Below are positions 1 through 64,000 of a stretch of DNA of 64,000 nt, in pieces. Position numbers and translations under genes: made by a program. Origin of the DNA: Actinoplanes teichomyceticus ATCC 31121 (GTDB lineage Bacteria; Actinomycetota; Actinomycetes; Mycobacteriales; Micromonosporaceae); assembly GCF_003711105.1 (NCBI RefSeq), contig NZ_CP023865.1, positions 6,865,001 to 6,929,000 of the forward strand. The letters are read 5' to 3'. The notes beneath the pieces are model-generated. The model was not told the DNA's origin and did no database searches. It was given only the letters and a program-made list of their open reading frames with translations. How positions within the stretch are numbered: position 1 is the first letter of the stretch; every line of letters begins with the position of its first letter.

Positions 1-2
1 CG

Positions 3-731
3 GTCATCGGCGCCGGCGCCATGGTCAGCTTCGCGCAGGGCGACCGGCAGTGGCTGATCGTCGGCGCGCTGCTGTTCCACCTCAGCTTCGTGGTCGACTG
101 CATGGACGGCAAGATCGCCCGGCTGAACGGGACCGGCACCGTCTTCGGCCAGTGGCTGGACTTCGTGCTCGACCGGGTCCGGGTCTTCTTCTGCGCGATC
201 ACCCTGTTCGGCGGGCAGTACGCGCAGCACCACGACGTCGCCTACCTCTGGCTGATGGCCGTCGCGATCTTCCTGGACCTGATCCGGTACCTGAACGGCA
301 GCCAGGTCGCCAAGGTCCGCCGCGGCATGACCGACAAGCTCGACTCCCTCAAGCAGCCGCTGGAGCTGCACCCACAGCCGGCACAGGACATGTCCGAGCC
401 GGGGGACGAGGCGGCGGACGAGAGCACCGACCCGCCGGCGGCGCCCCGGCCGAGGTCGCTCAAGAGCCGGGTCGGCGGCTACCTCAAGCGCAACCGGATC
501 CGCACGCACCTGTTCAGCGGCATCGAGTACGAGATGTTCGTCTACATCATCGCGCCGCTGACCGGCCTGATCTTCCCGGTCACCGTCTTCGCCGGGGCGG
601 CCATGCTCGCCTTCGAGTTCCTGCTGATCTACAAGCTGTACCGGGCGGCGAAGGCGTACCCGGCCAAGCTCGCGGCCGCACAGGAACGGTACGACGCGTA
701 CCACCAGGGTCCGGCCTCCACCCCGCGCTGA
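3..731 (+). CDS. CDP-alcohol phosphatidyltransferase family protein (5' partial)
   Basis: Membrane enzyme that transfers a phosphoalcohol group from a CDP-activated lipid or alcohol. The reading frame is open to the window edge, so the true start lies upstream; the ATG at 21 is internal. The family signature is complete, counted from that ATG: D26, D29-G30, A33-R34, G43, D47 and D51 (DxxDGxxAR-x8-GxxxDxxxD). A charged linker rich in Pro, Glu and Asp follows (about residues 110-150), then further hydrophobic segments. The N-terminal membrane helices are missing here. The substrate cannot be read from the sequence; a role in phospholipid or polar-lipid synthesis is inferred. Confidence 0.85.
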   Translation, partial: VIGAGAMVSFAQGDRQWLIVGALLFHLSFVVDCMDGKIARLNGTGTVFGQWLDFVLDRVRVFFCAITLFGGQYAQHHDVAYLWLMAVAIFLDLIRYLNGSQVAKVRRGMTDKLDSLKQPLELHPQPAQDMSEPGDEAADESTDPPAAPRPRSLKSRVGGYLKRNRIRTHLFSGIEYEMFVYIIAPLTGLIFPVTVFAGAAMLAFEFLLIYKLYRAAKAYPAKLAAAQERYDAYHQGPASTPR

Positions 732-805
732 TCCGGGCCGGACGCCCCCGGTGGTTTTCCCCAGGGGGCGTTCCGCCGTCCCGGGCCCCGGCGCAGAATG
801 GCGTC

Positions 806-2485
806 ATGGTCGAGAACGAGGGTCACATCGCATTCCGGCGCGCACGGGATTTCCTGCTCGACCATCGCGAGGACTATCCGGCGGCGTACGCCGGCTTCGC
901 CTGGCCCCGGCTCGACCACTTCAACTGGGCGCTGGACTGGTTCGACGTGATCGCCGAGGACAACGACGCCCCGGCGCTGTGGATCGTCGAGGAGGACGGC
1001 AGCGAGCAGCGGCTCTCGTTCGCGCAGCTGTCGCAGCGTTCCAACCGGGTGGCGAACTGGCTGCGCGAGCAGGGCGTACGCCGAGGCGACCGGATCGTGG
1101 TGATGCTCGGCAACCAGGTGGAGCTGTGGGAGACCGTGCTCGCCGGGATCAAGCTGGGCGCCGTGCTGATCCCGGCCACCCCGCTGCTCGGCCCGGCCGA
1201 CGCCGCCGCCCGGGTGGCCCGGGGCGGCGCCCGGCACGTGATCGCCGCGGCCGCCACGGCCGGCAAGTTCGACCGGGTGGACGCCACGGTCACCCGGATC
1301 GCGGCCGGCCCGGTCGAGGGCTGGCTCGACTTCCGCGACGCGTACCGGGCGAGCGACGCGTTCACCCCGGACGGCGTCACCCGGGCCGGCGACACCCTGC
1401 TGCTCTACTTCACCTCGGGCACCACGGCGCAGCCGAAACTGGTCGAGCACACGCACGCGTCGTACCCGGTGGGACACCTCTCGACGATGTACTGGATCGG
1501 CCTGCGCCCGGGCGACGTGCACCTGAACATCTCGTCGCCGGGCTGGGCGAAACACGCCTGGAGCAACGTCTTCGCCCCGTGGAACGCGCAGGCCTGCGTG
1601 TTCATCCACAACTACACCCGGTTCGACGCCGGCCGGCTGATGGCCGAGATGCAGCGCTGCGGGGTGACCAGCTTCTGCGCGCCGCCGACCGTGTGGCGGA
1701 TGCTGATCCAGGCCGACCTGACCGAGCTGAAGACGCCGCCGCGGATCGCGGTGGGCGCCGGTGAGCCGCTCAACCCGGAGGTGATCGAGCAGGTCGCGGC
1801 GCAGTGGGGGGTGACCGTCCGGGACGGGTTCGGGCAGACCGAGACGTCCGTGCAGATCGCCAACCCGCCCGGTCAGCCGGTCAAGCCGGGCTCGATGGGG
1901 CGGCCGGCGCCGGGGTTCCGGATCGCCCTGATCGACCCGGTGACCGGGGCCGAGGCGGCCGAGGGCGAGATCTGCGTCGCGCTGGAGCCGCGCCCGGTCG
2001 GGTTGATGGCCGGCTATCACGGCGACCCCGAGCTGACCGCCGAGCGGATGGCCGGGGGCTACTACCACACCGGGGACGTGGCGTCCCGGGACTCCGACGG
2101 CTACATCACCTACGTCGGGCGCACCGACGACGTGTTCAAGGCCTCCGACTACCGGATCTCGCCGTTCGAGCTGGAGAGCGTGCTGATCGAGCACGAGGCG
2201 GTGGTGGAGGCCGCGGTGGTCCCGTCCCCCGATCCGGTGCGGCTGGCGGTGCCCAAGGCGTACGTGCTGCTCGCCGACGGCTGGGCGGCGGACGAGAGCA
2301 CCGCGGCGGCGATCTTCGCGCACGCCCGGCAGCACATGCCGCCGTACGCCCGGATCCGCCGCCTGGAGTTCACCGACCTGCCCAAGACCATCTCCGGCAA
2401 GATCCGCCGGGTCGAGCTGCGCGAGGCCGAGCTGGAGAAGCACGCCGACCCGGCCGCCACCCCTCCGGGCGAGTTCATCGGCTGA
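806..2485 (+). CDS. AMP-dependent acyl-CoA synthetase (medium-chain/benzoate-CoA ligase-like)
   Basis: 559-residue ANL-superfamily enzyme that activates a carboxylic acid to an acyl-adenylate and then a CoA thioester. The phosphate-binding loop TSGTTAQPK is at about residues 203-211. The A5 motif DGFGQTE, the hinge region TGDVASRDSDGY and YVGRTDDVFK, and the C-terminal catalytic lysine in KTISGKIRR are all intact. The start was chosen at the ATG at 806; longer open frames upstream run through the end of the preceding gene. Organisation resembles the ACSM family rather than acetyl-CoA synthetase, which is about 100 residues longer. The acid used is unknown. It lies 20 bp before a glycosyltransferase gene and may share its transcript. 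Confidence 0.85.
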   Translation: MVENEGHIAFRRARDFLLDHREDYPAAYAGFAWPRLDHFNWALDWFDVIAEDNDAPALWIVEEDGSEQRLSFAQLSQRSNRVANWLREQGVRRGDRIVVMLGNQVELWETVLAGIKLGAVLIPATPLLGPADAAARVARGGARHVIAAAATAGKFDRVDATVTRIAAGPVEGWLDFRDAYRASDAFTPDGVTRAGDTLLLYFTSGTTAQPKLVEHTHASYPVGHLSTMYWIGLRPGDVHLNISSPGWAKHAWSNVFAPWNAQACVFIHNYTRFDAGRLMAEMQRCGVTSFCAPPTVWRMLIQADLTELKTPPRIAVGAGEPLNPEVIEQVAAQWGVTVRDGFGQTETSVQIANPPGQPVKPGSMGRPAPGFRIALIDPVTGAEAAEGEICVALEPRPVGLMAGYHGDPELTAERMAGGYYHTGDVASRDSDGYITYVGRTDDVFKASDYRISPFELESVLIEHEAVVEAAVVPSPDPVRLAVPKAYVLLADGWAADESTAAAIFAHARQHMPPYARIRRLEFTDLPKTISGKIRRVELREAELEKHADPAATPPGEFIG

Positions 2486-2506
2486 CCCGGCGGCTATCTT
2501 TGCCCG

Positions 2507-4339
2507 ATGCCGCGACGACGCCTGCTGTACCTTCTCGCCGTCGTCGCGATGCTGGGGCAGATGGCGTTCGCCACGGTGACCACGGCGGTGCAGCAGACCC
2601 CGACCATCGACGAGCCGGTGTACGTGGCCACCGCCGAGGTCTACACCCAGCAGCACAGCCTGCGGTACAACCCGGAGCACCCGCCGCTCGGCAAGCTGAT
2701 CATGGCGGCCGGGCTGGCGTTCGGGGGCGCGCGCGAGCTGGATCCGGCGTTCCCCGGCGACCAGACGGCGCTGGGGCGGCACCTGCTCTACGAGAGCGGG
2801 AACAACCCGTTCCGGCTGCTGCTCGCCGCACGGCTGCCGATCATCCTGCTCACCCTGGTGTTCGGGCTGGTGGTGCTGGCGTTCGGACGGGACGTGGCCG
2901 GGCCGGCCGGTGGGCTGATCGCGCTGGCGCTCTACACGTTCTCCCCGGACGTGATCGCGCACGGATCGCTGGCCACGCTCGACGTGCCGGCCGCGGGAAT
3001 GCTGCTGACCGCGTTCTGGGCGGCGTGGCGGGGGCGGGAGCGGCCGTACCTGTACCTGCCGCTGGCCGGGTTGGCGCTCGGCGCGGCTCTGGCGACTCGG
3101 GCGAGCACGCTTCCGGCCGTACCGTTGCTGGTCCTGCTCGCGGCCTGGTCCATGTGGCACGCGCAACGCGCCCGCCCCGCCGCGCCCACCGACGACCCCG
3201 CGCCCGCCGGGAAATCCGCATTCGACGACCCCGCGCCCACCGGCAAGCCCGCACCCGGCGACCACCCCGCGCCCACCGACGACCCGCCGCCCAGCGACGA
3301 CCCCGCGCCCACCGGCAAGCCCGCACCCGGCGACCACCCCGCGCCCACCGACGACCCGGCGCCCAGCGACGACCCCGCGCCCACCGGCGGGCCGGGCGTG
3401 CCGGGCGGCCGCAGGAGGCTGCTGGTGGCGGCCGGGGCGGCGGCCGCGACCGGGCTGATCGCGGTCGCCGTGGTCTGGGTCGCCTACCTGCTCGTCGACC
3501 CACGCCTGCGCTGGACCACCCCGCCGGGGCTGCCGCACCCGGGCGGGTTGACCGGCCTGGCCGTCGACTGGCTGCCGTTCCCCCGGGCCTACCGCGACGG
3601 GATGCTGATCCAGTTCGGGTTCGAGAGCCAGACCTTCAACGGTTTCCTGCTCGGCGAGGCCTACCGGGGCAGCCGCTGGTACTACCTGCCGGTCGCGCTG
3701 CTGATCAAGACACCGCTCGGGACGCTGGCGCTCTGGGTGGCCGGCGCGATCACCGTGCTGGCCGTCCCCCGCCTGCGGGCCGCCGCGGCCTACCTGCTGC
3801 CGGTCTCCGCGGTGCTGCTGCTGGTGGCGATGACCGGCGCCCGTGACTACGGCACCCGCTACGCGATCTTCCTGTCGTTCTTCCTCGCCGTCGCGGCCGG
3901 CTCCGTCGCCCTGCTCGGGGTCCGCTGGGCGCGGGTCACCGCCGCGGTGCTCACCCTCTTCGTGGCGGTCAGCTCGCTGCGCACCTTCCCGTACTACCTG
4001 CCCTACTCCAACGAGGCCTTCGGCGGCGCCGCGAACACCCACCGCAACCTGCACGACTCCAACGTCGACTGGGGGCAGGACCTGGCCCGGCTCGCGCAGA
4101 AGCTGCGCGAGGACCACCCGGGCCGGCCGGTCTGGCTGGTCTACAAGGGCAGCGGGGTGCCCGCGCACTACGGCATCGACGCGGCGGACCCGTATGCGGT
4201 TCCGGCGGACCGGGTGCACGGCATCCTCGTCGTCTCGGACTCGCGGGTGGCCCTGGCCGGCCCTCGGCTCCGGCGGCTTCTCGACACGAGCACCAAGATC
4301 GACCAGGTCGGATACTCCATGACGATCTACCAGCGGTGA
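2507..4339 (+). CDS. Phospholipid carrier-dependent glycosyltransferase (ArnT/PMT type) with repeat insert
   Basis: 610-residue polytopic membrane protein of the GT-C fold, transferring sugar from a polyprenyl-phosphate donor outside the membrane. Family marks are IDEPVY near the N terminus (acidic catalytic pair), EHPPLGKL soon after, and NVDWGQDL in the C-terminal soluble region. A Pro/Asp-rich stretch of about 75 residues (about residues 225-300) splits the membrane domain; it is built from a 72-bp DNA repeat and is almost certainly a disordered loop. Relatives normally have no such insert. Acceptor and sugar are not predictable. It begins 21 bp after the acyl-CoA synthetase stop. Confidence 0.82.
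   Translation: MPRRRLLYLLAVVAMLGQMAFATVTTAVQQTPTIDEPVYVATAEVYTQQHSLRYNPEHPPLGKLIMAAGLAFGGARELDPAFPGDQTALGRHLLYESGNNPFRLLLAARLPIILLTLVFGLVVLAFGRDVAGPAGGLIALALYTFSPDVIAHGSLATLDVPAAGMLLTAFWAAWRGRERPYLYLPLAGLALGAALATRASTLPAVPLLVLLAAWSMWHAQRARPAAPTDDPAPAGKSAFDDPAPTGKPAPGDHPAPTDDPPPSDDPAPTGKPAPGDHPAPTDDPAPSDDPAPTGGPGVPGGRRRLLVAAGAAAATGLIAVAVVWVAYLLVDPRLRWTTPPGLPHPGGLTGLAVDWLPFPRAYRDGMLIQFGFESQTFNGFLLGEAYRGSRWYYLPVALLIKTPLGTLALWVAGAITVLAVPRLRAAAAYLLPVSAVLLLVAMTGARDYGTRYAIFLSFFLAVAAGSVALLGVRWARVTAAVLTLFVAVSSLRTFPYYLPYSNEAFGGAANTHRNLHDSNVDWGQDLARLAQKLREDHPGRPVWLVYKGSGVPAHYGIDAADPYAVPADRVHGILVVSDSRVALAGPRLRRLLDTSTKIDQVGYSMTIYQR
3229..3387 (+). repeat. In-frame 72-bp minisatellite inside the glycosyltransferase gene
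   Basis: Two adjacent 72-bp copies at 3229-3300 and 3301-3372 differ by one base, and a third begins at 3373 and breaks off after about 15 bp. The unit is divisible by three and encodes 24 residues of the type PAPTGKPAPGDHPAPTDD. Less regular related sequence precedes it from about 3180. Confidence 0.9.
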
Positions 4340-4383
4340 AACTCGCTCTGGTGGTTACCAGCGAGTAATGCTTAGGTGAAGCG

Positions 4384-6015
4384 ATGACGCATTACGACAT
4401 CGTGATCGTGGGCAGCGGCTTCGGCGGCAGCGTCAGCGCACTGCGCCTGACGGAGAAGGGTTACCGGGTCGGCGTGCTGGAGGCCGGCCGCCGCTTCACC
4501 CCCGACACCCTGCCGAAGACGTCATGGGACCTGCGGAACTTCCTCTGGGCGCCCAGGCTCGGCATGCGCGGCATCCAGCGGATCACCCTGCTCAAGGACA
4601 TCGTGGTGCTGTCCGCGGCCGGGGTCGGCGGCGGCTCGCTGGTCTACGCCAACACGCTCTACCGGCCACCGGCCCCGTTCTTCGCCGACCCGCACTGGTC
4701 CGGCATCACCGACTGGGCCGGTGAGCTGGCGTCGCACTACGACCAGGCGTCCCGGATGCTCGGCGTGACCGAGCAGCCCACCATGACCCCGTCCGACGTG
4801 GTGATCAAGCAGGTGGCCGAGGACATGGGGGTCGGGCACACGTTCCGCCGCACCCCGGTCGGCGTCTTCTTCGGCGAGCCGGGGCGGACCGTGCCGGACC
4901 CCTACTTCGGCGGCGCCGGGCCGGACCGGACCGGCTGCACCGAGTGCGGCAACTGCATGATCGGCTGCCGGGTCGGCGCGAAGAACCGCCTCGACGTCAA
5001 CTACCTCTACCTCGCCGAGCGCAACGGCGCCACGGTGCACCCGGACACCGAGGTCACCGCGGTCCGGCCGGTCGCCGGCGGCTGGCGGGTGGAGACCCGC
5101 AACGGCACGTTCACCGCCGACCAGGTGATCCTCTCGGCCGGCGCGCTCGGCACCCAGCGGCTGCTGCACGCGATGCGGGACACCGGGGTGCTGCCCCGGC
5201 TCTCCCCGCGGCTGGGCATGCTGACCCGGACGAATTCGGAGGCGCTGCTCGGCGCGGAGACCAAACAGGTGCCCGCCGCGCCGTTCAGTCGCGGGGTGGC
5301 GATCACCTCGTCGTTCCACCCGGACCCGGACACCCACATCGAGCCGGTCCGCTACGGCCCCGGCAGCAACGCCATGGGCCTGCTGTCCACGCTGCTGGTG
5401 GACGGCGGCGGCCGGGTGCCACGCCCGCTGAAGTTCCTCTGGCAGTGCGTCCGGCACCCGATGGTGCTGGCCTACTCGATCTCGGTACGCCGGTGGAGCG
5501 AACGGACCATCATCGCGCTGGTCATGCAGACCCTGGACAACTCCCTGACGGTACGGCGGACCCGGCGCGGCCGGCTGACCACCCGCCCGGGGCACGGCGA
5601 GCCCAACCCGACCTGGATCCCGGTCGGACACGAGGCGGTTCGCCGGATCGCCGACCGGATCGACGGCTTCCCCGGCGGCACCGTCGGCGACATCGTCAAC
5701 ATCCCGATGACCGCGCACATCCTCGGCGGGGCGACCATCGGCGCGTCGGCGCAGAGCGGGGTGGTGGACGCGTACCACCGGGTCTTCGGCCATCCCGGCC
5801 TGCACGTGGTGGACGGCTCCGCGGTGCCGGCCAACCTCGGGGTGAACCCGTCGCTGACCATCACGGCGCTCGCCGAGCGGGCCATGTCGCTGTGGCCGAA
5901 CCGGGGCGACACCGACCCCCGACCCCCGCTGGGCGCGGATTACCAGCGGGTCGAGCCGGTCACGCCGCGCTCCCCCGCGGTGCCACCGCACGCCCCGGCC
6001 GCCCTGCGCCGGTGA
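4384..6015 (+). CDS. GMC-family oxidoreductase, cholesterol-oxidase-like
   Basis: 543-residue flavoprotein. The FAD-binding Rossmann motif GSGFGG lies at about residues 11-16, followed by the ribose-binding acidic residue in VLEAGRR. The GMC C-terminal signature, with catalytic His and Asn context in VVDGSAVPANLGVNPSLT, is intact. A four-cysteine cluster, CTECGNCMIGC at about residues 185-195, is spaced like a small iron-sulfur site and is shared with actinobacterial ChoD-like proteins. A sterol or other hydroxylated lipid substrate is plausible but not proven. The last 15 or so residues are encoded by a DNA repeat that continues past the stop codon. No signal peptide is seen. Confidence 0.85.
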   Translation: MTHYDIVIVGSGFGGSVSALRLTEKGYRVGVLEAGRRFTPDTLPKTSWDLRNFLWAPRLGMRGIQRITLLKDIVVLSAAGVGGGSLVYANTLYRPPAPFFADPHWSGITDWAGELASHYDQASRMLGVTEQPTMTPSDVVIKQVAEDMGVGHTFRRTPVGVFFGEPGRTVPDPYFGGAGPDRTGCTECGNCMIGCRVGAKNRLDVNYLYLAERNGATVHPDTEVTAVRPVAGGWRVETRNGTFTADQVILSAGALGTQRLLHAMRDTGVLPRLSPRLGMLTRTNSEALLGAETKQVPAAPFSRGVAITSSFHPDPDTHIEPVRYGPGSNAMGLLSTLLVDGGGRVPRPLKFLWQCVRHPMVLAYSISVRRWSERTIIALVMQTLDNSLTVRRTRRGRLTTRPGHGEPNPTWIPVGHEAVRRIADRIDGFPGGTVGDIVNIPMTAHILGGATIGASAQSGVVDAYHRVFGHPGLHVVDGSAVPANLGVNPSLTITALAERAMSLWPNRGDTDPRPPLGADYQRVEPVTPRSPAVPPHAPAALRR

Positions 6016-6161
6016 GCGACCCGCCCCCCGATGCCGCCGCACGCGCCAGCGGGCCCACGCCGGTGATCCCGCGGTGCCACCGCACGCCCCGGCCGCCCTG
6101 CGGCGGTGATCCGTCGCTCCCCCGCGGTGCCACCGCACCCCCGGCCGCCCTGCGCCGGTGA
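5971..6161 (+). repeat. Degenerate about 44-bp tandem repeat spanning the GMC gene stop codon
   Basis: Four related copies at 5971-6015, about 6024-6066, 6067-6109 and 6118-6161. Each ends in CGGTGA, and the TGA of the first is the stop codon of the upstream gene. The second copy is the most diverged. Confidence 0.85.
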
Positions 6162-6219
6162 TTCGCGCGAGCGCGGCGGCGCGAGACAGCCGGCCGTCGC
6201 CGTGACTAGCGTCCGCGGT

Positions 6220-6939
6220 ATGACGCTCAACGGAAAGACAGCACTGGTCACCGGAGGCTCCCGGGGCATCGGGCGGGCGATCGTGCGCCGGCTGGCCGCG
6301 GACGGGGCCCGGGTGGTGTTCACCTATCACTCCGCCCGGGAGGAGGCCGACAGCCTGGTCGCCGAGCTCGGCGACGCCGTCGCGGTGCGGTGCGACCAGG
6401 CCGATCCGGACACCCTGCCGGCGATCCTCGAACCGGTCCGGGACGGGCTCGACATCCTGGTCAACAACGCGGGAGTCGCCGACCGGACGCCGATCGCCGA
6501 GGTCACCGCCGCGGAGTTCGACCGGGTGATGACGATCAACGCGAAGTTCCCGTTGCTGGCCATCCGGGCGGCCGGGCCGCTGCTGCGCGACGGTGGCCGG
6601 ATCATCAACCTGTCCACGCTGAACACCGCGGTCAGCGGGCCCGGTCTGGTCCTCTACTGCGCCAGCAAGGCCGCGCTGGAGCAGGTCACCGCGGTGGCGG
6701 CGAGGGAGTTCGGGCCGCGCGGCATCACCGTGAACACCGTCTCGCCGGGCGCCACCGACACCGACATGCTGCGCGGCGCGAATCCGCCGGAGGCGATCGA
6801 GGCATTGACCGGGTTCACCGCGCTCGGCCGGCTCGGCCAGCCGGAGGACGTGGCGGCGGTGGTGGGCTTCCTGGCCGGCCCGGACTCCGGCTGGGTCACC
6901 GGCCAGAACATCCGCGCCACCGGCGGCCTGCTCCTCTGA
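6220..6939 (+). CDS. Short-chain dehydrogenase/reductase, 3-oxoacyl-ACP-reductase-like
   Basis: 239-residue classical SDR using NAD(P)H. The cofactor motif TGGSRGIG is at residues 10-17, NNAG in mid-protein, the catalytic serine in the strand before YCASK, and the catalytic Tyr and Lys in YCASK. The C-terminal GWVTGQNIRATGG is typical of FabG-like SDRs. The ATG at 6220 was chosen over the open frame from 6106 because the extra residues would come from the repeat. The substrate is not predictable; the gene stands alone, without fatty-acid synthesis neighbours. Confidence 0.85.
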   Translation: MTLNGKTALVTGGSRGIGRAIVRRLAADGARVVFTYHSAREEADSLVAELGDAVAVRCDQADPDTLPAILEPVRDGLDILVNNAGVADRTPIAEVTAAEFDRVMTINAKFPLLAIRAAGPLLRDGGRIINLSTLNTAVSGPGLVLYCASKAALEQVTAVAAREFGPRGITVNTVSPGATDTDMLRGANPPEAIEALTGFTALGRLGQPEDVAAVVGFLAGPDSGWVTGQNIRATGGLLL

Positions 6940-7141
6940 TCTCCGCCGCCCGGCGCCCCGGCGACGGCACAGCCGTGCCGGCCGGGCCCCGTGCTGCCGG
7001 TGGTGGAGGCGGGGCTCGTGGGGTGCGTCCGGGTCGGCCCGCAGGACGGTCCGGGAAACGGCGAACCGCCCCGGCACCGGAGAATCGGCGACGAGGCGGC
7101 TCGGGATCAGGGGCACCGCGCCAGCGGCGGTGCCGGTACCC

Positions 7142-7261
7142 TCAGCGGCGGGGCGGCGCCGGGGTGGTGTGCGGCCGTCGTGGGGGCGCGGTGGCCGCCG
7201 CGGTGGCGATGGCGAATGCCGGCGGGACGGCCGGGGCGGCCACCCGGACAGCACCTCCCAT
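7142..7261 (-). pseudogene. Possible relic of a CebR-controlled gene start (39 codons)
   Basis: On the minus strand the operator at 7279-7292 is followed by GTAGGAGG, a 4-bp spacer and an ATG at 7261. The frame reads MGGAVRVAAPAVPPAFAIAT, then AAATAPPRRPHTTPAPPRR and a TGA ending at 7142. The operator, ribosome site and Ala-rich start look like the front of an exported glycoside-hydrolase gene whose body is gone. The prolines make it a poor signal peptide, so it is probably decayed. It could also be a chance frame. Confidence 0.3.
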
Positions 7262-7278
7262 CGAGCCTCCTACGGGGC

Positions 7279-7292
7279 TGGGAGCGCTCCCA
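7279..7292. promoter_or_regulatory. CebR/LacI-type operator, perfect palindrome
   Basis: TGGGAGCGCTCCCA is a perfect 14-bp palindrome identical to the CebR box known from Streptomyces, where CebR represses cellulose and cello-oligosaccharide genes. Here it is 240 bp before lsr2 on the plus strand and 17 bp before a well-placed Shine-Dalgarno and ATG on the minus strand. Confidence 0.7.
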
Positions 7293-7532
7293 CCTGCGAC
7301 GTTACCGTACATTCACGAGTTCGAAAAGAGTCTCCGGCGACCCATTCGCCGCCACGGCGACCACCCTCCGCGCCCGGGCGGATGCGCAGCGGAATTGCGA
7401 CATGCCAAGAGACGCAATTTGCACTGCCCGCCATGTGCGCGACACAATGAATGGGACGACGACTATTCGCGGCATCCCCTCGCTCGCGTGCAGCCGTCAC
7501 CCGAATGACATCGCTGTAGGAGCGAACACAAC

Positions 7533-7880
7533 ATGGCCAAGCAGATAATTACCCTTCTGACCGACGACCTCGACGGCGGGGAGGCCGACCGCACCGTCGA
7601 ATTCGGACTCGACGGCGTGAACTACACGATCGACCTGTCCGAGAAGAACGCCGGCAAGCTGCGTAAGGCCCTGGAACCGTTCCTCACCGCGGCCACCCGG
7701 CTGGGCCGTTCCGGCGGCACTCCGGCCGTTGCCCGGCGGACCGCCCCGGCCGCCTCCAGCCGGACCAGCCGCGACCAGAATCAGGCCATTCGCGAGTGGG
7801 CCAACAAGAACGGCTACTCCGTTTCCGAGCGCGGCCGCATCCCGAGCAACGTCGTCGAGGCGTACCACGCCAAGCGCTGA
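7533..7880 (+). CDS. lsr2: Lsr2 nucleoid-associated protein
   Basis: 115-residue xenogeneic silencer that bridges DNA and prefers AT-rich sequence, a functional analogue of H-NS. The N-terminal dimerisation domain starts with [16 protein letters not shown]; the C-terminal DNA-binding domain carries the AT-hook-like RGR in [14 protein letters not shown] (about residues 100-113), joined by an Ala/Ser/Thr-rich linker. Length and both domains match the family. The upstream region is relatively AT-rich, consistent with autoregulation. A strong terminator follows 16 bp after the stop. Confidence 0.95.
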
Positions 7881-7896
7881 TTGACCGCTGCCGCGA

Positions 7897-7931
7897 AAAC
7901 GGCGCCGCCGGACGCCCCGGCGGCGCCGTTT
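7897..7931 (+). terminator. Terminator of lsr2
   Basis: A perfect 15-bp stem (7897-7911 with 7917-7931) and 5-nt loop begins 16 bp after the lsr2 stop and ends in TTT. Confidence 0.85.
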
Positions 7932-8439
7932 CCTGCAAACGAGCAGGTCACAGCCGTGCCGGCGGCGGCTACGAACCCGACACCACGACCGCCGAAGCGT
8001 TGCCGGGCCGGCGGTCTCCGCCGTTCCGGCGATGACCGGGGTCAATCCGGCGCGGGACCCGAACGGGCCGGCGCGGCGCGGCGATGATCTCCGGAATCAG
8101 CCGCCCCGGCAGGGCCGACGCCACTATTCGACCGCTGCGTTCGGTACGCCCGGAATGATCGGCGAACCGGTCCGGCACGGCGGCCGGGGCAGCGGCTCGC
8201 CGTACCCCGGTTCCCCGGCGCCGGCCGGAATCGCCGGCGCGGCGGTAACGGGACACGCCGGGCGTACCGGAAAGCCGCCCGGGCCCGGAAAAGCGGGACG
8301 CCGGGTCGGTACCGGGTCGACCTTTCCTTCGCCGGAAACCGGCAGCCCACCGGCCGAAAACCGGCGCCGGAAACCGGCGGCCGGACGGAATGGTCCGGCG
8401 AATCAGATTCGATCGCGGCCGGGCGGGTACGCCTTCGAC
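7932..8439. other. Gene-free stretch dense in CCGG
   Basis: No plausible gene. An open frame runs from 8032 into the epimerase, but its translation is Pro/Gly/Arg-rich and unlike any start of that family. By manual count about 28 CCGG tetramers lie between 8040 and 8440, roughly four times the expectation from base composition. Confidence 0.6.
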
Positions 8440-9519
8440 ATGCGTGTCGTCATCGTGGGCGCGACCGGTAACGCCGGAACCGCGCTGCTGCGCCGCCTCC
8501 GTGCCGAACCCGACGTCGAGGCCATCGGAATCGCCCGGCGCACCCCCGAGGACAGCGGTCCCTACGCCGACATGGAGTGGCACCCGGTCGACGTCGGCCA
8601 CCAGGACGCCCTGGACCGGCTGGTCCAGATCTTCCAGGGCGCCGACGCGGTGGTGAACCTGGCCTGGCAGATCCAGCCGAGCCACGACGCCCGGCGGCTG
8701 TACCAGACCAACGTGCTGGGCAGCCGCACGGTGTTCCGGGCGGCGCTGCGCGCCGGCGTCGCCACACTGGTGCACGCCTCCTCGGTCGGCGTCTACTCGC
8801 CGGGGCCGAAATGGGCGTTCGTGACGGAGGGCTGGCTGCGCAACGGCGTCCCGGAGTCGTCGTACAGCCGGCACAAGGCGCTGGTCGAACGGATGCTCGA
8901 CGAGATCGAGTCGGACCATCCGACGCTGCGGGTGGTGCGGCTGCGTCCCGGGCTGATCTTCCAGCGGGACGCCGGGACGGAGATCGGGCGGTACTTCGCC
9001 GGGCCGCTGCTACCGGCCCGGCTGCTGCGGTTCGGGTGGATCCCGGCGCTGCCCGCGCACCCGGGATTGCGGATGCAGGCGGTGCACGCCGACGACGTGG
9101 CCGACGCCTACCTGCGGGTCCTGCGAGCCGACGTGCACGGCGCCTTCAACATCGCCGCCGGGCCGGTGCTGGACCCCCTGACGCTGGCCCGCACGTTCCG
9201 CGGCCTGCCGGTGCCGGTCCCCGGGTTCGCCCTGGAGGGCGCCGCCGCGCTGAGCTGGCGGCTGCGCCTGCAACCGGTCGACCGGGGCTGGGTCCGGCTG
9301 GCGCTCAAGGCGCCGCTGATGTCCTGTGACCGGGCCGCCGGGGAACTCGGCTGGCGGCCGGCCACGGACGCGCTCGACGCGCTGCGCGAGCTGGTGACCG
9401 GGCTGGCCGAGCGGGCCGGGCGTCCGGAGAGCCCGGCGCTGAACCCGGTCGCGAGTCAGCCCGGGCGGTTCGGCGGCCTGCTGCGCGGGCGGCTGCCGGG
9501 TACCGGCGATCCGTACTGA
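8440..9519 (+). CDS. NAD-dependent epimerase/dehydratase family protein (extended SDR)
   Basis: 359-residue extended SDR. The N-terminal nucleotide motif is GATGNAG (residues 7-13), the catalytic YxxxK is YSRHK, and the serine lies in HASSVGVYS. The C-terminal half holds a substrate-binding region of unknown specificity. The ATG at 8440 puts the Rossmann motif at the usual distance from the start; upstream sequence is the CCGG-rich gap. Relatives act on nucleotide sugars, but many in Actinobacteria are uncharacterised. It is convergent with the GGDEF/EAL gene. Confidence 0.8.
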   Translation: MRVVIVGATGNAGTALLRRLRAEPDVEAIGIARRTPEDSGPYADMEWHPVDVGHQDALDRLVQIFQGADAVVNLAWQIQPSHDARRLYQTNVLGSRTVFRAALRAGVATLVHASSVGVYSPGPKWAFVTEGWLRNGVPESSYSRHKALVERMLDEIESDHPTLRVVRLRPGLIFQRDAGTEIGRYFAGPLLPARLLRFGWIPALPAHPGLRMQAVHADDVADAYLRVLRADVHGAFNIAAGPVLDPLTLARTFRGLPVPVPGFALEGAAALSWRLRLQPVDRGWVRLALKAPLMSCDRAAGELGWRPATDALDALRELVTGLAERAGRPESPALNPVASQPGRFGGLLRGRLPGTGDPY

Positions 9520-9531
9520 GCCCCGCCCGGG

Positions 9532-12500
9532 TCAGACCGCGACCGTGGCGACGGCGCGCATCCAGGCCAGCACCTCGGTCGGCCCGAGCGGGCTGGCGAA
9601 CAGGTAGCCCTGGCCCAGCGGGCAGCCGAGCCGCACCAGCAGATCACGGTGCGCGTCGTCCTCGATCCCCTCGGCGACCACGCTCAGCTGCAGCGACCGG
9701 GCCAGGCTGACGATGCCGCTGACCAGGGCCAGCGGTTGCGGGCTGGTCACCATGTCGTCGATGAACGTCTTGTCGATCTTGACCACGTCGATCGGGCGCT
9801 GCCGGAGGTACCCCAGGGACGAGTAGCCGGTGCCGAAGTCGTCGATGGCGATCCGGATGCCCATCTCACGCAGTGTGCTCAGATCCGCCCAGATCCGCTG
9901 CTCGTCATCCTTCATCAGCAGCGTCTCGGTGATCTCCAGCATCAGCGACTCCGGCGGCACACCGGTGTGGTGCAGCGCGTTGCGCACCTGGTCGACGAAC
10001 CCGGCCTCGCGGAACTGCCGGACCGAGACGTTCACGCTGACGTACGGCGCCGGCCCGGGCGCCAGGATCCGGCGCCAGTCGGCGACCGTGCGCAGCGCCT
10101 CCTCCAGCACCCAGCGGCCCATCGGCACGATCAGCCCGCTCTCCTCGGCCACCTCGATGAACTGGTCCGGGGTGATCACGCCGCGGGTCGGGTGGTGCCA
10201 GCGGACCAGCGCCTCGAAACCGACCGCCGCGCCGGTCGGCAGGTCCACGATCGGCTGGTAGTGCAGCAGGAAGTGGCCCTCGTTGACCGCGTGGTCCAGC
10301 GCCGAGCGCAGCTCCAGCCGCTCCACCATCTCGTCGTGCAGGTGCCGCTGGTAGCGCCGCCACTGGTTCTTGCCGGCGCCCTTGGCGACGTACAGCGCCA
10401 GGTCGGCCTGGCGCAGCAGCTCGTCGGAGTCGTTGCCCTCCAGGGTGGTGGTGATGCCGATGCTGGCCACCGCGTGGAGCGGCTTGGCGTCGGTCGGGAC
10501 GGGCTCGGCGAGCGCGGTCAGGATCCGGGTCGCGGTCTCCTCCACCGCGCCCGGGTCGTTCACGTTCTCCACCAGCGCGGCGAACTCGTCGCCGCCGAGC
10601 CGGGCCGCGGTGTCGTCGGCGCGCAGCGAGCCGGCGATCCGGTGCGCCACCGCGATCAGCAGCTGGTCGCCGACCGCGTGGCCGAGCGTGTCGTTGACGA
10701 TCTTGAAATCGTCCAGGTCGATGAAGAGCACGCCGACCACCGAGCCGTCCCGGGCGCTGCGGGCCAGGGCGTGCCTGAGCCGGTCGGCGAACAGCACCCG
10801 GTTGGCCAGGCCGGTCATCGCGTCGTGGAACGCCTGGTGGGTCAGTTCCCGTTCGAGCTGCCGCTGCTCGGTCACGTCCCGCATGGTGATCACCAGCCCG
10901 GACACGCTGGGGTCCGCGCGCAGGTCGCGGCAGCGCAGTTCGAGCAGCAGCTCGGTACCCCGCGCCCCGACCGCCCGGAAGTCCAGCTGCTGCGTGCCCG
11001 GGTCGCCGCCGCGGACCTCGGCGAGCAGCCCGGTGAGCCGGTCCCGGTCCTCCGGGTGGATCACGTCGGGCAGCCGCACCCCGGTCGGGTCGGCCCCGAA
11101 GACGCCGAGCGCGGACGGGCTGGCGTACCGGATCCGGTCGTCCTCGCCGACGATCGTGATCACGTCGGCGGTGTTCAGGATCAGGGTCCGGAAGTACGCC
11201 TCGCTGTTGCGCTGGTTCACCTCGTGGCTCAGCGCGATCCGCTCCAGGGCCAGCGCCACCTGCCCGGCCAGCACCTCCACCGAGCGTTGCAGCTCGCGCA
11301 GCGCCCAGCTGGGCGCGCCCACGTGCAGCACCCCGACCAGCGGGTCGCCGGTCGGCCGGTCCTGCAACACCATCGGGCAGCGCAGCGTGTCGGTGAACCG
11401 GGTGAGCCGGACCGCGACCGCCCAGTCCACGTCCCGGGTCTGCACCAGCCGGGCCGCGGTGCCGGTGGCCCGGTCCACCGCGGCCTGGGCGGCGGCCTCC
11501 GGCGACGGCGGCTCGGACTGCGCGATGCTGATCGCCAGCACCACCCCGTGCGGCACGTCGCCGGGCAGCAGCTGGGCCACCGTGGTACGGACCGCCAGCC
11601 CGACCGCCTCCGCGTCGGCCGCCGACACCAGCGCCGCCGACGCCTCGCGCAGCGCCCGCTCCCGGGCCATCGCCTGCCGGTGGCTGGTCATGATCCCGGA
11701 CATCCGGGCCAGCACCAGCATCAGCATCAGCAGGCTCAGCACGGCCACCAGGAACAGCCCGGCCACCTGGCTCTCCTGGAACAGCTTGACCATCAGCACG
11801 GTCGGCGCGACCAGGGCGGCGACCGCGAGCAGGGCGAGCCGGCCCCGGCCGGTCTCGGTGGCCGGCGCGACCGACGGCCGGATCAGTTCGGCCATCGACG
11901 GGATCAGCGCGGCCATCCCGGCGGTGGCGTAGAGCGCGAGCTGGCCGTACGCCGGCACCCGGGCCACGTCGGCGACCAGCATCGCCCCGGTGCCCGCGCC
12001 CAGCCAGTAGCCCGAGGCGACCAGCCGGCCGGGAACCGTGGCCAGCCGGATCAGCAGGCCCAGGCAGAGCAGGTCGGCGACCGGCAGGGCCAGCTCCACG
12101 CCGCTGACCACCTCGCCGTCCAGCCGCGGGCCGACCACGAACGTCCAGATCAGCAGCGCCACCCCGGAGGTGACGATCATCGCGTCGAGCAGGCCCGGGG
12201 TGTCCCGGGACGCCCCGGTGCGGCGGGCCACGAAACCGGCCAGCGCGACCGCCAGCACCGGGTAGGAGAGCAGCAGCACAGCGGTGCCGGCCGGTTCCAG
12301 CCAGACCAGCCAGTCGGTGAGGAACGGCGGGGCAGCCGCGATCGCCCCGCCCAGCCCGGACAGCGCGGTCGCGGCGGCCAGCAGCCACCACGGCAGCCGG
12401 TGGTCCGGGGCGCTGCGGTAGGTGCCGAGCAGCACGGCGCCGGCCGCGGACAGGCCGCCGAGCAGGCGCAGCCAGCCGTACAGCGGCGGTTCCACCGCGT

Positions 12501-12561
12501 ACCCCACGCCGAGCAGCAGGATCCAGGCGCCGAAGAGGGCCGCCGGCCACCGCGTCGGCAT
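9532..12561 (-). CDS. Membrane-bound PAS/GGDEF/EAL cyclic-di-GMP protein
   Basis: 1009 residues. About ten hydrophobic segments fill residues 1-290, followed by a GAF-like region (about 290-440), a PAS domain (about 445-570), a GGDEF domain with intact LGGDEF near residue 656, and an EAL domain with intact FEALVRW near 780 plus EITET and DDFGTGYSSL. Both catalytic domains keep their key residues, so it could make and degrade c-di-GMP. This multidomain build is common in Actinoplanes and Streptomyces. The start at 12561 has GGGAGGGC upstream and begins exactly at the first membrane segment. It is divergent from the methyltransferase gene, 83 bp away. Confidence 0.9.
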   Translation of the reverse strand: MPTRWPAALFGAWILLLGVGYAVEPPLYGWLRLLGGLSAAGAVLLGTYRSAPDHRLPWWLLAAATALSGLGGAIAAAPPFLTDWLVWLEPAGTAVLLLSYPVLAVALAGFVARRTGASRDTPGLLDAMIVTSGVALLIWTFVVGPRLDGEVVSGVELALPVADLLCLGLLIRLATVPGRLVASGYWLGAGTGAMLVADVARVPAYGQLALYATAGMAALIPSMAELIRPSVAPATETGRGRLALLAVAALVAPTVLMVKLFQESQVAGLFLVAVLSLLMLMLVLARMSGIMTSHRQAMARERALREASAALVSAADAEAVGLAVRTTVAQLLPGDVPHGVVLAISIAQSEPPSPEAAAQAAVDRATGTAARLVQTRDVDWAVAVRLTRFTDTLRCPMVLQDRPTGDPLVGVLHVGAPSWALRELQRSVEVLAGQVALALERIALSHEVNQRNSEAYFRTLILNTADVITIVGEDDRIRYASPSALGVFGADPTGVRLPDVIHPEDRDRLTGLLAEVRGGDPGTQQLDFRAVGARGTELLLELRCRDLRADPSVSGLVITMRDVTEQRQLERELTHQAFHDAMTGLANRVLFADRLRHALARSARDGSVVGVLFIDLDDFKIVNDTLGHAVGDQLLIAVAHRIAGSLRADDTAARLGGDEFAALVENVNDPGAVEETATRILTALAEPVPTDAKPLHAVASIGITTTLEGNDSDELLRQADLALYVAKGAGKNQWRRYQRHLHDEMVERLELRSALDHAVNEGHFLLHYQPIVDLPTGAAVGFEALVRWHHPTRGVITPDQFIEVAEESGLIVPMGRWVLEEALRTVADWRRILAPGPAPYVSVNVSVRQFREAGFVDQVRNALHHTGVPPESLMLEITETLLMKDDEQRIWADLSTLREMGIRIAIDDFGTGYSSLGYLRQRPIDVVKIDKTFIDDMVTSPQPLALVSGIVSLARSLQLSVVAEGIEDDAHRDLLVRLGCPLGQGYLFASPLGPTEVLAWMRAVATVAV

Positions 12562-12644
12562 CCCACGCCCTCCCCGCCCTAGACCTGACGACCGACTGAT
12601 CGGCCCGGCGATCACGGATCTGAGCGGAAGGGCACAATCGTCAG

Positions 12645-13271
12645 GTGCTTCTCGAGTTCGTGCGCGCCCACACCGTTTCGGCGCCGGTTCCGTTCGTCCC
12701 GGAGATAAAGCTGCGGCAGGCCGAGGAGCCGATCGCGCTCTGGGAGGCCACCGAGGCCGGCGGCGCCGAGCAGCCGCCGCCGTTCTGGGCGTTCGCCTGG
12801 GCCGGCGGGCAGGCACTGGCCCGGCACATCCTGGACGATCCGGAGCTGGTCGCCGGGCGCAGCGTCCTCGACCTGGCCACCGGCTCCGGCCTGGTGGCGG
12901 TCGCGGCGGCGAAGGCCGGGGCGCGGCCGGTCACCGCCAACGACATCGACCCGCTGTCGCTGGCCGCGGCCGCGGCCAACGCCGCGGACAACCGGGTCGA
13001 GGTCACCACCATCGAGGGCGACCTGCTGGACACCGACGACCGGTACGGCGTGGTCCTGGCCGGGGACGTCTTCTACAGCCGGGAGATGGCCGGGCGGGTG
13101 CTGCCGTACCTGCGCCGGGCGGCCGGCCGCGGCTCGCTGGTGCTGGTCGGCGACCCGGGCCGGGCCTACCTGCCGGAGGGGCTGGTCAGGCGGGCCACCT
13201 ACGACGTGCCGGTCCCGCCGGCGCTGGAGAGCGTGGACGTACGCCGGACCACGGTCTGGCAGGTGGTGTAG
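12645..13271 (+). CDS. Class I SAM-dependent methyltransferase (ETFB/L11 lysine methyltransferase-like)
   Basis: 208 residues. The SAM-binding motif DLATGSGLVA (about residues 86-95) and acidic motif II ANDIDPLSL are clear, followed by GDVFYS. Overall layout resembles the METTL20/PrmA-like protein lysine methyltransferases, whose bacterial members are short and lack the PrmA N-terminal domain. The target protein is unknown. The start is a GTG; upstream frames overlap the divergent GGDEF gene. Convergent with the ROK kinase, 24 bp apart. Confidence 0.8.
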   Translation: MLLEFVRAHTVSAPVPFVPEIKLRQAEEPIALWEATEAGGAEQPPPFWAFAWAGGQALARHILDDPELVAGRSVLDLATGSGLVAVAAAKAGARPVTANDIDPLSLAAAAANAADNRVEVTTIEGDLLDTDDRYGVVLAGDVFYSREMAGRVLPYLRRAAGRGSLVLVGDPGRAYLPEGLVRRATYDVPVPPALESVDVRRTTVWQVV

Positions 13272-13295
13272 GGCCGCGCCGGGTCGTCCGGCGGG

Positions 13296-14138
13296 TCAGC
13301 GCTGGCCCAGCGTCCAGGCCCGCACGCCGCCGACGATGCCGGCCGTGTTCGGCACCACCACCACGTCGTCACCCATCCGGGCGAGCTGGGTCGGGGTGAT
13401 CAGCCGGGAGTTGCCGCCGCCCAGGTAGACCCGGTCCCAGAGGAAGACCGGCCGCAGCCCGTCGATCACGTTGCGCACCCGGCGGGACCAGAGCGCGTCC
13501 CCGAGCCGGCGGCGCTCGTGCTCACCGATGTACGTGTCGTAGGACATCCCCCAGCGCACCGGGGCCTGCGACATCTCCAGGTGCGGGGCCAGCTCGCCGC
13601 CGTCGAAGAGCGCGCAGCCCAGCCCGGTCCCGAGGGTCAGCACCAGTTCGCAGCCGGTGCCCGCGACCACCCCGGCGCCGTGCACCTCGGCGTCGTTGAG
13701 CACCAGGGTCGGCAGCCCGAACGCCTCGGCCAGCGCGGTCCGCGCGTCGAACCCGCGCCACGCCTCGACCAGCTCCGGATCCACCCGGGTGCGCGGCCCG
13801 CTGCGGGTCACGTAGTGCGGGGTGGCCACCACCACCCCGTGCCGGATCATGCCCGGCATCCCGACCGTCACCCGGTCCGCGGTGGGCAGCTGCTCGCCGA
13901 GGTTCACCAGCGTCTTGACGAACAGGTCGGGCGGCAGCGGGTACGGCGTCGGCACCCGGATCGGGTGCGCCCGCATGGTCCCGGCCTCGTCCAGCACCGA
14001 GCCCTTGATGCCGCCGCCGCCGCAGTCGATGGTCAGGGTGAACGCCCTGACCGCCGGGGCGAGTTCCGGCTCCCGGACGGCGCGGCCCAGCGGCGCGGAG
14101 GCCGGCGGGCCCGGGAACGACCTGGATTCGCTCGTCAA
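13296..14138 (-). CDS. ROK-family sugar kinase, polyphosphate-glucokinase-like
   Basis: 280 residues. The N-terminal phosphate-binding loop is TIDCGGGGIKGS, the catalytic Asp is in LNDAEVHGAG, and the ATP motif is LTLGTGLGCALF. The zinc-binding CxCGxxGC of many ROK repressors and hexokinases is absent, as in the polyphosphate glucokinase branch. The start is taken as TTG at 14138; residues before about 35 are unlike the family, so an internal start is possible. It lies 40 bp downstream of bioD on the same strand and may be co-transcribed, without an obvious functional link. Confidence 0.75.
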   Translation of the reverse strand: MTSESRSFPGPPASAPLGRAVREPELAPAVRAFTLTIDCGGGGIKGSVLDEAGTMRAHPIRVPTPYPLPPDLFVKTLVNLGEQLPTADRVTVGMPGMIRHGVVVATPHYVTRSGPRTRVDPELVEAWRGFDARTALAEAFGLPTLVLNDAEVHGAGVVAGTGCELVLTLGTGLGCALFDGGELAPHLEMSQAPVRWGMSYDTYIGEHERRRLGDALWSRRVRNVIDGLRPVFLWDRVYLGGGNSRLITPTQLARMGDDVVVVPNTAGIVGGVRAWTLGQR

Positions 14139-14178
14139 TTCCGGACCTCTCGACGTCGGCGGGCTGCCGGGGGTGCGG

Positions 14179-15303
14179 TCAACCCGCCTCCTCGGCCCAG
14201 ACCCGCCAATTATCCAGGACCCCGTGCAGGGCCGGGGTGAGCCAGCCCGGGGCGGACCGGCGGAAGACCCCGGGATCCATCGACCCGGCGCCGGCCGGGA
14301 GCGCGCCGACCAGGTGCGGGACCAGCTCGCCGAGGTTGGCCCAGTGCACCAGCTCGGGCTCGGCCGGCCAGGCGCCCAGAATCACCTTGGCGCGCACCCC
14401 GCGGCGGGTCAGCGCCTCCAGGGTGAGCGCGGTGTGGTTCAGCGTGCCCAGCCCGGCCCGGGCCACCACCAGCACGTTCGCGCCGAGCGTGGTGGCCAGG
14501 TCGGCGAACGTCCAGGGCTCGCCGGACGGGCGCACGCCCATCGGCACGAGCAGGCCACCGGCTCCCTCGACCAGCACCAGGTCGTGCTTCTCGGCCTCGG
14601 CCCGGATCGCGTCGACCACCTCGTACAGCTCCAGCGGCGGCAGTTCGGCGACCTTGGCGGCGGCCAGCGGGGCGAGCGGCTCCGGGTATTCCGCCAGGGT
14701 GCGCACGGTGTCCGGGCCGGCCAGGCGGGTGACCACCTCGGCGTCGGTCGGCGCGCCGGTGACGATGCCGGTCTGGCCGGGCTTGAGCACCGCGACACGC
14801 AGCCCCGCGGCCTGCGCCGCGGCGGCCACCGCGGCGGTGGCGACGGTCTTGCCGACCTCGGTGTCGGTGCCGGTGACCAGCACGATGCCGGCCCACTCGA
14901 CCGGGTCCGCGGCCCGGCGGGTCGCGCCCGCCGCGGCGGCGCCGGGCTGCGGGCCGGTCTCCGGCGCGTCCTGCGGCCGCGGCTCCGGTTCGCCGCCGGA
15001 TCCGGGCGCCTCGCCGGGCTCCGCCGGCGGCGTCGCCCGCGGGTCCGCGGTGGCCGGGCCCGGCTGTTCGGCGGCCGGTCCGGCGGGCGGCGCGGTCACC
15101 CCCGGCGACGGTACGTCCCCGGACCGCCCGGCGTCCCCGGCCGCGTGCCCGCCCCCGTGCGCGTGCAGCGGATCGGCCGGGTCCAGCACCCGGGTCGGCG
15201 GGGCGACGGGCAGCCCGTGCCCGCCGCTGCGCCAGCCGCGCGGCAGCGGGGTGACCGCGATGCCCGGGTAGGAGGGGAGAGCCGGGGGACGTTGGGCGTT
15301 CAT
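14179..15303 (-). CDS. bioD: Dethiobiotin synthetase with long Pro-rich N-terminal extension
   Basis: ATP-dependent ring closure of diaminopelargonate with CO2, the step before BioB. The P-loop GTDTEVGKT is at residues 145-153 of this 374-residue frame, followed by LKPGQTG and VEGAGGLLVPMG. The family normally starts within about ten residues of the P-loop, so about 135 residues here are extra: a basic segment (SYPGIAVTPLPRGWRSGGHG) and then a Pro/Ala/Glu-rich linker. No Met lies nearer the P-loop, though GTG starts inside the linker are possible. The ATG overlaps the bioF stop by 4 bp, favouring the long form. Confidence 0.88.
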   Translation of the reverse strand: MNAQRPPALPSYPGIAVTPLPRGWRSGGHGLPVAPPTRVLDPADPLHAHGGGHAAGDAGRSGDVPSPGVTAPPAGPAAEQPGPATADPRATPPAEPGEAPGSGGEPEPRPQDAPETGPQPGAAAAGATRRAADPVEWAGIVLVTGTDTEVGKTVATAAVAAAAQAAGLRVAVLKPGQTGIVTGAPTDAEVVTRLAGPDTVRTLAEYPEPLAPLAAAKVAELPPLELYEVVDAIRAEAEKHDLVLVEGAGGLLVPMGVRPSGEPWTFADLATTLGANVLVVARAGLGTLNHTALTLEALTRRGVRAKVILGAWPAEPELVHWANLGELVPHLVGALPAGAGSMDPGVFRRSAPGWLTPALHGVLDNWRVWAEEAG

Positions 15304-16454
15304 GGTGCGCACTCCACGATCACGTTCAGGGCCCGGGCGAAGTCCGCCTCGGGCACACCCGCGTTCAGCGTCAGCCGCAGGCGCGAGCTGCCGTCCGGGG
15401 TCGACGGCGGCCGGAAACACCCGACCGCCACCCCACGATCCCGGCAGTCCGCGGCCCAGCCGAGCGCGGCCTCCGGACCCGGTGCCAGCACCGAGAGCAC
15501 CCCGGCGGCCGGGTCGGCCACCGGGAAGCCGGCCGCACGCAGCCGCGCGGCGATCCGCCCGCCCCGCTCGGCCAGGGTCGCGCGCCGGTCGTCGGCCGAG
15601 CGGGCCAGCCCGATCGCCGCGTGCACGCCGGCCACCACCGCCGGGGGCGGGGCGGTGTCGTAGATGAAGGTGCGGCCGGTGTCGACCAGGTGGCGGATCA
15701 CCGGCTCGGCGCCGGCGACCACCCCACCCGCGCCTCCCAACGATTTGGACAGTGTCGCGGTGACGAGCACGTCCGGCCGCCCGGCCAGGCCGGCCGCCCG
15801 GACGCCGCCGCTGCCGGACGGCCCGAGCAGGCCGAGCGCGTGCGCGTCGTCGACGATCAGCAGCGCGCCGCGGGCCGAGGTGACCGCGTACAGCTCGGCG
15901 AGCGGGGCGAGGTCGCCGTCGACCGAGAAGACCGACTCGGTGACCACCGCGGCGGTACGGCCGCGGTGCGCGTCCAGGATCGCGGCCACGCCGGCCGGAT
16001 CGTTGTGCGGGGCGACCACCACCGGGCGACCGGACATCTTGCAGCCGTCGATCAGGGACGCGTGGTTGTACGCGTCGGACACCACCAGGTCGCAGACCGC
16101 GGCGGCGGCCCGGATCACCGCCAGGTTCGCCAGGTAGCCGGAGGAGAACACCAGGCTTGCGGCCGTGCCCAGCCAGGCGGCCAGCTCGCGCTCCAGGGCG
16201 GCGTGCGCGTCGGTGCTGCCACGGACCAGACGGGAACCGGTGGCGCCCAGGCCGTACGCGGCAAGCGCCTGCCGTGCCGCGCCGACCACCTCGGGGTGGC
16301 CGGCGAGCCCGAGATAGTCGTTGCCGGCCAGGTCGACGACCCGGTCGCCGGCCGGCCGCGGCAGCAGCTGACGGGTGAGCCCCGCCTTGGCCCGCTCGCG
16401 GGCCAGGCGATCCAGTGACTCCAACCAGTCCGCCAAGACGCCCCCAGAGATCAC
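15300..16454 (-). CDS. bioF: 8-amino-7-oxononanoate synthase
   Basis: PLP enzyme condensing pimeloyl thioester with L-alanine. Of 384 residues, the PLP lysine is K237 in TLSKSLGG, preceded by the Asp and His of VDDAHALG, and the family motif FSSGYLANLAV is present. The start is annotated at the GTG at 16454; a TTG 18 bp further in, just after GGGGG, is an alternative. The next gene, bioD, overlaps its stop by ATGA, so the two are translationally coupled. bioB diverges across a 67-bp gap in which I recognise no BirA or BioQ site. Confidence 0.93.
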   Translation of the reverse strand: MISGGVLADWLESLDRLARERAKAGLTRQLLPRPAGDRVVDLAGNDYLGLAGHPEVVGAARQALAAYGLGATGSRLVRGSTDAHAALERELAAWLGTAASLVFSSGYLANLAVIRAAAAVCDLVVSDAYNHASLIDGCKMSGRPVVVAPHNDPAGVAAILDAHRGRTAAVVTESVFSVDGDLAPLAELYAVTSARGALLIVDDAHALGLLGPSGSGGVRAAGLAGRPDVLVTATLSKSLGGAGGVVAGAEPVIRHLVDTGRTFIYDTAPPPAVVAGVHAAIGLARSADDRRATLAERGGRIAARLRAAGFPVADPAAGVLSVLAPGPEAALGWAADCRDRGVAVGCFRPPSTPDGSSRLRLTLNAGVPEADFARALNVIVECAP

Positions 16455-16521
16455 GAGAAACGGAAACTATCACCCACCACCGACCGTCCCTGCCGGGCCG
16501 GGAACTCTGTAGGGTACGGAC

Positions 16522-17517
16522 ATGCCTCAGATCCTCGACCGGGCCCGTGCCCGGGTCCTCGCCGACGGCGTCGGCCTCGACCAGGCCGAGATCCTGCAGA
16601 TCCTGCGCCTTCCCGACGAGGACCTGCCCGAGCTCCTGCAGCTGGCCCACGACGTGCGGATGACCTGGTGCGGCCCGGAGGTCGAGGTCGAGGGGATCGT
16701 CTCGCTGAAGACCGGCGGCTGCCCGGAGGACTGCCACTTCTGCTCCCAGTCCGGGCTGTTCGCGTCCCCGGTGCGCGCCGTCTGGCTGGACATTCCGTCC
16801 CTGGTGGAGGCGGCCCGGCAGACCGCCGCGACCGGGGCGACCGAGTTCTGCATCGTGGCCGCCGTGCGGGGCCCGGACCGGCGGCTGATGGACCAGATGC
16901 GCGCCGGCGTCAAGGCGATCCGGGAGGCGGTCGACATCCAGGTCGCCGCCAGCCTCGGCATGCTCTCCCAGGAGCAGGTGGACGAGCTCGTCGAGATGGG
17001 CGTGCACCGGTACAACCACAACCTGGAGACCTGCCGCTCCTACTTCCCGAACGTGGTGACCACCCATTCGTGGGAGGAACGCTGGACCACGCTCAAGATG
17101 GTCCGTGAGTCCGGGATGGAGGTCTGCTGCGGCGGCATCCTCGGCCTGGGCGAGACGATCGAGCAGCGTGCCGAGTTCGCCGCGCAGCTGGCCGAGCTGG
17201 ACCCGCACGAGGTCCCGCTGAACTTCCTCAATCCCCGGCCCGGCACCCCGCTCGGCGACCGCCCGGTGGTGGAGGGCAGGGACGCGCTGCGGGCGATCGC
17301 CGCGTTCCGGCTGGCGATGCCGAGGACCATCCTGCGGTACGCCGGTGGCCGCGAGATCACGCTGGACGACCTGGAGACGCGCGAGGGGCTGCTCGGCGGG
17401 ATCAACGCGGTCATCGTCGGCAACTACCTGACCACGCTGGGCCGCCCGGCGACCGCCGACCTGGAGCTGCTGCGGGACCTGAAGATGCCGGTCAAGTCCC
17501 TGTCGGCGACGTTCTGA
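16522..17517 (+). CDS. bioB: Biotin synthase
   Basis: 331-residue radical-SAM enzyme that inserts sulfur into dethiobiotin. The SAM [4Fe-4S] ligands are C67, C71 and C74 in CPEDCHFC. Family motifs YNHNLET and the C-terminal RYAGGRE (sulfur-donor cluster region) are intact. The stop overlaps the next start by one base (TGATG), coupling it to the auxiliary protein gene. Head-to-head with bioF-bioD, so the whole late biotin pathway is here except BioA. Confidence 0.95.
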
Positions 17518-17693
17518 TGTTCTGCGACCGGTGCGGCCGGCCCGCGTCCGAGGGAGATCACACGGGGTGCGCCGCGGCGCGGGAGCTGGAGCCGCCACGG
17601 TTCTGCCCGGACTGCCGCCGGCGGATGAAGGTGCAGGTGGTGCCGACCGGCTGGACGGCCACCTGTGTGGAGCACGGCACCCGTCGCGGTTGA
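17517..17693 (+). CDS. bsaP: Biotin synthase auxiliary protein BsaP
   Basis: 58-residue Cys-rich protein read directly from the sequence, beginning [15 protein letters not shown]. Six cysteines (C3, C6, C18, C30, C33, C50) include two CxxC pairs. Position right after bioB with a one-base overlap, size and N-terminal CDRCGRP match actinobacterial BsaP, a small protein reported to be needed by mycobacterial-type biotin synthases, probably through their iron-sulfur cluster. The identification rests on context and motif; I could not align it. Confidence 0.8.
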
Positions 17694-17813
17694 CGGCCGC
17701 ACCGGACGGCCGCACGGGGTCGCGGCCTCCGGGAGCACCCGGTGGCCCGACCGCGGGTGGACCCTTGGGTGGCAGCGGACCCGAACCGGTGCCCGCCGCC
17801 ACCCCTCTCACCG

Positions 17814-18860
17814 CTACCCGGAGGTAGCCGGAGTCTCGTCGCCCACCGGCTGGCCGGCCGCCGGCAGCGTCACGCTGACCAGCGTGCCGTCCCGCTCCAC
17901 CGAGCCGTCCCCGAGCCGGCGCAGGGTACGCAGCATGGCCACGTTGTCCGCGCCGGTGTGCGCCACCAGCGCGGCGAAACCGGCCCGCTCGGCGTGCGCG
18001 CGCAGCCGCCGCACCAGTGCGGTGCCCAGGCCGCGGCGCTGCCAGGCGTCCTCGACCAGCACCGCGATCTCGCCCAGGTCGCCCTCGGCGAGCAGGGTGG
18101 CCACGCCCACCGCCCGGCCGTGCGGCCCGACCGCGAGCAGGGTCACCCCGCCGGCCGGCTGGAGCAGCCGGCGCAGCCGGGCCTCGGCGGGCCGCCCGCC
18201 GCTGAGGTAGCGCCGGCGCAGGGTGGCGGCCGAGCAGTGGTCGTGCAGCTCGCGGACCGCGGTCAGGTCGTCCGGACCGGCCGGGCGCACGGTCACCTCG
18301 GCGCCGTCCGGCAGCATCAGGGTCACGTTCTCCCGCTGGTGGCGGGCGACCGCGGCGGCCAGCTCGACCAGGGCCTGGGCCCGGGCGAACTCCGCCGGGG
18401 TGAAGGCGGGCAGGGCACGGAGCACCTCGTAGCCCCCGCCGGCCGGGTCGGTGAGGGTCATCCGGCCGCCGTGCACGCCGGGCTGCTCCGCGGACGGCCG
18501 CGGACGCCAGCGCACGTCGGTCGCGTCGAGCAGGCCGGCCAGCGCCTCACCCACCGCGTCCGGCGCGTGCACCAGGCGGCCGGCCAGGGCGAGCGCCCGG
18601 GTGGGCTGATCGGCCAGGCCCTGCGCCTCGGCGCGGGCGACGAACGCGTCGCGCCCGCGGCCCTTGGTCACCGCGGCCAGCAGGTCCGGCTCGGTCATCG
18701 TGTCCGGCGCGTCGACCAGGAAGTCGTCGACCGCGCCCGCCTCGGTGGTGTGCACCTGGACGGCAAGGATGTTGACCGACTTGAGGGCGAGACTGGCGGT
18801 CAGCACGGAGAGGTAGCCGGGGCGGTCGTCGACCGTGGCCCGGATCCGCCACAGCGCCAT
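17814..18860 (-). CDS. ACT-domain plus GNAT acetyltransferase fusion
   Basis: 348 residues. The N-terminal 75 or so residues form an ACT-like fold (MALWRIRATVDDRPGYLSVL), which in other proteins binds amino acids or small ligands. Residues about 190-330 form a GNAT domain with the acetyl-CoA loop in EDAWQRRGLGTALV. The combination suggests ligand-regulated N-acetylation, but no substrate can be named. It lies 87 bp downstream of another ACT protein on the same strand, probably one operon. Confidence 0.8.
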   Translation of the reverse strand: MALWRIRATVDDRPGYLSVLTASLALKSVNILAVQVHTTEAGAVDDFLVDAPDTMTEPDLLAAVTKGRGRDAFVARAEAQGLADQPTRALALAGRLVHAPDAVGEALAGLLDATDVRWRPRPSAEQPGVHGGRMTLTDPAGGGYEVLRALPAFTPAEFARAQALVELAAAVARHQRENVTLMLPDGAEVTVRPAGPDDLTAVRELHDHCSAATLRRRYLSGGRPAEARLRRLLQPAGGVTLLAVGPHGRAVGVATLLAEGDLGEIAVLVEDAWQRRGLGTALVRRLRAHAERAGFAALVAHTGADNVAMLRTLRRLGDGSVERDGTLVSVTLPAAGQPVGDETPATSG

Positions 18861-18947
18861 GCGGGCACTCCTTTCGCTCTCCCCCTACGGTGCCTCGGCG
18901 TTGTTGCGCGGATATTGCCGTCAGCTGCGTTCTCGTCGTTAAGACGA

Positions 18948-19658
18948 TCACACCTGGGAGACCGTGGCGGGCGTCACGGCATCCAGCCGGCTGCCCAGGA
19001 TGACCGCCGCGGCGCGGACCAGCTGGGCCACCCGGTCCACCTCGGTGACGTGGAAGGCGGCGGCCGGCAGGTCGTCCTCGTCGGTCCGGGCGACCAGCAG
19101 CACCAGCCCGCCACGGCCGAACGGGGCGACCGCGTACCGGGCGCCGCCGGGCTCGGCGAACGGGCGGGCCCGCAGCGGGGTGACCTCGGGCAGGTGCAGC
19201 GGGGACGGGGCGCGCCAGCTGGCGTACGCCACCCGGGGCTCGTTGCCGACGCCCTTGGCGCCGTTGCGCGCGGCCCAGTCGGCCGGGACCACCGCGGCGG
19301 CGGCCCAGTCCGCGGCGAGCAGGCCGGGCACCGCGTCGACCAGGGTGGCCAGCCCGTCCGCCGGGTTCGCCGCGACCTGGGCGAGCAGCTCCGCGTCGTG
19401 GCCGCCGTTGACCGGGGCGCCGATCGCCCGCCACACCCCGTCGACCTGCACCCCGGGGATCGCGGCCAGGCCGGCGAGGAGGCGTTCGACGCGCGCCGCG
19501 CCCGGCCACACGACGGTGAAGTCGTCGACCGCCCGGCCACCGAGCCGTTCCAGCACCACGACCTGGACGATGTCCGCGCCGGCGACGCCGAGGGTGCGCG
19601 CGACCTGGCCCAGGGCGCCGGGACGGTCCGGCAGGGTGACTCGAACCCGCAGCAACAT
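18948..19658 (-). CDS. ACT-domain protein
   Basis: 236 residues. The N terminus MLLRVRVTLPDRPGALGQVA is a clear ACT domain; the rest is an Ala-rich region of unknown fold. The ATG at 19658 is chosen for its GGGAGGAG ribosome site; a longer frame from 19715 lacks one. The ACT domain suggests amino-acid sensing. It precedes the ACT-GNAT gene on the same strand. Confidence 0.78.
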   Translation of the reverse strand: MLLRVRVTLPDRPGALGQVARTLGVAGADIVQVVVLERLGGRAVDDFTVVWPGAARVERLLAGLAAIPGVQVDGVWRAIGAPVNGGHDAELLAQVAANPADGLATLVDAVPGLLAADWAAAAVVPADWAARNGAKGVGNEPRVAYASWRAPSPLHLPEVTPLRARPFAEPGGARYAVAPFGRGGLVLLVARTDEDDLPAAAFHVTEVDRVAQLVRAAAVILGSRLDAVTPATVSQV

Positions 19659-19824
19659 GAAACTCCTCCCGTCGCGGACGGCCGGTGCCGCCGTCCCGGT
19701 CAACACCCTGCCCACCCGGCGTTTCCGACCCGTTGCACGGCCGTGTCCCGGCCATCAAGCCGGGCGGGGTATGCCAGATGTCACAACTCACCGTAAGTAG
19801 TCGGAGCTCCGGGTTCGCCGCCGG

Positions 19825-19842
19825 GTGTCGGTTGTCCGACAC
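19825..19842. promoter_or_regulatory. Inverted repeat in divergent promoter region
   Basis: GTGTCGG and CCGACAC, arms of 7 bp separated by TTGT, lie between the leftward ACT operon and the rightward RibD-like operon, about 80 bp before the small ORF. Placement suits an operator, but no regulator is known. Confidence 0.45.
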
Positions 19843-19922
19843 TTCGCCGGTTACGGCGTGTCGCGCGACCGGCCCGACGGTAGGCCGACATCCGGCACAA
19901 ACCAGGCTCTAGAGTCGGAGGC

Positions 19923-20042
19923 ATGATCTGCGAGCGCTGCCGGGAACGGCGGCACGAGGAGTGCCGGGGCGGATCCTGGTGTGACTGCCAGCACCGCGAA
20001 CCGAAGCCGGTCCCGCCGGTCACCGGCCCGCCCGGCCCATGA
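19923..20042 (+). CDS. 39-residue Cys-rich protein coupled to the RibD-like gene
   Basis: Begins MICERCRERRHEECRGGSWC and continues DCQHREPKPV before a Pro-rich tail. Cysteines 3, 6, 14, 20 and 22 with H11 and H24 could bind zinc. It overlaps the next gene by ATGA, so ribosomes finishing it probably start the reductase. I recall similar peptides before RibD-like genes in other actinobacteria, but cannot check that here. Function unknown; a metal-responsive leader peptide or a small partner protein are both possible. Confidence 0.65.
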   Translation: MICERCRERRHEECRGGSWCDCQHREPKPVPPVTGPPGP

Positions 20043-20749
20043 GCACGCTGCCCGCCGCCCGGGAGCTTCTGGTCGCCCGCTATCCGCGGCAGGACCGGCC
20101 GATCCTGCGGGTGAACTTCATCGCCAGCGCCGACGGGGCGGTCACCGTCGACGGCCTCTCCGCGGGCCTTCAGGGCCCCGGCGACAAGGAGGTCTTCGAC
20201 ACCCTGCGGATGGTCTGCGACGCGCTGGTCGTGGCGGCCGGAACGGTGCGCGCCGAACGCTACGACGCGCTGCGGCTGACCGCCGAGGCCCGCGCCTGGC
20301 GGGTGGCGCACGGGCTCAGCGAGTTCCCGCTGATGGTGATCGTCTCCGGGGCGCTGGCCCTGGACCCGGCGCAGCCGATCTTCGCGGACGCGCCGGTCCC
20401 GCCGATCGTGCTCACCCACCACGCCGCCCCGGCCACCCCGATCGCCGAGGTGGCCGAGGTCATCCGGGTCGGTGACGAGCACGTCGACCTGGCCGCCGGG
20501 GTGCGGCTGCTGCACGAGCGCGGCGCCACCCAGCTGCTCTGCGAGGGCGGTCCCGGCCTGCTCGGTTCGCTGATCGCCGCCGACCTGGTCGACGAGCTCT
20601 GCCTGACCGTGGCCCCGCTGCTGGTCGGCGGCCGGGCCGGGCGGATCGCGACCGGGCCGCCGGCGCCGCCGCGGCGGATGTCGCTGCGGCACGCGCTGAC
20701 CCGCGACGACATGCTCTTCCTCCGCTACGAACGGCTGCCGCACCCGTGA
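20039..20749 (+). CDS. Pyrimidine reductase family protein (RibD C-terminal domain)
   Basis: 236 residues of the RibD_C/DHFR-like fold: NFIASADGAVTVDG near the N terminus, a central VVAAGTVRAERY, and the NADPH-binding CEGGPGLLGSLIAADLVDEL. In full RibD this domain reduces the ribose of the riboflavin precursor; stand-alone copies may do the same or act on other pteridine-like substrates. The deaminase domain is missing and no other rib gene is nearby. It follows the Cys-rich ORF with a 4-bp overlap. Confidence 0.85.
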   Translation: MSTLPAARELLVARYPRQDRPILRVNFIASADGAVTVDGLSAGLQGPGDKEVFDTLRMVCDALVVAAGTVRAERYDALRLTAEARAWRVAHGLSEFPLMVIVSGALALDPAQPIFADAPVPPIVLTHHAAPATPIAEVAEVIRVGDEHVDLAAGVRLLHERGATQLLCEGGPGLLGSLIAADLVDELCLTVAPLLVGGRAGRIATGPPAPPRRMSLRHALTRDDMLFLRYERLPHP

Positions 20750-20829
20750 CGGCTGGCCCGACCGGCCCCGGGCGCGCCGTCCGTCGATCTCTGCCAATCG
20801 ATCCGGGCCGGGGCGCGCCTCCCCGCCAC

Positions 20830-20931
20830 GATCAAGATCTTGTGCATAACTCTGTGGATGAGCCCCAGAAGTTGTGGAAAACACGAAAGGGTGGCCGCCC
20901 GACGGGCAATGTGTCGTACCCCTGAGGCACC
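20830..20931 (+). promoter_or_regulatory. AT-richer leader of the herA-sbcD-sbcC-nurA operon
   Basis: This segment is clearly less GC-rich than its flanks and contains TTGTGCATAACTCTGTGGAT and AGTTGTGGAAAACACGAAA. TGTGGATGA and TGTGGAAAA each resemble a DnaA box in reverse. No LexA/SOS box is visible. It is the only plausible promoter region for the operon; exact -10 and -35 elements are uncertain. Confidence 0.4.
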
Positions 20932-22680
20932 ATGATCGGCGTGTCTGACGAAACTTCCCCCGTCGGCCGGGTGCTCGGTACCGCCGATGCCACCCCGCTG
21001 CAGTTCTGGACGGCTGTCTCCCCGGGCAGCTACCTGCAGCTCGACGACGTCGTGGTGACCCGGCGCGACCTGCCGGACCGGGAGCCGGTGACGATCGCCG
21101 GGGTGGTCACCCAGGTCCGGGCCCGCCACGAGGGCGCCCAGTTCGACTCGGACGTGTTCGCCATCGCCGACGGCACGCTGCCGGCCATGGTCCAGGAGGC
21201 GGCGGAGATCACCACCACCCGGGTCGACCCGGAGCTGTACGTCCCGCCCGCCCCCGGCGCGATCGTGCACCGGGCCTCCGGCGAGGCCCGCGACGCCGCC
21301 CTGCACTTCGACCGGATGGAGCGGCGGGTCCCGATGGGCACCGGCCGCGACGGCGTCCCGGTCTTCCTGAACGCCGACTTCCTGGACGGCACCCGCGGCG
21401 CGCACGTCTCGATCTCCGGCATCTCCGGGGTGGCCACCAAGACCAGCTTCGCGACGTTCCTGCTCTACTCGGTGTTCCGGTCCGGGCAGCTGGGGGCCGA
21501 CGGGGCCAACGCCCGTGCGCTGATCTTCAACGTCAAGGGCGAGGACCTGCTCTTCCTGGACCATCCGAACACCAAGCTCGACGACGACACCCGGGCGTAC
21601 TACAAGCTGCTGGACCTGCCCGCCGCGCCCTTCGCCGACGTGCGCGTCTACGCCCCGCCGCGGGCCGGCGACTCGTCCGGCGCGCCCGACGTGAGCAGCC
21701 GGCTGACCGGGGTCGACGCGTTCTACTGGACGCTGGACGAGTTCTGCTCGGCGAAACTCCTGCCCTACGTGTTCGCCGACGCCGACGACGAGCGCCAGCA
21801 GTACACGATGGTGGTCCACTCGGTCACCGCCCACCTGCACCGGCACGCCGTCCCGGCCGAGGGCGGGATCAGCATCGACGGTCGCCGCATCGGGTCGTAC
21901 GCGGATCTCGTCGATCACATCGTCGACCAGCTCACCGACGACGAGACCCGGTCGACCTGGGCGGGCAGCGCGGTCAACATGGGCACGGTCAACGCCTTCG
22001 CCCGCCGCCTGATCGGCAGCAAGCGCGACCTGTCCCGGCTGATCCGCGGCGACCTGGCCCAGCGCCGCCCGCACCGGATCAAGACCGCGGACAGCGCCCA
22101 GGTCACCGTGGTCGATCTGCACAACCTGCCGGACCGCGCGCAGCGGTTCGTGGTCGGCGTGACGCTCAAGAGCGAGTTCGAGGAGAAGGAGAAGTCCGGC
22201 ACCGGGCGCCCGCTGCTGTTCGTGGTCCTCGACGAGCTGAACAAGTACGCCCCGCGCGAGGGCTCGTCCCCGATCAAGGAGGTGCTGCTGGACATCGCCG
22301 AGCGGGGCCGCTCGCTGGGCGTGATCCTGATCGGCGCGCAGCAGACCGCCAGCGAGGTCGAGCGCCGGATCGTCACCAACTCGGCGATCCGGGTGGTCGG
22401 CCGGCTCGACCCGGCCGAGGCCTCCCGCCCGGAGTACGGTTTCCTGCCGCCCGCCATGCGCCAGCGTGCCCTGCTGGCCCGCCCCGGCACGATGTTCGTC
22501 AACCAGCCGGACATCCCGGTCCCGCTCTGTGTGGAGTTCCCGTTCCCGGCCTGGGCGACCCGCAAGTCCGAGTCCGGTCCCCCGCCCGCCGAGACGCTCC
22601 GGTCGATCGTGCAGGGCGCCGACCCGTTCGCCGTGATCGGCGGCCGGGCCGGCGGCGCCGACGACGACATCCCCTTCTAG
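20932..22680 (+). CDS. HerA-like hexameric ATPase / DNA translocase
   Basis: 582 residues. The N-terminal region (to about residue 130) is consistent with the HerA beta-barrel domain. The ATPase core has an atypical Walker A, ISGISGVATKTS (about 162-173), which keeps the Lys-Thr-Ser but not the classical spacing. Walker B is VVLDELNKY (about 430), followed by the sensor-like GAQQTASEV and an arginine-finger-like GRLDPAEASRPEYG. HerA proteins form hexamers that drive NurA and Mre11-Rad50 on DNA ends. First gene of the operon, 20 bp before sbcD. Its own enzymatic activity needs testing because of the Walker A. Confidence 0.8.
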   Translation: MIGVSDETSPVGRVLGTADATPLQFWTAVSPGSYLQLDDVVVTRRDLPDREPVTIAGVVTQVRARHEGAQFDSDVFAIADGTLPAMVQEAAEITTTRVDPELYVPPAPGAIVHRASGEARDAALHFDRMERRVPMGTGRDGVPVFLNADFLDGTRGAHVSISGISGVATKTSFATFLLYSVFRSGQLGADGANARALIFNVKGEDLLFLDHPNTKLDDDTRAYYKLLDLPAAPFADVRVYAPPRAGDSSGAPDVSSRLTGVDAFYWTLDEFCSAKLLPYVFADADDERQQYTMVVHSVTAHLHRHAVPAEGGISIDGRRIGSYADLVDHIVDQLTDDETRSTWAGSAVNMGTVNAFARRLIGSKRDLSRLIRGDLAQRRPHRIKTADSAQVTVVDLHNLPDRAQRFVVGVTLKSEFEEKEKSGTGRPLLFVVLDELNKYAPREGSSPIKEVLLDIAERGRSLGVILIGAQQTASEVERRIVTNSAIRVVGRLDPAEASRPEYGFLPPAMRQRALLARPGTMFVNQPDIPVPLCVEFPFPAWATRKSESGPPPAETLRSIVQGADPFAVIGGRAGGADDDIPF

Positions 22681-22700
22681 GCCGGGACTAGGGTTCAGCG

Positions 22701-23852
22701 ATGCGCATCCTGCACACCTCCGACTGGCACGTCGGAAAGGTTCTCAAGGGCCGGAACCGCTTCGAGGAGCACACCCGGGTGCTCGCCCAGGTGATCGAGA
22801 TCGCCCAGGCGGAGCGGCCCGACCTGGTCATCGTCGCCGGTGATCTGTACGACACCGCCGCGCCGACGGCCGAGTCCACCCGCCTGGTGACCCGGGCGCT
22901 GTCCGCGCTGCGCAAGACCGGCGCCCGGGTCGTCGCGATCGGCGGCAACCACGACAACGGCCAGGCGCTGGACGCGCTGCGGCCGTGGGCCGACGCGGCC
23001 GGCATCGAGCTGCGCGGCTCGGTCCGGGAGAACCTCGGCGACCTGCTGATCGAGGGGACCACCGCGGCCGGCGAGCGCTGGCGGCTGGTCGCGCTGCCGT
23101 TCCTCTCCCAGCGGTACGCGGTCCGCGCCGCCGAGATGTACGAGCTGACCGAGGCCGAGGCGAACCAGACGTACGCCGATCTGATGGCCCGGCTGATCGC
23201 CAAGCTCAGCGAGCCGTTCGCCGAGCCCGGCGTGGTGAACCTGGTCACCGCCCACCTGACCATGGTCGGGGCGAGCACCGGCGGCGGTGAGCGGGAGGCG
23301 CACACCATCATGGGTTACGCGGTGCCGGCCACGGTCTTCCCGCCGAACGCGCACTACGTCGCCCTCGGTCACCTGCACCGCGCGCAGCGGGTGATCGCCC
23401 CCTGCCCGACCCGGTACAGCGGGAGCCCGCTCGCCGTCGACTTCGGCGAGGAGGAGAACGTCTGCTCGGTGGCGGTCGTCGACGTCTCCACCGACCGGGC
23501 CGCCCAGGTGCGCGACGTGCCGGTGACCTCGGCGCTGACCCTGCGTACCGTCCGGGGCACCCTGGAGCAGCTCGCCACGGTGAACCTTCCGGACGCCTGG
23601 CTGCGTGTCCTGGTCCGCGAGGCGCCCCGCCCCGGCCTGCGCGAGGACGTGCAGGAGCTGCTGCCGAACGCCCTGGAGGTCCGCATCGACCCGGACATGC
23701 TGCCCGATCGCGCGGGCGCCCGGTCGGCGCAACGCGCCGGTCGCTCCCCGCGCGAGCTCTTCGGCGACTACCTGGACAGTCGCGGCAACGCCGAGGACGG
23801 CGTCCGCGAGCTCTTCGACGAGCTGTACGACGAGGTGAGCAGCAACCAATGA
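22701..23852 (+). CDS. sbcD: Exonuclease SbcCD subunit D (Mre11-like)
   Basis: 383-residue metallophosphoesterase. All five phosphoesterase motifs are visible: SDWHVGK (residues 7-13), VAGDLYDT, GGNHDNG, TAHLTM and GHLHRAQ. These bind two metal ions for nuclease action on double-strand ends and hairpins. The C-terminal part is the capping domain. Its stop overlaps the sbcC start by ATGA. Confidence 0.93.
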   Translation: MRILHTSDWHVGKVLKGRNRFEEHTRVLAQVIEIAQAERPDLVIVAGDLYDTAAPTAESTRLVTRALSALRKTGARVVAIGGNHDNGQALDALRPWADAAGIELRGSVRENLGDLLIEGTTAAGERWRLVALPFLSQRYAVRAAEMYELTEAEANQTYADLMARLIAKLSEPFAEPGVVNLVTAHLTMVGASTGGGEREAHTIMGYAVPATVFPPNAHYVALGHLHRAQRVIAPCPTRYSGSPLAVDFGEEENVCSVAVVDVSTDRAAQVRDVPVTSALTLRTVRGTLEQLATVNLPDAWLRVLVREAPRPGLREDVQELLPNALEVRIDPDMLPDRAGARSAQRAGRSPRELFGDYLDSRGNAEDGVRELFDELYDEVSSNQ

Positions 23853-26347
23853 GGCCCATCAGGCTGGACATGTCCGGGTTCACGGTGTTCCGCGACCAGA
23901 CCACCGTGGACTTCACCGACGCCGACTACTTCGCCCTGGTCGGGCCGACCGGCTCGGGCAAGTCGACGGTGCTGGACGCCATCTGCTTCGTCCTCTACGG
24001 CCAGGTGCCGCGCTGGGGCGGCGCCCGGGGCATCGGCAACGCGCTCGCCCCGTCCGCGGCCGAGGCCCGGGTCCGGCTGGTCTTCGAGTCGGCCGGCGAC
24101 CGCTACGTCGCGACCCGGGTGGTCCGCCGCGACGGCCGCGGCAACGTCAAGACGTCCGGCGCCGGGCTGCAGCTGATGCCGCCCGGCTTCGACGTGACGA
24201 AACTGGACACCGGCATGGACCTGGCCGACCTCGGCGAGGTGCTGGCCGGTGTCCCCGCCGAGATGGACGAGGCGGTGCAGACCGCGGTCGGCCTGCCGTA
24301 CGAACAGTTCACCAGCTGCGTGGTGCTGCCGCAGGGGCAGTTCGCCGACTTCCTGCACGCCAAGCCGGCCACCCGCCAGCAGATCCTGGTGAACCTGCTG
24401 GGCCTGCAGATGTACGAGAAGGTGCAGGTCCGGGCGGCCGAGCGGGGCAAGGCCGCGGACGCCAAGCTGACCGTGGTGGACCAGTCGCTGGCCGCGCTGG
24501 AGGACGCCACCGACGAGGCGGTCGAGGCCGCCGCCGCGCACCTGGAGCGGATGCGCGGGCTGACCGCCGCGGTGGAGGCGGCGGTGCCGGGACTGCGGAC
24601 GGCCCGGGCGGCCGAGGAGACCGCCCGCGGCGCCCGCGACACCCTGGACGCGGAGCTGCGGCAGCTGGCGGCGGTGCGTACCCCGCCGGGGCTGGCCGAG
24701 GCCACCGGGGCGGTCACCGCGGCCCGCGACGCCGCCGCGCGCGCGGCGCAGGCCGTGCACGAGGCCGAGGAGGCCGAGGAGAAGGTCCGCGGTGAGCTGG
24801 TCGCGGCCGGCGACCCCGGATCGCTGCGCCTGGCCCTGGACCGGCACACCGAGCTGGCCCGGCTGACCGAGCAGGAGGGCTGGTTCGCCGGCAAGGTGTC
24901 GGTCGCCGAGGTGGAGTGCCGCGACGCCCGCGCCGCGGCCGATCTGGCCGAGTCCGAGCACCTCGGCGCCCAGCAGCTGCTCGAACAGGCCCGGCAGGAC
25001 TACCGCGACGCACAGCAGCTGGACCGCGCCGCCGCGCTGCGCGGCCACCTGGTCGCCGGGCACCGGTGCCCGGTGTGCGAGCAGACCGTGACCGTGGTGC
25101 CGCGGGTGCCGCGCGAGTCGGCGGTGCGGCTGGCCGAGGCGGCCGGCGCCGCCGCCCGGGAGGCCGCCGAGCAGGCCGCCGCCCGCTGGCAGCAGCGCGA
25201 CGCGGTGGCCCGCAACCTGGAGAGCGACCTGGAGCGCAAGCGTGGGCAGTACGAACACCATCTGACCCGGCTCGCCGAGGTCCGCAAGGCCGTGCAGGGG
25301 CTGCCCGGGGTGGCGGCGATCGAGGAGCGGCTCGCCGAGTTCGGCCGGTTGCAGCGCCGGCTGGAGGAGGCGGCCACCGCGGTGCGCGCCGCCCGGGACG
25401 GGTTGCGCTCGGCGCAGGCCGGCGTCCGGGCCGCCGAGGAGCAGCAGCGTGCCGCGTGGCGCACCTTCGATTCGGTACGCGACGGCCTGGCCCGTTTCGT
25501 GCCGCCACCGGCCGACCGGGACGACCTGGCCGGCGCGTGGCGGGCCCTGGTCGAGTGGGCCGGCGCCGAGCACGGCGCCCGCTCGGCGGCCCGGGACGAG
25601 GCGGAGGCCGCCGTGGTCGCCGCGCACGAGGCGACGGCCGGCGCGCACGCGGCGATCGTGGCGCTGTTCACCGAGGCCGGGGTGCAGGCCCCGGCCGCCT
25701 CGCCGGCCGACGCCGAGGCCACCCTGATCCGGGCCGCCGCGGTCGCCGCGGAACGCGCCGAGGCTGCCTGGCAGCGCCTGGCGGAGCGGCACGCGCAGGC
25801 CCGCGAGCAGCAGGAGCAGCGGATGCTGCTGCAGCGGGAGAGCCGGGTGGCGAAGGCGCTCGCCGGGCACCTGCGGGCGAACAACTTCGAGCGCTGGCTG
25901 CTGGAGGAGGCGCTGGACATGCTGGTCGACGGCGCGTCCCGGATCCTGCGGGAGCTCACCGGCGGGCAGTACGAGCTGATGCACGACAAGGGCGAGTTCT
26001 TCGTGATCGACCATCACGACGCCGGGCTGCGCCGGGGGGTGCGCACGCTTTCCGGCGGCGAGACGTTCCAGGCGTCGCTGGCCCTCGCCCTGGCCCTGTC
26101 CGAGCAGCTCGCCGGGATGAGCACCACGGCGGCGAGCCTGGAGTCGATCGTGCTGGACGAGGGCTTCGGCACGCTGGACGCGGCGACGCTGGACGTGGTC
26201 GCGGCGACGCTGGAGAACCTGGCCGCCCGCGGCGACCGGATGGTCGGGCTGGTCACCCACGTGCACGCGCTGGCCGAGCGGGTGCCGGTCCGGTTCGAGG
26301 TGCACAAGGACGCGCGGACCGCGCACGTCGAGAGGGTCGGCCTGTGA
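23849..26347 (+). CDS. sbcC: Exonuclease SbcCD subunit C (Rad50-like SMC ATPase)
   Basis: 832 residues. Walker A GPTGSGKST is at residues 32-40, the Q-loop in VLPQGQFADFL, and long Ala/Glu/Arg-rich coiled coils flank the zinc hook CPVC near residue 409. The ABC signature LSGGETF lies near 733 and Walker B in SIVLDEGFGTLDA near 770. With SbcD it tethers and processes DNA ends. Length is shorter than E. coli SbcC (about 1050) because the coiled coils are shorter. The next gene starts within the stop codon region. Confidence 0.93.
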   Translation: MRPIRLDMSGFTVFRDQTTVDFTDADYFALVGPTGSGKSTVLDAICFVLYGQVPRWGGARGIGNALAPSAAEARVRLVFESAGDRYVATRVVRRDGRGNVKTSGAGLQLMPPGFDVTKLDTGMDLADLGEVLAGVPAEMDEAVQTAVGLPYEQFTSCVVLPQGQFADFLHAKPATRQQILVNLLGLQMYEKVQVRAAERGKAADAKLTVVDQSLAALEDATDEAVEAAAAHLERMRGLTAAVEAAVPGLRTARAAEETARGARDTLDAELRQLAAVRTPPGLAEATGAVTAARDAAARAAQAVHEAEEAEEKVRGELVAAGDPGSLRLALDRHTELARLTEQEGWFAGKVSVAEVECRDARAAADLAESEHLGAQQLLEQARQDYRDAQQLDRAAALRGHLVAGHRCPVCEQTVTVVPRVPRESAVRLAEAAGAAAREAAEQAAARWQQRDAVARNLESDLERKRGQYEHHLTRLAEVRKAVQGLPGVAAIEERLAEFGRLQRRLEEAATAVRAARDGLRSAQAGVRAAEEQQRAAWRTFDSVRDGLARFVPPPADRDDLAGAWRALVEWAGAEHGARSAARDEAEAAVVAAHEATAGAHAAIVALFTEAGVQAPAASPADAEATLIRAAAVAAERAEAAWQRLAERHAQAREQQEQRMLLQRESRVAKALAGHLRANNFERWLLEEALDMLVDGASRILRELTGGQYELMHDKGEFFVIDHHDAGLRRGVRTLSGGETFQASLALALALSEQLAGMSTTAASLESIVLDEGFGTLDAATLDVVAATLENLAARGDRMVGLVTHVHALAERVPVRFEVHKDARTAHVERVGL

Positions 26348-27309
26348 GGATGTACGTCGACGCGTGGGACCCGTCTTACGGGTCGTCGTTCGAGGGCGGG
26401 GACGGCGAGGGGCCGGCCTCGCCCAGCAGCGCGCAGGTGGACACCGATGTGGAGGTGCCGGCCGCCGAGTGGGCGCCGGTCGGGGCGCCGGTCGGCGCCC
26501 GCCCGCCGGACGTGGTGTTCCTGGTCGACGGCGTGCGGCGCAACGACGCCGGATTGTGGACGGCCGAGGAGGACGGCACGTCGTATCCCGGGCTGGCGGC
26601 GTCGTACGCGGCCGGGGTGGTCCGCTGCGACCTGGCCCGCGGAGTCGCCGAGCTGGTCGGCGCCCGGGTCGGCCGGGGCCTGTTCACCGCCAGCCCCACG
26701 GCCGGCGATCTGCAGGCGGGCACGGTCCGCTACGAGATCCACCGGATCAACGGCAGCGGCGAGGCGAGCAAGCTGCCGGCCGCCGTGCAGGGGCCGCTGA
26801 CCGCGCTGGAGATCGAGATCTCCAGCGCGGCGCGGGACGGCGGCTCGGATGGCGCCGACCTGCTGATCGTGGACGGGCCGCTGCGCAACCGGCGGCAGCT
26901 GCCGCGCACGATCGGCTATGTCAAGACCCAGCAGAAGCAGTACCTTCCCGCCGCGCTCACCACCGTGGTCACCGCGTTGCGGCCGGGCCAGCGCACCCCG
27001 GTCTTCCATCTCGGCACGGTGTGGGGCGGCTGGTCGTGGTATCTGCGGCTGCCCGGGGCGACCGGGGCGCCGTGGTCCGGCATCGTCCGGGTGGAGTGCT
27101 CGCCGGAGCTCAGTGTCGACCAGGCGGTGGAGCTGGCCGGGTTGTCCAGCGCGACGCTGCCACGGTTCGCGTCGGCGTCGTACAAGGATCCGCGGGCCCC
27201 GCAGAATCTCGTGCCGATCGCGGGCCTGGAGCGGCGGCTGCGGGGAATGCTCGGCGACGCCCGAGTCCTGCACCGGGCCCTGACGCTGGCGACCGCCCGA
27301 TCGCGCTGA
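26344..27309 (+). CDS. nurA: NurA-domain nuclease
   Basis: 321 residues from the GTG that overlaps the sbcC stop (GTGA); an ATG 6 bp later is the alternative. The N-terminal acidic motif is FLVDGVRRND (D62) and a second is LLIVDGPLRNRR (D177), the two aspartate strands of the RNase-H-like NurA fold, with GYVKTQQKQYL after it as in family members. NurA is a 5'-3' nuclease that works with HerA in DNA-end resection. Position directly after HerA-like, SbcD and SbcC genes strengthens the call. A tandem repeat starts at its stop codon. Confidence 0.83.
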   Translation: MRMYVDAWDPSYGSSFEGGDGEGPASPSSAQVDTDVEVPAAEWAPVGAPVGARPPDVVFLVDGVRRNDAGLWTAEEDGTSYPGLAASYAAGVVRCDLARGVAELVGARVGRGLFTASPTAGDLQAGTVRYEIHRINGSGEASKLPAAVQGPLTALEIEISSAARDGGSDGADLLIVDGPLRNRRQLPRTIGYVKTQQKQYLPAALTTVVTALRPGQRTPVFHLGTVWGGWSWYLRLPGATGAPWSGIVRVECSPELSVDQAVELAGLSSATLPRFASASYKDPRAPQNLVPIAGLERRLRGMLGDARVLHRALTLATARSR

Positions 27310-27512
27310 CCCGCGCCGGAAAACGCGCGGCGCCGCGGACGCCACCCTGCTCGCACTGACCCGGACCGGAAGCACGCGGCGCCGCGGCACCACCCGCCCG
27401 CGTCGACCCGCACCGCAAGCGCGCGGCGCCGCGGACGCCACCCTGCTCGCACTGACCCGGACCGGAAGCACGCGGCGCCGCGGCACCACCCGCCGGCGCT
27501 GAACCGCGCCGG
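27301..27512 (+). repeat. Tandem 48/96-bp repeat beginning at the nurA stop
   Basis: Four 48-bp units, each with the palindrome CGCGGCGCCGCG; alternating units are more alike, so 27325-27398 and 27421-27494 match perfectly over 74 bp at a 96-bp offset. Units at 27353 and 27449 repeat the nurA end, reading TCGCACTGACCCG against TCGCGCTGACCCG at 27301. Confidence 0.88.
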
Positions 27513-28139
27513 GAGCGCGGCCCCGGCACCGCGTCCGCGTCCCACTTGCCGGGACGGGTGCCCGCATATCGGAACAGGCGGGGCACCTGGGCGATAGTGA
27601 TCGAAGCGCTTTCGGTCACGGTGCGCCGAACCACCGGAATGGCCTCGTGACGGCGCCGCCCGGGGCCCGCCGAGTTGATCCGGTAAACATCCGCTCACCG
27701 GGGCGACGCACGCCCGAGCAGGACGATCAGAAATTGGGAGCGCTCCCGACCGGGTGTCGCCCGAAAGGGTACGAGAGATATCCGGGCATCCCCCGAACGG
27801 TTCGCCCACCCTGCCTTTCACCACACATTACTCCTCGGCGAACACCCAGCGAAATCGCGCGTTCACACAGCGAGATGACCCTCTGCCGCGGCGGGAAAAT
27901 TATTTCCAGAGGCATGTCTAGGGCCCGATGTCACTGAGTATCATTCCGCCTTACCTGGCGTCCGAATCGGCGTAGATCAATCCCCCGTGATCCGCCGCCC
28001 GGCACGCCGTCACGATCGTCACCACCTGCGGAGGACCCTTGAGACCGAGTGTCCCGGAAAATCTCGCGCCGGCGTTGATCCCGGCCGGGCGCCCCAGCCG
28101 TATCTCAGGCGACGGGGAAAGGTCCGGGCGGAGGTATCG
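27310..28139. other. 830-bp gap without a confident gene
   Basis: Holds the tandem repeat, then about 600 bp of ordinary or lower GC. A second CebR-like box lies at 27736-27749 and an AAGCGCTT palindrome at about 27604-27611. A minus-strand frame ending at 27110 starts near 27634 with VRRTVTESASITIAQVPRLF, which looks protein-like for about 35 residues before it enters the repeat. The right end (about 27890-28139) should hold the sigma-factor promoter. Confidence 0.6.
27736..27749. promoter_or_regulatory. CebR-like operator (13 of 14)
   Basis: TGGGAGCGCTCCCG differs from the perfect box at 7279 by the last base. No sugar-related gene is adjacent. It is about 390 bp before the sigma-factor gene on the plus strand. 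Confidence 0.5.
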
Positions 28140-28817
28140 ATGCATGCGGTGGCCGAGGATCGGCTCACGCCGGAGAGGGTGCGTGTGATGGCGCGACACT
28201 CCGGGAGTAGGTGGCAGGCTCTCGACGGAGGCCGTGGTGCTCAGGATGACGGTTCGGTGATCCCCCGCCAGTCGGCGCGCCACGAGGCGCCCAACACCAG
28301 CGCCACCCACGAGGACACCCTGGTCAAGCTGCTCTACGAGGAGCACGCCGGGCCGTTGCTGATGTTCGTGCTCCGGCTCACCGGCGGCGACCGGCAGCGG
28401 GCCGAGGACATCGTGCAGGAGACCCTGCTGCGGGCCTGGCGCAACGCGCACCGGCTCGGCGCGCAGGGCCAGCAGTCGCTGCGCCCGTGGCTGGTCACGG
28501 TCGCCCGCCGGATCGCGATCGACGAGCACCGCAGCGCCAACGCGCGCCCGGCGGAGACGTACGATCGGGAACTGGAGAGCTTCCCGAGCACCGCCGACGA
28601 CACCGACCGCGTGCTGCAGTCCATGACGGTGTCGGACGCGCTCCGGCAGTTGAGCCACTCGCACCGGGAGATCCTGATCGAGACGTACTTCCGGGGCCGG
28701 ACGGTGCCCGAGGCGGCCGAGGTGCTCAACCTTCCGTTGGGCACGGCCAAGTCCCGGGTGTATTACGCTCTGCGTGCGCTGCGTACCGCTCTGCAGCAGC
28801 GGGGGGTGACGGAATGA
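28140..28817 (+). CDS. ECF-family RNA polymerase sigma factor
   Basis: 225 residues from the ATG at 28140, which has GGAGG 5 bp upstream; an internal ATG at 28188, also with a good ribosome site, would give 209 residues. The sigma-2 region contains LLYEEHAGPLLMFVLRLTGG and AEDIVQETLLRAWRN; sigma-4 contains LRQLSHSHREILIETYFRG and the helix-turn-helix VPEAAEVLNLPLGTAKSRV. There is no long N-terminal region of housekeeping sigmas. It overlaps the anti-sigma gene by ATGA. Target promoters probably include its own and perhaps the envelope genes that follow; that is inference. Confidence 0.92.
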   Translation: MHAVAEDRLTPERVRVMARHSGSRWQALDGGRGAQDDGSVIPRQSARHEAPNTSATHEDTLVKLLYEEHAGPLLMFVLRLTGGDRQRAEDIVQETLLRAWRNAHRLGAQGQQSLRPWLVTVARRIAIDEHRSANARPAETYDRELESFPSTADDTDRVLQSMTVSDALRQLSHSHREILIETYFRGRTVPEAAEVLNLPLGTAKSRVYYALRALRTALQQRGVTE

Positions 28818-29593
28818 CTCAGGAAGACCACTACGACGTCGCGTCGTACGCCCTGGGCGTGCTGGACGACCGCGACGCCGCGCGCTTCGAGGACCACCTC
28901 ATCGAGTGCCCGCAGTGCGCCTACGAGCTGGAGTCCTTCGTCCAGGTGGCGGACGTGCTCGCCGACGTCGACGCGGAGGCGCTGCTGGCCGCGGAGAAGT
29001 CCGAGAAGGACGGCGTGCTCCTCAACAAGATGCTCCGCGAGGTGCGCACCGACCGGCGCCGGGCGAACAGCCGCCGGCTCTACTCGCTGGCCGCGGCGGT
29101 GGTGATCTTCGCGATGCTGTCCATCGGCGCGCTCTTCGCCGGCGCCCGCTGGCTCGGCCCGGACAACACCCCCGGCAACGGCGGCGTCGTCGCCCAGCGT
29201 GACAGCAGCCAGCTCGACCCGCTGCCGGACAGTGACGGCGTCGGCATCGGCGGCACCCCGCTGCCCGGCGACAACTACAACCGCACCGACTCGCGCACCG
29301 GCGTCAGCGCGGCCGTCGGCCTGGAGAAGAAGGACTGGGGCACCCAGATCTCCTTCGCGGTCTCCAACATCAAGGGCCCGAAGACCTGCGGGCTGGTCCT
29401 GGTGCGCACCGACGGCACCGCGGAGCGGGTGGCCTCGTGGACGATCGGCGAGAAGGGCTGGGGCACCGCCGCCAACCCGTCCCCGCTGATGCTGCAGGCG
29501 GTCACCGGGACGGCGCGCGAGGACATCGCCCACGTGCAGGTGCAGGAGCTGACCGCGAACGGGACCGGGGAGACGCTCATCAGCATTCCGTGA
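28814..29593 (+). CDS. Zinc-containing transmembrane anti-sigma factor
   Basis: 259 residues. The zinc motif H28-x3-C32-x2-C35 (HLIECPQC) defines the ZAS anti-sigma fold that holds the ECF factor. A single membrane helix lies at about residues 94-115 (LAAAVVIFAMLSIGALFAGA). The outer domain of about 140 residues has two Trp-rich segments (EKKDWGTQI, GEKGWGTA) and no similarity I recognise; it probably senses envelope conditions. A strong terminator follows 15 bp after the stop, so sigma and anti-sigma form a closed two-gene operon. Confidence 0.9.
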   Translation: MTQEDHYDVASYALGVLDDRDAARFEDHLIECPQCAYELESFVQVADVLADVDAEALLAAEKSEKDGVLLNKMLREVRTDRRRANSRRLYSLAAAVVIFAMLSIGALFAGARWLGPDNTPGNGGVVAQRDSSQLDPLPDSDGVGIGGTPLPGDNYNRTDSRTGVSAAVGLEKKDWGTQISFAVSNIKGPKTCGLVLVRTDGTAERVASWTIGEKGWGTAANPSPLMLQAVTGTAREDIAHVQVQELTANGTGETLISIP

Positions 29594-29608
29594 CGGACCG
29601 AACACGAT

Positions 29609-29641
29609 AAGGGCCCAGCCGTCGTCGGCTGGGCCCTTTTT
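29609..29641 (+). terminator. Terminator of the sigma/anti-sigma operon
   Basis: A perfect 13-bp stem (29609-29621 with 29626-29638) and 4-nt loop, followed by a run of T ending at 29641. Confidence 0.92.
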
Positions 29642-29793
29642 CGCTGGTCGAGTCTTTCTGATACGTACGTGACCCGCGGAGGGTTCAAACAAAATTTCCC
29701 CAATTTGATCGAGCCGAATGTTCAACCGCCACCGCACAGGCCCCGTACTACTGCGCGGAAATGACTAGCGGCATCGATCAGCTGGAGGGGCCC

Positions 29794-30507
29794 GTGGTTC
29801 CGGAGAAGCGCAAGTTGATGGTCGTCAGCGCGGCGCTGGCGGCAGTCGTCGCACTGCCCGGCTGCGCTCCGGCCGGATACGACGCGGCCGACTACGGCAA
29901 CGCCGCCGAGCCGGCCGCCGCCAACGTGGCCGCCACCCCGGGCGCCTCGGCGACCGAGGGCGCGGTCGACCCGAACGAGGCCGACCCGACCGCCGAGGCC
30001 ACCGAACCGGCGGCTCCCGCCGATGCCGCCGAGGTCGGCGACGACCTGGTGACCAAGTCGCTCACCGGCACGTCGGTGGCCCGGATGGGCAAGGTGGTCG
30101 AGGACCAGGACGGGTTCGTGCTGTACCGGTTCGACGACGACGGCGACGACCCGGCCAAGTCCAACTGCAACGGCGACTGCGCCAAGGTGTGGCCGCCGGC
30201 GCTGACCAACGACGGCGAGCCGACGCTCAAGGGTGTCAGCGCCGACCTGGTCGGCACGGTCACCCGCGCCGACGGCACCAAGCAGCTGACCCTCAAGGGC
30301 TGGCCGCTCTACCGCTACGTCGGCGACAAGAAGCCGGGCCAGTGGAAGGGCCAGAACGTCAACGGCAAGTGGTTCGTGATCACGCCGACCGGCACCAAGA
30401 ACCTCACCTGCCTGCCGAAGATCTCGAAGCCGGTCGCCCCGCCCGCGGACAGCGCCGGCAGTGATTCCAGCGACGCCGGTGACTCCGGCAGCGACTACAG
30501 CTACTGA
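29794..30507 (+). CDS. Lipoprotein with Yx(F/W/Y)xxD repeats (COG4315-like)
   Basis: 237 residues from the GTG at 29794, which has GGAGGGG just upstream; the ATG at 29761 has no such site. The lipobox is LPGC with C24 as the lipidated residue. An Ala/Glu/Pro-rich linker leads to two family motifs: FVLYRFDDDGDDP with a nearby C-x3-C (NCNGDCAKVWPP), and WPLYRYVGDKKPGQWKGQNV. Relatives are surface lipoproteins of unknown role. The tail is Ser/Asp/Gly-rich. It follows the sigma operon and precedes the DUF4142 gene. Confidence 0.85.
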   Translation: MVPEKRKLMVVSAALAAVVALPGCAPAGYDAADYGNAAEPAAANVAATPGASATEGAVDPNEADPTAEATEPAAPADAAEVGDDLVTKSLTGTSVARMGKVVEDQDGFVLYRFDDDGDDPAKSNCNGDCAKVWPPALTNDGEPTLKGVSADLVGTVTRADGTKQLTLKGWPLYRYVGDKKPGQWKGQNVNGKWFVITPTGTKNLTCLPKISKPVAPPADSAGSDSSDAGDSGSDYSY

Positions 30508-30542
30508 GCCGTTCCCCGCGGCTTTCAGAGGTTGGAGGAAAG

Positions 30543-31313
30543 ATGAAGTCCGCCCGCATCCCCCGCTGGCTGACGGGCGCCGCCGCCGTGATGTTGGCGT
30601 TCCTGCTGACGCCGGCCGGTGTCGCCCGTGCCGACGAGCCGGTGCCGGTGCCCCCGAACACGGGGCTCACCGACACCGCCAAGGGCACGGTCAGCGCCGC
30701 TGACCGAGACTTCGTGATCAAGGTACGGCTGGCGGGTCTGTGGGAGATCCCGGCCGGCAACATGGCCCAGGAGAAGTCGGACGACCCGAACGTCGTCAAG
30801 ATCGGCAGATCGATCGCGCAGCAGCACGTCGCGCTCGACAACCTGGACCGGGCAGCGGCCAAGAAGCTCGGCATCGAGCTGCCCAACCAGCCCAACGGCG
30901 ACCAGCTGGGCTGGCTGAACGAGATGGAGAACGCCGAGGGCGCGCAGTTCGACCAGATCTTCATCGACCGGCTCCGCGCCGCGCACGGGAAGATCTTCCC
31001 GGCCATCGGGACCATCCGGGCGACGACCCGCAACGACACCGTCCGGAAGCTGGCTCAGCAGGCGAACCAGTTCGTCATGACGCACATGACCCTGCTGGAG
31101 AGCAGCGGCATCGTCGATTACGCCGCGTTGCCGACCGCGGCCGCGCCGACCGCCGGCCAGAAGGGTCCGGTCCCGATCGACAACCAGATGATCGCCGCCG
31201 CGGCCAGTGGCGGTGGGGTGCCGGGTCTCAGCAACACCGTAATCCTGCTCGTCCTGGCCGCCGCGCTGGTGGTCGGTGTGATCACGACCATGCGCATCTT
31301 CCGCGCGCGGTAG
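30543..31313 (+). CDS. DUF4142 exported protein with C-terminal membrane anchor
   Basis: 256 residues. A signal peptide ends near ARA-DE (about residue 30). Residues about 50-200 are the helical DUF4142 domain (ferritin-like four-helix pattern, for example DRDFVIKVRLAGLWEI and QQHVALDNLDRAA). A hydrophobic helix at about 228-250 followed by RIFRAR anchors it, so the domain faces outward. No metal-binding role is shown. The ribosome site GGAGGAAAG is strong. Located 35 bp after the lipoprotein gene and 44 bp before the Asn/Gly-rich gene, it is probably co-transcribed with both. Confidence 0.85.
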   Translation: MKSARIPRWLTGAAAVMLAFLLTPAGVARADEPVPVPPNTGLTDTAKGTVSAADRDFVIKVRLAGLWEIPAGNMAQEKSDDPNVVKIGRSIAQQHVALDNLDRAAAKKLGIELPNQPNGDQLGWLNEMENAEGAQFDQIFIDRLRAAHGKIFPAIGTIRATTRNDTVRKLAQQANQFVMTHMTLLESSGIVDYAALPTAAAPTAGQKGPVPIDNQMIAAAASGGGVPGLSNTVILLVLAAALVVGVITTMRIFRAR

Positions 31314-31357
31314 CCCGAGAGAACTCGCCCCGACGGCGACGAAGAAAGGTGTCACCC

Positions 31358-32662
31358 ATGCGAAGGTCCAAGTACCGGCGCGCCAGTAACTCTCCGTGGT
31401 TCAGCGGGCGTCGCCGCGTCATCGCCGTAGCGGCCACCCTGGCGGCGTTCGGCGGCATCGTGACGGTCACGCAGATCTCGAGCGCCAGCACCAACAAGGA
31501 CAACACCAAGTCGGCGCTCGCCGCCTGCGACAACCTGCGGGCCGGCGGTCAGACCAGGCTGTCCACGCAGACCCGGCGCGGCACGTACACCACCAACAAC
31601 GGCACGGTCACCCAGCACCCGGACGACGGCGCGGGTGACGTGGCGACCACCGAGCAGGTGCGGGCGCGGTGCCGGGAATGGGTGATGAACAACGTGTCGA
31701 ACGCGGAGACCCTCCGCCGCCGTGACCGGGGCAACGGCGGCAACAACGGCGGCGGCAACAACAACGGGGGTAACAACGGCGGGAACAACGGCGGGGCCGC
31801 CAGCAGCGCGCCGGCCAGCGCCGCGGCGTCCACCGAACCGGCCGGGGACCAGAACGGCGACAACGGCGGGAACAACGGGGGCAACAACGGCGACGGCGGC
31901 AACAACGGCGGCGGCGACGGCAACAACAACGGCGGCGGCGGCAACAACGGCGGCGGCGACGGCGGCAACAACGGCGGTGGGAACAACGGCGGCGACGGCG
32001 GCAACAACGGCGGCGGCGACGGCAACAACGGCGGCGGCGACGGCGGCAACAACGGCGGTGGGAACAACGGCGGCAACAACAACGGGGGCGGCGCGCCCAG
32101 CACCGCTCCGCCCGGCGCCGGCCTCGGCATCCTGACGAACAGCTGCGCGAGCAGCAACCTGCCCGCGCACGACGGCTTCCAGAAGGGCGACCGCTGCGTC
32201 TCGACCGAGTTCGGCGAGGTCGGCTCGGCGGCCAACAACCCGTCACTGCTGATCACCCAGGCCCCCCGGCAGGTCAACCGCAACCAGCCGTTCACGCTGC
32301 AGGTCAGCACCCGCAACCTGATCCGCGACCGGTTCCTCGCGGCCGGCCAGGGCGGCTACTACGTGGAGTCCAGCGTCCTGCAGAACGGCCTGGTCCGCGG
32401 CCACTTCCACACCGCCTGCCGGATGCTGGCCAGCACCAACGAGGCACCCGCCCCCGAGCCGGTGCCGGCATTCTTCGTCGCCACCGAGGACAGCAACGGC
32501 GGCGCCACCCCGGACACCGTCACCATCCAGGTCCCCGGCCTGCCACAGTCCGGCACCGCCCAGTGCGCCTCCTGGGCCGGCGACGGCTCGCACCGCATCC
32601 CGATGATGGAACGCGCCAACCAGACCCCGGCCTTCGACGTGGTCCGCATCCGGGTCCGCTGA
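31358..32662 (+). CDS. Exported protein with long Asn/Gly repeat and C-terminal domain of unknown function
   Basis: 434 residues. A basic N terminus and hydrophobic stretch (about 20-42, ending ISSAS) form a signal or anchor. A small conserved-looking domain with two Cys (about 50-115) is followed by an Asn/Gly tract at about residues 124-246, mostly NNGG with Asp and Ser interruptions. The C-terminal 190 residues contain four Cys and motifs such as HDGFQKGDRCVSTEFG and LVRGHFHTACR; I do not recognise the fold. Similar two-part proteins next to DUF4142 genes occur in other actinobacteria, as far as I recall. A surface or matrix role is inferred. Confidence 0.75.
   Translation: MRRSKYRRASNSPWFSGRRRVIAVAATLAAFGGIVTVTQISSASTNKDNTKSALAACDNLRAGGQTRLSTQTRRGTYTTNNGTVTQHPDDGAGDVATTEQVRARCREWVMNNVSNAETLRRRDRGNGGNNGGGNNNGGNNGGNNGGAASSAPASAAASTEPAGDQNGDNGGNNGGNNGDGGNNGGGDGNNNGGGGNNGGGDGGNNGGGNNGGDGGNNGGGDGNNGGGDGGNNGGGNNGGNNNGGGAPSTAPPGAGLGILTNSCASSNLPAHDGFQKGDRCVSTEFGEVGSAANNPSLLITQAPRQVNRNQPFTLQVSTRNLIRDRFLAAGQGGYYVESSVLQNGLVRGHFHTACRMLASTNEAPAPEPVPAFFVATEDSNGGATPDTVTIQVPGLPQSGTAQCASWAGDGSHRIPMMERANQTPAFDVVRIRVR
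31731..32097 (+). repeat. Asn/Gly codon repeat (AACAACGGCGGC type)
   Basis: About 365 bp of irregular 12-bp and 15-bp units within the coding frame, rich in AAC and GGC/GGG codons. The antisense strand is also open in this stretch, which generates spurious long frames. Confidence 0.88.
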
Positions 32663-32828
32663 CCCGGCTGCTCGCGGAGCACAGCCGCTCGGCGGGCCCG
32701 AACCGGAGCCGCACGTTCCCACCGTGCGTCTCCGGGACCCCCCTTCGGGCCCGCCGACCGTCCTTCCCCCTGCCGGACGTGAACCGCGGCTGCCCGGCCT
32801 CCACCCGGGGCAACCGCTCCGCACCTAC

Positions 32829-32901
32829 GGTGATCGAGCCGCTGAAACCGGTCGATCACCATCCGATGGCCCTGCCCCCGCACCGGGGTCAGGGCCATCG
32901 G
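32829..32901 (+). terminator. Two tandem hairpins, probably a terminator
   Basis: The second hairpin (32863-32901) has a 12-bp stem, one mismatch, a 5-bp inner stem and a 3-nt loop. A first hairpin, 9-bp arms at 32829-32837 and 32852-32860, sits 2 nt upstream. They lie about 170 bp after the Asn/Gly gene and 60 bp before the glycosylase start. The rest of 32663-32961 shows nothing else. Confidence 0.7.
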
Positions 32902-32961
32902 CCTGTGCGGCGCGGGCTGCGGCCGGTCGTCAAAGCCGCTCCGGCGTGGCACAGTTTCCCG

Positions 32962-33870
32962 GTGACCTCCGAGGTGAGACGCCGCCTGACGCCGCCCGAG
33001 CGGTATCGGCTGGGCGCCTCGGTGCGGCCGCTGCTGGTGCCCGGGCACGACCCCTGCGGCCGGTTCCGCGACGACGAGTTCTGGCTCGCCGTGCGTACCC
33101 CGGAGGGCGCCGCCGCCCTGTGCCTGGCCCGCTCCGGCGGGGAACTGCTGGCCACCGGCTTCGGGCCGGGGGCGGCGTGGGTCGCCGACCGCGCCGACGC
33201 GATCGCCGGGCTGCGCGACGACCTCACCGGGTTCCCCGCCCTGGCCCGCCGGCACCCCGTGGTCGCGCGGCTGGCCCGGACGTTCACCGGGGTGCGCATG
33301 CCGGCCACCGGCCGGGTCTTCCCCCGCCTGCTGCGGGCGATCCTGGAGCAGAAGGTCACCGGCAACGAGGCGCACCGGTCGTACCGGGCGATCTGCCGGC
33401 GGTTCGGTGAGCCGGCGCCCGGACCGGCCGGCCTGGTGCTGCCGCCCGACCCGGCCGCCGTGGCGGCCTGCGCCTACTGGGAGTTCCATCCGCTCGGCGT
33501 CGAGCAGCGCCGCGCCCAGGCCCTGCTGCGTGCCGCGCTGGTCGCCGACCGCCTGGAGCGGTGCGCCGACGCGGCCGAGGCGACCCGGCGGATGACCGCG
33601 CTGCCCGGGATCGGGCCGTGGACCGCGGCCGAGGTGGTCCGGACCGCCTTCGGCGACCCGGACGCGGTCAGCGTCGGCGATTTCCACATTCCCAACACCG
33701 TCGCGTACGCCCTGGCCGGCGAGCCGCGCGGCACCGACGAGCGGATGCTGGCCCTGCTGGAGCCGTTCCGCGGACACCGCGGCCGGGTCTGCGACCTGCT
33801 CGCCATGGGCGGCCTGATGGCTCCGCGCTACGGCCCCCGGATGCCGGTGCGGTCCTTCGCGAGGTTCTGA
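32962..33870 (+). CDS. DNA-3-methyladenine glycosylase 2 family protein (AlkA-like)
   Basis: 302 residues from a GTG start. The helix-hairpin-helix LPGIGPWTAAEV is at about 214-225 and the catalytic Asp is D240 in SVGDFHIPN, as in the HhH-GPD superfamily. The N-terminal region resembles the AlkA beta-sheet domain. It removes alkylated bases to start base-excision repair. No Ada-type regulator is nearby. Longer frames upstream cross the terminator hairpins and were rejected. Confidence 0.88.
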   Translation: MTSEVRRRLTPPERYRLGASVRPLLVPGHDPCGRFRDDEFWLAVRTPEGAAALCLARSGGELLATGFGPGAAWVADRADAIAGLRDDLTGFPALARRHPVVARLARTFTGVRMPATGRVFPRLLRAILEQKVTGNEAHRSYRAICRRFGEPAPGPAGLVLPPDPAAVAACAYWEFHPLGVEQRRAQALLRAALVADRLERCADAAEATRRMTALPGIGPWTAAEVVRTAFGDPDAVSVGDFHIPNTVAYALAGEPRGTDERMLALLEPFRGHRGRVCDLLAMGGLMAPRYGPRMPVRSFARF

Positions 33871-33954
33871 GCCGGCCGGGCCACGCCGCCACGGCCCGGT
33901 CGACTGACCCCTTGTGTGACGCGGGACACCAGGGGCCGCAATAGGCTCCGCCCC

Positions 33955-34521
33955 ATGACAGTGGAGTCGAACGCCTACGAGTACCTCGACAACGTGGATC
34001 CGCACGAGCAGGCCCGGCTCGCCGCGGTACGCCGCTACCGGCTGGTGGACCAACCGGTGGAGCAGGCGTACGACCGGGTCGCCTTCGTGGCCGGCGCCAT
34101 CTTCGACACTCCGATCGCGACCGTGTCCCTGGTCGAGCGCGACCGTGTCTGGCTGGCGGCCTGCCAGGGGCTCGACGGCGTACGCGAGCTCGGCAGGGAG
34201 CCCGGGCTGTGCGCCTCGGTGATCGCCCGGGACGGCGTCTACGTGATCAACGACGCCGCGGTCGACCCGCGCACCCTGCAGCATCCGCTGGTCCGGGGCG
34301 AGCTCGGGTTGCGCTTCTACGCCGCCGCGCCGATCCGCACCCACGACGGGTACCGCCTGGGCACCGTCAACGTGATCGACAACCGGCCGCGCGAGGCGAC
34401 CGCGCGCCAGCTCACCGCGCTGGAGCACCTCGCCGCGCTGGTCGCCGACGAGCTGGAGCTGCGCCTCATGGTGATTCGCAGCGCGGCCGCCGAACAACGG
34501 ATGCGGGAAACCGTGAACTGA
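33955..34521 (+). CDS. GAF-domain sensor protein
   Basis: 188 residues, nearly all a GAF domain (about 20-175): RLAAVRRYRLVDQPVEQAYD, FDTPIATVSLVERDRVWL, and a Cys at LCASVIARDG. It lacks an output domain, like many stand-alone GAF proteins fused elsewhere to GGDEF or kinase domains. Ligand unknown. The start ATG follows a short intergenic gap. Confidence 0.83.
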   Translation: MTVESNAYEYLDNVDPHEQARLAAVRRYRLVDQPVEQAYDRVAFVAGAIFDTPIATVSLVERDRVWLAACQGLDGVRELGREPGLCASVIARDGVYVINDAAVDPRTLQHPLVRGELGLRFYAAAPIRTHDGYRLGTVNVIDNRPREATARQLTALEHLAALVADELELRLMVIRSAAAEQRMRETVN

Positions 34522-34547
34522 TCTCCGTTGGTGGGTACACGTCAGGC

Positions 34548-34751
34548 ATGATCTGGACATTTCTGCGCCGCATGATTTTCACCGCCATCGTCGTGCCGCT
34601 CGGTGCGGCCGGCGCCCGCAAGCTCAGCGAGGCCATGGAGAAACGCCGCGGGCCGAGCCGGGCCACCCGCCTGCTGCGCCAGGGCGCCGACACGGTGCAG
34701 TCCACCTTCGGGCGCAAGAAGCCGCAGCGACGCCGCTTCAGCTTCCGCTGA
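34548..34751 (+). CDS. Small membrane-anchored basic protein
   Basis: 67 residues: one hydrophobic helix near the N terminus (FLRRMIFTAIVVPLGAAGA), then a strongly basic tail rich in Arg and Lys. Function unknown. It starts 26 bp after the GAF gene and ends just before a strong hairpin, so the two may share a transcript. Confidence 0.6.
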   Translation: MIWTFLRRMIFTAIVVPLGAAGARKLSEAMEKRRGPSRATRLLRQGADTVQSTFGRKKPQRRRFSFR

Positions 34752-34762
34752 CCCGGCCCCGA

Positions 34763-34799
34763 CGTACGGACGTCCCCGCGTCGCGGGGGCGTCCGTACG
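34763..34799 (+). terminator. Strong hairpin terminator
   Basis: A stem of about 16 bp with one G-T pair (34763-34779 with 34783-34799) and a 3-nt loop, 11 bp after the small membrane protein gene. Confidence 0.8.
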
Positions 34800-34880
34800 C
34801 TCGGTTGCCCCGCTCCGGTCACGTGACGCGGGGACGTTCCGACGTTTGGGCGGGTCCGGGCGCCGGGTAACGGCGGCGAC

Positions 34881-35768
34881 ATGCGAACCCCCCGCACGAT
34901 CGCCGTCGTCGCCCATCAGCGCAAGACCCTCGGTGGCGGACTCGACGAGCTGCGCCGCCGGCTCACCGACCGGGACATCAAGAAGCTGCTCTGGTACGAG
35001 GTGCCGAAGAGCCGTAAGGCGCCGAAGGAGATCCGCAAGGCGCTGGCCAAGGATCCGGACCTGCTCGTGGTCTGGGGCGGTGACGGCATGGTGCAGCGCG
35101 CCCTGGACGTGGTCGCCGGCTCCCGGGTGCCGGTCGCGATCATGCCGGCCGGCACCGGCAACCTGCTCGCCGGCAACCTGGGCATCCCCACCGACCTGGC
35201 GAAGGCCGTGGAGATCGCGTTCACCGGCCCCCGGCGGCGCCTGGACCTGGGCCGGCTCAACGGCGAGCACTTCGCGGTGATGGCCGGGGTCGGCTTCGAC
35301 GGCGCGATGATCAAAGACGCCGACGGCGACCTGAAGGACCGGCTGGGCAAGCTCGCCTACGTCTGGACCGGCATCCGCCACGTCGGCGGCGAGGCGCCGC
35401 GCACGAGGATCAAGGTGGACGGCACGACCTGGTTCGACGACGCGGCGAGCTGCGTGCTGATCGGGAACGTCGGCACGATCACCGGCGGGATCCGGGCGTT
35501 CGACGACGCCGTGCCCGACGACGGCTGGCTGGACGTCGGGGTGGCGACCGCGCAGGGCGCGCTGCAGTGGGCCCGGGCACTGGGCACGATGGCGGTGCGG
35601 CGGTCGGACAGCTCGCCGTTCGTGCGCACCACACGCGCGCGCAAGGTCGAGGTCAAACTGGAGTCGAAACTGGAGTACGAGCTGGACGGCGGCGCCCGGG
35701 CCCGCACCAAGCGCTTCACCGCCTCGGTGGTCCCGGGCGCGGTCGAGGTCTGCGTCCCCGCCGCCTGA
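34881..35768 (+). CDS. Diacylglycerol kinase-family lipid kinase
   Basis: 295 residues of the DAGK catalytic fold. The ATP motif GGDGM is at residues 66-70 (VVWGGDGMVQRAL) and the second motif is MPAGTGNLLAGNLGIP. The C-terminal domain carries GVGFDGAMIKDADG. Members phosphorylate diacylglycerol, sphingosine-like lipids or glycolipid precursors; the substrate here is not known. It is convergent with the MBL-fold gene, with a repeat between. Confidence 0.88.
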   Translation: MRTPRTIAVVAHQRKTLGGGLDELRRRLTDRDIKKLLWYEVPKSRKAPKEIRKALAKDPDLLVVWGGDGMVQRALDVVAGSRVPVAIMPAGTGNLLAGNLGIPTDLAKAVEIAFTGPRRRLDLGRLNGEHFAVMAGVGFDGAMIKDADGDLKDRLGKLAYVWTGIRHVGGEAPRTRIKVDGTTWFDDAASCVLIGNVGTITGGIRAFDDAVPDDGWLDVGVATAQGALQWARALGTMAVRRSDSSPFVRTTRARKVEVKLESKLEYELDGGARARTKRFTASVVPGAVEVCVPAA

Positions 35769-35815
35769 CCCGCGCGACGGACCGGCGGCGGCACGGTGCG
35801 CACCGGCGACCGGGG

Positions 35816-35898
35816 GCCGCCGCGCGTGCGCCGGTCGCCCCGCGCCGGGTCCGGACGGCCGCCGCGCGTGCGCCGGTCGCCCGCGCCGGGTCCGGACG
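35816..35898. repeat. 42-bp tandem duplication between convergent genes
   Basis: Copies at 35816-35857 and 35858-35898 are identical except that the second lacks one C. The second copy abuts the stop codon of the leftward MBL-fold gene. Confidence 0.9.
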
Positions 35899-35899
35899 A

Positions 35900-37000
35900 T
35901 CAGACGACCTGCTGCCACCAGCCGTCGACCGGCGGCGGGTTGTCGACGTCCACACGCTCGCCCGGGCGCGGGATGGCCAGCCGCACACCGCGCGCCTTGG
36001 CCTCGCGCCAGGTGCGGTCGGCCGGTTCCGACCACTCGTGCAGGGCCAGATTGAACGTCGCCCAGTGCACCGGGATCATCAGGCCGCCACGGACGTCGAC
36101 GTGGACCGAGACGCCGTCCTCCGGGACCATGTGGATGTCCGGCCAGGCGTCGCCGTACGCCCCGACCTGCACCAGCGTGACGTCGAACGGGCCGTGCTGC
36201 TCGCCGATCGCGGCGAAGCCCGGGAAGTACCCCGTGTCGCCGGAGTAGAACGCGCGCCGGGTCGGCCCCTTGATCACCCAGCTGGCCCAGAGGGTCTCGT
36301 CGCGGTCGAGGCCGCGGCCGGAGAAGTGCCGCGCCGGGGTGGCGACCAGCTCCAGGGCGCCGATCCGGTGCGACTCGTGCCAGTCCAGCTCGATGATCCG
36401 GGTCTCCGGCACACCCCAGCGCTCCAGGTGCGCGCCCACCCCGAGCGGCACCACGAACGGCGCGGCCTGCAGGTCGACCAGGGTCTGGACGCTGGCCATG
36501 TCGAGGTGGTCGTAGTGGTCGTGGGAGATCAGGATCGCGTCCAGCGGGGGCAGCTCGCGCAGCGGCGCCGGCGGCTCGTGCAGGCGGCGCGGGCCGGTCA
36601 GGCGGGACGGGGAGCAGCGCTCGCTCCAGACCGGGTCCAGCAGCACCCGGCGGCCCTCGATCTCGACCAGGGCGGAGGAGTGGCCGTACCACGTGACGTG
36701 CAGGCCGTCGGCGGGCGCCGGGCCGGGGTCGACCACCGGGACCGGCAGGTGCGGCCGGCGCGCCTCGCGGCCGGTGGCCGCGGCGACGAGCAGCCGGGGC
36801 ATCGACGCGGCGGGCACCTCGGTGGCCGGCACGGTGTTGCGGAACTTTCCACCGGAGAACTGCGGGGATGCCTCGATCCGGGCCCGCCGCGCTCCGCGCG
36901 CCTTCGCACCGAGCTGCGCGGGCAGGTCGCGAACGGCCCAGACCGCCGCGGCGCCGAGCGCCAGAGCCATCACCGTACGGGTACGCACACGCTTCGCCAT
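35900..37000 (-). CDS. Membrane-anchored MBL-fold metallohydrolase (NAPE-PLD/UlaG-like)
   Basis: 366 residues. An N-terminal hydrophobic anchor (VMALALGAAAVWAV) precedes the metallo-beta-lactamase domain. Metal ligands are HDHYDH at 160-165, then the histidine in ATPARHFSGRG, the Asp in YSGDTGYFPG, and the histidine in IPVHWATF. The arrangement matches NAPE-PLD-like phospholipases, which cleave N-acyl phospholipids, but bacterial members are functionally varied. Convergent with the lipid kinase gene. Confidence 0.85.
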   Translation of the reverse strand: MAKRVRTRTVMALALGAAAVWAVRDLPAQLGAKARGARRARIEASPQFSGGKFRNTVPATEVPAASMPRLLVAAATGREARRPHLPVPVVDPGPAPADGLHVTWYGHSSALVEIEGRRVLLDPVWSERCSPSRLTGPRRLHEPPAPLRELPPLDAILISHDHYDHLDMASVQTLVDLQAAPFVVPLGVGAHLERWGVPETRIIELDWHESHRIGALELVATPARHFSGRGLDRDETLWASWVIKGPTRRAFYSGDTGYFPGFAAIGEQHGPFDVTLVQVGAYGDAWPDIHMVPEDGVSVHVDVRGGLMIPVHWATFNLALHEWSEPADRTWREAKARGVRLAIPRPGERVDVDNPPPVDGWWQQVV

Positions 37001-37088
37001 GCGCTTAGTCTGACCCGATGGGGCCCGTCACGCCCACCGCCGCCCTGAGACTGCGCTCAGCAAGTGACGCGTATGACACACTGCCGCC

Positions 37089-37667
37089 GTGACGATCGAT
37101 ATTCTCCAGGCACAACACCAGCTCATCGTGCGTCAGCGCGTCCGTTTGATGGTCAATCAGTACGAGGTGCACGGGGTCACCCCGGACGGCCAGGAGGCCG
37201 GTGTCCTCGCCTTCGCCCAGCAGAAGCGGCTGGCGTTCAAGGAACAGGTCACCCTCTACACCGATGACACCAAGCAGGTGCCGGTGCTGGGCTTCAAGGC
37301 CCGCCAGGTGATCGACCTGGGCGCCACCTACGACGTGTTCGACGCGGCCGGCAACCCGATCGGCCTGTTCCGCAAGAAGTTCGGCGCCTCGCTGCTGCGG
37401 TCCACCTGGGTGCTCGAACAGCCCGGCTACTACGAGGCCGTCGGCCAGGAGCGCAACCTGTTCGTGGCCCTGCTGCGGCGGTTCGTGGACTACCTGTCGT
37501 GGCTGCCGTACCACTTCGACTTCGAGGTCAACGGCCACGTGGTCTTCTCGGTGGAACGCAAGTGGGGGCTGCGCGACCGCTACACCGTCACCATCCAGGA
37601 CCCCAACCTGGACCGCCGGCTGGTCGTGGCGATGGCCGTGGCGCTGGACGCTCTGCAGGCCCGGTAG
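37089..37667 (+). CDS. LURP-one-related (tubby-like) protein
   Basis: 192 residues from a GTG start. The pattern of short beta strands, YEVHGVTPDGQEAGVLAFAQ, and the closing DRYTVTIQDPNLDRRLVVAM match the LOR/tubby C-terminal-like fold, which in eukaryotes binds phosphoinositides or membranes. A hydrophobic stretch near DYLSWLPYHF is part of the fold. Bacterial function is unknown. It precedes dgt by 9 bp and is probably co-transcribed. Confidence 0.75.
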   Translation: MTIDILQAQHQLIVRQRVRLMVNQYEVHGVTPDGQEAGVLAFAQQKRLAFKEQVTLYTDDTKQVPVLGFKARQVIDLGATYDVFDAAGNPIGLFRKKFGASLLRSTWVLEQPGYYEAVGQERNLFVALLRRFVDYLSWLPYHFDFEVNGHVVFSVERKWGLRDRYTVTIQDPNLDRRLVVAMAVALDALQAR

Positions 37668-37676
37668 CCTCCGGGG

Positions 37677-39143
37677 ATGGACGATCCCCGCGCCCAGCGA
37701 CTCTTCGGCGACAGCACGGTCGCCCCCGGTGACCTAGCTTTCAGCCCGTTCCGGGTGGACCGGGACCGGATCGTCGCCTCCCCCTTCTTCGCCCGCCTCG
37801 CCGGGGTCACCCAGGTGATCAGCCCCGGCGGGGCCGGACTGCTGGTGCACAACCGGCTCACCCACAGCCTCAAGGTCGCCCAGGTGGCCCGGGCCATCGC
37901 CGAGCGGATCCAGACCGGTGAGCCCGACCTGGCGGAGAAGCTGGGCGGCTGCGACCCGGACGTGGTGGAGGCCGCGGCGCTCGCCCACGACCTGGGGCAC
38001 CCGCCGTTCGGCCACCTCGGCGAGCGGGTGCTGGACCGGCTGGCCCGGCACCGGCTCGGGCTGCGCGACGGGTTCGAGGGCAACGCCCAGTCGTACCGGA
38101 TCGTGACCAGCACCGAGATCCGCGGGCAGGCCACCATCGGGCTCAACCTGACCAACGCCACCCGCGCCGCGATCCTGAAGTACCCGTGGACCCGGCACGG
38201 GCATCCGCAGCCGCACCCGCGGTTCATGGACCCGCCGCCGCGCGGGGCGGCCGCCCACCCGGAGGATCCGGACGGCGGCTCGGCGAAGTTCGGGGCGTAC
38301 TCCACCGAGGTCCCCGACATGCGGGCGGCGCGCGCGCCGTTCGCCGGGCGGGTCGCGGACTGGCAGCAGACCGTCGAGGCCTCGGTGATGGACGCGGCCG
38401 ACGACATCGCGTACGCCATCCACGACCTGGAGGACGTGCACCGGGTCGGGGTGTTGCAGCAGGGCGCGGTGGCCACCGAGCTGATGGCCTGGCAGCGCTG
38501 GGGCACCGCGACCGATCTGAAGCGGGCCGGCGGCGCGATCGAGTCGCTGCGCCGCAGCCTGCACCGCAAGGACGGCTGGATCGCCGACGACGACGCGTTC
38601 GCCGACGCGGTCGAGCTGGTGCGTGCCGAGCTGGTGGACGGGCTGCTGGCCCAGCCGTTCGACGGCTCGGTGGCGGCCGAGGCGCGGGTGGCGGCGTTCG
38701 CGGCGACCTGGACCCGGCGGCTGGTCGACTCGGTGCGGCTGACCGAGCAGGCGGCGATCCGCAGCGGGCACGCCCAGCTGGCCGTGGCGCAGTGGCACGA
38801 GGTCCAGGTGCTCAAGTTCGTACAGAATCGGTTCGTGCTGGCCCGGCCGGACCTCGCGCTGCATCAGCGCGGTCAGGGCCGCCTGCTGGCCGGCCTGGTG
38901 GAGGCGCTGCTGGCCTGGCTGACCGACCCGGACGAGGAGGACCGGCTGCCGCGACGGCTGCGGGACCTGGTCGAGCTCGCCGACGCGGAGCTCCCGCAGG
39001 GCACCCCGGAGCGGCACAGCCGGGCGCGCGGGCGCGCGGTGATCGACTTCGTGGCCGGGCTGACCGACGGGCAGGCGGTCGGGCTGATGGAGGCGCTGTC
39101 CGGGCGCTCCCGGCAGCTGTGGACCGACGCGTTCGTGCTCTGA
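37677..39143 (+). CDS. dgt: dGTPase-like deoxynucleoside triphosphate triphosphohydrolase
   Basis: 488 residues of the HD superfamily. HD metal ligands are visible in NRLTHSLKV and LAHDLGHPPFGH, with ASVMDAADDIAYAIHDLED further on and the N-terminal FSPFRVDRDRI typical of the family. It splits dNTPs into nucleoside and triphosphate, limiting pools or defending against foreign DNA. Length is as expected. It follows the LURP-one gene closely and is convergent with the TetR operon. Confidence 0.9.
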   Translation: MDDPRAQRLFGDSTVAPGDLAFSPFRVDRDRIVASPFFARLAGVTQVISPGGAGLLVHNRLTHSLKVAQVARAIAERIQTGEPDLAEKLGGCDPDVVEAAALAHDLGHPPFGHLGERVLDRLARHRLGLRDGFEGNAQSYRIVTSTEIRGQATIGLNLTNATRAAILKYPWTRHGHPQPHPRFMDPPPRGAAAHPEDPDGGSAKFGAYSTEVPDMRAARAPFAGRVADWQQTVEASVMDAADDIAYAIHDLEDVHRVGVLQQGAVATELMAWQRWGTATDLKRAGGAIESLRRSLHRKDGWIADDDAFADAVELVRAELVDGLLAQPFDGSVAAEARVAAFAATWTRRLVDSVRLTEQAAIRSGHAQLAVAQWHEVQVLKFVQNRFVLARPDLALHQRGQGRLLAGLVEALLAWLTDPDEEDRLPRRLRDLVELADAELPQGTPERHSRARGRAVIDFVAGLTDGQAVGLMEALSGRSRQLWTDAFVL

Positions 39144-39159
39144 CCGGCCGGGGGCCGCG

Positions 39160-39804
39160 TCAGCCCCGGCCGCTCCTGCGGATCCGGGAGCGCAGCAGGC
39201 GGGTGGCCAGCGGCCCCATCTCGTCGACCACCTCGACCAGCACCGCGAGCTGGTCGAGGGCGTCCAGGGCGCGGCGCCCGCCCGCCGCGTCGATGCCCTC
39301 GTAGAGTTCCAGGCCGACGAAGGCCGAGGAGATCGCCCGGGCCAGCCCGGGCAGGTCGGCGACCTCCGCGATCGGCGAACCGGCGAGCAGCCGCCGCAGC
39401 ACCGTCTCGATCTCGTCGGTCCACACCTGGAACGCCGCCCGGATCGGCTCGGCCAGCCGCTCGTTGTTCTGCGCCGCGGCGAGCATCTGGGCCAGCACCG
39501 AGACGTTGCCCTCGGCCAGCTCGATGACGTGCAGGTCGCGGCCCACCTGCAGCAGCTCGCGCAGCGAGGTGACCGCGGCGAAGCGGCCGGCGTAGAACGC
39601 CACCCGCCGGTCGGTGGCCTGCCGGCAGGCGGCGCCGAGCAGCTCGTCGACCGACCCGAAGTGGTAGAAGACCAGCGCCTGGTTGACCCCGGCCGCGGCG
39701 GCGACGGTGCGGGCCGACGCGCCGGTCACGCCGTGCTCGCGCAGGGCCACGAGCGCGCCGTCGAGCAGGCGCTGCTTGGTGTCGCTCTTCTTCGGGTCGT
39801 TCAC
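39160..39804 (-). CDS. TetR-family transcriptional regulator
   Basis: 214 residues. The N-terminal helix-turn-helix reads TKQRLLDGALVALREHGVTG and ASARTVAAAAGVNQALVFYH; the C-terminal ligand domain is all-helical. It starts at a GTG that overlaps the stop of the preceding gene (GTGA), so it is the last gene of a leftward operon. Two identical-type inverted repeats in front of the operon at 42209-42257 are likely its operators, making it an autorepressor. Ligand unknown. Confidence 0.88.
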   Translation of the reverse strand: MNDPKKSDTKQRLLDGALVALREHGVTGASARTVAAAAGVNQALVFYHFGSVDELLGAACRQATDRRVAFYAGRFAAVTSLRELLQVGRDLHVIELAEGNVSVLAQMLAAAQNNERLAEPIRAAFQVWTDEIETVLRRLLAGSPIAEVADLPGLARAISSAFVGLELYEGIDAAGGRRALDALDQLAVLVEVVDEMGPLATRLLRSRIRRSGRG

Positions 39805-41213
39805 CTGGGTCCTTCCGCCGGGTGCGGGGGTGCAATCTGGGCGTCGGTGATCAGTTGCGCCAGCTGGTTCACCACCGGCAGGCGCAGGAACCATCCGGCG
39901 TACGCCCATCCGAGCCCGAGGTGATCGAACGCGGACGCGACGGCGGCCACCCCGGACGCGGTGTACCCGTCGGCGGCCTCGTACCGGGCGCGCCGGAGGG
40001 TGGCCGGGTGGGTCGCGGCGGGCACGATCCTCAACCGTACGGGCGAGCGCCGCGCGAGCATGTCCCGGGTGCCCGCGCACGGACCGCAGTCGTCGTCGAG
40101 CCACAGCCGGGCCGGCTCGGCGGGGTACGGCCGGGCCCGGGGCCGCCAGTCGTGGACCTGCCGCCGGTACGCCAGCCATGCCGCCCCGTGCCGCTCGCGC
40201 AGGTCGGCCTGCTCGTGCGGGGCGGCGATCCCGGCCGCGAAGGCGACCGTGCCGAGCACCACGGCGGCCAGCGTGAGGCTGTGCGTGGCAGCGGCCAGCA
40301 GGCCCACCAGCAGCACCGTGCTGAGCTGCATCGGGTTGGCGACGTAGGCGTACGGGCCGGTGGTGACCAGGCGCTCCGGCGGGTCCCACGGGAACGGCGT
40401 GCCGCCGCCCCGGACCGCGAACTCGCGGACGGCCGCCAGCGCCGGAACCGCCGCCGCCATCCCGGCCTGGGCCGCCACCACCCGCGCCGAACCGGACAGG
40501 TCGAGCAGGTGCTCCCAGCCACCGTCACCGAGCGTGAACGCCACGGACGGGATCAGCCAGAGCACCAGGCCGGTGAAGACGGCCATCTGCAACAGCACCC
40601 GGGCGGCCAGGTGGCGGCCGGTGGCGGTCCAGCGGCCGAGAAGCTGCGCCGGGAGCGCGACGGCGGCCAGCCCGAGCAGCTCGCCGTGCAGCCAGTGCGG
40701 GCCCAACCGGACCAACGGGTCCAGCGACGGCATCGCCACCATGTCGATCCAGAGCAGCAGACCCAGCGCGACCGGGACCGGCACGAGGCGGCGCAGCAGG
40801 ACCGGGACCGCGCCCCACAGCGCGGCCCAGCCGAGCCACAGGTCCACCGGCATGCCGTGGTAGGCCCCGTCCACTCCGGCGAACGAGTGCCAACCAGCCC
40901 GGATGGCGACCTCGTGCAGGGCCGCGACGCCGACGGCGGCGGCGAGGAACGCCAGGAAGGCGCCGGCCCGGTCGCGATCCCGGCCGGCCACCGGAGCGGC
41001 GGTGACCCGGTCGCGGTCCCGACCGGCGCTGCATCCGGCCCTCCGGTCGCGATCCCGGCCGGCGCCGCATCCGGCCCTCCGGTCGCGATCCCGGCCGGCG
41101 CCGCATCCGGCCCTCCGGTTGCGATCCCGGCCGGCGCCGCGCTCGCGGAGGCGGTCGGCGGCCAGGACGGCGGCGACCGGCAGGAGCAGGGCCAGGTAAC
41201 GAGCCACGATCAT
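39801..41213 (-). CDS. Membrane ICMT/PEMT-type methyltransferase fused to a DUF393 (DCC) domain
   Basis: 470 residues. After one membrane segment comes a repeat-encoded Arg/Asp-rich loop (about residues 30-75), then further membrane helices. The methyltransferase signature is TTGPYAYVANPMQLS and HEQADLRERHGAAWLAY (isoprenylcysteine/phospholipid methyltransferase type). The C-terminal about 100 residues are a DUF393 thioredoxin-like unit with DDDCGPC as the CxxC-type active site. The fusion suggests lipid or thiol modification at the membrane, but no substrate is known. The start at 41213 begins at the first hydrophobic segment. Confidence 0.78.
   Translation of the reverse strand: MIVARYLALLLPVAAVLAADRLRERGAGRDRNRRAGCGAGRDRDRRAGCGAGRDRDRRAGCSAGRDRDRVTAAPVAGRDRDRAGAFLAFLAAAVGVAALHEVAIRAGWHSFAGVDGAYHGMPVDLWLGWAALWGAVPVLLRRLVPVPVALGLLLWIDMVAMPSLDPLVRLGPHWLHGELLGLAAVALPAQLLGRWTATGRHLAARVLLQMAVFTGLVLWLIPSVAFTLGDGGWEHLLDLSGSARVVAAQAGMAAAVPALAAVREFAVRGGGTPFPWDPPERLVTTGPYAYVANPMQLSTVLLVGLLAAATHSLTLAAVVLGTVAFAAGIAAPHEQADLRERHGAAWLAYRRQVHDWRPRARPYPAEPARLWLDDDCGPCAGTRDMLARRSPVRLRIVPAATHPATLRRARYEAADGYTASGVAAVASAFDHLGLGWAYAGWFLRLPVVNQLAQLITDAQIAPPHPAEGPR
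41009..41145 (-). repeat. In-frame 36-bp minisatellite in the methyltransferase gene
   Basis: Nearly four 36-bp units (about 41009-41044, 41045-41080, 41081-41116, 41117-41145); the two middle copies are identical. Encodes the 12-residue unit AGCGAGRDRDRR between two membrane helices. Confidence 0.9.
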
Positions 41214-41289
41214 GGCCGGCTCCGCGCGTACCTCGGAAAGCCGTCCGGTGCGGCGGCCGTGGCGCGCCGCGCGGACCTCGCGGGCCGGT

Positions 41290-42172
41290 TCATCGCAGCG
41301 ACAGCATGTCCAGGAGGTGGCCGGCTCCGGCGTGCATGAAACCGTCCTGGAGCGGCCCGAAATACCAGGACGGATCGAGGCCGCGCCGGTAGTCGACCCG
41401 CAGCGTGACCGCGGTCCCGCCCCCGGTGGCACGCCAGCTCAGCGTGGCGTCGCGCATGCCCACCCAGCGATGCGTGATCGAGGTGTCCGCCACGACCGCG
41501 AAGGTGATCGCGGCCGGCCCGGCGTTGCGGACCTCGGTGACGATCTCCCCGCCCGGGCCGTGCGAGCTGCCGTGATAGGCGAACGTCCAGCGGTCCCCCG
41601 GGGCGAGGCCGGCGCCGTGCACATGCTGCGGCACCGGCACGCGGAGCAGCCGCAGCGGCGCCGACCGGACGGCCACCGGATGCGGGCCGGCCGCCAGCCG
41701 GGCGCGCACCTCGGCCGGGGCCAGCGCCACCACGCGGGTCACCTCGACCGACTGGTCCGGGTGCACCCGGAAGTCCGGGCCGGCCCCCTCCGCGCTGCCC
41801 ACCAGCAGCAACGGCAGCGGCAGCACGGCCAGACCGTACCGGCCGCCACGCTGCGCCAGCCGCACCAGCCCGGTGACCGCGTGGGCCACCGCGTAGACCA
41901 GCGGCGCGGCGAGCAGCACGCAGATCGCCCCCTCGTGCAGCGCCACCGCCGCCAGCAGCAGGGCGATGGTGGTCAGCTGGAACACCCGGCCGTGCGTGGG
42001 TGCGCCCCGGGGCCAGGGCCAGCCCGATCGCCAGCGCGATCGGGAACGCCACGAACAACATCGCGCTGTCCGCCCGCCCGGACCGCACCGTGATCACGAA
42101 GCAGATCACGCCGAAGACCCCGATCAGCCCGGCCAACCAGCGGTTCGCCGGCCGGATGCCTCTGCCGTTCAT
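41290..42172 (-). CDS. Membrane protein with SRPBCC-like domain, apparently frameshifted
   Basis: First gene of the TetR operon. From ATG 42172 the frame gives MNGRGIRPANRWLAGLIGVF and a second hydrophobic segment up to LALAPGR. The natural continuation, VFQLTTIALLLAAVALHEGA, is in the next frame and runs to a stop at 41290. Removing one base from CCCCGGGG at about 42006-42013 would join them into 293 residues: four membrane segments and a C-terminal SRPBCC-like domain (VEVTRVVALAPAEVRARL; SITHRWVGMRDATL). The intact second part alone (41290-41985) would be 231 residues. It may be a recent mutation, a sequencing error or recoding. Confidence 0.65.
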
Positions 42173-42208
42173 CACTGCTCCCCCCGTCGGGAGCGGCCAC
42201 CCCCCGTC

Positions 42209-42224
42209 TTGAGCGACCGCTCAA
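42209..42224. promoter_or_regulatory. TetR-type operator 1
   Basis: TTGAGCGACCGCTCAA; the inverted repeat extends to CTTGAGCG-AC-CGCTCAAG. It lies 37 bp before the first ATG of the leftward operon that ends in the TetR gene. Confidence 0.7.
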
Positions 42225-42241
42225 GAGCAGCGTAGGTTGAT

Positions 42242-42257
42242 TTGAGCATTCGCTCAA
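42242..42257. promoter_or_regulatory. TetR-type operator 2
   Basis: TTGAGCATTCGCTCAA shares the TTGAGC-N4-GCTCAA core with operator 1, 33 bp away (about three helical turns). Confidence 0.7.
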
Positions 42258-42404
42258 GTGGGCCTCGGAGTGTGGCCACGGCGGCCACACCCGCAGCCGG
42301 CGCCGGACTCACGGACCGATCAGGGTGGACGCACTTCGGCGCCGGGGCCCGCCCACCCCCTGATCCCCCCCGGCCGGCCCGCACCACGGCCCGGCCGGCC
42401 CACC

Positions 42405-42718
42405 TCGCGCCGCCCCGCCCCCGCACCGCGCCGCCCCCGCACCGCACCGCACCGCCCCGCACCGCACCGCGCCGCCCCCGCACCGCGCCGCACCGCGCCG
42501 CACCGCACCGCGCCGCGCCGCACCGCGCCGCACCGCACCGCGCCGCCCCCGCACCGCACCGCACCGCACCGCGCCGCACCGCACCGCGCCGCCCCCGCAC
42601 CGCACCGCACCGCGCCGCACCGCCCCCGCACCGCGCCGCGCCGCACCGCACCGCACCGCACCGCACCGCACCGCACCGCACCGCACCGCACCGCACCGCA
42701 CCGCACCGCACCGCACCG
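42405..42718. repeat. Pentanucleotide array (CCGCA/CCGCG)n
   Basis: About 310 bp made almost wholly of 5-bp units CCGCA, CCGCG and C-rich variants; the last about 75 bp (42643-42717) are nearly pure CCGCA. A 5-bp unit leaves all three frames of both strands open (RTAPH on plus, RCGAV on minus), producing false frames. It ends about 75 bp before the HipA-like gene. The remaining gap 42258-42404 is GC-rich without a gene. Confidence 0.92.
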
Positions 42719-42794
42719 GCCAGGCTCTCCGGCGGCCGTACGGGGGCGCGGGTCCGGGCAACCGGCGCGGCCCGGGCCCGACTAGGGTGGTCGG

Positions 42795-43517
42795 GTGCTG
42801 CGCGAAGTCACCGCCATCCGGTATGTCACCCCGCTGCGGGAGGGCGGCTCGCTGCCGGGTGTCGTCGAGGCCGACGATCTCGGTACGTACGTGGTCAAGT
42901 TCCGCGGCGCCGGACAGGGGTCCAAGGCCCTGGTCGCCGAGGTGATCGCCGGTGAGCTGGCGCGCCGCCTCGGTCTGCCGGTGCCGGAGCTGGCCCGGGT
43001 CGAGCTGGACCCGGTCGTGGCCCGGGCCGAGCCGGACGAGGAGGTCCAGGAGCTGATCAAGGCGAGCGCCGGCGGCAACCTGGGGATGGACTTCCTGCCG
43101 GGCGCGCTGGGCTACGACCCGAACGCGCATCCGGTCGAGGCCGCGCTGGCCAGCCGGGTGCTGGCCTTCGACGCGTTCGTGGAGAACGTGGACCGCAGCT
43201 GGCGCAACCCGAACCTGCTGGTCTGGCACGGCGACCTGTGGCTGATCGACCACGGCGCCACGCTCTACTTCCACCACAACTGGGCGCGGGCGCAGAGCGT
43301 GCGGCACCGCGCGTACCGCTGGGACGATCACGTGCTGAAGCCGTACGCCACCCAGCTCTCGACCGAGGGCCCGGCCCTGGCCGCCCGGATCACGCCCGAC
43401 CTGCTCGCCGAGGTGGTCGCGCTGGTCCCGGAGGACTGGCTGGACGACGGCGACCGCAACGCCTATCTCGACCATCTCGCCGGCCGGGCCGCGCAGCCGG
43501 AGGCGTGGCTGCCATGA
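42795..43517 (+). CDS. HipA-like kinase-fold protein
   Basis: 240 residues from a GTG start. Kinase-like motifs: YVVKFRGAGQGSKALVAEVI (ATP-binding lysine), AFDAFVENVDRSWRNPNLLV (catalytic loop with the Asp and Asn of HipA-type kinases) and LWLIDHGATL (metal-binding DHG in place of DFG). Length is about half of E. coli HipA, so only the core is present. It overlaps the DUF3037 gene by ATGA, a pairing that suggests one functional unit. No HipB-type helix-turn-helix gene is next to it. Substrate unknown. Confidence 0.8.
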   Translation: MLREVTAIRYVTPLREGGSLPGVVEADDLGTYVVKFRGAGQGSKALVAEVIAGELARRLGLPVPELARVELDPVVARAEPDEEVQELIKASAGGNLGMDFLPGALGYDPNAHPVEAALASRVLAFDAFVENVDRSWRNPNLLVWHGDLWLIDHGATLYFHHNWARAQSVRHRAYRWDDHVLKPYATQLSTEGPALAARITPDLLAEVVALVPEDWLDDGDRNAYLDHLAGRAAQPEAWLP

Positions 43518-43882
43518 GGGTGCCCTACGAGTACGCCGTCATCCAGGCCGTGCCCCGCATCGAACGCGGCGAGCTGATCAACGTCGGCGTGCTGTTGTAC
43601 TGCCAGCGTCACGACTTCCTGGCCGCCCGCACCCACCTGGACGAATCCCGCCTGCTCGCGCTGGATCCGTCCGCGGATGTGCCGGCGGTCCGGGCCGCGC
43701 TGGACTCCTGGGAGGCCACGTGCACCGGCGGTGGCGCGTCGGCCGGGATGAAGCTGGGTGAGCGCTTCCGGTGGCTCGTTGCCCCGCGCAGCACCGTCCT
43801 GCGGGCCGGCCCGGTCCACATGGGCCTGGCCACGGACCCGGCGGCCGAGCTGGAAAGGCTTGTCGGCCTGCTGGTCCGCTGA
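43514..43882 (+). CDS. DUF3037 protein
   Basis: 122 residues. The start MRVPYEYAVIQAVPRIERGE followed by LINVGVLLYCQ is characteristic of DUF3037, a small family commonly encoded beside HipA-like proteins. Biochemical role unknown; it may modulate or be modified by the kinase. Translation is coupled to it through the 4-bp overlap. Confidence 0.83.
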   Translation: MRVPYEYAVIQAVPRIERGELINVGVLLYCQRHDFLAARTHLDESRLLALDPSADVPAVRAALDSWEATCTGGGASAGMKLGERFRWLVAPRSTVLRAGPVHMGLATDPAAELERLVGLLVR

Positions 43883-43941
43883 GCCCGCACCCCGACCGCA
43901 TCGCGGCGCCGTTTCCCACGGCTGACGTCGGGAAGCCCGGG

Positions 43942-44835
43942 TCAGCACAGGCGCACCTGGTAGTGAGCGCCCCGCGGGGAGACGCACCGGACGGACGGTC
44001 CGGGACGCAGGCGGGCGTCGCCGGCATATCGCGCGCCCAGTTCGCGCTCGGCCGCGTGGTCGCCGGCGTCCGCCGCGACCAGGAGGCCGGCGGTCTCGTC
44101 CAGGTGGGACAGGTCGCCGGGCATCTCGGCGGGAAGGTCGGCCCAGTCACGATCGGCGTACTCGGCGGCCTCGCCGAAGAGGTCCCAGAGCAGCAACTCG
44201 TCGCCCAGACGGTGAGCCAGTTCCACGGCGAGGTAGTACCGGATCATCCACGGTCCGCCGATCGGCTCGCCGGGGCCGGTGCCGTACGCCCACGGGTCGA
44301 GCTCACCGCGGCGCAGCGCCTGCCAGGCCTGCGCGGCGGTGTGCAGGCCGACCGGGCCGAGCGGCACGTCGGTCACGTCGACCGGCCAGTCCGCGGCCGG
44401 ATCCACCCCGGTGTCCGTGGCGATCCACCGGACGCCGTCGTGGTATTCCACGATCACGTGGTCCACGTGGTAGCCGGGCGTCAGGTAGCCGGCGAAGCCG
44501 ACCCGGCTGCGGGCGGCGATCCCGCCGGACCGTAGCGCCGCCACGGTGAGCAGCGCCGAGTCGCGGCAGCAGCCGACCACCCGCTGCTCGGCCGGGCGTG
44601 GCACGTCGAACGGCACGTCACCGAATCGCTCCCGGTCGAGGTCGAGCATCCGGTGCGCCCAGCGGGCGTCGATGTCGGCCAGCCGGTCCGGCGGGAAGTC
44701 GATGCCGGAAGCGCGATAGTGCACCGTCAGGTTGCGGACCACCGCGCCGACGGCGGCCGGGTCGGCGGGCAGCGCGGCGAGCCGGTCGTGGTGCCGGCCC
44801 GGGTCGGAGAATCGGGTCTGTCGGGTGTAGTCCAT
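43942..44835 (-). CDS. Transglutaminase-like domain protein
   Basis: 297 residues. The catalytic triad region is CCRDSALLTVAALRSGGIAARSRVGFAG (Cys), GYHVDHVIVEYHDGVRWIATDTG (His and Asp). Bacterial members act as proteases or amide hydrolases rather than true transglutaminases. The ATG at 44835 is 4 bp after the MerR stop and uses GAGGAGTGA as ribosome site, so expression is coupled to the regulator. Target unknown. Confidence 0.82.
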   Translation of the reverse strand: MDYTRQTRFSDPGRHHDRLAALPADPAAVGAVVRNLTVHYRASGIDFPPDRLADIDARWAHRMLDLDRERFGDVPFDVPRPAEQRVVGCCRDSALLTVAALRSGGIAARSRVGFAGYLTPGYHVDHVIVEYHDGVRWIATDTGVDPAADWPVDVTDVPLGPVGLHTAAQAWQALRRGELDPWAYGTGPGEPIGGPWMIRYYLAVELAHRLGDELLLWDLFGEAAEYADRDWADLPAEMPGDLSHLDETAGLLVAADAGDHAAERELGARYAGDARLRPGPSVRCVSPRGAHYQVRLC

Positions 44836-44839
44836 CTCG

Positions 44840-45688
44840 TCACTCCTCGACGGGTTGGGCGACGTGGGCGAACGGCGCATCGCCGGCGAGCCGGTCCCAG
44901 TGGTCCAGGTAGGTCTCCCGGGGCAGGCCGGCGGCGACCAGCCCGGCAGCGGTCAGGTGCCGGTGCACCGCCTGGTAGGCGGCGGTGATCCGGGGATAGA
45001 AGCAGTCGTCGCGCAGGACCGTCGCACACGCCAGCGACTGCGCCGGCTCGATCCGCAGCGCGATGTCGCGACCCGGTTCGGCGGAGCCGGAATACGGCAC
45101 GCAGACCTCGATCGCCGCCTCGGTGTCCGGGGTGACCAGACCGTGGTAGATCACCCAGTGCTCCGGGGTGTGCCGGGCGCCGTGCCGGTCGAGATGGGCC
45201 CGGATCGACCACTGCGCCGCGCCGATCGCCGGAACCAGGCCCTGCTGATCCACCTCCGTACGGATGGTGGCGACCTTGCGCTGCGGTCGCTGGACCGCGC
45301 GCACCGGGTAGTCCCGCTCCGGCTCGTCACCGTGCGCCAGCGAGGTCCGCAGCCACAGGTGGCCGGAGCGGCGGGCGGCCGTGGCCGCCTCCTCCCCGGC
45401 CCACCAACGGTCCAGCCGGCCGACCGCCTCGGCGTCGGACAGCACGAGCATCTCGCCGATCACCGGGAGCGGCATGCCGATCCGGCGCAGCACGCCGATC
45501 CGGCGGGCCCGCTTCAGCTGGGCGGCGGCGTAGCGCCGATAGCCGGTGATCGGGTCGACCTCGGCGGCCGGCAGCAGACCGGAGACGTCGTAGAGCCGGA
45601 GCGCCTTGATCGAGAGCCCGGACAGCCGGGCGAACTCCCCGATGGACATCGGGCCGGTCGTGAGCGGTCCCGCGGACTGCGATCTCAT
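44840..45688 (-). CDS. MerR-family regulator with GyrI-like ligand domain
   Basis: 282 residues. The N-terminal MerR helix-turn-helix is SIGEFARLSGLSIKALRLYD and GYRRYAAAQLKRARRIGVLR; the C-terminal half is a GyrI-like effector domain as in BmrR, which binds drugs or hydrophobic molecules. It probably controls its own operon with the transglutaminase-like gene. The ATG at 45688 is kept; an internal ATG before SIGEF is an alternative. Confidence 0.86.
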   Translation of the reverse strand: MRSQSAGPLTTGPMSIGEFARLSGLSIKALRLYDVSGLLPAAEVDPITGYRRYAAAQLKRARRIGVLRRIGMPLPVIGEMLVLSDAEAVGRLDRWWAGEEAATAARRSGHLWLRTSLAHGDEPERDYPVRAVQRPQRKVATIRTEVDQQGLVPAIGAAQWSIRAHLDRHGARHTPEHWVIYHGLVTPDTEAAIEVCVPYSGSAEPGRDIALRIEPAQSLACATVLRDDCFYPRITAAYQAVHRHLTAAGLVAAGLPRETYLDHWDRLAGDAPFAHVAQPVEE

Positions 45689-45764
45689 GCGACCGATCCT
45701 GGAGTCTGCCCCAGGGGCAGAGTAAAGGGCTTCCCCGTGCCGGTTTTAGCGGCACACTGAGCGG

Positions 45765-46832
45765 ATGCAGCTGCCGATCATGCCACCGGTCAAGCCGATG
45801 CTCGCCAAGCCCGTCGCCGACATCCCGCCGGGACAGATCTACGAGCCCAAGTGGGACGGCTTCCGGTCGATCATCTTCCGGGACGGCGACGAGGTGGAGA
45901 TCGGCAGCCGCAACGAGAGGCCGATGACGCGCTACTTCCCCGAGGTGGTGGCCGCGGTGCTGGCCAACTTCCCGGACCGGTCGGTGATCGACGGCGAGGT
46001 GATCGTCGCCGACACCGGGCGCAACACCCTCGACTTCGAGGCGCTGCAGCAGCGGATCCACCCCGCGGCGAGCCGGGTCAAGCTGCTCTCCGAGCAGACC
46101 CCGGCCGGCTTCGTCGCCTTCGACCTGCTGGCGATCGGCGACGAGGACCTCACCGAACTGCCCTTCGGGCAGCGCCGGGAACGCCTGCTGCGGGCGCTGG
46201 CCGAGGCCCGGCCTCCGGTGTACGTCACTCCGGCCACCGACGACCTCGCCACCGCCCGGCGCTGGTTCGACGAGTTCGAGGGCGCCGGGCTGGACGGGCT
46301 GATCGCCAAGGGGCGTGATCTGACCTACCAGCCGGACAAGCGGGTGATGTCCAAGATCAAACACAAGCGCACCGCGGACTGCGTGGTGGCCGGCTACCGG
46401 GTGCACAAGTCGGCCGAGAACCGGATCGGGTCGCTGCTGCTCGGCCTCTACGACGAGCGGGACGTGCTGGTCTCGGTCGGGGTGATCGGCTCGTTCCCGA
46501 TGGCGGTCCGCGAGGAGCTGTTCGAGCAGTTGCAGCCGCTGGTCACCGGCTTCGAGGGGCATCCGTGGAACTGGGCCGCGCACGAGCAGGGCGAGCGTAC
46601 CCCGCGCAAGAATGAGGTGAGCCGGTGGAACGCCGGCAAGGATCTGTCGTTCACCCCGCTGCGCCCCGAGCGGGTGGTCGAGGTCCGTTACGACTACATG
46701 GAGGGGCCCCGGTTCCGGCACACCGCCCAGTTCGAGCGCTGGCGGCCCGACCGCGAGCCCCGCACCTGCACGTACGAACAGCTGGAACGCCCGGTGCGCT
46801 TCGACCTGGCCGAGGTGCTGACCAGCCGCTGA
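45765..46832 (+). CDS. ligC: ATP-dependent DNA ligase LigC
   Basis: 355 residues: nucleotidyltransferase domain with the adenylated lysine K29 in YEPKWDGFR, motif IDGEVIV, motif FDLLAIG, and SKIKHKRTADCVV, followed by an OB-fold domain ending VEVRYDYMEGPRFRHTAQ. LigC ligases seal nicks in base-excision repair or backup end joining. No Ku or polymerase is fused; a LigD-type polymerase gene lies 3 kb downstream on the other strand. Head-to-head with the MerR gene. Confidence 0.9.
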   Translation: MQLPIMPPVKPMLAKPVADIPPGQIYEPKWDGFRSIIFRDGDEVEIGSRNERPMTRYFPEVVAAVLANFPDRSVIDGEVIVADTGRNTLDFEALQQRIHPAASRVKLLSEQTPAGFVAFDLLAIGDEDLTELPFGQRRERLLRALAEARPPVYVTPATDDLATARRWFDEFEGAGLDGLIAKGRDLTYQPDKRVMSKIKHKRTADCVVAGYRVHKSAENRIGSLLLGLYDERDVLVSVGVIGSFPMAVREELFEQLQPLVTGFEGHPWNWAAHEQGERTPRKNEVSRWNAGKDLSFTPLRPERVVEVRYDYMEGPRFRHTAQFERWRPDREPRTCTYEQLERPVRFDLAEVLTSR

Positions 46833-46898
46833 CGGCGGATGTCGTACCGACCGGCTAGCCTCGTGGCGCAAGGTCCCCGAAGTCGAAAGGGTCGCGTC

Positions 46899-48470
46899 GT
46901 GCCGCGTCGCTCGCGTTCGGTCATCGCTCTTGTCGCCGCGATGGTCATGGCCACCGGCGGCTGCACCCTGCCGGCGTTCGCGCCCGCGGGCGCCGACCAG
47001 CCCGCCACCCCCGGCGACGGCACACCCGCATCCGGCTCGGCGCCCGGCACGGCGGCGCAGTGGTCGCCCTGTCCGGACGTGCCGGAGAAGCTCATCGGTC
47101 GCGGCGCCCCGGGGATGAGCTACGACTGCGCCACGGTGGCGGTGCCACGGGACTGGGCCGAGCCCGACAGCGGCCAGACCTACGACATCGCGCTGATCCG
47201 GGTCCGCTCCGCCGGTCAGAAGAACCGGATCGGCTCGCTGCTGCTCAACCCGGGCGGTCCCGGCGGGTCCGGCGTCGACCTCGCGGTCTACCTGTCGTTC
47301 GGGCCGGGCCTGGGCGGTCTGCCCAAGGAGATCACCGACCGCTTCGACGTCGTCGGCTTCGACCCGCGCGGGGTGAGCCGGTCCAGCCCGGTCAAGTGCA
47401 TCAGCGACACCGATCAGGACGCCACCTTCGCCGCCGATCCGGACCCGGTCAGCCAGGCCGAGTTCGACGAGGTCGTCGCGCTGAACAGGAAGGTCGCCGA
47501 CACCTGCGGCCAGAAGTACGGCGAGCAGCTGCCGCACTTCTCCACCGAGCAGGCCGCGCGCGACATGGACGCGCTGCGCGCCGCGGTCGGCGACAGCAAG
47601 CTGACCTACCTGGGCTTCTCCTACGGCACCCTGCTCGGGGCGACGTACGCTCAGCTGTTCCCGCGCAACGTCCGGGCCCTGGTGCTCGACGGCGCGGTGG
47701 ACCCGACCGAGAGCTACGTGCAGGGCTCGGAGAGCCAGGCCAAGGGCTTCGAGCGGGCGTTCAGCAACTTCACCAGGTGGTGCAAGGCGAACGCCGCCAA
47801 GTGTCCGATCTCGGCGGATCCGCGCGGCGCGGTGACCGGCGCGATGGCCAAGGCCGAGTCCTCCCCGGTGCGCTACCGCGACGGCCGGCAGGCCACGGCG
47901 GGCTGGATCTTCGTCGGGTTGATCTCGTCGCTCTACACCGAGACCGGCTGGACCAGCCTGGCGGAGGCCATCGACGACCTGCAGGGCGGCGACGCGAAGG
48001 GGATCATGGATCTCGCCGACCAGTACGCCGAGCGCGAGCAGGACGGCAGCTACTCCAACCTGTTCGACGCCAACCTCGCGGTGAACTGCGCGGACACCGA
48101 CGACGCGCCGAGCGTCGAGGAGGTGCGCCGGTTGCAGTCCGAGTGGCGGAAGAAGTACCCGATCTTCGGGGCGCCGCTGGCGATGGGCATGCTGCCGTGC
48201 ACGTTCTGGCCGGGCGAGCGGGACCCGTACCCGGCGGGCAAGGCGGACGGCGCGCCGCCGATCGTCGTGGTGGGCACCACCGGTGACCCGGCCACGCCGT
48301 ATGAGAACACCGCCGACCTGGCGAACATGCTCGGCACCGGACGCGTGCTGACCTGGGAGGGCGAGGGCCACACGGCATACCCGTCGACGAGCTGCGTCGT
48401 GCGAGCCGTCGACGGCTACCTCATCGACCTCAAGGTGCCGCGGGAGGGCCTGCGCTGCCCAGCGAAGTGA
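46899..48470 (+). CDS. Exported alpha/beta hydrolase, S33 tripeptidyl-aminopeptidase type
   Basis: 523 residues from the GTG at 46899. The N terminus has a hydrophobic stretch and MATGGC, a weak lipobox, so it may be a lipoprotein or simply secreted. Catalytic features: NPGGPGGSGVD (oxyanion region), nucleophile serine in YLGFSYGTLLGATYAQ, GTTGDPATPYE (Asp) and GEGHTAY (His). Similar Streptomyces SlpD/TAP proteins remove tripeptides from secreted proteins. A longer frame from 46839 lacks a better start. Its 3' end overlaps the convergent channel gene by 41 bp. Confidence 0.85.
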   Translation: MPRRSRSVIALVAAMVMATGGCTLPAFAPAGADQPATPGDGTPASGSAPGTAAQWSPCPDVPEKLIGRGAPGMSYDCATVAVPRDWAEPDSGQTYDIALIRVRSAGQKNRIGSLLLNPGGPGGSGVDLAVYLSFGPGLGGLPKEITDRFDVVGFDPRGVSRSSPVKCISDTDQDATFAADPDPVSQAEFDEVVALNRKVADTCGQKYGEQLPHFSTEQAARDMDALRAAVGDSKLTYLGFSYGTLLGATYAQLFPRNVRALVLDGAVDPTESYVQGSESQAKGFERAFSNFTRWCKANAAKCPISADPRGAVTGAMAKAESSPVRYRDGRQATAGWIFVGLISSLYTETGWTSLAEAIDDLQGGDAKGIMDLADQYAEREQDGSYSNLFDANLAVNCADTDDAPSVEEVRRLQSEWRKKYPIFGAPLAMGMLPCTFWPGERDPYPAGKADGAPPIVVVGTTGDPATPYENTADLANMLGTGRVLTWEGEGHTAYPSTSCVVRAVDGYLIDLKVPREGLRCPAK

Positions 48471-49029
48471 CGCCGTCCGACGCGGCAGGGGCGGCAGCGG
48501 AGGGCGCGGCAGCAGGGGCAGGAGCCGGGGTCGGCGCGGCAGGGACAGCGGCCGGCGCGGCAGAGGCGGCGGCCGGCGCGGCAGAGGCGGCGGCCCGCGC
48601 TGTGGCGCCGCCGGGTACGGTGACACCCTCGCGCTCGGCCAGCTCCTCCAGCAGCAGGCGGACCCGGCGCAGGTTCTCCTTGAGCTCCTCCTGTTCCTCG
48701 TGCCGGAACGCGTCCTGGTCGACGATCAGCTTGCTCGCGAACTGCGCCGTGATCAGCGGGATCACCATGAGCACCATCACCGAGATGAGCAGGGCGGCCA
48801 GCATCCGGGCCGGCCAGCTCTCCGGCGAGATGTCGCCGTAACCGACCGTGGACGCGGTGACGACCGCCCACCAGAGCGAGTCGCCGAGCGACTGCCCCTC
48901 GAAGTGGGAGTAGAGCACGCCGCAGAGGGCGATCAGGATCAGGTACGCCACAAGCAGCGTCCTCGGTGAGTTGGCCAGCCAGATCACTCCGCGGTACGCC
49001 GCCCGCGGCACCCTGAGCAGCACATTCAT
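48430..49029 (-). CDS. Two-helix potassium channel
   Basis: 199 residues. Two membrane helices (about 25-42 and 70-92) flank the pore loop with the selectivity filter TVGYGD at 61-66. A predicted coiled coil (HEEQEELKENLRRVRLLLEELAE) may aid tetramerisation. The C-terminal about 65 residues are an Ala/Pro tail, part of which is encoded antisense to the end of the peptidase gene. No RCK regulatory domain. Confidence 0.86.
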   Translation of the reverse strand: MNVLLRVPRAAYRGVIWLANSPRTLLVAYLILIALCGVLYSHFEGQSLGDSLWWAVVTASTVGYGDISPESWPARMLAALLISVMVLMVIPLITAQFASKLIVDQDAFRHEEQEELKENLRRVRLLLEELAEREGVTVPGGATARAAASAAPAAASAAPAAVPAAPTPAPAPAAAPSAAAPAASDGVTSLGSAGPPAAP

Positions 49030-49108
49030 GTCGCCATCGTGCCGGAGCGCCCGCGCCGCGTCAGCCCCCCGACCGGCCGGACCGCAGAGTACTGCCAGAC
49101 TGGCGATC

Positions 49109-49564
49109 ATGGATTTCCGGATCGCCACCCGCGCCGACGTCCCCGCCGTGCTGGAACTGCTCGCCGACGACGCGATCAGCCGGGAGCGCGGATACGGAAC
49201 GGTTCCGGCGAAGATCGACGACGCGATCTGGGCGGCGTTCGAGGCGATCGACGCCGACCCGCGCAACGAGCTGATCGTCGCGGTCGAGGACGGCGTGGTG
49301 GCCGGGACCTGCCAGCTCACCTACATCCCGGGTCTGAGCCGGGGCGGCGCGCTGCGGATGCTCGTCGAGGCGGTCCGGATCCGCTCCGACCGGCGCGGCC
49401 GGGGACTGGGCGCGGCGATGATGCGCTGGACGATCGAGCGGGCCCGCGAGCGCGGCTGCCGGATGGTTCAGCTGACCACGGACAAGCGCCGCACCGACGC
49501 GCACCGCTTCTACGAGCGGCTCGGCTTCACCGCCTCGCACGAGGGCATGAAGCTGCCCCTGTGA
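49109..49564 (+). CDS. GNAT-family acetyltransferase
   Basis: 151 residues. The acetyl-CoA loop is RRGRGLGAAMMRWTIERARE and the C-terminal DAHRFYERLGFTASHEGMKL is typical. Resembles phosphinothricin-type and general GNATs; the substrate is unknown. The longer frame from 48971 is rejected because it runs antisense over the channel start. Confidence 0.85.
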   Translation: MDFRIATRADVPAVLELLADDAISRERGYGTVPAKIDDAIWAAFEAIDADPRNELIVAVEDGVVAGTCQLTYIPGLSRGGALRMLVEAVRIRSDRRGRGLGAAMMRWTIERARERGCRMVQLTTDKRRTDAHRFYERLGFTASHEGMKLPL

Positions 49565-49570
49565 CAGCGA

Positions 49571-49720
49571 GGGCCGCAAGCCGCCCCGGCCCACGATGGC
49601 GTCAAGCCGCCCCAGCGAGAACAGGAGCGTCAAACCGCCGCAGCCCACGATGACGTCAAGCCGCACCAGCGAGAACGAGAGCGTCAAACCGCCACCAGAG
49701 CGTCAAGCCGCAATGGTGAG
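49571..49720. repeat. Intergenic imperfect tandem repeat
   Basis: Between convergent genes. Alternating units such as AGCGTCAAACCGCC, CCCACGATGACGTCAAGCCG and CCAGCGAGAACGAGAGCG recur about four times with small changes, beginning just after the GNAT stop. Confidence 0.8.
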
Positions 49721-49721
49721 A

Positions 49722-50747
49722 TCAGGGTGCCGTCCTGCGGTCACGGTCCTTGGACGGCTGGACCCGCTTGGGCTCCCCCGGCATCTTGGGGTGGTCCGGC
49801 GGGTACGGCATGTCCCCCAGCCCGGCCCGCTCGTCCCGCTCCACCCACTCCAGCAACGGCGTGAGGTCGTGCCCGGTGTCGTCGATCCCGGCGTGTGGGT
49901 CGCCGACCGTGGCGATCCGTTTCGGCACGGTCCGCAGGTCGAAGTCGTCCGGTTCGACCCGGGTCAGCTCGTCCCAGGTGACCGGGGTGGAGACGGTGGC
50001 CCGGGCGTTGGCCCGCAGGGAGTACGCGCAGGCGATGGTGCGGTCCCGCGCCATCTGGTTGTAGTCCAGGAACACCTTCCGGCCGCGCTCCTCCTTCCAC
50101 CACGCCGTGGTGATCGCGTCGGGCCGGCGCCGCTCCACCTCCCGGGCCAGTGCGATCGCGGCCCGGCGCACCTGGACGAAGTCCCACCGCGCCGCGATCC
50201 GGACGTAGACGTGCACGCCCCGCCCGCCGGACGTCTTCGGGTAGCCGGTCCAGCCCAGCTCGTCGAGCACCTCGCGGACCACCCCGGCAGCCGCCACCAC
50301 GTCGCCGAAGCCGAGCCCGGGTTGCGGGTCCAGGTCGATGCGCAGCTCGTCCGGGTGGTCCGGCGCGGCCCCACGCACCGGCCACGGGTGGAACACCACG
50401 GTGCCCATCTGCGCGGCCCAGGCGACGTGCGCCAGGTCGGCGGGGCAGAGCTCCTGGGCCGTACGCATGCTGGGGAACCGGATGGTGGCGGTCCGGACCC
50501 AGTCGGGCACGCCGCGGGCCGGGATCCGTTTCTGGAAGAACGCCTCGCCGCCGAGGCCGTCGGGGAAGCGTTGCAGCGTGGTGGGCCGGTCCCGCAGGGC
50601 GCGCAGGATGCCGTCACCGACCGCCAGGTAGTACTCGAAGACGTCTCGCTTGGTGTATCCCGGCCCGGCGAAGACCACCTTGTCCGGGCTGGTCAGGCGG
50701 ACGGTGTGGCCGGCGATCTGATGCTCTTCCGCGGCGGCTTTCGGCAT
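49722..50747 (-). CDS. LigD-type polymerase domain protein (stand-alone PolDom)
   Basis: 341 residues of the archaeo-eukaryotic primase fold. Catalytic acidic motif LRIDLDPQPG, followed by GVHVYVRI and the later metal-binding Asp in KVFLDYNQMARDRTIACAYS. In mycobacteria such stand-alone polymerases (Prim-PolC type) fill short gaps and work with LigC and Ku. No ligase or 3'-phosphoesterase domain is present. A Ku gene is not in the window. Confidence 0.9.
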   Translation of the reverse strand: MPKAAAEEHQIAGHTVRLTSPDKVVFAGPGYTKRDVFEYYLAVGDGILRALRDRPTTLQRFPDGLGGEAFFQKRIPARGVPDWVRTATIRFPSMRTAQELCPADLAHVAWAAQMGTVVFHPWPVRGAAPDHPDELRIDLDPQPGLGFGDVVAAAGVVREVLDELGWTGYPKTSGGRGVHVYVRIAARWDFVQVRRAAIALAREVERRRPDAITTAWWKEERGRKVFLDYNQMARDRTIACAYSLRANARATVSTPVTWDELTRVEPDDFDLRTVPKRIATVGDPHAGIDDTGHDLTPLLEWVERDERAGLGDMPYPPDHPKMPGEPKRVQPSKDRDRRTAP

Positions 50748-50790
50748 GTCCCGACGATATGCCGGATCCGGGCGGTCCGGAACATGAAGT

Positions 50791-50821
50791 GAGGGTCACC
50801 CGATAAAAGCGGGTGACCCTC
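50791..50821 (-). terminator. Hairpin terminator of the LPLTG gene
   Basis: A perfect 12-bp stem (50791-50802 with 50810-50821) and 7-nt loop, 23 bp past the stop of the leftward surface-protein gene. Confidence 0.75.
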
Positions 50822-50843
50822 GCAAATTGGACACGGGTGCCGG

Positions 50844-51362
50844 TCAAGCGTTCTTCCGCCGCCGGGTGTACCAGAGCGCGCCCGCGCCACCCGCGACGAG
50901 GGCCAGGCCGACCGCGATGGTCGCGCCCACCGGCCCGCCGGTCAACGGCAGCGACCCGGAGCTGACACCGGCGCCCTTGGTGCTGACCGTCCCGGTCGGC
51001 GTCGGCGCGGTGGCCGAGCTGACCCCGCCAGTGGGCGCCGACTGCACCGACCCGGTCGGCTGCTCCGTGGTCGGGCTCACGCCACCGTACCCGCGCTGGC
51101 CGCGGGTTCCGCCGGTGGTGTCCGGGCTCGCCGTGGCCGGAGCCGGCGCGGTGGTGGTGGGCACGGCGGTCGCGGTGGGCGCCGTGGTGGCCGGCAGCTC
51201 GCCTTGATAACCGGCGTTGCCACGGTCCGGGCTGGCCATCACGACCGGATGCCCGGCCCGTGTGGTGTCGGTCGCGAGGACCGGCGACGAGATGGCGAGC
51301 GCCGCGAGGGCGGTGACGCCGGCCGCGGGCAGTCCCACGGCCAGCCGACGTACGAAGCTCAT
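50844..51362 (-). CDS. Small LPLTG cell-wall-anchored surface protein
   Basis: 172 residues. Signal peptide ending near VLA-TD; a Thr/Pro/Ala-rich low-complexity stalk; then the sorting signal LPLTGG, a hydrophobic helix (VGATIAVGLALVAGGAGALW) and the basic tail YTRRRKNA. Sortase should link it to peptidoglycan. No folded domain is recognised, so it is probably a stalk or mask. The ATG at 51362 begins the signal peptide; a 13-residue longer frame is possible. Confidence 0.8.
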   Translation of the reverse strand: MSFVRRLAVGLPAAGVTALAALAISSPVLATDTTRAGHPVVMASPDRGNAGYQGELPATTAPTATAVPTTTAPAPATASPDTTGGTRGQRGYGGVSPTTEQPTGSVQSAPTGGVSSATAPTPTGTVSTKGAGVSSGSLPLTGGPVGATIAVGLALVAGGAGALWYTRRRKNA

Positions 51363-51462
51363 GAGGAGTATCCGTTCTGTCGCTGAAAGGTATGATTGCA
51401 TGGTCGCACGGGAGCTTAGCGGGGATTGCCCGTTTTACACGAAAAGCCTCCTCGGCGCGTCC

Positions 51463-51948
51463 TCAACTCGGAAGACCACCGAAACGGTGGCTACGCCACA
51501 AATGAGACAAGGCGAACACTTTGAGCTCAAATTGCGGGTCAGCCGCGAAGAATCCCCCGTCGTACGGCGCGTGAAGTTGCACGCTGGCGCCGGAGTCCAG
51601 ATAGACCGAGACCACCTTGCGCCGCCCGCGCCGCTCGGCGCGCAGGTCCACCACCCGGTTCCACGGCGCCTCGCCCTCGCCGAGCAGCGACGACGTCCGG
51701 ATGCCTCGGGCACCCACCTGCACCCCGGTCCGCCGCCCGGACATGAGCCCGAGCACCACCCCGAGCAGCAGCGGCCCGAGCACCAGCACCGCCCACGACC
51801 ACCCGGGCGGGCTGATCGGACCGGGCCAGGCCAGCGTGGCGATCACCCCCGTCGTGACACTCGCCACCGCGCTCAGCGCGCCGAGATACAGGCCGTGGCC
51901 GAGCGCTTGCCGGAAGGTCGGCCGGAACGTCGGGGATGCAGCTTCCAT
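51463..51948 (-). CDS. Membrane protein with PH-like C-terminal region, unknown function
   Basis: 161 residues. Two hydrophobic segments (about 20-40 and 48-66) precede a soluble part with GARGIRTSSLLGEGEAPWNR and VVDLRAERRGRRKVVSVYLD, a pattern seen in bacterial PH-like domains. No specific function can be given. A longer frame from 52152 is the antisense of msrB and was rejected. Confidence 0.65.
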   Translation of the reverse strand: MEAASPTFRPTFRQALGHGLYLGALSAVASVTTGVIATLAWPGPISPPGWSWAVLVLGPLLLGVVLGLMSGRRTGVQVGARGIRTSSLLGEGEAPWNRVVDLRAERRGRRKVVSVYLDSGASVQLHAPYDGGFFAADPQFELKVFALSHLWRSHRFGGLPS

Positions 51949-52021
51949 GGACGGCTCAACGGCGCGGCCCGGCGCGTCGCCGCACCGTCGGTGCGACGGC
52001 GTACGACGTACGGTTGACGGC

Positions 52022-52426
52022 ATGGCAACCGAAGAGACCACGCTGCCGACCACCGAGGACGAGTGGCGGATCCGGCTCGATCCGGAGGAGTTCCGGGTGC
52101 TCCGCGAGGCCGGCACCGAGGCGCCCTGGACCGGTGAGTACGTCGACACCAAGACCGAGGGGATGTACCGCTGCCGCGGCTGCGGCGCGGAGCTCTACCC
52201 GAGCGACACCAAGTTCGACAGCCACTGCGGCTGGCCGTCGTTCGACGACGCGATTCCCGGCGCGGTCAAGGAGATCGAGGACCGCAGCCACGGCATGGTG
52301 CGCGTCGAGATCCGCTGCGCACGCTGCGACGGGCACCTCGGGCACGTGTTCCGGGGCGAGGGCTTCACCCCGAAGAACACTCGGCACTGCGTGAACAGCC
52401 TGTCGATCAGGCTCGACCCGAAGTGA
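52022..52426 (+). CDS. msrB: Peptide-methionine (R)-S-oxide reductase
   Basis: 134 residues. Structural zinc is held by C51, C54, C99 and C102 (CRGC, CARC); catalytic Cys C123 is in RHCVNSLSI, and C69 in SHCGWPSF is a likely resolving residue. Repairs oxidised methionine in proteins. Full length for the family. Confidence 0.95.
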   Translation: MATEETTLPTTEDEWRIRLDPEEFRVLREAGTEAPWTGEYVDTKTEGMYRCRGCGAELYPSDTKFDSHCGWPSFDDAIPGAVKEIEDRSHGMVRVEIRCARCDGHLGHVFRGEGFTPKNTRHCVNSLSIRLDPK

Positions 52427-52430
52427 TCAA

Positions 52431-52532
52431 CGGGGCCGGGTCCGCGCGGCGACGCGGCCCCCGAATCACTCAGCGACGCGGGGCCGAACCGCGTAGCGGC
52501 ACGGGGCCGGGTTCGCGCGGCGATGCGGCCCC
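52431..52532. repeat. Intergenic repeat between msrB and the DHFR gene
   Basis: A 31-bp unit at 52431-52461 recurs with two changes at 52502-52532, with degenerate copies between. It starts a few bases after the msrB stop. Confidence 0.75.
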
Positions 52533-52571
52533 GGCGCCGCCCACCGGCCGGTGATCACCCCGGGGTGCCGA

Positions 52572-53063
52572 TCACGCGCCGCCGTGCGGTGTCCCGGCGC
52601 GACGGACCAGATCCTCGACGACGAACCGGACCCCGTTCGGCGCGGTCCGCCAGCCGGTCGAGGCGGTCACCGCCCACTCCGGGCCGAGCCCGGGCGCGAA
52701 GGTGTCGCCGGGGACGTGCAGGTCGATCGTCGTACGCACGATGTGGCCGGCCCGCGGCAGGAAGGCGGCATAGACCGCCGCGCCACCCATCACCCAGAAA
52801 TCGTCCTCGCCGATGTCAGCCGGGTCGTGGGCCACGTCGGCGCCCTCCGCCCGCCAGGACCGGTCCCGGGTGAGCACCACGTTGCGCCGGCCCGGCAGCG
52901 GCCGGCGCGGCAGCGAGTCCCAGGTGGCCCGACCCATCACCACCGTGGCGCCCATCGTGCGCTCCTTGAAGATCCGTTGCTCGCCGGGCACGTGCCACGG
53001 GATGCCGCCGCCGGCGCCGATCACCCGGTCCGCGGCCTCGGCCCAGATCAGGTGGACGGTCAC
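52572..53063 (-). CDS. folA: Dihydrofolate reductase
   Basis: 163 residues from a GTG that overlaps the thyA stop (GTGA). Family marks: [23 protein letters not shown] (with the conserved Trp), [12 protein letters not shown] and [13 protein letters not shown]. Regenerates tetrahydrofolate consumed by ThyA, consistent with coupled translation. Confidence 0.93.
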
Positions 53064-53860
53064 ACCGCCACCGGCGCCTTGATCGCGGGGTGGTGCCGGT
53101 AGTCGACCAGGGTGAAATCGGTGTACCGGTAGTCGAACAGGCTGGGCGCCGCGGCGATCCGGAGTTCCGGGAACGGCAGCGCCGGCCGGGACAGCTGCTC
53201 GCGCACCTGCTCGACGTGGTTGTCGTAGATGTGGCAGTCGCCGCCCACCCAGATGAAGTCGCCCGGCGCCAGCCCGACCTGGTCGGCGATCATCCGGGTC
53301 AGCAGGGCGTACGAGGCGATGTTGAACGGCACGCCCAGGAACAGGTCGGCGCTGCGCTGGTAGAGCTGGCAGGAGAGCCGGCCGTCGGCCACGTAGAACT
53401 GGAACATCGCGTGGCAGGGCATGAGGGCCATCTGGTCCAGCTGCCCCACGTTCCACGCCGAGACGATCATGCGACGGGAATCCGGGTCCCTGCGCAGCGT
53501 GTCGAGCAGCGCGGCGATCTGGTCGATGCTGCCACCGTCCGGCGTGGGCCAGGAGCGCCACTGGTAGCCGTAGACCGGGCCCAGCTCGCCGGTCTCCGAG
53601 GCCCACTCGTCCCAGATGGTCACGCCCTGCTCGTGCAGCCACCGGACGTTCGTGTCGCCGCGCAGGAACCAGAGCAGCTCGACGGCGATCGACTTGAAGT
53701 GCACCCGCTTGGTGGTGATCAGCGGGAAGCCCCGGGACAGGTCGTAACGCAGGCGCTCGCCGAAGAGGCTGCGGGTGCCGGTCTGTGTCCGGTCGCTCTT
53801 CGGGGTGCCGGTCTCCAGCACCCGCCGGAGCAGTTCTTCGTATTGGGTGTCGACGGCCAT
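53060..53860 (-). CDS. thyA: Thymidylate synthase
   Basis: 266 residues. The catalytic Cys is C149 in [12 protein letters not shown]; folate and dUMP motifs [23 protein letters not shown] and HIYDNHVEQ are intact. The ATG at 53860 gives normal family length; upstream frames have no such similarity. First gene of a two-gene operon with the reductase. Confidence 0.95.
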
Positions 53861-54009
53861 GGCCAGAACCGTAGCGCCCGGCACGGGCGCCCCGGCCGCA
53901 AGGCGCATCACAAAGCAACGTGCCTCACGAAAACCCGCCCGACGACGGACCCCGGCCCGGTACGACCGGCGGGAGAGCGCCCGCACGGCCGCACCGGACC
54001 GGCCCCGAG

Positions 54010-54615
54010 CTAGGCGCGCAGCCTCCCGGCGACGGTGACGATGCGTCGGGCCAGGTGGTCCAGCGCGGCCAGCTGCACCTCGGTCAGCGGGGCGTCGTTG
54101 CTGCCGCCGGTGACGTGCGAGACGCCGTACGGGTTGCCGTCGGCGAACTTGAGCGGGTCGGTGTATCCGGGCGCGACCACGACCCCGCCGAAGTGATAGA
54201 TCGTGTGGTAGAGCGCCAGCAGCGTCGACTCCTGGCCGCCGTGCGCGGTCTGGCTCGCGGTGAACCCGGCGTACGCCTTGTCCGCCAGCTGTCCCCGCGC
54301 CCACTGCGGGCCGAGCGTGTCGAGGAACTGCTTGAGCTGGCTGGCCACGTTGCCGTAGCGGGTCGGTGTGCCGAACAGCACCGCGTCGGCCCAGACGACG
54401 TCGTCCGCGGTGGCCCGGGGCTCGTCCTTGGTGCTGTCGAAGTGCTGGCTCCAGGCCGCGTTCGAGGCGATCGCCTCCGGCGGGGCCAGCTCGGCGACCT
54501 GACGCAGGCGTACCTCGGCGCCCGCCTTCTCCGCCGCCTCCCGCAAGCGCCGCGCCATGGCGTGCACGGTGCCGGTCGCCGAGTAGTAGACGATCGCCAG
54601 TTTGACGTCTGCCAC
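54010..54615 (-). CDS. wrbA: NAD(P)H:quinone oxidoreductase, WrbA type
   Basis: 201-residue flavodoxin-like protein from a GTG with GGAGGAGGGG upstream. FMN-binding [12 protein letters not shown] near the N terminus, [19 protein letters not shown], and [18 protein letters not shown] match the WrbA family. Two-electron quinone reduction protects against redox stress. Located between thyA and the small glycogen-binding-like gene. Confidence 0.9.
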
Positions 54616-54681
54616 GATGCCCCTCCTCCAGAGAATGTTTGCCGACTCAAGCAAATCCCCCGGAGCGTCCCGGCGAAACGT

Positions 54682-54936
54682 CTACAGGTGCAGTTCGCCG
54701 CCCTCCGGGTCGTCGAACCAGACGCCGCCGGTCGCCAGATAGCGGAACGTGTAGTCCCCCGGCTCCAGCGGCACGCTGACCGTGCGGGTGCCGTTGCGGC
54801 GCACCTGCATCTCGTGCTTGCCGGGCTGCCAGTCGTTGAAGGTGCCGACCACGCTGACCACGCCGGACGGCTCGTCCGCCGGAAGGCAGAAGGTCACCCG
54901 GGTCTTGTTGCCGAACAACTTGCTGCGCTTGATCAT
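54682..54936 (-). CDS. Small isoamylase early-set (CBM48-like) domain protein
   Basis: 84 residues that are nearly all one immunoglobulin-like sheet domain: VSVVGTFNDWQPGKHEMQVR, GDYTFRYLATGGVWFDDPEG. In larger enzymes this domain binds glycogen or starch. Stand-alone copies in actinobacteria have unknown roles. The ATG at 54936 has GGAGGACG upstream. Confidence 0.8.
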   Translation of the reverse strand: MIKRSKLFGNKTRVTFCLPADEPSGVVSVVGTFNDWQPGKHEMQVRRNGTRTVSVPLEPGDYTFRYLATGGVWFDDPEGGELHL

Positions 54937-55019
54937 GGCGTCCTCCACAGGCCGTAGCCTCTTGACTACAACGGCGGGACCGGCTACTGAGTGACGACGC
55001 GCCGCAATACGCTGTGGCG

Positions 55020-55460
55020 ATGCACCCCGAACCGCACGACGAGCTGCGCGTCGCCTCGTTCCGTGATCTCACCACCGCCACGCTGTACGACATCCTCCGC
55101 CTGCGCAGCGACGTGTTCGTGGTCGAGCAGGACTGCGCCTACCCCGACCTGGACGGCCGCGACACCGAACCCGGTACCCGACACCTATGGTTCTCCCGTG
55201 ATCACGAGGTGCGGGCGTATCTGCGGATTCTCGATGACCATGGAGTGGAACGCATCGGCCGGGTGGTGACCGCGAAGACCGCACGCGGCGCCGGGCTGGC
55301 CGGCCGGCTGATGGAGCACGCGCTGGAGATCATCGGCAGCCGGCCCAGCGTGCTCGACGCCCAGTCCTACCTGGTCGGGTTCTACGCGCGCTACGGCTTC
55401 GCCCCGACCGGGCCGGAGTACGTCGAGGACGGCATCCCCCACGTACCCATGGCCCGGTGA
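55020..55460 (+). CDS. GNAT-family acetyltransferase, ElaA-like
   Basis: 146 residues. The ElaA pattern is LYDILRLRSDVFVVEQDCAYPDLDGRD and, near the end, GFYARYGFAPTGPEYVEDGIPHVPM. The GTG at 55014 is an alternative start two codons earlier. Substrate unknown. Confidence 0.85.
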   Translation: MHPEPHDELRVASFRDLTTATLYDILRLRSDVFVVEQDCAYPDLDGRDTEPGTRHLWFSRDHEVRAYLRILDDHGVERIGRVVTAKTARGAGLAGRLMEHALEIIGSRPSVLDAQSYLVGFYARYGFAPTGPEYVEDGIPHVPMAR

Positions 55461-55490
55461 GCGCGGAACCGCCCTGCGCCGGCCGGCGGC

Positions 55491-56192
55491 TCAGGGCAGC
55501 GCGTTGACCAGCTCGCTGATCGACCGCCGCCGGCCGGTGTAGAACGGCACCTCCTCGCGGACGTGCCGGCGCGCCCGGGAGGCCCGCAGGTCCCGCATCA
55601 GGTCGACGATCCGGTACAGCTCGTCCGCCTCGAACGCGAGCATCCACTCGTAGTCGCCGAGCGCGAACGACGCCACCGTGTTCGCCCGCACGTCCGGGTA
55701 CCCGCGGGCCATCCGGCCGTGCTCGGCGAGCAGCTCCCGGCGCTCGGCGTCGGGCAGCAGGTACCACTCGTAGGAGCGGACGAACGGGTAGACGCAGATG
55801 TACGGCCGGGCCTCCTCGCCGGCCAGGAACGCCGGCAGGTGGCTCTTGTTGAACTCGGCCGGCCGGTGCAGCGCCATCTGCGACCAGACCGGGGTCAGGT
55901 GCCGGCCCAGCGCGGTGCGCCGGAACAGCGAGTACGCCTCCTGCAGCTGGTCCGGGTCGCTGCAGTGCCACCAGATCATCAGGTCCGCGTCGGCCCGCAG
56001 TCCGGACACGTCGTACGTGCCGCGGATCGTCACGTCCTTCGCCGCCAGCTGCTCGAACAGCCCGTCGACCTCGCCGGCCAGCTCGTCGCGCAGCGCCGGC
56101 AGCGGGCTGGTCGCCCGGAAGACCGACCACATCGTGTAGCGGATGGTGGCGTTCAGCTCGTTGATCCGAGCCGCGTTGGTCTGCTCGCTCAC
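55491..56192 (-). CDS. hemQ: Coproheme decarboxylase HemQ
   Basis: 233 residues of the chlorite-dismutase-like fold. Converts coproheme to haem b, the last step of the coproporphyrin-dependent route. Motifs: [30 protein letters not shown], the conserved [17 protein letters not shown]. The GTG start overlaps the hemY stop by GTGA. It is the third of three collinear haem genes; ferrochelatase (CpfC) is not in the window. Confidence 0.93.
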
Positions 56193-57580
56193 ACTGCCTC
56201 CAAATAACTGTTCACATCGTCCGCCGCCCGCTCGCCGCCGGCCACACAGACCGGGATACCCACGCCGTCCACCGCGGCGCCGGCCAGCGCCAGTCCGGCC
56301 GGCAACGCGGCCCGGACCGCGGCCACCCGGTCCGGGTGGCCGGGGGCGTACTGCGGCAGAGCGCCGCCCCAGCGCTGGATCCACGAGGCGCCCGCCGCCG
56401 GCAGCGACCCGCCGACCAGCTCACCCAGCTCCCGGTGGGCGATCGCGAGCAGCGCCTGGTCGCTGAGCTGCAACCGGTCCTCCTCGCCGGCCCGGCCCAG
56501 CGAGGCCCGCACGATCACCGGCCCGTCCGGCCCGGCCAGGTGCGGCCACTTGCGGGTGAAGAACGTCGCCGCCTTGACCAGCGTGCCCTCCCCCGGCGGG
56601 ACCAGGAAACCGGACAGCTCGGGCAGCGGGGTGCCCGGCGGCAGCGCCATCGCGGCCAGCGCGACGCTGGCGTACTCCAGGTCCCCGAGCGTCTCGGCGG
56701 CCTCCGGCGCGACGTCGGCGAGCAGCCGGGCCGCCGGCTTCGCCGGCACCGCTAGGATCACCGCGTCCACGTCGTCGGTCTGCGGTTCGGGTGCGGGCCC
56801 CAGCGTGAGCTGCCACCGATGCCCGGTACGGCGGATGCCCCGCACCGGCAGCCCGAGACTGATCCGGGCCCGGGCGGCGCCGGCGGCCGCTCCGATCAGG
56901 CGGCTCATCCCGCCGTCGACGGCCGCGAACACCGGCCGGCCCGGGGTGCGCTTGCTCAGCGCCTGGGCCGCCCGGACCGCGCCGCGCAGCGTGTGCTCGG
57001 TCTCCGCGGTGCGGGCCAGCTGCGGCATCGTGGCGCGCAGCGAGAGCTGGTCGGCGCGGCCCGCGTAGACGCCGCCGAGCATCGGGTCGACCAGCCGGTC
57101 CACCACCTGGGCGCCGTACCGCGAGCGGACCAGCTCGCCGACCGCGATGTCCTCGCCGGGCGCCAGCAGCGGGCGGCCGGTGTCGCGGTCCGCGTCCGGC
57201 TCCGGCACGGCCACCCCGTCCAGCGTCGACAGGTCACCGGGCACGCCGACCAGGGTGCCGGCCGGGACCCGGGTCAGCCGCCCGCCGATCACCAGCGCGG
57301 CCGGCTGGGGCGCCGGGTGCACCAGGGCGTCGCCCAGGCCCAGCCGGCGGGCGAAGGCCACCGCCGGCGAGTCGCCGCCGTCGCCCGCGGCGTTCAGGAA
57401 CGACTCGGCGCCGCGCTCGACCGGCAGGCCGGCCAGCTCGCCGGTACGCAGTTTGCCGCCCAGGGCGCCGCTCTGCTCGTACACGATGATCTCGGTGTCC
57501 GGCGGGCTGACATCCCGCAGACGCACGGCGGCCGCCAGGCCGGCGATGCCGCCGCCGATGACCGCGATCCGCTTCCGCAC
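56189..57580 (-). CDS. hemY: Coproporphyrinogen III oxidase (HemY/CgoX)
   Basis: 463-residue FAD enzyme. The dinucleotide motif [15 protein letters not shown] is at the N terminus, then [25 protein letters not shown] and the C-terminal [15 protein letters not shown] close the FAD site. In monoderm bacteria this enzyme oxidises coproporphyrinogen, feeding HemQ. The GTG at 57580 has GGGAGGG upstream. hemE lies 213 bp upstream on the same strand. Confidence 0.93.
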
Positions 57581-57793
57581 GCTTCCACCCTCCCAGGCCG
57601 CTTCCGCGCCCACCCGGCGGGGTCCGCCGCTGTGAGCTTCGGCTGGTTCTCCCGGGTTGTCCGGGCCGGTTCAGCCCCGCCGGGAGGCGCCAGCCGCCGG
57701 GCCGCCGCGGGTGTCCGGCGCCTCCGGGACGCCCGGACGGCCCGCCGGAAGAGTGCCCGACCAGCGGCCCCGGGCCCCAGGGCCATTGGTCCT

Positions 57794-58828
57794 CTAGCCG
57801 GCCGAGGCCTCGTGCACCAGGGCGACCAGGCGGGTGAGGATGTCCGGGTCGGTCTCCGGCATGACGCCGTGACCGAGGTTGAACACGTGGCCCGGGGCGG
57901 CGCGGCCCTGCTCCAGCACCCGCCGGGCCTCCCGCTCGACCACCTCCCAGCCGGCGAACAGGACCGCCGGGTCGAGGTTGCCCTGCACCGCCCGGTCCGG
58001 ACCGATCCGCCGGGTGGCCACGTCCAGCGGAGTACGCCAGTCCACCCCGACCACGTCGGCGCCGGCCTCGCCCATCGCCTCCAGCAGCACCGCGGTGCCC
58101 ACCCCGAAATGGATCCGCGGCACCCCGGCGTCGGCCAGCCCGCCCAGCACCCGGGCCGAGTGCGGCATGACGAACTCGCGGTAGTCCGCCTCGGAGAGCG
58201 CGCCGGCCCACGAGTCGAACAGCTGCACCGCGCTCACCCCGGCGTCCACCTGCGTGCGCAGGAACGCCAGCGTGATGTCGGCGAGCCGGGTGAGCAGCGC
58301 GTGCCACAGCCGCGGCGCGCCGTACATCATCGCCTTGGTCTTCAGGTACGTCCGCGACGGGCCGCCCTCGATCAGGTAGCTGGCCAGCGTGAACGGCGCC
58401 CCGGCGAACCCGATCAGCGGGGTGGCGCCGAGCTCGGCGACCAGCAGCCGCACCGACTCGGCGACGAAGTCCACGTCGTCCGCGGTGATCGGGCGCAGCC
58501 GGGCCAGGTCGGCCTCGGTGCGCACCGGATCGGCGACCACCGGGCCGGTGCCGGCCACGATGTCCAGGTCGATGCCGGCCGCGGCGATCGGCACCACGAT
58601 GTCGCTGAACAGGATGGCCGCGTCCACGCCGTGCCGGCGCACCGGTTGCAGGGTGATCTCGGTGACCAGGTCCGGCCGGCGGCACGACTCGAGCATCCCG
58701 ATCCCCTCGCGGATCTTGCGGTACTCGGGCAGCGAACGCCCGGCCTGCCGCATGAACCAGACCGGCGTGTGCGGGCCGGGCAGGCCACGGCACGCGCGAA
58801 CGAACGGGGAATCGCTGAGAACCGTCAC
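57794..58828 (-). CDS. hemE: Uroporphyrinogen decarboxylase
   Basis: 344 residues from the GTG at 58828. Signature [16 protein letters not shown] near the N terminus and [27 protein letters not shown] and GNLDPAVLF further on are diagnostic. It removes four carboxyl groups to make coproporphyrinogen III. Longer frames have N-terminal residues unlike the family. Divergent from the DUF3000 gene across 82 bp. Confidence 0.95.
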
Positions 58829-58910
58829 CGCGTCATCGTGCCACGTGAGTACGGACGCCCGGCGGCGCGGCGGACGGCTACCGGGGCGTAGATCGGCATA
58901 CTCTTCCCCC

Positions 58911-59483
58911 ATGGCGTCCCCCTCCGCTGTTCCCGAGGCGTTCACCCGCGCGGTGGCCGGGCTGCGCGCGGACTCGCCACGGCCGGAGATCCTGCTCGAG
59001 GAGATCGCCGCGCCGCAGCGGCTCGCGCCCTACGCTTTCGCGCTCAGCGCCACCGTCCTGCGGTCCGGCGAGGAGGTCGCGAGCGGCCGGCTGATCCTGC
59101 TGCACGAGCCGGCCGGGCACGACGCCTGGCGCGGCGACCTGCGCCTGGTCACCCTGGTCACCGCGGAGCTGGAGACGGACCTGGCCACCGATCCGCTGCT
59201 GCCCGCGGTGGCCTGGACCTGGCTGACCGACGGCCTGGACCAGCACGCCGCCGCCTACACCGCGATCGGCGGCACGGTGACGCAGACCGCGTCGACCCGC
59301 TTCGGCGAGCTGGCCGGCCCACCGCCGACCGCCGACCTGGAGGTCCGCGCCTCGTGGACCCCGACCTCCGGCGACCTCACCGCGCACCTGCGCGGCTGGT
59401 GCGTCATGCTGTCGTCGACCGCGGGACTGCCCCCGCCCGGCGTCTCGTCGCTCGCCGACCGTCACCGCACCCCGGCCACCTGA
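58911..59483 (+). CDS. DUF3000 protein
   Basis: 190 residues, an actinobacteria-specific family without known function, recognised by [22 protein letters not shown] near the start and [17 protein letters not shown] near the end. In many actinobacteria it sits between hemE and an RNase D gene, as here, although a protease gene intervenes. Probably a conserved housekeeping factor. Confidence 0.85.
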
Positions 59484-59586
59484 CCGTCCGGTCAGCCGGC
59501 GGGTGGCGCGGGGACGGACGCCGGCTCGGCCGCACGGCCTGCGGGCGGGGCTTACCGGTCGTACCGGGAAATCGGCAGCGGACCGG

Positions 59587-60726
59587 TCAGCAGACGTCGA
59601 ACGTCTGGCAGGCGGTGGCGATCGGGATGGCCAGACCGATGCCCTCGGCATCGCGGGCCTTGGCGGTGGCCAGGCCGACCACCTGGCGGCTGGTGTTGAC
59701 CACCGGCCCGCCGGAGTTGCCCGGGTTGATCGGGGCGTCGAACTGGATCGTCGGGCCGTCCGCGTCGTCCTCGCGGAAGGCGCTGATCACGCCGGTGGTG
59801 ACGGTGTCGTCGAGGCCCAGCGGAGCGCCGACCACGACGACCTGCTGGCCCGGCCGGACCTGCCCGGCGGCCACCCCGATCGGCTTGATCCGCTGCTTGG
59901 CGCGGAGCAGGGCGAGGTCCTTGGCCTCGTTCACCTCGACGATCGTCGCCGAGATGCGGGTGGCGCCGCGTTCCAGGGAGACCGTGCGGCCGCCGGCGTT
60001 CCAGGCCTGTTCGACCACATGGAAGTTGGTGAACAGGGTGGTGCTGCCGCCGGTGGCTCCGGCGCCGACCGCGAACGCGGTGCCGGTGAAGTCCCCGGCC
60101 CGGACCCGGAACACGCTGGGCAGGACCGCGGTGGAGATGCCCTCCGGGTTGAAGACGCCGGCCAGGGCCTTCTCCAGCTGGGCGCTGCGGCCCTGCTCGC
60201 CGGCCACCGCGGAGGCCAGGTCGTTGCTGCTGCGGATCATGGATTCGATCCGGTACGCCTGCCAGCCGGTCACCACGAGCAGCAGCAGGACCAGTCCGAG
60301 GATCACCGGCCGGCCCCGGCCGGCGCCGGCCGGGGCGGACGCCCGGGAGCCGGTCGCCGGAGCGTCGAAGGCCGGCACGCGCAGGTCCGGATAGTCCGGC
60401 CCGGTGTGGCCGGGATCCGGGTAGCCGGACCCGGTGTGCCCGGGATCCGGGTGGCCGGGCCCGGTGTAGCCGGGGTCCGGGTGGCCCGCGGCGACCGGCT
60501 GGGCCGGCGGCGCGGGCGGCTGGTGGTACCGCCGGCCGGTCCGGTGCGGCTCGGCCACGCCGGGCTCGTCCCAGACCGGGCCCGGCTCCCAGGAGCTCTC
60601 CGGCTGACCGGCCCACGGATCCTCCGGGCGGCGGTAGCCGTCGTCGTACCGGTCCGCGTAGCGGTCCCGACCCCGGCGGGGCTGCGGCGAACCGGCTGGG
60701 GTGAAGGGCTCGTAAGTGGCGGTCAT
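59587..60726 (-). CDS. Membrane-anchored trypsin-like serine protease
   Basis: 379 residues. A disordered cytoplasmic N terminus (with an HPDPGHTG-type repeat at 82-114) is followed by one membrane helix at about 141-155 and an extracytoplasmic protease domain: catalytic His in FTNFHVVEQ, Asp in EAKDLALLR, Ser in NPGNSGGPVV. No PDZ domain, so it resembles actinobacterial HtrA-like or MarP-like proteases. The ATG at 60726 was chosen; a longer frame from 60888 overlaps the RNase D promoter. Confidence 0.87.
   Translation of the reverse strand: MTATYEPFTPAGSPQPRRGRDRYADRYDDGYRRPEDPWAGQPESSWEPGPVWDEPGVAEPHRTGRRYHQPPAPPAQPVAAGHPDPGYTGPGHPDPGHTGSGYPDPGHTGPDYPDLRVPAFDAPATGSRASAPAGAGRGRPVILGLVLLLLVVTGWQAYRIESMIRSSNDLASAVAGEQGRSAQLEKALAGVFNPEGISTAVLPSVFRVRAGDFTGTAFAVGAGATGGSTTLFTNFHVVEQAWNAGGRTVSLERGATRISATIVEVNEAKDLALLRAKQRIKPIGVAAGQVRPGQQVVVVGAPLGLDDTVTTGVISAFREDDADGPTIQFDAPINPGNSGGPVVNTSRQVVGLATAKARDAEGIGLAIPIATACQTFDVC
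60391..60490 (-). repeat. In-frame 30-bp minisatellite in the protease gene
   Basis: Three units at 60391-60420, 60421-60450 and 60451-60480 plus part of a fourth, encoding the 10-residue unit HPDPGHTGPG. Confidence 0.9.
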
Positions 60727-60872
60727 CCGGCACGGCCTCCCAAGGGCGTCGGCGTGGCACCCGGGTATACGCAGCCGGCCGCGCAATGGTTGAACCGGGA
60801 AGTCGATCGAGAAATCGGCGCGCCGGGACCCGGCTGCGCGCGCCTCGGGTGCGGCCCCCGTACGGTTACGGA

Positions 60873-62180
60873 GTGACCGACGAAGCACCCCTGCGCCGTC
60901 GGGACGCGCCGGAGTCAGCAGGGGACGGACCGCACGCAGTGCCGCCCGGCCCGAGTTCTGGCGGTTCCGAGGCTGTTCCCCTGACGGCGCCCCGCGATGG
61001 CACCCCCGCTCCCGTGGAGAGCGCCGACGACCTGGCCGAGGTCGTCGCCCGGATGGCCGCGGGCACCGGGCCCGTGGCCGTGGACGCCGAACGCGCGTCC
61101 GGCTACCGATACACCCAGCGGGCGTACCTGGTGCAGCTGCGCCGGGCCGGCGCCGGCACCGTGCTGATCGACCCCTTGCCGCTGGACGACCTGCGCACCC
61201 TGGACGCGGCCCTGGCCGACACCGAGTGGGTGCTGCACGCCGCCAGCCAGGATCTGCCGTGCCTGGCCGAGCTCGGGATGAAGCCGCGCCGGCTGTTCGA
61301 CACCGAGCTGGCCGCCCGGCTCGCCGGGTTCGAGCGGGTCGGCCTGGCCGCGCTCACCGAGCAGCTGCTCGGCTTCTCGCTGGAGAAACACCACTCGGCG
61401 GCGGACTGGTCGACGCGGCCGCTGCCGGAGTCCTGGCTGACGTACGCCGCGCTCGACGTCGAGCTGCTCACCGACCTGCGCGACCTGCTCGCCGCGGAGC
61501 TGGACCGGCAGGGCAAGGCGGCCTGGGCGGCGGAGGAGTTCGCCGCGCTGGTGGCCGGCGCGGACCGGCCGCCGCGGGTGCGCGCCGATCCGTGGCGGCG
61601 CACCTCGGGCATCCACCGGGTGCGCGGCGCGCGGGCCCAGGCCCGGGTCCGGGCGCTGTGGTACGCCCGGGACGGCATCGCCGCCCGCCGGGACACCGCG
61701 CCGGGCCGGGTGCTGCCCGACTCGGCGATCGTGGCCGCGGCCGAGGCCGATCCGAAGGACGAGCGCACCCTGCTCGCCATCTCCGGGTTCGGCGGCCGTT
61801 CGGTGCGCCGGCTCGCCAAGATCTGGCTGGACGCGCTGGATCAGGCGCGGGCCCTGCCGGACGAGGCGCTGCCGGTGAACCAGCCGGTGGAGGGACCGCC
61901 CCCGCCGCACCGCTGGGCCGAGCGCGACCCGGTGGCCGCCGCCCGGCTGGCCCGGTGCCGGCAGGTGGTGGTGGGCACCGCGGAGACCTACCGGCTGCCC
62001 CCGGAGAACCTGATCAGCCCGGACTTCATCCGCCGGCTGGCCTGGTCGCCGCCGGACGACATCTCCGCGCGGACGGTCAGCGACACGCTGCGCGGCTTCG
62101 GGGCCCGCAACTGGCAGGTCGGCCTGATCGCCGAGCAGCTCGCCGCGGTCCTGCCGGCCCCGGCCACGGAGGCCGGATAG
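60873..62180 (+). CDS. rnd: Ribonuclease D
   Basis: 435 residues. DEDD exonuclease motifs: VAVDAERASGYRYTQRAYLV (motif I), LHAASQDLPCLAEL, and WLTYAALDVELLTDL (motif III). An HRDC domain follows. It trims 3' ends of structured RNAs such as tRNA precursors. The N-terminal about 50 residues before the nuclease domain are low complexity. The GTG at 60873 was chosen. Confidence 0.92.
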   Translation: MTDEAPLRRRDAPESAGDGPHAVPPGPSSGGSEAVPLTAPRDGTPAPVESADDLAEVVARMAAGTGPVAVDAERASGYRYTQRAYLVQLRRAGAGTVLIDPLPLDDLRTLDAALADTEWVLHAASQDLPCLAELGMKPRRLFDTELAARLAGFERVGLAALTEQLLGFSLEKHHSAADWSTRPLPESWLTYAALDVELLTDLRDLLAAELDRQGKAAWAAEEFAALVAGADRPPRVRADPWRRTSGIHRVRGARAQARVRALWYARDGIAARRDTAPGRVLPDSAIVAAAEADPKDERTLLAISGFGGRSVRRLAKIWLDALDQARALPDEALPVNQPVEGPPPPHRWAERDPVAAARLARCRQVVVGTAETYRLPPENLISPDFIRRLAWSPPDDISARTVSDTLRGFGARNWQVGLIAEQLAAVLPAPATEAG

Positions 62181-62288
62181 CCCCCGCGGACGGCGACTTG
62201 TGAACTACACGGAGGGTCTGGCAGCCTCTAGTTACCGGCGAGTAGCATTGCCGGCACATTAGGGTTCACGCCCGCAAGGAGGCTTGCT

Positions 62289-63497
62289 GTGCCCCGTGAA
62301 GTACGCGAGGTCGTCTTCGTCGACGGCGTCCGCACCCCGTTCGGCAAGGCGGGCGGCATGTACGCCGAGACCCGCGCCGACGACCTGGTGATCCGCTGCA
62401 TCCGAGAGCTGATGAAGCGGAATCCCCAGCTCCCGCCGGAGCGTGTGGACGAGGTCGCGATCGCGGCCACCACCCAGACCGGCGACCAGGGCCTGACCAT
62501 CGGCCGGACCGCGGCCCTGCTGGCCGGCCTGCCCAAGACGGTGCCCGGCTACGCCGTGGACCGGATGTGCGCCGGCGCGATGACCGCGGTGACCAACGTC
62601 GCCGGCGGCATCGCGATGGGGGCGTACGACGTCGCCGTCGCCGGCGGTGTCGAGCACATGGGCCGGCACCCGATGGGCGAGGGCGTCGACCCGAACCCGC
62701 GGATCCTGACCGAGAAGCTGGTCGACCCGTCCGCCCTGGTGATGGGCGCGACCGCGGAGAACCTGCACGACCGGCTGCCGCACATCACCAAGGAGCGCAC
62801 CGACCGCTTCGGGCTCAACTCGCAGCTGAAGACCGCCAAGGCGTACGCCGACGGCAAGCTGCAGCCGGACCTGGTCCCGGTGGCGATCCGCAGCGCCGAG
62901 CTGGGCTGGGGCCTGGCTACGGTGGACGAGGCACCGCGTGAGACCTCGATGGAGAAGCTCGCCACGCTCAAGACCCCGTTCCGCCCGCACGGCCGGGTCA
63001 CCGCGGGCAACGCGGCCGGCCTCAACGACGGCGCCACCGCGGCCCTGCTCGCCGACGAGGCGACCGCCCGTGAGCTGGGCCTGCCGGTCGCCATGCGGCT
63101 GGTGTCGTACGCCTACGCCGGCGTCGAGCCGGAGATCATGGGGTACGGCCCGATCCCGTCGACCGAGAAGGCGCTGAAGAAGGCCGGCCTGACCATCGAC
63201 GACATCGGCCTGTTCGAGCTGAACGAGGCCTTCGCGGTGCAGGTGCTCGCGCTGCTGGACCACTACGGCATCGCCGACGACGACCCCCGGGTCAACCCGT
63301 GGGGCGGCGCGATCGCCATCGGCCACCCGCTGGCCTCCTCCGGCGTGCGCCTGATGACGCAGCTCGCGCGGCACTTCGCCGAGCACCCCGAAGTCCGTTA
63401 CGGCCTCACCGCCATGTGCATCGGCATCGGCATGGGCGGCACCGTGATCTGGGAGAACCCGAACTGGGCAGGCGCGAAGGAAGGCTCCGACAAGTGA
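62289..63497 (+). CDS. fadA: Acetyl-CoA acyltransferase (thiolase)
   Basis: 402 residues from a GTG with AGGAGG upstream. Active-site Cys C94 in VDRMCAGAM, His in AIGHPLASSG, and the second Cys in MCIGIGMGG. Last step of beta-oxidation. Its stop overlaps the next start by GTGA, forming a beta-oxidation operon. Confidence 0.94.
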   Translation: MPREVREVVFVDGVRTPFGKAGGMYAETRADDLVIRCIRELMKRNPQLPPERVDEVAIAATTQTGDQGLTIGRTAALLAGLPKTVPGYAVDRMCAGAMTAVTNVAGGIAMGAYDVAVAGGVEHMGRHPMGEGVDPNPRILTEKLVDPSALVMGATAENLHDRLPHITKERTDRFGLNSQLKTAKAYADGKLQPDLVPVAIRSAELGWGLATVDEAPRETSMEKLATLKTPFRPHGRVTAGNAAGLNDGATAALLADEATARELGLPVAMRLVSYAYAGVEPEIMGYGPIPSTEKALKKAGLTIDDIGLFELNEAFAVQVLALLDHYGIADDDPRVNPWGGAIAIGHPLASSGVRLMTQLARHFAEHPEVRYGLTAMCIGIGMGGTVIWENPNWAGAKEGSDK

Positions 63498-64000
63498 TCG
63501 AGAACCCGAACGAGGTAGTGACCAAGGCGCTCCTGCGCTCCGTCCGGGTACCCGGTCTGGACAAGCCGGTCGCCCTGATCACCCTGGACAACGGCTTCGA
63601 TCACAAGAAGCCGAACAGCTTCGGCCCGGCCGGCCTGAAGTCGCTGGACGAGGCGATCACCGCGGCCACCGAGGCGGACCCGGCGTTCATCGCGATCACC
63701 GGCAAGCCGTACATCTTCTGTGTGGGCGCGGACATCACCGGCATGCCGCTGATCGCCTCCCGCGAGCAGGCCGTCGAGCTGGGCGTGCTGGGCCACCGGG
63801 TGTTCGCCCGGCTGAGGGACAGTGAGATCCCGACGTTCGCGTTCGTCAACGGCGCGGCGCTCGGCGGCGGCCTGGAGGTCGCGCTGCACTGCCACTACCG
63901 CACGGTCTCCACCGGCGCGGCCGCGCTCGGCCTGCCCGAGGTCGCGATCGGCCTGATCCCCGGCTGGGGCGGCAGCCAGCTGCTGCCGAACCTGATCGGG
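63494..64000 (+). CDS. fadJ: 3-hydroxyacyl-CoA dehydrogenase/enoyl-CoA hydratase (3' partial)
   Basis: First 169 residues, from a GTG. The crotonase domain is visible: FCVGADITGMPLIA (oxyanion loop) and NGAALGGGLEVALHCHYR, with the catalytic-Glu region LPEVAIGLIPGWGG. The gene runs beyond the window; the dehydrogenase part is inferred from the operon with a thiolase and from the family. Confidence 0.88.
   Translation, partial: MIENPNEVVTKALLRSVRVPGLDKPVALITLDNGFDHKKPNSFGPAGLKSLDEAITAATEADPAFIAITGKPYIFCVGADITGMPLIASREQAVELGVLGHRVFARLRDSEIPTFAFVNGAALGGGLEVALHCHYRTVSTGAAALGLPEVAIGLIPGWGGSQLLPNLIG

Follow-up and report, generated by a model that had tools for sequence, protein, structure and literature searches.

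A candidate DNA damage-inducible HerA-SbcD-SbcC-NurA operon for DNA end resection, near-universal in Micromonosporaceae

Introduction

HerA-NurA of Deinococcus radiodurans translocates duplex DNA and, as it moves along, degrades chiefly the 5' strand (PMC9960219). In Sulfolobus, the Mre11, Rad50 and HerA proteins of S. acidocaldarius co-precipitate whereas NurA does not (PMC2288612), and in S. islandicus none of the four genes is dispensable (PMC4351679). Bacterial HerA-NurA has been placed in Deinococcus-Thermus (PMC12977600) and has been described as present "only in a few bacteria", with its connection to SbcCD left open (PMC4663267). For Actinobacteria, sbcC and sbcD, and not HerA or NurA, are named in the accessible part of a survey that covers repair genes of Micromonospora (PMC5765111), and the table available from a paper on Kocuria rhizophila lists herA, sbcC and sbcD and no NurA (PMC13388538); a treatment of HerA-NurA in Actinobacteria was not found in the open-licence literature.

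Here, we analyse a HerA-SbcD-SbcC-NurA locus in a stretch of 64,000 nucleotides of Actinoplanes teichomyceticus ATCC 31121 (the window; bases 6865001-6929000 of an 8.29-Mb one-contig genome). A set of genes that is known mainly from heat-loving archaea is present in this soil actinobacterium.

Results

Gene content of the locus

The frames and the letters at the junctions bear out the arrangement given in a preliminary description of this DNA, i.e. four genes in a single direction with one 20-bp gap (HerA/SbcD) and two 4-bp overlaps (ATGA at SbcD/SbcC and GTGA at SbcC/NurA), and this tight spacing suggests that the four genes are co-transcribed (Table 1). The boundaries previously given for SbcD, SbcC and NurA stand; for HerA, the GTG codon appears likelier as the start than the ATG codon proposed earlier because the latter overlaps a conserved promoter-like element. 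NurA is the last part of a longer plus-strand frame, and its start candidates are GTG 26344 and, second, ATG 26350. HerA is 96% identical to HerA of Actinoplanes palleronii. Elsewhere in the window lie a LigC-like ATP-dependent ligase (45765-46832), a LigD Prim-Pol (49722-50747, minus strand) and an Lsr2-like protein (7533-7880), recognised by a sequence motif; the neighbours scanned with Pfam are housekeeping or regulatory.

Table 1. Positions of the genes and upstream elements within the window.
Feature	Position	Strand	Remarks
Three DnaA-box-like 9-mers	20841..20881		TGTGCATAA at 20841, TGTGGATGA at 20853, TGTGGAAAA at 20873
Promoter-like element TGTCGTAC-N8-CACCAT, putative RecA-NDp/PafBC type	20912..20933	+	Conserved pattern
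HerA, Deinococcus type	20941..22680	+	Likely leaderless GTG start at 20941; start given earlier, ATG 20932
SbcD (Mre11 type) nuclease	22701..23852	+	Family profiles, PDB match, motifs
SbcC (Rad50 type) ATPase, CPVC hook	23849..26347	+	Family profiles, motifs
NurA nuclease, RNase H-like fold	26344..27309	+	PDB match, alignment, fold

HerA and NurA both match chains of PDB entry 7f6d, D. radiodurans HerA-NurA (E 1.4e-149 for HerA), and HerA aligns with its D. radiodurans counterpart over nearly the whole length. The preliminary description had made its case depend on a NurA fold, and the window NurA does have this fold, as D. radiodurans NurA has. Because the general family libraries miss HerA-NurA (for HerA, no match in Pfam and only matches far under the cut-off in NCBIfam; for NurA, no match in NCBIfam and only E 0.086, under the cut-off, in Pfam) and because the names in the sources are "hypothetical protein" or, in UniRef, "NurA domain-containing protein", the module is easily overlooked. 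In PADLOC, HerA gives weak partial matches (best mad8, 2.8e-8; HerA model, 5.3e-6), SbcC matches mad3 (2.4e-26) and NurA gives no match.

Comparison with the residues assigned or mutated in D. radiodurans (PMC9960219) indicates that the catalytic and pore residues are retained. K170, T171, K202, D205, R442, R460 and R499 of HerA correspond to K175, T176, K217, D220, R495, R513 and R552 in D. radiodurans, and HerA has the Walker A lysine and threonine, the Walker B acidic pair (D434/E435, seen in the alignment and invariant in 16 rows), the trans arginine and the pore arginines; by this alignment, R154 and R96 of D. radiodurans HerA are not kept. The catalytic D53, K201 and R309 of D. radiodurans NurA are kept, and D62, K194 and R284 are invariant in the 85 rows of an alignment comprising the window NurA, 11 of 120 and 65 of 120 proteins from two homologue lists and eight locus translations. 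As to the contact between the two proteins, one of three acidic HerA residues is kept and two are not, and among the eight alignable basic NurA residues one is identical and one is changed from K to R. Charged HerA-NurA contact residues align poorly in other bacteria as well (PMC9960219), and the contact has probably drifted on both sides.

SbcD matches TIGR00619 (7.6e-52) over the cut-off and SbcC matches TIGR00618 (6.5e-77) under it. The phosphoesterase motifs are kept in SbcD, and SbcC keeps Walker A, the CPVC hook, the signature and Walker B. Across 55 linked loci, every one shows the HerA Walker A and B patterns and the SbcD motifs (55 of 55); the SbcC hook is seen in 51 of the 52 of sufficient length, and three NurA patterns occur in 48, 33 and 50 of 54. 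The earlier proposal of an archaeal-like machine holds in part: the gene content and the layout of four tightly spaced genes in one direction are those of the archaeal operon, but the proteins are of bacterial types, with bacterial HerA-NurA and bacterial SbcD as best PDB matches, bacterial SbcCD as the nearest relatives and far lower scores for archaeal models.

Conservation in Micromonosporaceae and Actinomycetota

Among 80 named loci (the best 80 of 180 found with HerA), 69 carry the full set of four genes in identical order and orientation, which argues that the arrangement is not due to chance; the other 11 loci stop inside SbcC, at most 62 bases from the stored end. SbcD and SbcC overlap or touch in 67 of the 80, as do SbcC and NurA in 38 of the 69, and there are single larger gaps of 1561 bp and 909 bp. 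NurA was found in 100 of 101 sampled Micromonosporaceae genomes, the sole miss being a genome in 430 contigs. The block is near-universal in its bacterial family and not strain-specific.

At the level of the class, HerA occurs in 20 of 296 genomes from four families; 12 of 13 loci fetched have the four genes in the order of the window and the 13th is cut by a contig end. In the phylum sample of 296 Actinomycetota genomes, 77 have a HerA match at 1e-15, from which we removed 21 genomes, all of one family (f18), whose HerA is distant (27-34% identity over the aligned part); two of their HerA loci were examined and have no NurA, SbcD or SbcC above threshold nearby. NurA is present in 54 of the remaining 56 genomes (one NurA being a 36-residue fragment) versus none of the 240 others, and SbcD is present in 55 of the 56 and is common on its own, occurring in 46 of the 240 genomes without this type of HerA. 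Both NurA and SbcD lie at most 25 kb from HerA on the same strand in 48 of the 56 genomes (the hits overlap slightly in two of these, and the distance is 10-18 kb in G050 and G072), and in at least six of the remaining eight HerA or SbcD reaches a contig end. All four genes lie inside the fetched piece in 34 of 40 phylum loci. Co-conservation, on which the preliminary description had likewise staked its reading, is thus seen in family, class and phylum.

Gene orders and the linked SbcD lineage

Two gene orders exist among 34 loci, HerA-SbcD-SbcC-NurA (13) and NurA-HerA-SbcD-SbcC (21). They form the two sides of one branch in a NurA tree of 55 rows (SH-aLRT 99), and a branch with support of 76 sets the second order apart in a HerA tree of 61 rows. 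By these trees, which are quick ones with long branches, the two gene orders follow phylogeny.

SbcD was detected at 1e-20 in 86 of 148 class genomes; 11 of these proteins are at least 48% identical to the window SbcD and all 11 come from genomes with HerA, and the remaining ones are at most 39% identical to it. In a 77-row SbcD tree, 18 of 19 unlinked rows, all from the class, stand behind a branch with support of 100, and the 19th (G172, from a genome with two SbcD proteins) forms a long branch among the linked rows. Within the class, the linked SbcD is a separate lineage from the ordinary one. Outside the class the separation is looser: of four further SbcD proteins picked from genomes lacking HerA, G099 fell among the unlinked rows and G039, G137 and G244, each with SbcC beside it and no HerA or NurA nearby, fell among the linked ones. 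Given these four exceptions (G172, G039, G137 and G244), we discarded the view that HerA always accompanies the linked SbcD lineage. By its position in the tree, the linked SbcCD lineage is typical of the block but not exclusive to it, and because it occurs in these genomes without HerA or NurA the partnership is not an obligate one; such genomes may have lost HerA-NurA, or may have received SbcCD by itself. The window genome has one SbcD only at 1e-15, and two other HerA-bearing genomes carry both kinds.

The region upstream of HerA

The promoter-like element before HerA has the form TGTCGTAC-N8-CANNAT. Around the start of HerA, 78 of 79 family loci have the pattern TGTCR-N11-YANNNT where 0.87 would be expected; the figures are 3 of 12 (0.13 expected) for other class loci and 7 of 37 (0.50 expected) for phylum loci. 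Six of the ten hits outside the family lie at most 45 bases from the start (L120, L126, L131, L132, L133 and L155) and the other four are some 100 bases or more away; most loci outside the family lack the element near HerA.

Because this pattern was drawn from the HerA upstream sequences themselves, it was also checked genome-wide. TGTCRNAC-N8-YANNNT has 74 copies in the window genome versus 12 for the reversed pattern. Fifty of the 74 places were examined (30 given as loci, and 20 of the other 44 picked by eye), and the 43 that have a downstream frame by a set rule were all run against the family libraries. The frame starts 6-8 bases past the element at 17 of the 43, a spacing that would fit leaderless genes, and the GTG of HerA stands 7 bases past it. 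Of the 43 downstream genes, 13 have a clear role in repair (recA, uvrA, uvrB, lexA, radA, rmuC and those for DNA polymerase IV (dinB), endonuclease IV, a 5'-3' exonuclease, an exonuclease/polymerase, an RNase T/GIY-YIG protein and two AlkZ-like glycosylases) and four more encode HNH, Mrr-type, primase-polymerase or helicase proteins. The remaining 26, transporters and metabolic enzymes among them, are of mixed or unknown kinds, and part of the 74 places is therefore surely due to chance.

In its spacing and its targets, the element fits the RecA-NDp/PafBC motif. Since the element also precedes recA, lexA, uvrA, uvrB, dinB and radA, the operon probably belongs to a LexA-independent (PafBC-type) damage regulon; the role of the motif has been described (PMC6789036, PMC8223512). 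Within the window there is no exact GAAC-N4-GTTC LexA box and a relaxed LexA palindrome occurs at chance level; sigma-70 and terminator scans gave nothing useful.

Upstream of the damage-type element stands the array of DnaA-box-like 9-mers, which was noticed in an alignment of 11 upstream regions and in which the 9-mer at 20853 is a near match only. One or more copies of TTNTNCACA are present in 38 of 43 Actinoplanes-side loci, with two or more copies in 31 of them, compared to none of the 35 remaining family loci, 1 of 12 class loci and none of 39 phylum loci; over 78 family loci there are 69 hits versus 0.36 expected.

Other end-processing genes

The window genome has Ku as well as adjoining AdnA and AdnB genes (best PDB matches 7sjr_A, 8.6e-172, and 6ppu_B, 1.1e-243; these entries are titled UvrD/Rep helicases and we take them to be mycobacterial AdnAB). 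The module does, as had been supposed, stand beside the actinobacterial AdnAB pathway, and the genome therefore has at least two candidate machines for resection. We also considered whether HerA and AdnAB exclude each other: of 296 genomes, 43 have the C-terminal part of AdnB, including 6 of the 56 with this type of HerA, and no conclusion was drawn because distant AdnB outside the class may have escaped detection.

Discussion

The identity of the four genes, their intact active-site residues, the NurA fold, the long-lasting linkage and the common promoter element are established. Combining these data, we suggest, with a probability of roughly 0.7, that the locus is a DNA damage-inducible operon for the resection of double-strand-break ends by SbcCD and HerA-NurA. 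In this model, (i) damage would switch on the operon at the RecA-NDp/PafBC-type promoter just before HerA and the module would rise together with recA, lexA and uvrAB, (ii) SbcCD would hold the ends and cut beside blocked or hairpin ends, (iii) a HerA hexamer would pump duplex DNA into a NurA dimer, and (iv) NurA would digest the 5' strand to leave a 3' tail for RecA, with the module working beside AdnAB and Ku. We infer the induction, the regulator, the hand-over from SbcCD to HerA-NurA and the strand polarity, and likewise that the four proteins act together. Some published results go against this model: a D. radiodurans strain deleted for nurA-herA withstands high UV and mitomycin C about 10-fold better (PMC9960219), the Thermococcus enzyme cuts both strands (PMC12977600) and NurA did not co-precipitate in Sulfolobus (PMC2288612). 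The poorly kept contact residues, the genomes with linked-lineage SbcCD that lack HerA or NurA and the scarcity of the element near HerA beyond the family also count against it.

Alternatively, the operon could hold two independent machines, SbcCD for hairpins or blocked ends and HerA-NurA working alone, with the linkage reflecting nothing but common regulation. Such independence would agree with the presence of same-lineage SbcCD in some genomes without HerA and NurA, with the ordinary SbcCD that serves most of the class without HerA-NurA and with the activity of D. radiodurans HerA-NurA in the absence of SbcCD (PMC9960219). However, the linkage has held across two gene orders and down to about 50% HerA identity, and archaeal Mre11-Rad50 binds HerA (PMC2288612), and we consider independence unlikely.

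The resistant D. radiodurans deletion mutant (PMC9960219), the weak PADLOC matches of HerA (mad8, HerA) and SbcC (mad3) and the antiviral role suggested for archaeal HerA-NurA (PMC12977600) could also point to a module that does not promote recombination but holds repair in check or destroys foreign or broken DNA, with anti-phage HerA systems as its functional kin. Near-universality in one family is unlike defence genes, the scanned neighbours are housekeeping or regulatory, the promoter element is common to recA, lexA and uvrAB and NurA has no PADLOC match; we regard restraint or defence as very improbable here. Finally, expression might follow replication instead of damage if the DnaA-box-like array tied the module to DnaA. 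The enrichment of TTNTNCACA on the Actinoplanes side speaks for such control, but its absence from the other family loci and from the phylum loci, set against a damage-type element in all but one of the family loci, makes us give this reading almost no credence; DnaA-type and damage-type controls could act together.

We favor damage-inducible end resection. On a wider scale we propose, tentatively and with the odds somewhat against it, that HerA-SbcD-SbcC-NurA is an old and widespread Actinomycetota end-resection machine that was inherited and rearranged largely as a unit, is induced by damage here and acts beside AdnAB; as regards recent transfer versus old inheritance, the trees do not tell gain from loss. 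If true, HerA-NurA in bacteria would be something other than a small import from archaea into Deinococcus-Thermus, and bacterial SbcCD would pass ends on to HerA-NurA, as is thought for archaeal Mre11-Rad50. In this mesophilic, antibiotic-producing family NurA is present in nearly every sampled genome and every complete named locus is one block.

HerA-NurA, SbcCD, the archaeal operon and the placing of sbcD-sbcC after hepA in Oceanithermus profundus (PMC5448004) are already known. In the open-licence literature we did not find the actinobacterial block, its near-universality in the family, the two gene orders or the damage-type promoter. The locus resembles the actinobacterial RecA-NDp/PafBC regulon, which has a like element spacing and targets such as recA and uvrA and for which the available text names no HerA-NurA member (PMC8223512); the -10-like part reads CANNAT before HerA in this family and TANNNT in the RecA-NDp/PafBC motif. 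D. radiodurans HerA-NurA (7f6d, 7wrw, 7wrx) agrees in HerA over nearly the whole length, in the NurA fold and in the catalytic and pore residues, whereas the contact residues mostly differ; there, herA-nurA was deleted as an operon and the accessible text mentions no sbcCD (PMC9960219), whereas here SbcCD lies between HerA and NurA. O. profundus, from another phylum, has hepA (a bacterial HerA gene) followed by sbcD and sbcC as here, whereas the order in the window ends with NurA, and Thermus has nurA ahead of hepA, like the second order described here (PMC5448004); the likeness to O. profundus noted here concerns gene order. The Sulfolobus herA-mre11-rad50-nurA operon has the same four functions, the S. 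islandicus genes being named in this order (PMC4351679), and the levels in S. acidocaldarius appear constitutive (PMC2288612), whereas here a damage-type promoter stands before HerA.

HerA and SbcCD apart from the operon

SbcCD of the lineage typical of the HerA-SbcD-SbcC-NurA operon is also found in four genomes that lack the operon's Deinococcus-type HerA (G172, locus L211; G039, G137 and G244, loci L279-L281); its partners may have been lost there, or SbcCD may have been transferred by itself. In f18, one family of the Actinomycetota sample, loci L152 and L153 and 19 further genomes each carry a more remote HerA, 27-34% identical; neither NurA, SbcD nor SbcC was found near it at L152 and L153, the two f18 loci examined.

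Damage-type elements and other upstream features

Sequence features in the window
Feature	Position	Observation
DnaA-box-like array	20841-20881	Upstream of HerA; conserved only on the Actinoplanes side of Micromonosporaceae
Second copy of the damage-type (RecA-NDp/PafBC-type promoter-like) element	46840-46861	Directly past LigC-like gene; coincides with start of alpha/beta hydrolase frame

A pattern search of the whole A. teichomyceticus genome located TGTCRNAC-N8-YANNNT at 74 places, 50 of which were examined as loci L229-L278. The associated genes include those for two AlkZ-like glycosylases, one primase-polymerase and several proteins of unknown kind. This set outlines what is likely a RecA-NDp/PafBC regulon of Actinoplanes.
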